Of a stretch of DNA of 33,060 bases, positions 1 to 33,060 are shown piece by piece. Under the pieces are notes generated by a model that saw only the letters and a list, made by a program, of their open reading frames with translations, did no database searches and was not told the origin of the DNA. The DNA lies in assembly GCA_003615045.1 (NCBI GenBank), contig ML014310.1, positions 1-33,060 of the forward strand. The letters run 5' to 3'. How positions within the stretch are numbered: the first letter of the stretch is position 1; each line of letters starts with the position of its first letter. This stretch comes from Caulochytrium protostelioides (Eukaryota; Chytridiomycota; Caulochytriomycetes; Caulochytriales; Caulochytriaceae). Position numbers and translations under genes: made by a program.

Positions 1-220
1 CTGTGGTGCAATGCCACCAACGGCAAGTTGGTGAACCGCAATCTCCATGCCGCGTTGAACATCCGACGCTGCGTGGTCTTACCCGTCAGACTGATAGCGG
101 TGTGCCGCGTCCCGGGGCAAGCTCCAATGGCGTCCAAGGTCGGCAAGCTCATCCGACGATGAACCGAATGCGCAACTGCCGCCGTGCGGGACTCCTAAGG
201 CGGCACCAAGGAGAAGTGCG
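1..220 (+). mobile_element. Fanzor/TnpB-like element copy 1, 3' end
   Basis: Frame 1 is open from the window edge to a TGA at 160-162. It encodes the C-terminal RuvC-III block of a TnpB/Fanzor nuclease (LWCNATNGKLVNRNLHAALNI), matching copy 2 at 4966-5064. In this family the RuvC-III motif is R-D-x-N-A-A-x-N-I, whose Asp binds the catalytic metal. Here that Asp is Asn, and the stop that ends copy 2 is read through, so this copy is probably inactive. Bases 91-220 align with the non-coding tails of copies 2 and 4. The upstream part lies outside the window. The family call is inferred from motifs shared across the four copies; a different RuvC-fold transposon protein is the main alternative. Confidence 0.62.
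163..220 (+). other. 3' tail of copy 1 with hairpin (possible guide-RNA/right-end region)
   Basis: After the coding remnant, 177-183 (TGCCGCC) and 199-205 (GGCGGCA) form a perfect 7-bp inverted repeat around a 15-nt loop. It sits at the same place as the longer hairpin of copy 2 and is followed by the same GTGCG. Stem sequences differ between copies while pairing is kept. In TnpB and Fanzor elements the guide RNA runs through this region; assigning such an RNA here is inference. Confidence 0.4.
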
Positions 221-848
221 TTAGGTCTTCTCAAGGGAGGGCCTATGTTTCTTGGGTTTGTTCGGACGCCGCTGGCCGTTAGCGCTGTGCTCTCAGGACC
301 GTGACACTGTTGGGCACGAGCAGCGGTGTCCGAGATGGACAACTGTAGATCGAGGTCTGCCCCACGGCAGGCTCACGAACCAGCGTTGTCGGTCGCGGTG
401 AGCAGCTCAGCGCGGCGCGGCGCGTGGCCAATGTAGCGGCGGCACCCCGTGGCGTCGGACCTCCGCCGAAAAGGGGCACCGCTTATGGTGTGGGACAAAG
501 GCGAAGAGGCGCCCCGGCGCCTCCGGCGCCCCCGCGCAGACATCCCGTCGCCCCACGGCGTATGAAACTCCGCTGGAACGTCACGCTGTCGCCTTGACTG
601 CTGGGTGATCGCCGTGACCGCCTGTGGTGGGGGGCGAGACCCATTTATTAATAGGGGCTGCATTGAGAAAGCAGGTTCTCTCCTCGCTTCGTAGACTATT
701 TTGCTTCGCCGATCTCACCCACGGCGCTGGGCCCCGCTTCCGTTTCCGTTTTCGCTTCCGCTCCGATCATAATCCCCGACACGCACGGCTGGGCTCTGAT
801 CGCGGCGACACTCACGCTAACTCTATCCCTCTGGGAGGTGGGTTCCCA
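221..848. other. Intergenic, upstream of the Obg GTPase gene
   Basis: No recognisable gene. It is GC-rich with short GGCGCC-type repeats near 510-535 and an AT-rich spot (TTATTAATA, about 645-653) roughly 200 bp before the chosen Obg start, which may be the core promoter. The Obg frame remains open back to an ATG at 624, but that stretch reads as low-complexity FRFRFR-type sequence and is unlike the family. Confidence 0.4.
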
Positions 849-2864
849 ATGATTGCGTGTCCCTCGCTCCGACGAGCTGCCGCCTGGCGCCCGCTCCATC
901 CCATTTTGTGCTGCTCGTCACGATGCCTCGCAGTCTGCTCTCGCACACACGCTTCAGGCAGCCCCGATCCGCTCAGGGTCGTCCAATCGAAGGAGACGCT
1001 CCCCCCTGTCGTGCCGCCGACGCTGGCGGGGGTCCTCGCGACGAAAACCTCAAAATCTCATACGGTGCGGACGGAGTCACGGAACGAATACTTCCAAGAC
1101 TTCCGTCGGATCATCGTGAAGGGCGGACAGGGCGGGAGCGGCGTGATCAGCTACCTGCCGACGCAGCTGCGCGGGCTGGGCCCTGCCGCAGGCGGCAACG
1201 GCGGCCGCGGTGGCCGCATCGAGGTCATCGCTGATCCCGCGGTCGCCTCGCTGTCGCACCTGCCTAAACATCTGCTCGGCGAACGCGGCGAGGACGGCCG
1301 TAGTAAGGAGCAGCACGGCCGCGACGCGCCGCCAACCACGGTCCGCGTTCCTGTAGGGACTGTGATCCGCGCTATGTCGCCCAAGGCCTTCTGGCCGCAG
1401 CACGTGGCGGAGCCCGGTGTATTGAAGCTCGCCCGAGAGCAGGACGCGGCAGTCGAAGCGCAGTGGAACGATTGGAAAATTTTGTGGAGTCTGGTGCGCC
1501 GCGCGAAGCAGCTGAAAGGTCGGGCGCATATCGGTGAAACGCTCGACTTACCGCAGCTGGAAGTGCTGAACCGGTTTTTCAAGACGCGGCAAGGTTATTT
1601 GCCCAAGATGCGCCATCTGGAACACATCCTATCGCGACTGTCGTGGATGCCGCCGCGCTTCTTTGCCGAGCCGTCCGATGAAGTGCCAGAGAATACGGTG
1701 GTGGCGTCAGCGTCAGTGTTTCCGCGCAAGTCTCTTTCCGCGCTGGACAACGGACCGAGTGAGGCTGAATTGCGTCAGTATGAAGCCGATCAGCAGTATA
1801 CTCGACGTGGCACCCCGATCTACCGTGCGGGCTTGGGACCGGTCCTCCAGAGCTGGGAACTGATGGAGCCCGGCCAAAAGATAATTCTCTCACCAGGCGG
1901 CATTGCCGGCCGCGGTAACATGCACTTTGTATCCCACGAAATGTCGAGTCCTCAGGTCGCCTGCCACGGTGAACTGCCCCTGACAATGTATGTGACCTTC
2001 GAGCTCAAAAGCGTCGCAGATGTGGGGCTTGTTGGCCTGCCCAATGCTGGCAAAAGCACGGTCCTGTCGGCCGTCACACGCGCTCATCCCAAGATCGCGC
2101 CCTATCCGTTCACGACCCTGAACCCCTATATCGGTACAGTCCGTTTCCCGGACGGCAGTGGCTTCACCATTGCTGACATCCCCGGTCTCGTTGCTGGCGC
2201 TGCTGAGGACAAGGGCCTCGGTCACCGCTTCTTGCGCCACGTCGTCCGCAGTAATGTCCTCGTTTATATGATCGACTTGGCCCGCGGCGTGCCTGAGGGG
2301 GTCACTCTCGATCCAGACGCCGCGATGCGGCCTCCCGCCAACGTGCAGGCCCGCCAGCAGGCCCAAGTGTGGCGTGAGCAACACGATCACGTGGACCCGA
2401 GCGATCTGAGCATTACCGGCACACACAAGGCGCCGACTTCGGCGAGCATTTCACTTGACGGCACGACTTCCATGAACGCTCCGACTGGTGCCGCACTTGT
2501 TAAGGATGAGCAGCCGGCGGCTGATTCCTTTGCATCGTCGCCCTCCTGGACGCTGTCGTCGTCACGATCGCTTGCTGCAGCCGGATGGAACGCTGACGCG
2601 GTGGCGCAGCTCCGCATTTTGCAGGACGAGCTCGAGCTCTACCAGCAAGGCTTCACGCGCAAACCGTCGATCGTGATTGCTAACAAGTGCGACGCTTTCT
2701 CGGACCCCGTGGTCGGGGCGGCTGTGCTTCAGCGACTCGTGGACTCGACCTCGCTGCCAGTCATTCCCATCAGCGCCAAGGAAGGCCAGAACGTCACCAC
2801 GATGGTGGCGATGCTGCGGCAGTTCGTCGAGGACGCCGCCATCGCTCGTGAGCGTTCGGCCTAG
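849..2864 (+). CDS. MTG2: Mitochondrial Obg-family GTPase (Mtg2-like)
   Basis: Predicted 671-aa GTPase of the Obg family; mitochondrial members act in large-ribosomal-subunit assembly. The start at 849 is chosen because it begins an Arg/Ser/Cys-rich, acid-poor leader (MIACPSLRRAAAWRPL) typical of a mitochondrial presequence; an in-frame ATG at 624 is possible. The Gly-rich Obg fold starts near residue 85 (VKGGQGGSG, then GGNGGRGG). G motifs are complete: G1 GLPNAGKST (396-404), switch YPFTTL, G3 DIPGL (443), G4 NKCD (612) and G5 SAKEG (642). Two insertions enlarge it over yeast Mtg2 (about 518 aa): about 150 residues inside the Obg domain (roughly 175-325) and about 110 Ser/Thr/Ala-rich residues between G3 and G4 (roughly 480-590). 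No intron is needed. Family assignment is secure; the exact start is not. Confidence 0.93.
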   Translation: MIACPSLRRAAAWRPLHPILCCSSRCLAVCSRTHASGSPDPLRVVQSKETLPPVVPPTLAGVLATKTSKSHTVRTESRNEYFQDFRRIIVKGGQGGSGVISYLPTQLRGLGPAAGGNGGRGGRIEVIADPAVASLSHLPKHLLGERGEDGRSKEQHGRDAPPTTVRVPVGTVIRAMSPKAFWPQHVAEPGVLKLAREQDAAVEAQWNDWKILWSLVRRAKQLKGRAHIGETLDLPQLEVLNRFFKTRQGYLPKMRHLEHILSRLSWMPPRFFAEPSDEVPENTVVASASVFPRKSLSALDNGPSEAELRQYEADQQYTRRGTPIYRAGLGPVLQSWELMEPGQKIILSPGGIAGRGNMHFVSHEMSSPQVACHGELPLTMYVTFELKSVADVGLVGLPNAGKSTVLSAVTRAHPKIAPYPFTTLNPYIGTVRFPDGSGFTIADIPGLVAGAAEDKGLGHRFLRHVVRSNVLVYMIDLARGVPEGVTLDPDAAMRPPANVQARQQAQVWREQHDHVDPSDLSITGTHKAPTSASISLDGTTSMNAPTGAALVKDEQPAADSFASSPSWTLSSSRSLAAAGWNADAVAQLRILQDELELYQQGFTRKPSIVIANKCDAFSDPVVGAAVLQRLVDSTSLPVIPISAKEGQNVTTMVAMLRQFVEDAAIARERSA

Positions 2865-4107
2865 CACCCACTCCCGTCGGAGAGAGGCAAAATGCATACT
2901 CGATGCGTTTCGAATAATGAATTTCATCACGAATTCTCACAACCACGACATCGACGGCTCGCTTGAGCTGCTGCAGGTCTCGGTGGCCGAGTGCAGCCCG
3001 TCTCGGTCGATCAACACGGTGGATCGCCTTGCGAAGAATATCGTTTACGTCGAGGATAACGCCCCCGATGCGTCGGCGTGAACGATTACGCAGATCTCCT
3101 TCCACGTCTCCTCCTGTGTGTGACCCGGAAATCCGGATTCTGGCAGAATACTTTTGCGACGAATCGCTGAATACGGCATCGCGCCAAAGTAGCATCCGCC
3201 AGGGTCATGCTGCCGCGATACCGTATCCGCTTCGGGTATAGGTGAAGCGACGCCGTGTTGTCTAGGCCTTCGAATGCCTACATAACAGTCTATCGTGCCC
3301 CAAGGCAGGGGCTTCGTCTATCATTCATTACTTAATCTCTATGGCACTCGTCTAGCGCGCGCTCTTGCCGGCAACATCGCCCTTCACTGGTCCCGCATCC
3401 TGGGCGAAGGTTAGCTTTTGGCGCTTTTTGGCTTTATATTGTCTGTCCATTCACCATCGTCTGCCTTATCTTTCCACAGGGTTACGAATCATGCCGAATG
3501 CACGGTTAACTCCTGGTGCTGTGAATACAGGTCGATGGCGATGCGGACTGCAACGGCCTGGGCGTCCGACCAAGGGCCGTGATTGGTTTCTCTCCGTTCG
3601 GCAGTAACCCCCAGCATTCATGTTTGTGTCGGCGGTGGTAAACGGCGAGCAATTCGGCGTCAGGCCAATTTCTCGAGTTGACCAGGTCACCGTAGCTATT
3701 TTGGCACCAATCGATCCTCAGTAGGCCACACTCGACATGCAGAATTATGTACAAAAAGGGTCGTGGTGCAGCAACCCTCACTTCATGGTGTCGGACCGAT
3801 TCAGACAACAGCAGGTCTTATCTTATAGGCACCGCACGGCCACCGCTTTTGTTTCCGCAAGAGCCTCTCTCCCGTCATTCCCACCAGCAACGACCCGCTT
3901 CGGCGTATTTTCTTTTATCTTAACCAAGCTTCTGATTGCTTTTAGGAGCTGACAATGCGAAAAGTTCTTTTTAGATCTTGTTTAGTTTGATTTTCTTTTA
4001 TCACTTATAGAAATGTTACCGCGAGCGAAGCATTTGTTGCGCCTGCATTGAAAAAGATGAAAACACCTATTGTGCTGTAGCTTCTGATCACAAATAGCGT
4101 TGACCGC
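2865..4107. other. Intergenic, 3' of Obg, partly AT-rich
   Basis: Only short unrecognised reading frames occur here. One at 2917-3081 continues in an open frame after the Obg stop and shows no known domain. From about 3890 to 4107 the sequence becomes AT-rich, unlike the gene-bearing DNA, and stops resembling copy 3 just before the Fanzor-like homology begins. I see no RNA gene. Confidence 0.35.
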
Positions 4108-5064
4108 ATTACTCCATCATTGGGAACGACCCGGGCCGCACAAACATCTTTTTCATGGCCATGGTGGGGCCCAACGGCCTGGTCGTCAGCTGGAAGCTGA
4201 GTCGGAAGCAGTACTATGTGGAAGCCGGCATGAAAGTCGCTTAAAAGTAGTCAGAGACGTTGCAGCGCCCTTTTCAAGAGCCGCTACTGCGGCTATCCGA
4301 GGTGAGCTCCAAGGGCACAGCGCTCGATGCGCACCACCGCTTCCCGGAGATGTGGCCCGCCACGTATGAGCTGTGGACCGAGTTCCTGAAGCCGCGCTGG
4401 GCGCGCCAGCGCCTAGGACTCTACGGTGGCAAGCAGCGCGTGTTTGCGAAGTTCATGAACTGCATCGCCAAGGGGGCGGCCTGGGAGATGGCGCCCGTCG
4501 TCGCTGAAGTAGTCGCTTATGGCACCGCCAAGTTTTCCCCCGGAAGACCAGGGCGAGATCTGCGTCCCAACCGCTCGCGCGTACCAGGCGTGCGCCCAGC
4601 GTTTCCGCACGGTCCTGGTCGACGAGTTCCGGACGATAAAGGTGCATACCGAGGCGGATCGGATCTTGATCAAGGTGAAATCCCGGGACCCGACGCAGGT
4701 GCCGATCGCTCGCGCGTCCATGGCGAGCGTTCCCGAAACTGCGCCTGCGGCCGTGAATCCGGCCCGCATGCGTGGGGCGAGCGCTCGCTCAACGGCGCCG
4801 GCGCGGGTCAACCCGCCCCGCAATGCTCGCGCGGGCGCTCCCCCGGCCGAACCTACGCTGGTCACCCTGGTCCGCTGGACCCGGGTGTACACCCAGACGA
4901 ATGTGGTCCTGAAACCCGGTCAACGCCGGCGCTAGGGAATCGTGGTTCGTGGCTTGCTGTGGTATAAAGCTACCAACGGCAATGAAGCCACCCACGGCAA
5001 GCTGATGAACCGCGACCTCAATGCTGCGTTGAACATCCGACGCTGTCTGGCCTTACCGGATTGA
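4108..5064 (+). pseudogene. Broken Fanzor-like nuclease gene (copy 2)
   Basis: The coding remnant is interrupted at least three times. A TAA at about 4242-4244 replaces a CAA codon that copy 3 keeps. One extra base near 4541-4551 (CCCGGAAGACC against CCCGGAGACA in copy 3) shifts the frame just after AYGTAKF. A TAG at 4933-4935 replaces the CAG of copy 4. The terminal stop is TGA 5062-5064. The stretch between DEFRT and RuvC-III is a long Ala/Pro/Arg-rich insertion where related proteins have a compact zinc finger; the expected first Cys after the DEFRT block is His here. RuvC-I Asp, the DEFRT Glu and RuvC-III Asp are all still encoded, though in different frames. Confidence 0.65.
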
Positions 5065-5227
5065 CCGATAGCGCTGTGCCGCAATCGGGAGCAAACCAGG
5101 TTGCGGTCCGTGGTCAAGAAACTCATCCGACACTGAACCAAAACGCTCACTGCCTCGGTGGGGAACCCCAGGGGTCCCCCCACCGAGGGCAAGGTGTGCG
5201 CCTTCAGTAGAGTCAGTATACGAACGA
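5065..5227 (+). other. 3' tail of copy 2: perfect 11-bp hairpin and conserved right end
   Basis: The tail aligns base by base with copies 1 and 4. It contains CCTCGGTGGGG (5153-5163) and its exact reverse complement CCCCACCGAGG (5178-5188), with a CCCC/GGGG inner dyad in the 14-nt loop. It then has GTGTGCG and, at 5212-5227, GTCAGTATACGAACGA, which is shared with copy 4 (one mismatch). This is where TnpB/Fanzor elements carry their guide-RNA scaffold and right end. A transcript is inferred, not shown. Confidence 0.5.
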
Positions 5228-5298
5228 TAAAGACGTCGCCAAGCAGTCAGGATCCGCGTTCCGTTTACTTTTTCTCTAATTTGCGGTGATATCATACG

Positions 5299-7005
5299 TT
5301 AGTCTGTCAGAATGACCGCGCGCTCCGTGGCGTTTGAGTCAGGTTCGGCCTCGCGGGACAGCTCGCCGGCAGCCACCGCGTCTGTGACCATGGTCTCAAT
5401 TTCATCGAGACGGAATCCGACAGCGGCCTTGTTCGGTACATAATGATTCAACGCGCTCGCCAGCGCCGCAATCTGTGCGTCCGTTACACATTGCTGCAGC
5501 CACAAGACATAGTCGTGGATGTATAATCGGTTGAGCACATAGGTCCGTTCGTCATTGTCGAACAGGCGCTGGACCGCCAGCAGATCGCGCAGCAGCTGGC
5601 GGCGTCCCAGCTTAAAGTGGAGCACAACATCGCGCAGTACAGCTTCGACAAGCCGCCAGTGACGATACAGCGGGAAGGTGACAGCGCGGCGGAAGCAGGC
5701 GCGAAGCGTGTCGTCGAGCGTGTCAAACACAACAAAGCTCGACAGCGTGGCCGAAAGTTTCGCGACTGTCCACGTCGACTCGACCGTCGCTTCTTCCTCT
5801 GTCACGCGCTGGTCGTAGCTCATCGCAAAGACCATGTCCACCAGACCGAGCAGCAGGCGCCGCGTCCACGTGGTGTCGGGATGCAGTATCTCCTTGCAAG
5901 GCAACTTGCGGAGCAGCGCTTGCTCGGCTTCGGTGAGAGTGATGGCCTGTACAGGCTCGCTCTGCCGTTGCTGCAGCGCTTGCTGACGCTTGAGCGCTTC
6001 GCGGACCGACGGTTTATACGCAATCAGCCGCTGGATCTCCTCATCTTCATGGAAGTCTTGCGCATAGTAGTCGCTGGAAAACGAGAGGTTTTCAAAATCA
6101 AGCCGCGCCTGGTCGCGTGCAGCGACGTCGGTCGTGCCCATATCAAGATGAGGCGTGAGCACCTCGACGGCGAGCAGCTCGATCTGGGAGCCGAATCCGG
6201 CATGTGTGTCCATGAAGCCATAGCCGTGACCTTGGGCCGATAGCGTCATGCCAGCCGCGCCTCCACCATGAGCATCGGCCGGGTCGAACGGCGCCGGCAT
6301 CGACTGCAACGCGTTCCAGTCGATCTCCAGCTCCGGCTCCTCTGCCGCCTCCCCCTCAGCATCCGTCTCCGCCTTGGATTCCGCTTCCGCCATCTGTGAA
6401 TCGTCGCGCCTTGACGCGAGACCTTGACCCTCACCGGATAGCGATGAAGCGGCGTTTCCAACCGGAAAGTCTGCTATCACTTCAATAAGCGGGCGGTCGG
6501 CGGGCCGGGACGCTGCTGCGTCGCGCATCGCAACGTCCAAGGCGTCCTCGTCCCCATCGAGCAACGCGCGGGACGTTGGCGGAATGCAGGCGGCCAGTTG
6601 CTGAGCCAGCGATGTGGGCGGATCCGATGGATGCAATGCCGGACCCGATGAGTGCGATGCTGGCGTCCGCAACGACGTGCCGAGCGACCCCGGCGGCGCG
6701 ACAGGCGCCTTCGGGCCAAAAAGGAGGGTGTTCGTAAGATCGAGGTCCGGAAAGTGCTGGCCTGGCGTGGCTTTCGGTAGACAGACCGTCAGGATGCCCG
6801 AACTGATATCATACTCGCCCTTCTCGCGACCGTCCTCGACTAGCGGCGCGGGCAGCGAAAGGCTCAGGAAGTAGGGCTGAATATGGATGCGGAGATGGGC
6901 GCCTTCCACATGGATCGCAATTTCGCTCGCCTTGACGTATGGGCAGCGCGCGCGGAGCGTTACCGTTTCGGCATCCTGGTCGAGCGTGAAAGACGGCGTG
7001 ATCAT
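5299..7005 (-). CDS. SHQ1: H/ACA snoRNP assembly chaperone SHQ1
   Basis: Predicted 568-aa homologue of SHQ1, which binds dyskerin/Cbf5 as an RNA mimic and holds it during assembly of H/ACA snoRNPs and telomerase RNP. The N-terminal CS/p23-like domain begins at the start codon (MITPSFTLDQDAE...) and includes the family segments PYFLSLSLPAPLVEDG and PKATPGQHF. The C-terminal SHQ1-specific helical domain (about 360-545) shows ILHPDTTW, SYDQR, TVESTWTVAKLSATLS, FPLYRHW and LNRLYIHDYVLWLQQ. The acidic, Ala/Ser/Pro-rich linker between them is poorly conserved in general. Start 7005 is chosen because MITP is the usual N-terminus; the frame is open further up to 7173 but unlike the family. Length matches human SHQ1 (577 aa). 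No intron is required. Confidence 0.93.
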   Translation of the reverse strand: MITPSFTLDQDAETVTLRARCPYVKASEIAIHVEGAHLRIHIQPYFLSLSLPAPLVEDGREKGEYDISSGILTVCLPKATPGQHFPDLDLTNTLLFGPKAPVAPPGSLGTSLRTPASHSSGPALHPSDPPTSLAQQLAACIPPTSRALLDGDEDALDVAMRDAAASRPADRPLIEVIADFPVGNAASSLSGEGQGLASRRDDSQMAEAESKAETDAEGEAAEEPELEIDWNALQSMPAPFDPADAHGGGAAGMTLSAQGHGYGFMDTHAGFGSQIELLAVEVLTPHLDMGTTDVAARDQARLDFENLSFSSDYYAQDFHEDEEIQRLIAYKPSVREALKRQQALQQRQSEPVQAITLTEAEQALLRKLPCKEILHPDTTWTRRLLLGLVDMVFAMSYDQRVTEEEATVESTWTVAKLSATLSSFVVFDTLDDTLRACFRRAVTFPLYRHWRLVEAVLRDVVLHFKLGRRQLLRDLLAVQRLFDNDERTYVLNRLYIHDYVLWLQQCVTDAQIAALASALNHYVPNKAAVGFRLDEIETMVTDAVAAGELSREAEPDSNATERAVILTD

Positions 7006-7884
7006 GGTTGGATCGCCGCGGTAAGCGTCGGAGTTTGGGGTTCGGAATTTGAAGATAAGATGGTTCAACCCGCAGCCAGAAGGAGGGGGGGACCGAAGTA
7101 CGGGAAGCGCCTGGTGAGGCAGGGGATACTCGTCAGCCGGGAAACGTGTCGAGGGAGTGTCGTTTTTGTGCAACGCAGTTGAAGTGAAGCCAGTCCGAAC
7201 AAGCGGAGTGAGCCGTCACGGAGCAGCGCCCACGCTTTCGGTGTGGCGATGGTCGGCTGTGGTCGGGGCCATCAGAGATGCTCGGGGCCAGGCTCCTTCC
7301 TACGATTTTCGTCCGACGACAAACGAACATTCGAGCTCTTCCATGCCGTCGCATCGCGAAGTCCGTTGGCTTTCGAATGATGCTGATCGTGGTCTCTGGA
7401 TCCCTTCGAGCGACGCTTCGCAGACACGGGTTGCTGACAAGCGGAGAACATCGATGATGCAGACAAAGGTGGCGTGCGAAAGGAAAGGCTAAGCCCCCTC
7501 GTAAACTCTCTCTCTCACCACCTTTCCATCTCTCACTGGCACAGTGGCCACCGAGATCACGCATCTCGCGACGCACGTGTCACCCAGTCATCGCAAGCTT
7601 GGGCCCGTCAGGGCGGCGACCCTCGTCGGCCATAGAGGCACCCTCGATCCCCGTATGCGTCCACGTTCGAAATACACGAAACCGCGGGATCCAGGCCGTG
7701 CGACACGGTGCAAGACAGCATGTAATGTAATGCAGGAGACGAGAAGCGGGAGAGCGTTGTTGGCCCGCGCCGCCCGACGCCGCTGCCACCCTTGCCCCGC
7801 GAACGCGCTGCTCTCTCGCGAAGTGTCTTCGCATCACGCATCGGACGCCTGCCACGCTCCTCGCGCGCCGGCGGATTCCACGCG
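7006..7884. other. Divergent intergenic region between SHQ1 and the membrane protein
   Basis: This 879-bp stretch separates two genes reading away from each other, so it should hold both promoters. Short reading frames on both strands look like chance in GC-rich DNA. I see no clear TATA box, RNA gene or repeat. Confidence 0.4.
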
Positions 7885-8556
7885 ATGTCCGGATATCAGT
7901 CCTCGGCGCGGTCGGCAGCCCGGTCGAGCACGGCGCCGACACCGACTGTCCACGACGCTCGTGGCCACACCAGCATTGTTTTCGACACCGCGGGCGCTAG
8001 CCCCGTCCTGCCATCTGCTGCGCTGCCGCCGTCGGGAAAATCGGCGTCGCCGTCCCGCGAAGGACTGGCCGAAGGATCGGCCGGGGCGTCCGTAGCGCCG
8101 CGAGACCCGCCATCAGCGGCAGCGCCTGGCGCATACGGCCAGTATCCGCCGTCCGGGCGGCCACCGCTCGCGCCGGATCCGGACGACGCCGACGATTTCT
8201 TCCTGACCTCAAAGTATGCGACCGCGCTGTCAGTCCCGGCCGGCGTCGCCGCGGCGCTGGCCTACGTGCCGCTCGGCATCATCGGCGCCGTGCTGCTACT
8301 CCAGATCGAGCGCCACAACGCGTATGTCCGCTTTCACGCCTACCAGAGTTTCTATGCCAACGGCATTTCCGTGGCCGCGTGGGTCGTGCTCGCCCTGGTG
8401 TTTGGCTGGGGTTCGCTCGCGTGGCTGCTTGCCGTGGCGGCCGCTGTTTTTAATCTCTGGCTCGCCTATCAGGCTTACAGCAACGGCGATGCGTTAGAGC
8501 GCTATATTGTCCCGTACGCGGGACCCTATGCGGCCAATCATGTCCAAGGCCGGTAA
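7885..8556 (+). CDS. DUF4870/Tic20-like small integral membrane protein
   Basis: Predicted 223-aa protein. Residues 1 to about 105 are Ser/Ala/Pro-rich and probably disordered. Then comes a hydrophobic core: LSVPAGVAAALAYVPLGIIG (from about residue 115), the family signature YVRFHAYQSFY (RFHAYQS from 149), and two further hydrophobic stretches containing AWVVLALVFGWGSLAWLLAV and VFNLWLAYQAYS. This arrangement, a first helix pair then V-R-F-H-A-x-Q-S, is characteristic of the UPF0132/DUF4870 (Tic20-like) membrane family found in fungi and bacteria; the molecular role is not established. The start at 7885 is the ATG nearest the ordered Ser-rich leader; an in-frame ATG at 7792 exists. It is divergent from SHQ1 and has no obvious functional partner nearby. 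Confidence 0.78.
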   Translation: MSGYQSSARSAARSSTAPTPTVHDARGHTSIVFDTAGASPVLPSAALPPSGKSASPSREGLAEGSAGASVAPRDPPSAAAPGAYGQYPPSGRPPLAPDPDDADDFFLTSKYATALSVPAGVAAALAYVPLGIIGAVLLLQIERHNAYVRFHAYQSFYANGISVAAWVVLALVFGWGSLAWLLAVAAAVFNLWLAYQAYSNGDALERYIVPYAGPYAANHVQGR

Positions 8557-9203
8557 AGAAAGGAACAAAAAGGCGACGCTTTTCATCGAGCGGCTGGCGG
8601 CACGATCGCTGCTGACCGATACTCTCATGCAGCAATAGATCAAGGGAACTCTTGAGCGAGATTCAAGAACGGGTTCGTCTTGATTTCGGAGGCCAGGAGG
8701 GAGTCGAGGCCAACGATAGCGGTCGGATCCGCCATGGTAAACTCAAGCAGCGGGGCGGAAACGTCCAAGGGTCGGCGGGAAAGCTGGCAGCCCCATGGCT
8801 GCACGCTGGCTGGCTTGGTACCCGGAGGTCAGAAGACCGGCAGGCGCTGTTGATCCACCGCTCGTCCTGTCTTGTCTTGTCTGCCGTCCCATCTCCTCGT
8901 GTCGTGTCGATGCGCGGCGCCGTCACCGCTGGCCAATCCGATCTCTCGGGTCGAATGACGGGTTTGCTGAACCTCAACGCCTCAGCGGCGGCGGCGGTTG
9001 TTATGTGCGTCGAGAGGTACGATGAGGCCGATCCGTCCACCAGATACCCCCCATCGCGTAGCGTGGTATCGTATCGTATCGTATCGTATCGTATCGTATC
9101 GTATCGTATCGTATCGTATCGTATCGTATCGTATCGTATCGTATCATGGCAATCGGGAATCCGGCGATAGCCAGGGGGTTGATTCGACGCGGACAGCGCT
9201 CAC
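8557..9203. other. Intergenic, ends in a long microsatellite
   Basis: No gene recognised. Short frames on both strands have no family features. The right part carries the (GTATC)16 array listed separately. The missing N-terminal half of isovaleryl-CoA dehydrogenase would be expected here but is not present in any frame I read. Confidence 0.4.
9066..9145. repeat. (GTATC)16 pentanucleotide microsatellite
   Basis: Sixteen perfect tandem copies of GTATC, 80 bp, with no interruption. Perfect arrays of this length are usually unstable and polymorphic. It lies about 60 bp before the frame that encodes the truncated isovaleryl-CoA dehydrogenase. Confidence 0.97.
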
Positions 9204-10064
9204 GTGTCATCTCAGCGGTTTAAGCAGGACACAACAGACTGTCTTGCTCATCCGCCGTACCGCATCGCCATCGCGATCTTGGACCTGACATTGCATGTCG
9301 TCTCGATGCGGCTGCGCGCCGACAAAGTGGATGGCGGCTACAAGCTGAACGGGACCAAGTTCTGGATCCCAAAGGGGCCCGATGCCGACCTGCTCGTCAT
9401 ATATGCCAAGACCGACCCGGACGCCGGGCCGAAAGGCATCACAACCTTCCTCATCGAGAAAACGTTCCCCGGTATCTCGCAAGGCCCGAAGCTCGATAAG
9501 CTCGGTATGCGCGGGTCCAACACCTGCGAACTCATCTTCGAGGACTGTTTTGTGCCTGAGGCGAATATTATCGGGAAGCGGAACGAAGGCGTGTATGTGC
9601 TGATGTCCGGTCTCGACCTCGAGCGACTCGAGCTGTCGGGCAGCCCGCTCGGCCTGATGCAGGCCGCGATCGACGACTCAGCATCCTATGTGCACGAGCG
9701 TACCCAGTTCGATCGACCCGTTGGCACCTTCCAGCTGGTGCAGGGCAAGATCGCCGATATGTACGCAAAGCTCCAGGCGAGCCGCGCCTACGTGTATGCG
9801 TTCGCCCGTGCCGCCGATGCCGGCCAGGTCAGCAGCAAGGACTGTGCGGGGGCCATCCTGTACAGCGCCGAGCGCGCGATCGAGGTCGCTCTCGATGCCA
9901 TCCAACTGCAGGGCGGCGACGGCTACATCAACGATACGCCCACAGGGCGCTATCTGCGCGACGCAAAACTCTACGAGATCGGTGCCGGAACCAGCGAGAT
10001 CTGCCGTGTGCTGATTGGCCGCGCCTTCGACAAGAACTTCCAGGTCAAATCATCCAGCGCTTAG
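9204..10064 (+). CDS. IVD: Isovaleryl-CoA dehydrogenase, C-terminal part only
   Basis: The open frame encodes 286 aa, but family homology begins only at about 9297 ([10 protein letters not shown]). From there it is a clear isovaleryl-CoA dehydrogenase, the mitochondrial FAD enzyme of leucine catabolism: [76 protein letters not shown] and [11 protein letters not shown]. The Glu of DLERL (9621-9623) corresponds to the family's unusual catalytic base, and GAGTSE replaces the YEGT motif that holds the base in medium-chain enzymes; both favour IVD over other acyl-CoA dehydrogenases. The N-terminal helical domain and the A-G-S-D segment that should precede VVSM are absent, and no splice acceptor lies at the junction. 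It could be a truncated pseudogene, or rearranged or misassembled at the nearby repeat. No internal stop or frameshift is seen. Confidence 0.85.
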
Positions 10065-11330
10065 CGCATCGCGTGCTTTGCCGAAGTTACTATCTTCTTC
10101 CCGTCGTATCAAGTGAAGCCTATTGTTCCTTGCACTGATTTACGTACTTAATATTCGTTTCAAACGTAAAGGCTCACCCAACACTTTCATCAACTCAGGG
10201 TCGTGCTCGATGCCTCGCCTTCGTTGATTCTTCCGAAGTCTTTGCGGCCACGCGATGCGGCCCCGGCCACCCAGATGGGTATGCTTGCGACTCGGGACAG
10301 GGTTGTTGGGCGTACACCACATGACCGATCATGATACAGGGGCCGCTGCGGTATGGGTGGACGTCCATCTCAGAAAATGTCCCCAACTGTGGTCTTACGC
10401 GGGATTGAGGTCACAATATTGCGTACAATAGCAGCGGAAAGCCTGATTCGGGCCCGGCATGCGGCCGCACCAGTAGGGTTTGCATCAATGCGCCAGGGAG
10501 ACGACTGCCGTCTCCGTTGCGCTCAGACCGCTGGCGCCGCTAGCGCTCGCCGCTGGCGCTCGTCGCCCGACCGCGACCGGGGCCGCCGGTCTGGAGCTCT
10601 CCAGGACCCTAGCGGCGCTATCTCGCCTGAACGAGCGATGCCTTGTCCCGCTGCGGGGTCTCCTGGTCGTAACGGCGCACAGGCCGGCGCGCCTCGCCGC
10701 TTGGCAGCGATCGACCGTCGGCACGGGATCCCCGACCGCCGCGGCGCCGCAGCCGCGCTAGGGGCCCGACCCTTCGGACCTCCCGCCCGCAAGCGTCGGG
10801 CCGGGGAGAAGGGGGGTCGAGGCTTGACAGGCCTGACAGGGCCGCCACGGCCGCGAAGCGGGTCGCGTCGATTCATTAACGAGCATACGCTTTTTTTTTT
10901 TACCTCGCCTCGTTGGATTCACTTCCGAGCCAGCGCGACCGGGTATGATGGATTGGGCGTCCCAGACCGCAGCGGCTGCGGCATGGTGAACACGGTGACC
11001 ACGATACTGCGGAGCGGTTGGCGCCATCTTTACGTCGGTGCCCTGCGACGGCCTCTTAGATGAGGCTGTGGCTCGGCTGCGGCTCAACTGCAGCTGGACT
11101 TCACGGACCGCCAAGTATGATCACCCCTCGCCGGGTTATAAATACGCTACAGATACATGTGCCATGAGCTCAATTTGGGTCTGCATCATCCACCCGCTCA
11201 ATTATCAAACGACATGATTCGTCGACAAGAAGCTAGGCCACCATCTCGCCTCTTCGCTTCTTCGCTTCTTCGCTTCCTCGCTACCACGCGGCATCGTTGC
11301 ACGCTAGCTTGACTTCTCGATTGCGGTGCG
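10065..11330. other. Intergenic, upstream of NEK kinase
   Basis: No gene recognised. It contains a GC-rich patch around 10500-10870 with frames open on both strands (chance), an 11-T run at 10891-10901, a TATA box at 11137-11144, and a four-unit octamer repeat (TCTTCGCT, last unit TCCTCGCT) at 11251-11282 in the presumed 5' leader of the kinase. Confidence 0.4.
11137..11144 (+). promoter_or_regulatory. TATA box of the NEK kinase gene
   Basis: TATAAATA lies 194 bp before the chosen ATG (11331). Similar boxes stand 224 bp before the S-adenosylhomocysteinase start and about 236 bp before the small secreted-protein start. Confidence 0.45.
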
Positions 11331-14300
11331 ATGCTGCCGTCCACATTGAGACCCCGCGCCACGCGATGCCCGAGCGTGCCCACGCGGCTCGGTCGTGACC
11401 GAACCCACACGTACTACGGAACACGGGTCTTGGGTCAAGGCGCCTCGGGCATCGCGTACCTCGCATACCGCATGTCCTGTAATGTCGCCTCAGAGCCTCG
11501 CCGCCGTCCCACCACCCCGCCGCGATGCCCGTTGGACGCGGATGTCGAGACCGACATCCCCGTCGTGGTCAAATGCGTGATCTTGCCGCCACCTGGAAAT
11601 GCTCAACGTCGCATCGTAGACGAAGGTAGTCCCTGTTTTCGGGCTGATAAGTATACTTCTTAAACTTGCATGTGCCTTGCATGGCGGCATCAGCACTAGC
11701 AGGGTCTGCGTGCCGCTTCCATCAACACGCAACTCACCTCTTCCGAACATGGAACATTGATGGTTCGACATGATACGCTCCACATGACGCCGGGATGCCA
11801 TGGCCGTAGTCAAAACCTTGACACAGGTCCAGCATCCGCATATTATCCAATTCGTGACAGCCTTTCAGAGCACACCGCATCTGATGATTGTCACCAGCTA
11901 TGCCGGTAAGCTGCGACCAACCCGTTCCCCCGCGACCGCCCCCTATTGACCCTCCTGGCCTCCAAGGCCAACTCATGACGTGTTTTCTTTTTTGCCTCTT
12001 TTTCAACGATGCTAAACTCTAGACCGGGGAGATCTGCATGATCACATTCGCACCTCGAATTACCACACATCCTTGACGCAGACGCTGACATGGTAAGCTA
12101 GGCTCTCGCACAAAACATGACAGGATATACTCATGCATCTCGTCGACTATTCCACTATGGTCTCGCCCAATCTACACTTACTGATATGCTCCCGATCAAA
12201 ATGCATGTCATCTGGATCTTGGACGTCACTATCATTTCTTTTTTCTTTTTTTCATGCTACGTGTTTGCTATGCGTTTCGACATGACAGGATGGTCCAATT
12301 GACGAGTGCTCTCGAATATCTTCACCGCAAACACATCATTCATCGTGATGTGAAAACCAAGGTATACTGATTTTTTAACGCCTACTTCGATTCCCAACTT
12401 TTTTGAAGCAATGCTGCTCACTGTTCGTATCGATACAAACACGCTGGCGACGACGACGATAATTAATGATGCAGCATGGGCGTGACACGCAACTCACGGC
12501 TTTGTTACGGGGTATGACATTTTTCCCTTGCTTCTTTGAACGCGATAGAACATCTTTCTTGATGGCCCGAGCCTTCAGATTCGGCTCGGCGATTTCGGCA
12601 TCTCCCGAGTTATGGAATCCTCGCACCAGTTGGCTTCCACGGCGGTCGGAACGCCTTTCTATTTGGCTCCCGAAGTATACGCGGGGGAACGCTACAGTGC
12701 GGCCGTTGATATCTGGGCATCTGGGTAAGTTTCTACTTTTATACGTTGTTGCGTATACTTTGCACGCAAAGCTTGAAAGCACGGCGATGCGATCGACGAG
12801 CCGCTCCCCCAGCGCTGCCTGAACTCATTTCAATATTTTTTATGACTGTTCTTTTGCCTCTGTGTCTTTGATCTGCCATGTCATTTACTGAACCTTATGC
12901 TGTCTTCTGAGCCAACTCTCTTTTCGGCCTACGGTCTCGTTTAGATGTGTTCTCTACGAAGTCATGACAAAACGATACGCATTCGAGGCCCGGTCAATGC
13001 AGCAGCTGATCTGTCATGTCAAGACTGGTCACCACGGCCCGCTGCCCAAGTAAGTTGCGAGACAATGACTCAACAAATGCACCGGCCCAAGGCAACACAC
13101 ATCTGCTACATACGGTACCTCATGTCGATTTGTCTCTCTTCTGGTTTATGCTACACTATGTTTCTGTCGCTTCCGTATCGCAAATCCTCTATGGGGGATT
13201 GTTTCAGCACGTGTCCTCGCCTGGTGCGTCAACTGATTGCGGCGCTGCTGAAACCAGCGCCGCGGGAACGGCCTCACGCTGGACAGATTCATCGCGCTGT
13301 CCACAAGGTCTTGGATGCCCTGGCCGCCACCCGCTCCACGCCGCCGGGCCCATCGCCAGATCGCGGCCTGCCATATGCGGTCGGCCATCCCGTGATCGTC
13401 GGCCTCCCTCCTTGCCCTCGGCGCTTGCCAAACCCAGCGCCGCGGGTCCGCGCCCCCGCCATCTCCATCGCTGCCGTCTCGCTGAACCCGAGTCCACTCC
13501 ATGGCGCCTCGCCCCCGCCTGCCCGGGCGGCGCGCCACCGACCCCCCCGTCGATCCAGCAACGGCCCCGCCCAGACGCGGTCGCGGTCGCGGTCGCGGTC
13601 GCGGTCGCCGCCTCGACCACGCTTCAGCACGCGCGGCGACGCGCGGTTCTCGCCGTCACAGCCACTCGCCCCCTCCCGCGCGGCCGCGGATGGCGGGGTC
13701 CGCCCTGCGGAATCCGCGGCAGTCTCGCATCGCTGCGCTGGTCCCGGCGCTGGTGCGCCACGTGCCAGCGATCCATGCGCCAGCGACGACCCGTCGAGCC
13801 GTCAGCCCTCTGCCTGTAGGCGGCCTATCGATGAGGAGCGCAAAGTCATGGTGCAAGCCGGGGTCGATCTACCGGCGCTTGACGATCCCGCACCGCCCTA
13901 CTCGCCGCCTCTGGATGGCCGCATCGTCGCGGCGCCGTCGGTCTACCATCGTCTCGAAACGATCCGCGACGGTGTGGAGAAGGCACTTGGTGCTACGCGA
14001 TTTGATCGGGTAAGTGTTGCTGCGCCTCTGTGCCTCGTAGCTCCTGGATATTGGAACATTGGGAGAACCAGCCGTGCCTTCATGGTCGGCAAGGGACGGT
14101 TGTGCTTGGCGTCCTGGCGCAAAGCGGCTCACCGGTATGAATTTGGTTTGAATCTGATTTTGCGTGGCACGTCATGTTCTATGCGTGAACTTCCATGCGG
14201 CAGCTGTATTCGCAAGCCCGCGATCACGTCTCACTTCAGACCCAGACGCCTGAAGCCGCATGGGTCGTCCAGCAATTTGGTAAGTCAACACGTAGCTGTG

Positions 14301-14634
14301 CTTGAGGTCACCTAAGGCCAAGCACCATGAGTGCATTCATGACATGCTCATCGACTTTTTGTTTGTTCGTTTTCTGTCATACGGTACGAAATGCACCACA
14401 ATATGGCTACACCCGTCAATCACCAATTTAACGGTGATGTGGGTCGACGGGAATCGATCCGGGTACGATGGTATAGTGCGAAGCGAGGAGATGCTCTATG
14501 GCGGTGCCATGCCGACCGAGGACGCTCGCGCGCTCCTGCCTGCGTCGGATCAGCCCGCCGGGCCTGGCAGCCGCTTCCCTGGCGCCGCTGTTCGCCGGCG
14601 TCCGCATTCGCCAGGCGACCACCCTTGGCGTTAA
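11331..14634 (+). CDS. NIMA-related Ser/Thr kinase (NEK family), nine exons
   Basis: Exons inferred from frame, splice sites and kinase homology: 11331-11625, 11810-11905, 12023-12092, 12289-12361, 12549-12724, 12945-13049, 13208-14009, 14204-14279 and 14477-14634. They sum to 1851 nt (616 aa). Domains in order: Gly loop GQGASG (35-40), an insertion, catalytic Lys in VVVKCV (81), YADRGDLHDHI, HRDVKTKN (172-179), DFG (193-195), GTPFYLAPEVY, and DIWASGCVLYEVMTKRYAFE. The last block plus the Lys-Thr-x-Asn loop is typical of NEKs, which act in mitosis and in cilia/flagella. The tail from about residue 320 is Pro/Arg/Ser-rich and includes an RS repeat coded by (CGCGGT)5. The kinase core splices cleanly; exons 8 and 9 rest on splice sites and open frame only. 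The gene converges on SCP2. Confidence 0.83.
13576..13605 (+). repeat. (CGCGGT)5 hexanucleotide repeat coding Arg-Ser
   Basis: Five perfect CGCGGT units inside exon 7 of the NEK gene. In the coding frame they give alternating Arg and Ser (RSRSRSRSRS). Because the unit is a multiple of three, length changes would not shift the frame. Confidence 0.85.
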
Positions 14635-14748
14635 AAGCGCTCGTTTTTAGTTTAACATGCTACTTGATTGAGAAGTATACCTAACCCACTCATCTCTCGG
14701 ATGGGGGTCTGAGACGTGTTTCATGATGCCACGCAAGCAAACCGAAAA

Positions 14749-15470
14749 TCAGAGCTTGGCCTTCGCTACCTTGAGGACACTGTCCAGGCGGGTGGCGAGC
14801 ATGATGTTGCCGGTCACCTTGAGTTTCCCGGACATAAAGGCTTTCTGGCCGTTTAACTTGCCCGTCGACAGATCTTGGAAGGTTTCGTCGCTCGTGCGAA
14901 TAGTGATGTCAGCCTTGCCCGAGGGCTGGCCTTTGGTGACCGTGGCACCCTTCTTGAAGTCCAGCGTCCAGGGCTGCTCCTTACCCTCGCTGTTCTTGAT
15001 AATGATCTAGATACAGATACCCCAAGATCAAGATCAGGACGACCATTCCGTTCACGTGTCCATGCAAATCAAGAGAAGGAGCGGTAAGTTGCATGCCAGC
15101 GGGTCGAGTCAGGATTCAGGTCAACGAGCGATCACGGGTGACTTACCAAGAAGACGGCATTGACCTAGCGACAAACAGAGAAAAAATCGAGAACCAATAC
15201 GGATTGAAGGATTCAGATGAGTCCCAGTGAGTCTTGCAAGAGTTGGTCGATCACGCATTCAAGAACTCGGGTGGCTGCGATGCGCAGAACCCTCGAAACG
15301 TCATTGCTGGGCTGTCTCCTCAAAGGATCGACATCGCATGCGGTCGGCGATGTCCGCAGACTCACCTTCTTAGCCTGCGCATCACGCTCAGAGGAGGGAA
15401 GGGCTTCAAGGCCATCTTTCAACTGCTGAAAGATCGCACCCGACTTGAAACCGGTCGCGTCGACGGACAT
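14749..15470 (-). CDS. Peroxisomal SCP2-type sterol carrier / lipid-transfer protein, with microexon
   Basis: Predicted 126-aa single-domain SCP2 protein, which binds sterols and acyl-CoAs in peroxisomes. Exons, in transcript order: 15366-15470 (35 codons, MSVDATGFKSGAIFQQLKDG... ending AQAKK), 15147-15164 (18 nt, VNAVFL) and 14749-15006 (IIIKNSEGKEQPW... to the stop). All junctions are phase 0 with donors GTGAGT and GTAAGT and acceptors CTAG. Joined, KKVNAVFLIIIKN closely follows the usual SCP2 KKVNGIFxFxIKN, so the microexon is needed. Later motifs are DITIRTSDETF, KLNGQKAFMSGKLKVTGN and LATRLDSVL. The C-terminus AKL is a peroxisomal targeting signal type 1. Size matches the 128-aa yeast-type relatives. 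The stop lies 114 bp from that of the convergent NEK gene. Confidence 0.9.
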
Positions 15471-16169
15471 GGTGATCGTTCGGAGAGGATTTAAAAAGGA
15501 ATCGGGAAATCAAAGGGGCGTGGCAGGAGATCGGAAGACGACGGGGTGAGCAGCCTGGTTCTCGTGACGATTGGTTCGAACCCGAGAAGTGTCGGCATCC
15601 TAGTTGACGTGGACTTCGCTGTCCTCCTGCCGAGAGTAAGATTCATGCTCACGATCTGTCTAGCTGCTTCCGCTCGTGGCTAGCTTTCCTTGCTCGAGCC
15701 TTATTGTGCTGACGGGTCTTTGCGCCTCTTTCCATCGCCACCCCTTCACGCTTCCCGTGGCCTTCGTCGGGCCCACACTGGTGCAGCCGCACGGCGGCGC
15801 CATGCAGCGCGCTGGGCGAGACAACAGGGCTCAGGGTTGCTGGAGCCTGGCATGTGCACGGGCGTGGGCACTGTCAAGCGCACTGGCATCGGCCATGGCC
15901 CAGCACGCCAGCTGCGAGCCGATCGGCTGCTGCGGCAAATTGCTCACCAACGCGCCTTCAAGCACGCCCACGCGTGATGGCAGCGTATCGCAAAGAAACC
16001 AGCAAATGACTTCCACGTGCCCGACACGCATCCAGTTGGGTTGTTACACTGCATGATGCACAGTCCGCAGCGCGAGCAAGCCCGCGCCCATCTGGCGTCG
16101 GCGGTGCCTGATGGATTCATGAAGTACTACTACAGAGCCGTTAGCCAAAGATTAAAAAAAGAAGGTATA
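15471..16169. other. Intergenic between SCP2 and NAE1
   Basis: No gene recognised. This stretch should hold the SCP2 promoter and the NAE1 3' region, as both genes read leftwards. A frame at 15676-16056 is open but Cys/Ala-rich with no family features. A palindromic GGTTCGAACCC at 15573-15583 resembles a tRNA T-loop but no tRNA fold surrounds it. Confidence 0.35.
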
Positions 16170-18309
16170 TTAGAACCACAGCGTGGCGCTGTTAGAATGA
16201 ATGCCGTTGAACAGTAGCGCGTGCTGCAAGGGGACGAATTGCCCCGTGACCAATTTGATGACTTCCTGTGACGCAATGCCACCCATCAAGGCGGCCATAC
16301 TGTGCAACTGGACCCCCGCAGCGCGCGTCCTGCCACATGAGAGCCCGTTCAAAAAAGTCAATGTGAGAAGGGAGGCCGAGAAAGAGTCCAAAGTTCGTTC
16401 AGAACGATCCATGCGGGAACGTTGACGAAACGGCACACATTACATTTCTAGCAGAACGCCCTCATGAACGGGCACGGACGACAGGTGGTATTCATCTAAT
16501 ACGGAGCGAGCACACTGTTTCAACTCGCTCAAATCATCCAAGCCTAGCAGCACACCATGATGGTGATTAAGCGAACACCGCGTTCGGATGACCATACCAA
16601 TAACAGAGAAGGCACAGTGAGTTCAACATTGTGTGAGTCATCAAGCCCGCAGACCTATGATTGAGTGCAATCCCAGCGCCGCAACGCCGATTGTTATTCG
16701 AATCAAAAATACGCTACCAGGATCTCGGCTTTGCATGCTGCGAAAGCGGTCGGCCGCTAACCTCCCAATGTACCATGCTGCATGCGAGAAGCTTGTCACC
16801 GTTGGGTCTTCCTCGCCTGCTTCCTCCTCCGTGTCGCTCACCTCGAGCGCAGAACGCAAGGCAGCTTGCGCTTCAGGAACGTTCTGCAGACGCGTTTCTT
16901 GTGAATTCATCCCCGGTAGGTCAAGGACCTCGATGCTGCGGATGGCGCGGCAGAGCCGCTCGACAAACGCCGCGTCCCTATCTGGCGGAGTGTCTGCCTC
17001 TGCCTCGTGAGCTGGTGCGGACAAGCGGGCGGCGAGGTAGGCAGCCTGCACGGCCTGAATATCGGCCCGAGACCGTGCGCGATACACGTTCTGCAGTGCC
17101 ACATACGCCTGCGTGTCAGCCTTCATGTCAGGCACGACGCCGTCATGCGGCAGCACACCGGTTGAGGCGGTCATCTGGCCGATGGCCGCAAGCGCGAACC
17201 AGAACCGATCGCGGGCGGCCTGGCGCAGCGCAGCCGGCGTCCCGGCGTCCGGGCGTTGAGTGGGTGACGGCTGCAACAGCTGCCGTCGCTGCACATAGCA
17301 CGAGGCGCGGTCAAACAGTGCAGTGAGCGTGTCCGGGACCGTCGTGGGCTGGGAGGCGCGAAACACGGCTTTGAGGGCCTGCTCGATGTTTTCGGTGTCC
17401 TGGGAGGACGGGTGGCGAAGGGCCTCAGTCGCGGCGCGGAGGGCCTGGCGCTCGTCCGCGGTGGCGGGCAGGCGGGCCGCGTCCTCGGGCGCGTGGCCGA
17501 TCGCTTGGCGCCACTGCCGCAGCGCTTTCGCGAGCAGCACCAGGTACGGGACATAGCTGCGTTCGGTGGGGCTCAGCGCGTCGAGATCGTATGCGGCCAC
17601 GAACTGGTCCAGTTCAGGAAACGGCTTGTCGAGTCGCATATCAAACGCTCCGTCACTATGGGACTCCAGGACTACCATCGGATCCGGCGTTCCCGTGAAA
17701 CGGCGTAAGGAACCCCCATTCAAAGACACGAACCCCAGAAAACACAGGTGCAGGACAAGTGAGTCATGATTGATATCGATACGCGACCGTTTCGGCGCAT
17801 CGACGCATCGACTTACCGGCAGCCTCACGATGCGCGAGCTGTAGAAACCCAATGAATCCGTCAACGGATGCGATGACCACGGGCACGCCGTGGGCGAGGG
17901 CCAGGGCTTCGATAGCGCGCTGATGTGACCGCGGTGCGTCGGCAACGATGATCACGCTGTACTGCGCGATCGCGGCGGGCGTCTCAGTCAGAAAGGTCCA
18001 CGGATCATGCTGGATGCTGTGCGCTTCGACGTCTTCGTTGAGCTCGCCGAGCAAGGACGCGAGCGCGGCAGCGCGCGGCTGGCCAAGCTGATCCCGCGTG
18101 ACAAAGAAGTTGTTGCCGAGATCGCGCCGAGTGACGACCTGGGCGTCGACGACAGTGAAGGCCTGGATGCCCGGCAGGATGAGGTTCTTGAGGATTTCGG
18201 TCCCGAGCGGCGAACCGTTCAGTAGCAGAATGTGCGCTGATTCGAGGGCGGCCTGGCCGTGACCGCCCCACAGCCGGAGCTGCCGGTCATACCGCTTCTC
18301 GTTCGACAT
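16170..18309 (-). CDS. ULA1: NEDD8-activating enzyme E1 regulatory subunit (NAE1/Ula1), four exons
   Basis: Exons in transcript order: 17817-18309, 16718-17671, 16444-16543 and 16170-16329; 1707 nt, 568 aa (human NAE1 is 534). It is the ThiF-like half of the heterodimer that activates NEDD8 together with Uba3, and needs no catalytic Cys. Visible blocks: KRYDRQLRLWGGHGQAALES at the start, ILLLNGSPLGTEILKNLILPG, then VLESHSDGAF with RLDKPFPEL and YDLDAL, later GVVPDMKADT and YVALQNVYRARS, and the C-terminal GVQLHSMAALMGGIASQEVI and FNGIHSNSATLWF. Phases 1, 1 and 2 join cleanly: REAA+VLESH, SRDPG+LDDL and LLEM+TRAAG. The start at 18309 (MSNEKRYDRQ) is preferred; 18321 and 18372 are in-frame alternatives. 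The centre carries Ala-rich expansions. Confidence 0.92.
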
Positions 18310-19045
18310 GTCGGCGGGCATCGTTCGATAGGAACGACGCGGATTCCGGTGTGCCGTCGGCAATGCCGCCACGTGTCCGTTGGCGGGAGGTCACGGCGTT
18401 GAAGCGGGCGTTGAAGCGCTCTGAAGGCAGGCTAACGCGTGGTCCACGTGGTGGTCGGAGGATCGGCGGCGAGACGTGGAGACGTGGAGGTGTGGCGACG
18501 GGACGTTGCATAGCAACGGCTCCAGGTTCATGACGCGTGCTCAGCTATTGCAAACTCTGGCGCGCGTGGTCAAGGAAGGTGAGCGCGAAAAGGAAGATAA
18601 CTGATTTGAGGCGAGACCTTGGCCGGAGGGATCGGCATCGGCGAGTCGGCGCGTCGCCCCGTGAGGCGTGGGCCGGTGGCACGGCCCGCCCGCATCGCAC
18701 CGGCCTTCCGTGGGCCCTGAGGAACCTGAGCCCGCCGCGGCCCAGCGTCCGATCAGTGATGGCACGCGAGCCCGGACGGCACGCCAAGCCTCGCCGTCCT
18801 CTGACTTACTCGGAAAGCGGCGCAGCAACGCGATGACCCGCCTCAATCAATCGACGGCGAGCCTGATCCGGCACACCCTGATGGAGCATCAATCGTATGT
18901 TATTGAACGGTATTAAGTTTTAGAAGCGACACCAAGTAACAAAAAGCCCACATGACGGGTATATGGAGAGATGGAGCGGACGGTTTGGGGGTGGCCGAAC
19001 AGTCGAGGTCTACGGGGGAAGGATCTCCGCACGTAAACTCGCCGT
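18310..19045. other. Intergenic, upstream of NAE1
   Basis: No gene recognised on either strand. The NAE1 promoter should lie near 18320-18540. Frames on both strands around 18540-18916 look like chance. Confidence 0.35.
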
Positions 19046-19255
19046 CTAAAAAGCAATCCAGCCTACGGGGCTCTGGACCGGCAGATCGGGGTTGGCCGTG
19101 GTCGTGGTCGCACGTCGTTCGAGGTGGACCGTCCGGGTGGCATGCGGAGGCTCAGAGTGCACAGTGGGCTCAGGTTCAGAGCGTACCGGCAAGGCCAGCG
19201 TCAGCAGCACCAGCGTCGCGAGCAGGGCGCGCTGGGCAAAGACAGAGATGTGCAT
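19046..19255 (-). CDS. Possible small secreted protein
   Basis: A 69-aa frame beginning MHISVFAQRALLATLVLL and continuing TLALPVRSEPEP, a textbook signal peptide: short basic start, about 14 hydrophobic residues, then small/polar residues suitable for cleavage near residue 24-26. The mature part is short, His/Thr/Pro/Arg-rich, has no Cys, and ends in VGWIAF. I do not recognise a family. A TATATAA box (19491-19497, minus strand) lies about 236 bp upstream, which supports a promoter. A donor-like CCGTAGGC near the 3' end could mean the real protein is longer through splicing. The frame continues upstream to 19540 but without signal-peptide character. Confidence 0.42.
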   Translation of the reverse strand: MHISVFAQRALLATLVLLTLALPVRSEPEPTVHSEPPHATRTVHLERRATTTTANPDLPVQSPVGWIAF

Positions 19256-19899
19256 GATGTCTTTGTATGGGGTTGATGAAGATGTGAAGTCGTTCAAGTC
19301 GCGAGTCGAGTGGTCTTGGCGGTCAAACGAATGCTGACAAGGAGATGGTGTGAATGAATGAATGGATAGCGATGATGCTGAGTTCGCAAGCGTTTCATCG
19401 TCGTCAACACGTCCGATGCATGCACCCCAAGATGGCCGACGAGGCACTCGAGGGGCGGCGACGGAGTTCGTAGTCGGCCTCGTCTGCGCATTATATAGAC
19501 GCGAGCCTGCACATCGGTTGTCTCGACCTCCGCACCGCATTGGGCGGTTCCGAATGCTTCGATCGATACGCTCACCCGATATAGAAAGCAGCCTGCGGCG
19601 CCCTGGAGTCCCAAGGAGCGGAGTCCGCTCTCCCTTGATGGAAGATCGGCATCGAGCGAGACGGAACCTGGGACTATCAGGTGATTTTTGTCTAATCTTT
19701 TTTGGGGGCGCGCTTGATGAATGAGGTCTTTGGTTCTCGCCGATCGTTCCAGAACATGAATCCCCGTCAATTTTGTTTGGCCGCCTCTCTCACCGCGATG
19801 ACACGGCCACGGCTATCCGTAAATCAAGAGAGACCATCCCATTCATGAGACGCGCATTAAGGCACAGCAATACTTCGTTCATGAGGATCACCAAGACTT
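19256..19899. other. Intergenic, promoter side of the small secreted protein
   Basis: Contains the TATATAA box at 19491-19497 and no recognised gene. The right edge meets the truncated 3' side of Fanzor-like copy 3. Confidence 0.35.
19491..19497 (-). promoter_or_regulatory. TATA box upstream of the small secreted protein
   Basis: TATATAA on the minus strand, about 236 bp before the ATG at 19255, in otherwise GC-rich sequence. The distance is like those of the boxes before the NEK and S-adenosylhomocysteinase genes. Confidence 0.4.
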
Positions 19900-20846
19900 G
19901 CCGTGGGTAGCTTCATTGCCGGAGGTGGCATTGCACCACAGCGAACAACGGTCTTCGTGCGCTGGCGTTGCCTGAGTTTCAAGAGCACATTCGTCTGGGC
20001 ATACACCCGGGTCCTGCGGACTCAGTTGACCGGCGTCGGCTCGGTCAGCTAGGTGCCCGCCCGGGATGCGCGTGAGATCGACACGACCGTATCGCCCTTG
20101 TCTCCGGGGACAAACTTGGAGGCGCCATAGGCGACCACCATGGGCATCCTCTCCATGAGCTGCCCCACCGGCTTCAGGTACTCGACCCGCAGCGATTCGT
20201 ACATGGCGAGCCGCACCTCCGGAAAATGGGAGAAGCGCGGCGAGCGGCGAGCCTTTGGAGCTCATCTTCGACAGCTGCTCCAGTGGCTCATCCAAATGGC
20301 GCTGCCAAGTCTCTGACTGTTTTTGGGCGGCTTTGATGCCGACTTCCACATAGTGCTGCTTTCGGGCCAGCTTCCAGTCAACCCGAAAGCAGTACTGACC
20401 TGGCCTTTGGACCCCACCATGTCTCAAAGATGTTGGTGCGGCCCAGGTCGTTCCCGAGGATACAGTACTGATGCAGGCTGTTTGCTCAGGGGTTCTCGGT
20501 CTGATTGGGGCTGTCTGCCAAGGGGTTCTTGGTCCCAGGGGTAGCCATGAGAGTCGGCACGGCGTCGGGCACTTTCCTCTGGCACTCGAAGTGGACGCAC
20601 ACGCTGGTCCCAGCGCTGTCGATGGTGCGAGTGAACTTGCGGTCCCTGCCTTCCAGCTAGCGGAACGCCAGGATGGCCGCTCAATGCTTTCTTGGTCTTG
20701 AAGGCCGTCAGGTCACAGGCCACCAACTCGAGTACCTTCAAGTTCAGCAGGCCACAAAGCACGGAGGTGTCGATCGTGATAAAGTGGGCGCACTTCTGGG
20801 CCAACGTCACGACGTAACGAAACAATGCGTGACCGCCGGGCCTCAA
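19900..20846 (-). pseudogene. Broken Fanzor-like nuclease gene (copy 3)
   Basis: No single frame spans the remnant. The frame changes at least twice: around 20640-20690, before KFTRTID, and around 20390-20440, after GNDLGRTNIF. In-frame stops also occur, for example after SISRASRAGT near 20050. The upstream portion (RYVVTLAQKCAHFITIDTSV) has no copy-2 counterpart because copy 2 is truncated there, so its place in the protein is inferred from position only. Confidence 0.55.
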
Positions 20847-20850
20847 GAGA
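19900..20850 (-). mobile_element. Fanzor/TnpB-like element copy 3, 3'-truncated, internally deleted
   Basis: Reading leftwards, this copy keeps more of the 5' part than the others. It has a block with KFTRTIDSAGTSVCVHFEC, then GNDLGRTNIF (RuvC-I; the Pro after the Asp is Leu), ARKQHYVEVG, SKMSSKGSPL and VVAYGASKFVPGDKGD. These match copy 2 at 4129-4560. The DEFRT segment is deleted, since the sequence jumps from about 20080 to the part like copies 2 and 4 (TRVYAQTNV, about 19985-20010). Homology ends near 19900 inside THGKS, before RuvC-III, so the 3' tail and hairpin are absent. Two catalytic blocks are therefore missing. Confidence 0.62.
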
Positions 20851-21816
20851 TGTGCGACGTGGTGGCATCGCCCGGCGTGATTGGTCTGCGTTTGTTATCA
20901 TCTTTGCGCAGGCAGACCCGAAAAAAAAAGAAAAACAAAAGATGAAGCGACGACGATGTGAATGTTTCCCTTTACTCATGCATCGCTTGATACATCGCTT
21001 GGGCCGTCGAAGCGCGTGACCATCTGATCACGGCCTGTGACGCATAGAATGCGTGGATGTGTGCGTCCCGCACGGCGTCCGACAGTCCTGGCATTTCCGC
21101 GTAGTGTGTAGGGGTGTCCGTCCACACGAGGCAGCTCGAGCTGTACAAAGAGCAGGAAAGCCGTCAAACGCGATGCGATGCGATGCGATGCCATGTCAGA
21201 TCATGCGAGGCGATGCGATGGAGTGCAGTGGAGTGGCTGCTCGACCATCGACGCGATCGCAGGGTGCAACAACGCGATGGTCGCCACGCCGCTCGTTCCG
21301 AGCCCTTTCCCTTTGCGGCGACGCGCCAGACCGAGCCGTTGTCGCTGTCTCCTCGGCCACCTCCTACGCCATGGAAGGCCTTCCTCTCCGCACGGGGTCG
21401 GCAAGACGGATGATGAACCGACCGACCGCTGTAGCCGCCGCAGGCTGCCGCGCTCGGCCCCACGTCGACGCCCGATGGCCGGATGCCATGCATGCAGGCG
21501 CGCATGAATGCAAAGCAAGCCACCTCGGGGAAAATGGAGCGGGCTGAACCACCCCACCGCACCACACACGCCAGGTACTCCACCTAGCAGGCGAGTGAGC
21601 AGACGAGCCGGTGAGCAGACGAGTGGATCGGGGCGGTGCATGGCGGTGCGGCCGACCCGGTGTTGTGGTGGCGCTCCAGAGCGGGTTCTGGGTCCGGGTC
21701 CGGGTCCGGGTCCGGTCGGAGCAGTCCCCGCCAAGGTGACCGGAAGGGCCGCACGTCGCCACGTCGCCTATCGCTCGCTCCCTCGCCGCCCCCACACTCT
21801 GGCGGTTTGGCTCTCC

Positions 21817-21864
21817 GACTCTCGGGCTCTCGAGCTCTCGGGCTCTCGAGCTCTCGGACTCTCG
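21817..21864. repeat. Six tandem octamers of the type rGCTCTCG / GACTCTCG
   Basis: Units in order: GACTCTCG, GGCTCTCG, AGCTCTCG, GGCTCTCG, AGCTCTCG, GACTCTCG. The order is itself symmetrical. It sits about 100 bp before the TATA box of the S-adenosylhomocysteinase gene, a possible promoter element or simply a simple repeat. Confidence 0.75.
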
Positions 21865-21966
21865 CCCGCCAGCACCGCATCGGCTCGCTGGATTCCCGCT
21901 CGGAGGTCCCGCTCTGGGTGCGTGCCCGCGGGGACGCCAGCTGCGTGCGCGACGGCAGCAGTTGAC

Positions 21967-21974
21967 TATAAAAG
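21967..21974 (+). promoter_or_regulatory. TATA box of the S-adenosylhomocysteinase gene
   Basis: TATAAAAG, 224 bp before the ATG at 22191, followed by a C/T-rich leader as expected for a strongly expressed fungal housekeeping gene. Confidence 0.55.
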
Positions 21975-22190
21975 AAGCCGAAAATTCAGGCAGGTGATGT
22001 CCTGACGAAGTATGCTGCCATCAGCAACACGCATCGTTAACGCGCGCATGAGTCAGGCACCACGCGCAGTAGACGAAAAACCAAACGGCCCTCACGACCC
22101 CGACCGCCTCCTTTCCTTCTGGCACCCCACACCCTGCTTCTTGACCCTTTTTATTTCCCCAACCCCACCTCCCCGATACACTTCCTCATC

Positions 22191-23685
22191 ATGACGCAGC
22201 AGAAGTTCAAGGTGGCTGACATCAGCCAGGCCGAGTACGGTAAGCTGCCCGCCACCCTTGCTCTCCATGGGATCGTTCGTGCTTGACGGCGTTGTCTGCG
22301 CTCGTATCGCATGCGTCTTCATTGCGCGAGGACACGTCGCCTGCCCCGGAAACCTCGATCCTGGATGTCGTTGATGCTTCTCCGGAGCTCACCTTCTTTT
22401 TATTTTTTCCTTTTTGACGTGACGTGAAACAGGCCGCAAGGAGATCCGCATCGCCGAGAACGAGATGCCGGGTCTCATGTACCTCCGTCAGAAGTACGCC
22501 GCGGCTCAGCCGCTGAAGGGCGCCCGCATTGCTGGATGCCTCCACATGACCATCCAGACGGCCGTGCTCATCGAGACCCTCGTGGCTCTCGGTGCCGACG
22601 TGACCTGGTCGTCCTGCAACATCTTCTCCACCCAGGACCACGCCGCCGCGGCCATCGCCGCTACCGGCGTCCCCGTCTTCGCCTGGAAGGGCGAGACCGA
22701 GGAGGAGTACACGTGGTGCATTGAGCAGACCCTGACCGCCTTCAAGGACGGCCAACCGCTCAACATGATCCTCGACGACGGCGGCGACCTGACTTCGCTC
22801 GTCCACGAGAAGTACCCCCAGTTCCTGAAGGACATCCGCGGTGTGTCCGAGGAGACCACCACCGGTGTCCACCACCTGTACCAGATGATGAAGCAGAACA
22901 AGCTCAAGATCCCGGCCATCAACGTCAACGACTCGGTCACCAAGTCCAAGTTCGACAACCTGTACGGCTGCCGCGAGTCGCTCATCGACGGCATCAAGCG
23001 CGCCACCGACGTTATGATCGCCGGCAAGGTCTCCGTCGTCGCCGGCTACGGCGATGTCGGCAAGGGCTGCGCCGTCGCGCTCAAGGGCATGGGCTCGCGC
23101 GTGATCATCACCGAGATCGACCCCATCAACGCTCTCCAGGCCACGATGGAGGGCTACGAGGTCACCACCATGGAGGAGGCCGTCAAGGAGGCCAACATCT
23201 TTGTTACCACCACCGGCTGCCGCGACATCATCACGGGCGATCACTTCTCCCAGATGAAGAACGACGCCATTGTCTGCAACATCGGTCACTTCGACATCGA
23301 GATCGATGTCGCCTGGCTCAAGAAGAACGCCAAGTCTGTCGAGAACATCAAGCCCCAGGTCGACCGCTACCTCATGCCCAACGGCAACCACATCATCCTT
23401 CTTGCTGAGGGCCGTCTCGTCAACCTCGGCTGCGCCACTGGCCACCCGTCGTTCGTCATGTCGGCCTCGTTTTCCAACCAGGTGCTGGCCCAGATCGCCC
23501 TCTGGACCGACAACGCGTCGTACCCGCTCGGTGTCCACATCCTCCCCAAGCACCTCGACGAGGAGGTCGCCCGCTCGCACCTGGCCAGCCTCGGTGTCAA
23601 GCTCACCACCCTCACGGCCATCCAGGCCGACTACCTCTCCCTCCCGGTCTCGGGTCCCTACAAGCCCTCGCACTACCGCTACTAA
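22191..23685 (+). CDS. SAH1: S-adenosylhomocysteinase, two exons
   Basis: Exons 22191-22239 and 22433-23685 give 1302 nt, 433 aa, the usual family length. The intron (22240-22432, GTAAGC...ACAG) interrupts the Gly codon of AEYG+RKEIR. The enzyme hydrolyses S-adenosylhomocysteine to adenosine and homocysteine, relieving product inhibition of methyltransferases. Visible motifs: [71 protein letters not shown] (substrate-binding Lys and Asp), the NAD-binding GYGDVGKG (from about residue 221) and the C-terminal KPSHYRY. Third positions are strongly C-biased, as in highly expressed genes. The upstream TATA box and C/T-rich leader fit strong expression. Confidence 0.97.
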
Positions 23686-24560
23686 GCGTCTCCCTCCCCT
23701 CCTTCCCCCCATCGATCTTTCGGTAGGGTCATGATCATGATCCGATCGACTTATTTAATAACTATAACGGTTGGATGCTCGGCCGGCGGTTCGGTGACGT
23801 TGAGGTTCGGTACGCCCGTGGTGCGGCTAAGGAGATCTCGCAACTCTGTTTCCGTCATTTGTCGCCGCTTGTTGGGCGATCCATGATTATCGACCGATCT
23901 GCGATGGTTCGGCCACAGGTGTTGTAGGCGTGGCGGGGTTATAAATTACACATGAGCCGATGCGCTGCGCGTTCTGTCGTCCCTGGAACGGCTCCCAATT
24001 GTGTGGCCGACTTCGATCGCATCCATGACGGCATCCGTGGCGGCATCCATGTCGGCTCCGTCGTCGCCGGCCGGTCAGCCGAAGCCTGCGCCATGGACGA
24101 CGTCTCGAAATGGCGATTCCTCGAGCTGCCTGACCTGTCCGAGGCCTCCACGGAGTCGATCCCGGTCTGACGGGCGTCTGACCTCGGTCTGGCTTCTGTC
24201 CGGCCCGTGCCACCGAGCGCTCTCGAACTCCGACTTCATCGATCGAGCGATGTTGCGACCATGGGTTGCAATGGGTCGCTGTCTAAAATTAGTCTCTGAA
24301 CCATACATGTAGCAGATCGTTCGCCTTCGACTTGGCTCCTCGCCAGGACCACCCGCCGTTTCACACCCACCGGGGACGATCGGGGGAACCCTATTGCCCG
24401 CGTCTCGTCCCCTCTCGTCTCGTCTCGTCTCGTCTCGTCTCGTCTCGTCTCGCCGACGCTCCCCCGGCGCCCCATGGCGCCGCACTTCATGGCGCTTCGA
24501 TGTCGCGACCGCGCCCCCATGAGATGGTTTGTGATGGGCAGACCGCCAGCTGTCTATCCG
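23686..24560. other. Intergenic, 3' of S-adenosylhomocysteinase
   Basis: AT-rich TTATTTAATAACTATAA at about 23750-23766 may serve 3' end formation. A TATAAATTA at about 23940 and a 72-aa frame at 23952-24170 occur without any family features. The (TCTCG)8 array lies at 24413-24452. Nothing else is recognised. Confidence 0.35.
24413..24452. repeat. (TCTCG)8 pentanucleotide microsatellite
   Basis: Eight perfect TCTCG units, 40 bp, with related CGTCTCGTCC just before it. Confidence 0.92.
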
Positions 24561-25044
24561 GTTGAGAGGGTTCTGGATGGATGGACGGATGGATAGACGG
24601 AGTGATGGATGGGTCCATCCCAGCATGCGGCTCCCCCTCCGGACCCCCTCGGTTTCGGCGTCGACGTCGACGTCGGCTGGCCTCGGATCGGGCGGGAGGT
24701 GCTCGATCCGACCGAGCGAGCGAAGCCAGCGAGGCGGTCGCCCGCCACCAGGCTCGTTTGACTGCTGGCCTGCTGCCGATCCCCCCACCGGAGCTCGCGA
24801 CGGTATGCCACGGCGTCGTTCCACGACGAAGGCGTCTGCTGCGTGTCGCCGGGGCGGCGACGCCGGACACGGTGGGTCCGAACGCATCGCGGCCTCGTCG
24901 CCGTCGTGGGCCACGCTGTCCCGCGCTCATGGGGGAGCTGACGTCGATTGGGAGGGCGGGCAGGGCCCGCGCGCGCGGTATGCCGCCGTCGGCGCGGCCG
25001 TCGTGGCCGCAGGTGAAATCCGCAGCCGCCGTGGGCTGATCGGG

Positions 25045-25083
25045 CCGACCGACCGACCGACCGACCGACCGACCGACCGACCG
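25045..25083. repeat. (CCGA)9 tetranucleotide microsatellite
   Basis: Nine perfect CCGA units plus a partial unit, in the gene-poor stretch before the large kinase. Confidence 0.92.
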
Positions 25084-25333
25084 GCGGGCTGATGGGCCCG
25101 GCCGCTGAGATTGCTGGCGGCGTCCGCCGCGCGCGTTGCGTCGAGCGGGGCGGAGGCGTCGGCGCGGCTCTTGCGGTGGGGGCGTTTGCCGGTCGGGCCA
25201 GCGAAGGCCTGCCGCCGCCGCGCGCCGCGCGCCGCGCCGAGGATGAGCATCGCGAGCCCACGCCGCGGCGACCGACAGCGGGGCGGCGGGGACGGCGTGC
25301 CACTCTCGGAGCGGAGGGTCGGTGTGGCGGTCG

Positions 25334-25334
<1 letters not shown>

Positions 25335-25373
<39 letters not shown>
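25335..25373. repeat. (CGG)13 trinucleotide microsatellite
   Basis: Thirteen perfect CGG units. Read as protein it gives only homopolymers (Gly, Ala, Arg, or Pro on the other strand), which explains several of the long spurious frames around it. Confidence 0.92.
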
Positions 25374-25374
<1 letters not shown>

Positions 25375-26370
25375 TCGGGGGGCGTTCGGATGGCCGGGAC
25401 GCTGGGGACGTGGCGGAAGCGGTGATGAAGAGACTTCCGAGCGCCTCGCTCGGAAGGAGCCGCCGCGGGTGAGGCAGCGGCAGAGGCCATGGGAACCAGG
25501 CGGCGGCGCTGCGCTCGCCCGAGCTGGCGGGCCCAGAAAGGCCGCAGAAGCGGGCGAAGCATCGATCCGGCAGCCGCCGCGCCGGAGGCTGGCGCAGGAG
25601 CAGCCCCCAGGACACCGCGGCCGGTCCGCCGATGGCACGCGGCACGAGCAGGAGCCATGCCATGCCGAGCCATGCCGAGCCGAGCCGAGCCGTCCCGATC
25701 GGCCACTCCCGCGTCAGGTCGCCGCGTGCCGAGGGCTTCAAGGACCCATCGGGGCTCATGGACCAATCTGCGGGGGGGACGGCCGAGTGGGGCGAGTGGG
25801 GCGAGTGGACGGCCTCCGGGAATGGGTCCGAAGGCCGGCGTGACCGACCCATCACGGCACGGCGGGTCGGCGTATCGCCCGAAAAAATCGTCGAGGGCGG
25901 TATCGGGGTCGCTGCTTGCCACAGCGGCAGCCGTCGCACCGTGAGCCGCGTCGAAGGAGACCCGAGGAGACCCGGAAGCGGGTGATGCCAGGTGATGCGC
26001 AAGACGCGACGACGGCCGCGCCAGCGACACCGACGGCGCGGCAGGCGGGGTTCCCGCCCTGCGGGTCCACCGAATTCAGGGCAGCGCATGGCTTTTCGCA
26101 TACCGCAGGCGGGATCCTGATGCCAGCTTCCGTTTCAATCCGTATCGACGGGCATCGTCGCGTTTCACGCCCGATCGTCCGTGCCAGCGACGAAGCCAGC
26201 GCCGCGCATGGCGAATGACTCACGAGTCATACCCGCTCGCTGGCACGCTTGCTCGCTGGCACGCTGGCACACCCCTGCGCAGGACTCCCGTCTGCGGAGA
26301 CTCGCTGGCCATTTTCTTGTTCGGGGTCGATGCCGCGATCGCACCCGGTCACGCGCCGATCGGCTACGCT

Positions 26371-26395
26371 TGGCTTGGCTTGGCTTGGCTTGGCT
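26371..26395. repeat. (TGGCT)5 pentanucleotide microsatellite
   Basis: Five perfect TGGCT units about 425 bp before the large-kinase start. Confidence 0.88.
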
Positions 26396-26821
26396 TCGCC
26401 GATCTTCACATCTCGTCAGCGGCTCTCGGCCACCGACCCCAATTCAATGACCACGACCGTCACACAAAACACATCCATCGATCCTTCTGGACAATAAAAA
26501 AACCATCAAGAACGGCTCATTGAGCCGTTCACGAAATCGCTGTCGCCGCGTCCGCTCCGGCCGCTTATCCCCCATCGCGTGAGGGACGCGGCACCGCCGA
26601 TCCACGGCCCTGCTTCCACTTATTTCCCGGCCACGCGCCGCTCTTTGTGTGACACCAAGCCTCGCGCCCAAGTGCGCCGCCGCCCCTTCCCCACAACGCG
26701 AGCCAAGGCCGCCGCCGCCGCCACCGCCACCGCCGCCCACGTGGACGACGGCACGCGCCCCATCGTCGCCAGGCCCGGCGCTCCTTCGATACCCCCCGCC
26801 GGCTCGTGTCGCACGTCCGCC

Positions 26822-29800
26822 ATGACGATGCGCGCGGTGCCCGAGCTTCCCGGCCTCGCATCGCGTAGCGCGGCGGCCGTCCACGCGAAGTCGGTCGACA
26901 GCCTCGCGCTCGCGTCCGCCTCGGTCGCTGCCATCGTCGCGACCGCCGCGTACGAAGACGATCCGCCGCTCGCGGCGGCGCCGGCCGTCGACGCCGCGGC
27001 CGCCGCCGCCGCCGGGACGCACCCAGAGGCGCCGCCGGTGCCGACGCCCGCGGCCCTCGGGCCGCCCGTCGCCGCGGCATCCACCACCATCAAGCCCTCG
27101 CCGCACATCACGTCGCATGCCGAAACGCTGGCGCGCTCGCGCGCCGCGTCGCGCGATGGGCCTGCCCTGACGACTGCTGGCGTCGGCGCTGCCGCCGCTG
27201 CTGCAGCTGCAGCTGCTGCGGCTGCGGCCACTGCCGCCGCTGCCGTGGCTTTCACGACACGGCTCCCGGCGATCGCTGCCGCTCGCACGTCGACGACGCC
27301 GCCGCTGTCGCCGTCGGGACTGGCGCTCGCGCGCGGACTGGTGGGCACCAACCACCCCACGACGGGGTCCAGCGAGCCGCAGCAGGCTTCGACGCGCGTG
27401 ACGCTGTCAACGCAGCCGCGCGTCAAGTCGACGAGTGCGTCGACCGAGACGTCAACGGCGTCGTTTGTGCGCCCGACGGAGGACCTGGACTGGGAGTGCA
27501 TCTCGATCAAGGACCGGGACGAGCACCTGACGATGCGCGGTCCGCGGCTGTTGCGGTGGCAGTATGTGGTGCGCGAGGTTCTGGGCAGCGGCTCGGCGGG
27601 GAAAGTGTTTCTGCTGCAGAACCGGTTCACCGGCCGCAAGGTCGCGTATAAGCGCGCCTGGCGGCCGACCGAGTGGCAGGTGCTGGTGAGCATGCAGCAG
27701 CACCAGCCGCATGTGAAGGTCACGAAGGCCGAGCAGCAGGCGGCCGACAACGCCAACCGACGGCAGGCCAAGGTCACCGTCGCGACGCGCAATATCGCGC
27801 TACTCCGCGAGTACGTGCTGGGCCGCATTCTCGACCACCCGCACATCATCAAAACGCACGACGCTTTTAAGAGCGAGGACAACTATTACTTCAAACTTGA
27901 CTGCCTCGAGGGCTTTGATCTCCTGCACTACATCAAGCTCAACGGGCCGCTGGCAGAGATCGAGGCACGCACGCTCTTCCGGCAGATGATCAGCGCGGTG
28001 GGATACCTGCATGCCAACCACGTGGCCCACCGCGACATCAAGCCCGAAAACATGATCTACGACTGGCACCATCATACCTGTGTGCTGATTGACTTTGACA
28101 TTGCGACGTTCTTTACGCCGGAGCGGCCCGCATCCGAGATCGTCGGTACGCCCGTCTACATGGCGCCGGAGCTGCTACAACGGCAGCTGTACCGCCCGTC
28201 CCACGCCGATCTGTGGGCACTCGGCGTGACGCTGTTTGCCACCGTGCGCGGCTGCTTCCCGTGGAGCCACAGCGACATGGCCCAGCTGGTCAGGATGGTG
28301 TCCTGCGAGCCGCTGCCCGAGCCGTTCTGGTTTTCGCTCGATATGCAGGAGCTGCTGCAGGGCATGCTGAGCAAGAACAGCAAGGACCGCTGGGACCTGA
28401 CGGTGATCGCGTCGTGCGCATGGACCACTGACTCGGGGCACCTCCCCGCCGTAGACATCAGCCATTTTCCGTGCATCGTCGACCGCAGCTTTGTCGTGCC
28501 CCACCTCGAGTCGTCGCTGCCCATGCAATTCCAGGCCCTCAAGGAGCTCTGCGCCACGTCGCGGCGGTCCCGCAAGCCTGCGATGCTGTCGCTAACGGCC
28601 TCACCCATGCGCGGCACCCGCGCGTTCTCGGACACCACGGCCATCAGCGCCTCCCGCCGCCCGAGCGCGTGGATTTCGTCGATCGTCAGTACCGTACGCC
28701 GCCACAGCTTGAAGCACGCCTCCGCAACCATCGACCGTTCGGAAACGCCCGATGCTGAGGACGCCAGCGCGCGTCCGGCGACCGCGGAGGCTGCGCCCGT
28801 CAATATCATCTCGAAGGTCGACGCGGCGTCGTTCAATGAGCTCGCCGCCGCACCGCCGATGGCGCCTGCTCCCGAAGTCCCGCCCGCCACGACGGCCGCC
28901 GCCACCGCTGATGCCGCCGGCGCTGTCGCGGCACTCGCCGTGACGGCGCCGGCGCTGTCGGCGCGTCCCGTCTCGGCCGTCATCGCCGCGGCAGGTACCG
29001 AGACTGTTGCCGCCTCCGCGTCTCAGCCCGCGGCTTCAAGCTATGCGGGACTCCCGCCGCTGCCGCAGCTCTCGTCGATGGGTCTGATCCTCGACAGCAG
29101 CAGCACCAGTACCAGCCCGCCGGCGCCGTCCTTGCTGCCGGTGCCCGTGCCGGCAGCGGGCGCAGCGCGCGCGTCCCAGGCCGCGGTCGAATCGTCCCGC
29201 GCCACGGATCGCTCGGCATCGCTGACGCCGTCGCCGCGCGTCTCGTTTGCCGCGACGCCCGTCGCGGCGATGCTGCTGGACGTGTCGTGCGTGCACGCGA
29301 CCGCGACGCCGTCGCAGCTCGCGCCGCTGGTCGCGACGCCGGCCGACATCATTCTGCTCGAGCCGGACGGGCGCGCGACGGGCGAGGAACCGCCGGCCCG
29401 TGGCCGCGGGACCCGGTCGGCCAGCGTGCGCCGCGTCATGGAAGCGCTCGAGGCTGCCCGCGAGACGAGCTCGTCCTTCTCGTCCCTCTCGCTGATGGAG
29501 ACCCCGCAGTTTGTGGTGCAGATGACGCCCGTGACCGGCGCGAGCGCCGTGGCCGGCGCGAGCGCCGTGACGGCACACCGGTTCGCGACACCGACGGCGG
29601 CGCCTGCTACCGGAGGCGGCGGCGAGGGCATGGGCTCGACGGACGGCGTGGGTGTGGGCGGCACGGCGCGGCTGATGCGCCGCGCGATCTCGATCCCCGC
29701 CGGCTGGCCGCTCAAGGCCGCTGGCGGCGGGTCCAGCGAGGCCGTGCCGCCACGCCACTCAGGCAGCGTGATGGCGCACGGCAGCCCGCCGCCGCCGAGG

Positions 29801-30193
29801 CTCGAGGGGACGGTGTCCGGCACGGGCACGTGCTTCACCGCGGCGACGACGTCGACCTATGTCGGGCAAACCGGGTCGCGGTCGAACGACGCCGCGCTCG
29901 CCTCCAAGCCGCGGCTCGGCGGGTCCGGCAAGCAGCGGTCCTGGCGCAAGGCCATCGCGACGTCACGGTACACGGCGTCGGCATCGACCGACACGATGCG
30001 CCGGACGCTGTCCTCGGACGCGTGCATTGCGCCTACCGGGGCCTCGATTCCGCTACGCGACCCTATGCTGACCCGCGTCTCCTCGCTCGGCAACGTCTCC
30101 CGCGAGGGGCTGGCGTCCGTCAACGTCGCCACCGCCACCGCCACCGCTATCGCCGCCGCTGTGGCGACGCCGACGCCCGCGCTTCTCAGCTAG
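26822..30193 (+). CDS. Large Ser/Thr protein kinase, CAMKL-like, with DFD in place of DFG
   Basis: Predicted 1123 aa from the ATG at 26822 (GCC-ATG-ACG context); the frame is open to 26579. Residues 1-215 are Ala/Pro/Ser-rich with a poly-Ala tract near 122-143. The kinase domain (about 245-545) has the Gly loop LGSGSAGKVF, Lys in VAYKRA (277), an insertion of about 40 residues, REYVLGRILDHPHI as helix C, HRDIKPEN (403-410), DFD (424-426) where nearly all kinases have DFG, and APE (448-450). The DFD Asp that binds magnesium is kept, the Gly is not. HxxPENMIYD, YMAPELL and DLWALGVTLFATVRG point to the CAMK/Snf1-like group. The C-terminal 570 residues are Ala/Ser/Thr-rich and probably disordered, with many possible phosphosites. 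Substrate unknown. No intron is required. Confidence 0.85.
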   Translation: MTMRAVPELPGLASRSAAAVHAKSVDSLALASASVAAIVATAAYEDDPPLAAAPAVDAAAAAAAGTHPEAPPVPTPAALGPPVAAASTTIKPSPHITSHAETLARSRAASRDGPALTTAGVGAAAAAAAAAAAAAATAAAAVAFTTRLPAIAAARTSTTPPLSPSGLALARGLVGTNHPTTGSSEPQQASTRVTLSTQPRVKSTSASTETSTASFVRPTEDLDWECISIKDRDEHLTMRGPRLLRWQYVVREVLGSGSAGKVFLLQNRFTGRKVAYKRAWRPTEWQVLVSMQQHQPHVKVTKAEQQAADNANRRQAKVTVATRNIALLREYVLGRILDHPHIIKTHDAFKSEDNYYFKLDCLEGFDLLHYIKLNGPLAEIEARTLFRQMISAVGYLHANHVAHRDIKPENMIYDWHHHTCVLIDFDIATFFTPERPASEIVGTPVYMAPELLQRQLYRPSHADLWALGVTLFATVRGCFPWSHSDMAQLVRMVSCEPLPEPFWFSLDMQELLQGMLSKNSKDRWDLTVIASCAWTTDSGHLPAVDISHFPCIVDRSFVVPHLESSLPMQFQALKELCATSRRSRKPAMLSLTASPMRGTRAFSDTTAISASRRPSAWISSIVSTVRRHSLKHASATIDRSETPDAEDASARPATAEAAPVNIISKVDAASFNELAAAPPMAPAPEVPPATTAAATADAAGAVAALAVTAPALSARPVSAVIAAAGTETVAASASQPAASSYAGLPPLPQLSSMGLILDSSSTSTSPPAPSLLPVPVPAAGAARASQAAVESSRATDRSASLTPSPRVSFAATPVAAMLLDVSCVHATATPSQLAPLVATPADIILLEPDGRATGEEPPARGRGTRSASVRRVMEALEAARETSSSFSSLSLMETPQFVVQMTPVTGASAVAGASAVTAHRFATPTAAPATGGGGEGMGSTDGVGVGGTARLMRRAISIPAGWPLKAAGGGSSEAVPPRHSGSVMAHGSPPPPRLEGTVSGTGTCFTAATTSTYVGQTGSRSNDAALASKPRLGGSGKQRSWRKAIATSRYTASASTDTMRRTLSSDACIAPTGASIPLRDPMLTRVSSLGNVSREGLASVNVATATATAIAAAVATPTPALLS

Positions 30194-32111
<1,918 letters not shown>

Positions 32112-32634
32112 TCCTCTCTGCTCGAGCAGTATGAAGGGGTACACGAAAGTGATGCCGGGCAAACGCACAGCACTCCTTTCGAGTGCCACTCTGCCCAGCG
32201 AGAATTCGACTTCGAAGGATATGTATTCAATGACCATGAATCGGGACAGTACGAGATGTAAACAGGGGAGAGATGAAGAGAGCGAGAGAACATGGCGCTG
32301 TGTAATCACGCGGATGGATGAATGAATGGATGGATGGATGGATGGAACGACGGTAACGACCTTCACAAGGCCATTCATGCTGCCCTCGCTCCTCCTGAGT
32401 ATGAAGACCGCAGCACGTCAACGGTTCGCCTAAGCTCTGCCGCGCCTTTCCTCCTCGGCAACCCCTTGTCTTCTACGCTCACCTTTTTTTCTCGCCCTCT
32501 CTCTGTTAGCCATCTCGCTCTCCCCACCTTTGCGTGGTGCTTTCACGGGTGCCGTTGGCGGTATCATACCACCAAGTCGTGGTCGCGGTCGTGGATGAAA
32601 TGATAATCGATTACATATATTGAGTTTGACGCGG
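32112..32634. other. Intergenic, 3' of alcohol dehydrogenase
   Basis: Holds an imperfect TGGA repeat (about 32312-32346) and a C/T-rich patch (32440-32530). No gene recognised. Confidence 0.35.
32312..32346. repeat. Imperfect (TGGA)n microsatellite
   Basis: TGGA/TGAA units, the last five being TGGA. A similar GGAT-type patch occurs near 24573-24620. Confidence 0.8.
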
Positions 32635-33060
32635 TCGTTCATATACTGACCCAATGCGCACACCAATCAGTGGTGTCCCCCAGGGGTCCCCCCCCGAAGC
32701 AGACGCGCATTCGGCTCCGTGCAGGATGACTTTGCCAACCTTGGGCTGCAACCTAGTTTGCTCCGGGTTGCGGCACCGCGCTATCGGTCCGTCCGGTCAG
32801 GCCAGGCAGCGTCGGAGGGTCAACGCGGCATGGAGGTCAAGGTGCACCAACTTGCTGTGGGTGGTTTCATTGCCGTGGGTAGCTTTATACTTCAGCAACC
32901 CTCGAACCACGATTCCCTGGCGCCGGCGTTGACCGGGTTGCAGGACCACAGTCGTCTGGGCATACACCCGGGTTGTGCGGACCGGGGTGGCCGGCATCGG
33001 CTCGGTGGCCGGGGAAGCGCCCGCGCGAGCATTGCGGGGCGGGTTGACCCGCGTCGGCGC
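32635..33060 (-). mobile_element. Fanzor/TnpB-like element copy 4, 3' end, running off the window
   Basis: Reading leftwards from the edge, a frame is open from 33060 to TGA at 32797-32799. It covers the Ala/Pro/Arg-rich insertion (TRVNPPRNARAGA), TRVYAQTTVVL, GQRRRQGIVVRGLL and the RuvC-III region, here HLDLHAALTL. The catalytic Asp position is retained but flanking residues are changed (Arg to Leu, Asn to His, Asn-Ile to Thr-Leu). Where copy 2 has a premature TAG this copy has CAG, so the ancestral frame read through. The tail at 32635-32796 matches copy 2, including the C-run/G-run dyad (about 32670-32695) and the terminal 16 bases at 32635-32650. The upstream part is outside the window. 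Confidence 0.62.

Follow-up and report, generated by a model that had tools for sequence, protein, structure and literature searches.

Remains of a probable Fanzor1-type nuclease without the C4 zinc finger in the genome of Caulochytrium protostelioides

The stretch at 4108-5227 (+) of contig ML014310.1 from Caulochytrium protostelioides raises the question of whether its nuclease-like motifs are the remains of an RNA-guided DNA nuclease, and what the missing cysteines of the zinc finger mean in such a protein. We studied this question in the window (the whole stretch of 33,060 nucleotides that was analyzed), in the remainder of the genome and among intact relatives. A first-pass annotation of this DNA had proposed a Fanzor-like family in four decayed copies. 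According to our analysis, the ancestral protein was very probably a Fanzor1-type RNA-guided DNA nuclease belonging to a branch without the C4 zinc finger, and was encoded by an old, many-copy element.

Copies in the window and in the genome

A blastn search of the window with 4108-5227 as the query gave matches at 13-195 (+), 19897-20467 (-), and 32635-33060 (-), and tblastn with the intact relative P0001 found 4110-4553 together with 4534-4686 (E 4.7e-50), 20813-20242 (E 7.5e-28), 1-159 (E 3.8e-12), and 32982-32725 (E 2.5e-9). All four places that had been claimed to share sequence were recovered in this way, and seven relatives searched against the reversed window as a control yielded zero matches up to E 1. 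The four stretches are fragments of one dispersed family. The main copy (4108-5227, +) is truncated at its 5' side and extends from RuvC-I as far as the element's 3' end; its coding remnant (4110-5133) begins at RuvC-I, is interrupted by four stops (4242, 4248, 4933, 5062) and one frameshift, and is followed by the stop codon at 5134-5136. The motifs noted earlier are found on the plus strand as they had been described: GNDPGRTNI of RuvC-I at 4122-4148 (Asp codon at 4128), the YGTAKF block, a representative of YGxxKF, at 4518-4535, the VDEFRT segment at 4621-4644 with the codon for the alternative-position Glu at 4624, and NRDLNAALNI of RuvC-III at 4999-5043 (Asp codon at 5014). The copy at 19890-20847 (-) retains the RuvC-I Asp codon (20449), is without the DEFRT and RuvC-III parts owing to an internal loss, and shows five frameshifts and four stops when read through. 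The fragment at 1-195 (+), cut by the contig start, consists of a C-terminal coding remnant (RuvC-III region), in which the RuvC-III Asp is replaced by Asn, and the 3' end of the element; the C-terminal fragment at 32635-33060 (-), cut by the contig end, carries the RuvC-III Asp codon at 32838 and the 3' terminus.

The window also contains host genes recognized by Pfam. These encode an Obg-type GTPase (624-2864, +), SHQ1 (5299-7173, -), an acyl-CoA dehydrogenase (9204-10064, +), a ThiF-family protein (17764-18372, -), an S-adenosylhomocysteine hydrolase (22465-23685, +), a protein kinase (26579-30193, +), and a zinc-type alcohol dehydrogenase (30927-32111, +). A 496-aa open frame at 22222-23712 (-), opposite the S-adenosylhomocysteine hydrolase gene, is probably a by-product of the high G+C content, and an open frame at 8652-9170 (+) ends in a repeated SYRIV peptide, a short tandem repeat. 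Rfam and tRNA searches of the window gave zero matches.

That the family is present in many copies, as had been suggested, is borne out by the genome (20.9 Mb, 337 contigs). The DNA search with 4108-5227, for which 40 of 643 first-look candidates were scored, returned at least 55 matches, and protein-level searches gave at least 194 matches for the C-terminal piece, at least 155 for the N-terminal piece, and at least 93 for the intact P0001; these counts are lower bounds for pieces, not for elements. We read through 28 copies (25 loci plus three of the four in the window, 1-195 being excluded) with a guide of 773 residues joined from open pieces. A stop or frameshift was present in 26 of them; the remaining copies, L026 and L033, are partial. 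The suggestion that full-length copies might occur in the same assembly found no support, as none of the matches listed is full-length and intact. Since the median pairwise dN/dS among the copies is 0.59 (348 pairs), they have evolved mostly by decay. The catalytic columns rank only between the 82nd and 88th conservation percentiles, giving no indication that selection has acted on the copies. The copies in the window and the genome are what is left of a mobile element that is old and was present in many copies. Many of them lie no more than a few hundred bases from a contig end, both at the ends of the window and on other contigs; assembly breaks at the repeat are the likely reason for this position, subtelomeric clustering being the less likely alternative.

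Ten copies have a common 3' terminus about 100 bases past the stop codon, beyond which their flanks are unlike, and a region of 200-250 bases ahead of the start codon is shared by some copies; in L009 and L038 it includes a TATA-like box. The element, therefore, measures roughly 2.6 kb, a size assembled from different copies, and has one recognized gene. Comparison of the reverse complement of the 3' end with the upstream sequence in six copies gave at most 9 of 12 matching bases, and neither a transposase, nor an inverted repeat, nor a target-site duplication was identified for the element. Because the copies had been retrieved with a C-terminal query, we dropped a reading of their full 3' and varying 5' ends as truncation.

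Relationship to Fanzor1 nucleases

Single broken pieces of the family gave zero matches in the PDB up to E 10, nothing below E 0.11 in PHROGs, and weak matches in Pfam (PF07282 at NRDLNAALNI, E 0.3; DUF460 at RuvC-I, E 0.083; PF07282 in one of six members, E 0.094). The best NCBIfam match, a small acid-stress protein (E 0.001 in two of six members), was taken as chance, and so were the PDB matches of profile A1 (best E 0.82). When six read-through copies were combined into a profile, the search with it returned 11 proteins at E <= 0.01: eight intact proteins of 601-720 aa, two Caulochytrium pieces, and P0011. P0001 matched this profile at E 2.9e-189; P0007 and P0009 are annotated N-terminal family pieces of C. 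protostelioides, 68 and 62% identical to the query. The intact relatives, whose existence had been raised as a possibility, are proteins from environmental DNA. In a second round, in which the 8000 candidates with most shared words were scored, a profile of the eight intact relatives found at least 60 proteins at E <= 0.001, a few of them shorter than 520 aa. PF07282 has no match across the whole genome, does not reach its cut-off of 26.3 bits in any relative scanned (highest score 20.9 bits, for P0004), and is assigned to four of 60 second-round proteins in the precomputed Pfam data of one source; several relatives carry a PF26935 annotation.

Searched against the PDB at E <= 1, the profile of the eight intact relatives matched the Fanzor1 proteins PpFz1 (7.8e-14) and SpuFz1 (6.4e-10) and nothing else; GtFz1 was not matched in sequence by the profile of relatives in the PDB search. 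After addition of P0011, the values were 4.3e-18 and 5e-14, and the alignments place DPG on DPG or DPN, DEFRTS on DEFRTS or DEYKTS, and RD on RD. Single relatives (P0010, P0003, P0011) had no convincing match in the PDB (P0011 to PpFz1, E 0.36). Used as a query against the genome, the finger-bearing P0011 gave at least 54 matches, the best of them at loci of this family. No other family was matched better in these profile searches.

The residues D377, P378, G379, E542, and D586 (P0001 numbering) are invariant in the eight intact relatives. In the wider alignments, the RuvC-I Asp and the alternative-position Glu of the DEFRTT segment are each present in 76 of 78 rows, the rest being gaps, the RuvC-III RD has R in 74 of 78 rows and D in 73 (four gaps, one Asn), the Pro of DPG is found in 67 of 70 relative rows (two Thr, one gap), and the Gly of the YG pair in 68 of 70 (two gaps). 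The TDG motif reads T in 62 rows or S in six, D in 69, and G in 67 of 70. The TDG motif of the WED domain is one of the features that mark Fanzor1, and the alternative RuvC-II Glu of Fanzor1 lies six residues before the first finger position, as described by Yoon et al. (PMC10711439). Instead of the marks of prokaryotic TnpB, a D-hydrophobic-G and a canonical Glu some 50 residues ahead of the finger, the branch has DPG and the alternative Glu. Fanzor2 proteins are closest to IS607 TnpB, and a serine recombinase lies near some of their elements; Fanzor1 proteins are known only from eukaryotes and their viruses. Scans with two short peptide patterns, which can miss members, uncovered no relative in 589 stretches of prokaryote genomes and in 253 stretches of viral contigs.

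Structure prediction pointed in the same direction. In the P0001 model, Asp377 is placed at the end of a core strand, Glu542 after the strand 536-540, and Asp586 in the helix 585-598; these are the places of the Fanzor triad in the structures described by Xu et al. (PMC11423790), an arrangement compatible with three acidic positions that come together in a RuvC fold, as the reading of the annotation would require. Fanzor1 structures were the best matches of this model, with 12-16% identity in full-length structural alignments to SpuFz1 and PpFz1. We also modelled a copy from the genome itself (L029:2071-3093), a single open frame of 341 aa with a partly frame-shifted insertion, using 17 relatives as the alignment. 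Most of its RuvC core is predicted with confidence, and the pLDDT is below 50 in the insertion (residues 193-276), which has a strand on each side. Its RuvC part is again matched best by Fanzor1 structures and aligns to SpuFz1 377-633. Assuming no gap at the start of this alignment, Asp7 of the copy corresponds to Asp383 of SpuFz1, which Xu et al. describe as catalytic (PMC11423790). The RuvC core of the models also matches Cas12f, CasPhi, and TnpB structures, as it would if a different RuvC nuclease (Cas12f/CasPhi-like, TnpB or Fanzor2) had converged on Fanzor motifs, but the present ranking of profile and structure matches favors Fanzor1 and makes such convergence very improbable.

Loss of the zinc finger and gain of the insertion

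The motif that includes the C4 finger is 'strictly conserved' in the words of Bao and Jurka (PMC3627910), and Yoon et al. attribute the finger to 'many' members, the regular expressions of one search demanding four Cys (PMC10711439). The main copy has His at the first Cys position (H xx A/T) and no CxxC. Among 70 rows of relatives, 63 have all four positions aligned, and the C4 finger is absent from 56 of these; four Cys occur in seven (P0011, P0057, P0068-P0072), three in none, two in six, one in 34, and zero in 16. P0066 and P0067 are without the finger segment, P0065 is a partial sequence, and the five other close relatives of P0011 stem from a separate search. An alignment-free count found at most three Cys between Glu and Asp in every row apart from the seven with four Cys. 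Since 56 of 63 relatives are without it, the absence of the finger is branch-wide and not a result of decay. One might suppose that the master element had a finger that was merely lost in dead copies, and the damage to the read-through copies (26 of 28 with a stop or frameshift, two partial) would suit this idea; yet intact relatives also lack the finger and the genome copies agree on their replacements (His at the first position in 23 of 26, Tyr at the third in 23 of 27, reading HxxT and Y), and we give this explanation hardly any credence. We file the branch as finger-less and outside the 2013 motif. It is probably undescribed: among the titles and abstract openings covered by our literature search, which did not extend to supplements or to Jiang et al. 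(2023), none concerns finger-less Fanzors. One intact finger-less relative, P0020, sits on a metagenome contig of 560,680 bases.

A FastTree phylogeny of 78 rows was calculated with the finger columns left out and with the root chosen on the P0011 group. In it, all eight Caulochytrium rows cluster together (support 1.0), with P0001, P0002, and P0012-P0014 as their neighbors (0.994). The four-Cys protein P0057 is nested within the finger-less branch (support 0.58 and 0.88), and its placement is therefore compatible with one loss, several losses, or retention of the finger.

The Ala/Pro/Arg-rich insertion of the main copy (4699-4908, +) comprises 69 residues with an 18-residue tandem repeat and a net charge of +7. 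The distance from the Glu to the Asp is 40-69 residues (median 46) in 62 relatives, compared to 88-148 (median 130) in 25 copies, and the insertion is absent from the intact relatives. It contains 18% Ala, 14% Pro, and 13% Arg and is basic in 25 of 25 copies (+4 to +14). In 20 of 25 copies, the best self-match of the insertion has an offset of 18 residues, and 19 of 25 beat all 300 shuffles; the repeat is visible at the protein level, and TRF detected no array in two insertion stretches. The search with P0001 pointed to three copies in the same genome without the insertion (L044, L045, L046), which are older than the insertion-bearing subfamily. L044 has an open stretch of 287 aa that sets in ahead of RuvC-I, keeps D-E-D, and lacks the finger. 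The likely order of events is that the finger was lost, the insertion was gained, and the subfamily then spread. The insertion had been thought to stand in place of the zinc finger. It is real and the finger is indeed absent, but these are two separate events: the finger loss is branch-wide, and the insertion is a tandem repeat gained later by the subfamily that expanded in this genome. Some Fanzor1 proteins are already known to carry insertions in their finger region (PMC10711439).

Proposed activity and comparison with known systems

A stem of about nine pairs follows the stop codon directly (5153-5188, +, in the main copy) and is a candidate for the start of a guide RNA scaffold; one of its pairs is CG in nine copies, UA in five, and UG in three. 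In a structure drawn from the same sequences as were scored, 76.7% of the hairpin cells pair, compared to 43-51% for slid partners and 74.7% for shuffled columns (26 of 500 reach the observed value). Its covariation score was equalled in eight of 500 shuffles, pairs with a change on both sides numbered four vs. 3.0 in shuffles (160 of 500 reach this), and RNAalifold predicted two pairs. The 80 bases past the stop have a mean structure z of -1.44 (22 copies), compared to -0.32 for flanks 400 bases on (n=21, p 0.007) and -0.45 for coding sequence (n=22, p 0.013), p values that are optimistic because the copies are related. The guide RNAs of solved Fanzor1 proteins start with a seven-pair stem (PMC11423790). 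The hairpin, with its weak covariation, fits a guide RNA scaffold but is no proof of one.

In the mechanism that we propose, the protein would bind an RNA derived from the 3' end of its element, composed of the post-stop hairpin followed by flanking DNA sequence as the guide, and would locate matching DNA adjoining a short motif. Cutting would be carried out by the RuvC site formed by the Asp of DPG, the alternative-position Glu of DEFRTT, and the Asp of NRDLN, and may favor the spread or retention of the element. The TNB lobe is small in this branch and has no zinc ligands; at its site, a basic, disordered array of 18-residue repeats has grown in the subfamily multiplied here and might contact nucleic acid. 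In the Fanzor1 structures of Xu et al., the TNB lobe, the site of the finger, touches the guide RNA and helps to form a small DNA cleft (PMC11423790). Together with the 56 of 63 finger-less relatives, this would be in keeping with a Fanzor1 by descent whose job changed upon loss of the finger and which the element or the host retained for another purpose, either for RNA-guided DNA binding or as a nuclease that cleaves differently. However, the D-E-D residues persist (Asp1 and Glu each in 76 of 78 rows, Asp3 in 73) and GtFz1 is described as cutting DNA despite a smaller TNB lobe, so we consider a changed job improbable. It seems to us an evenly balanced proposition that there is a large, unrecognized branch of active finger-less Fanzor1 nucleases, overlooked because the defining motif and regular expressions require the finger, in which one fungal lineage refilled the emptied TNB loop with an array of basic, disordered repeats.

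The zinc finger has been treated as a signature of TnpB and Fanzor proteins and used to find them. A finger-less branch with an intact D-E-D site means that the finger can be lost, and provides natural material on what the TNB lobe contributes to guide binding and to cleavage. Its existence also suggests that motif-filtered surveys undercount Fanzors. The compact proteins of the branch (about 600 aa) are candidates for RNA-guided tools.

Among known systems, SpuFz1 from Spizellomyces punctatus and PpFz1 from Parasitella parasitica (PDB 8GKH, 9CEZ, 9CF0) share the full-length fold, the triad arrangement, the DEF/YRTS and RD motifs, and a single-gene mobile element with the branch studied here; the SpuFz1 locus is given as about 2.1 kb (PMC10432273). 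The TNB lobe of both contains CxxC pairs, which the branch lacks, and SpuFz1 elements have 30-nt inverted repeats, of which none were found in the element described here. GtFz1 from Guillardia theta (PDB 9CER) has the same fold, and Xu et al. ascribe to it a smaller TNB lobe (PMC11423790); its third catalytic residue is Asn, whereas it is Asp in our branch. Prokaryotic TnpB (ISDra2, 8EXA) differs from the branch, which has DPG, the alternative-position Glu, and a larger REC part. By its description (Bao and Jurka, 2013), the Fanzor1 family CMe-1A of Cyanidioschyzon merolae is alike in being an old family, with about 150 copies near 80% identity, and in having an element of about 3 kb without inverted repeats, although its host is a red alga.
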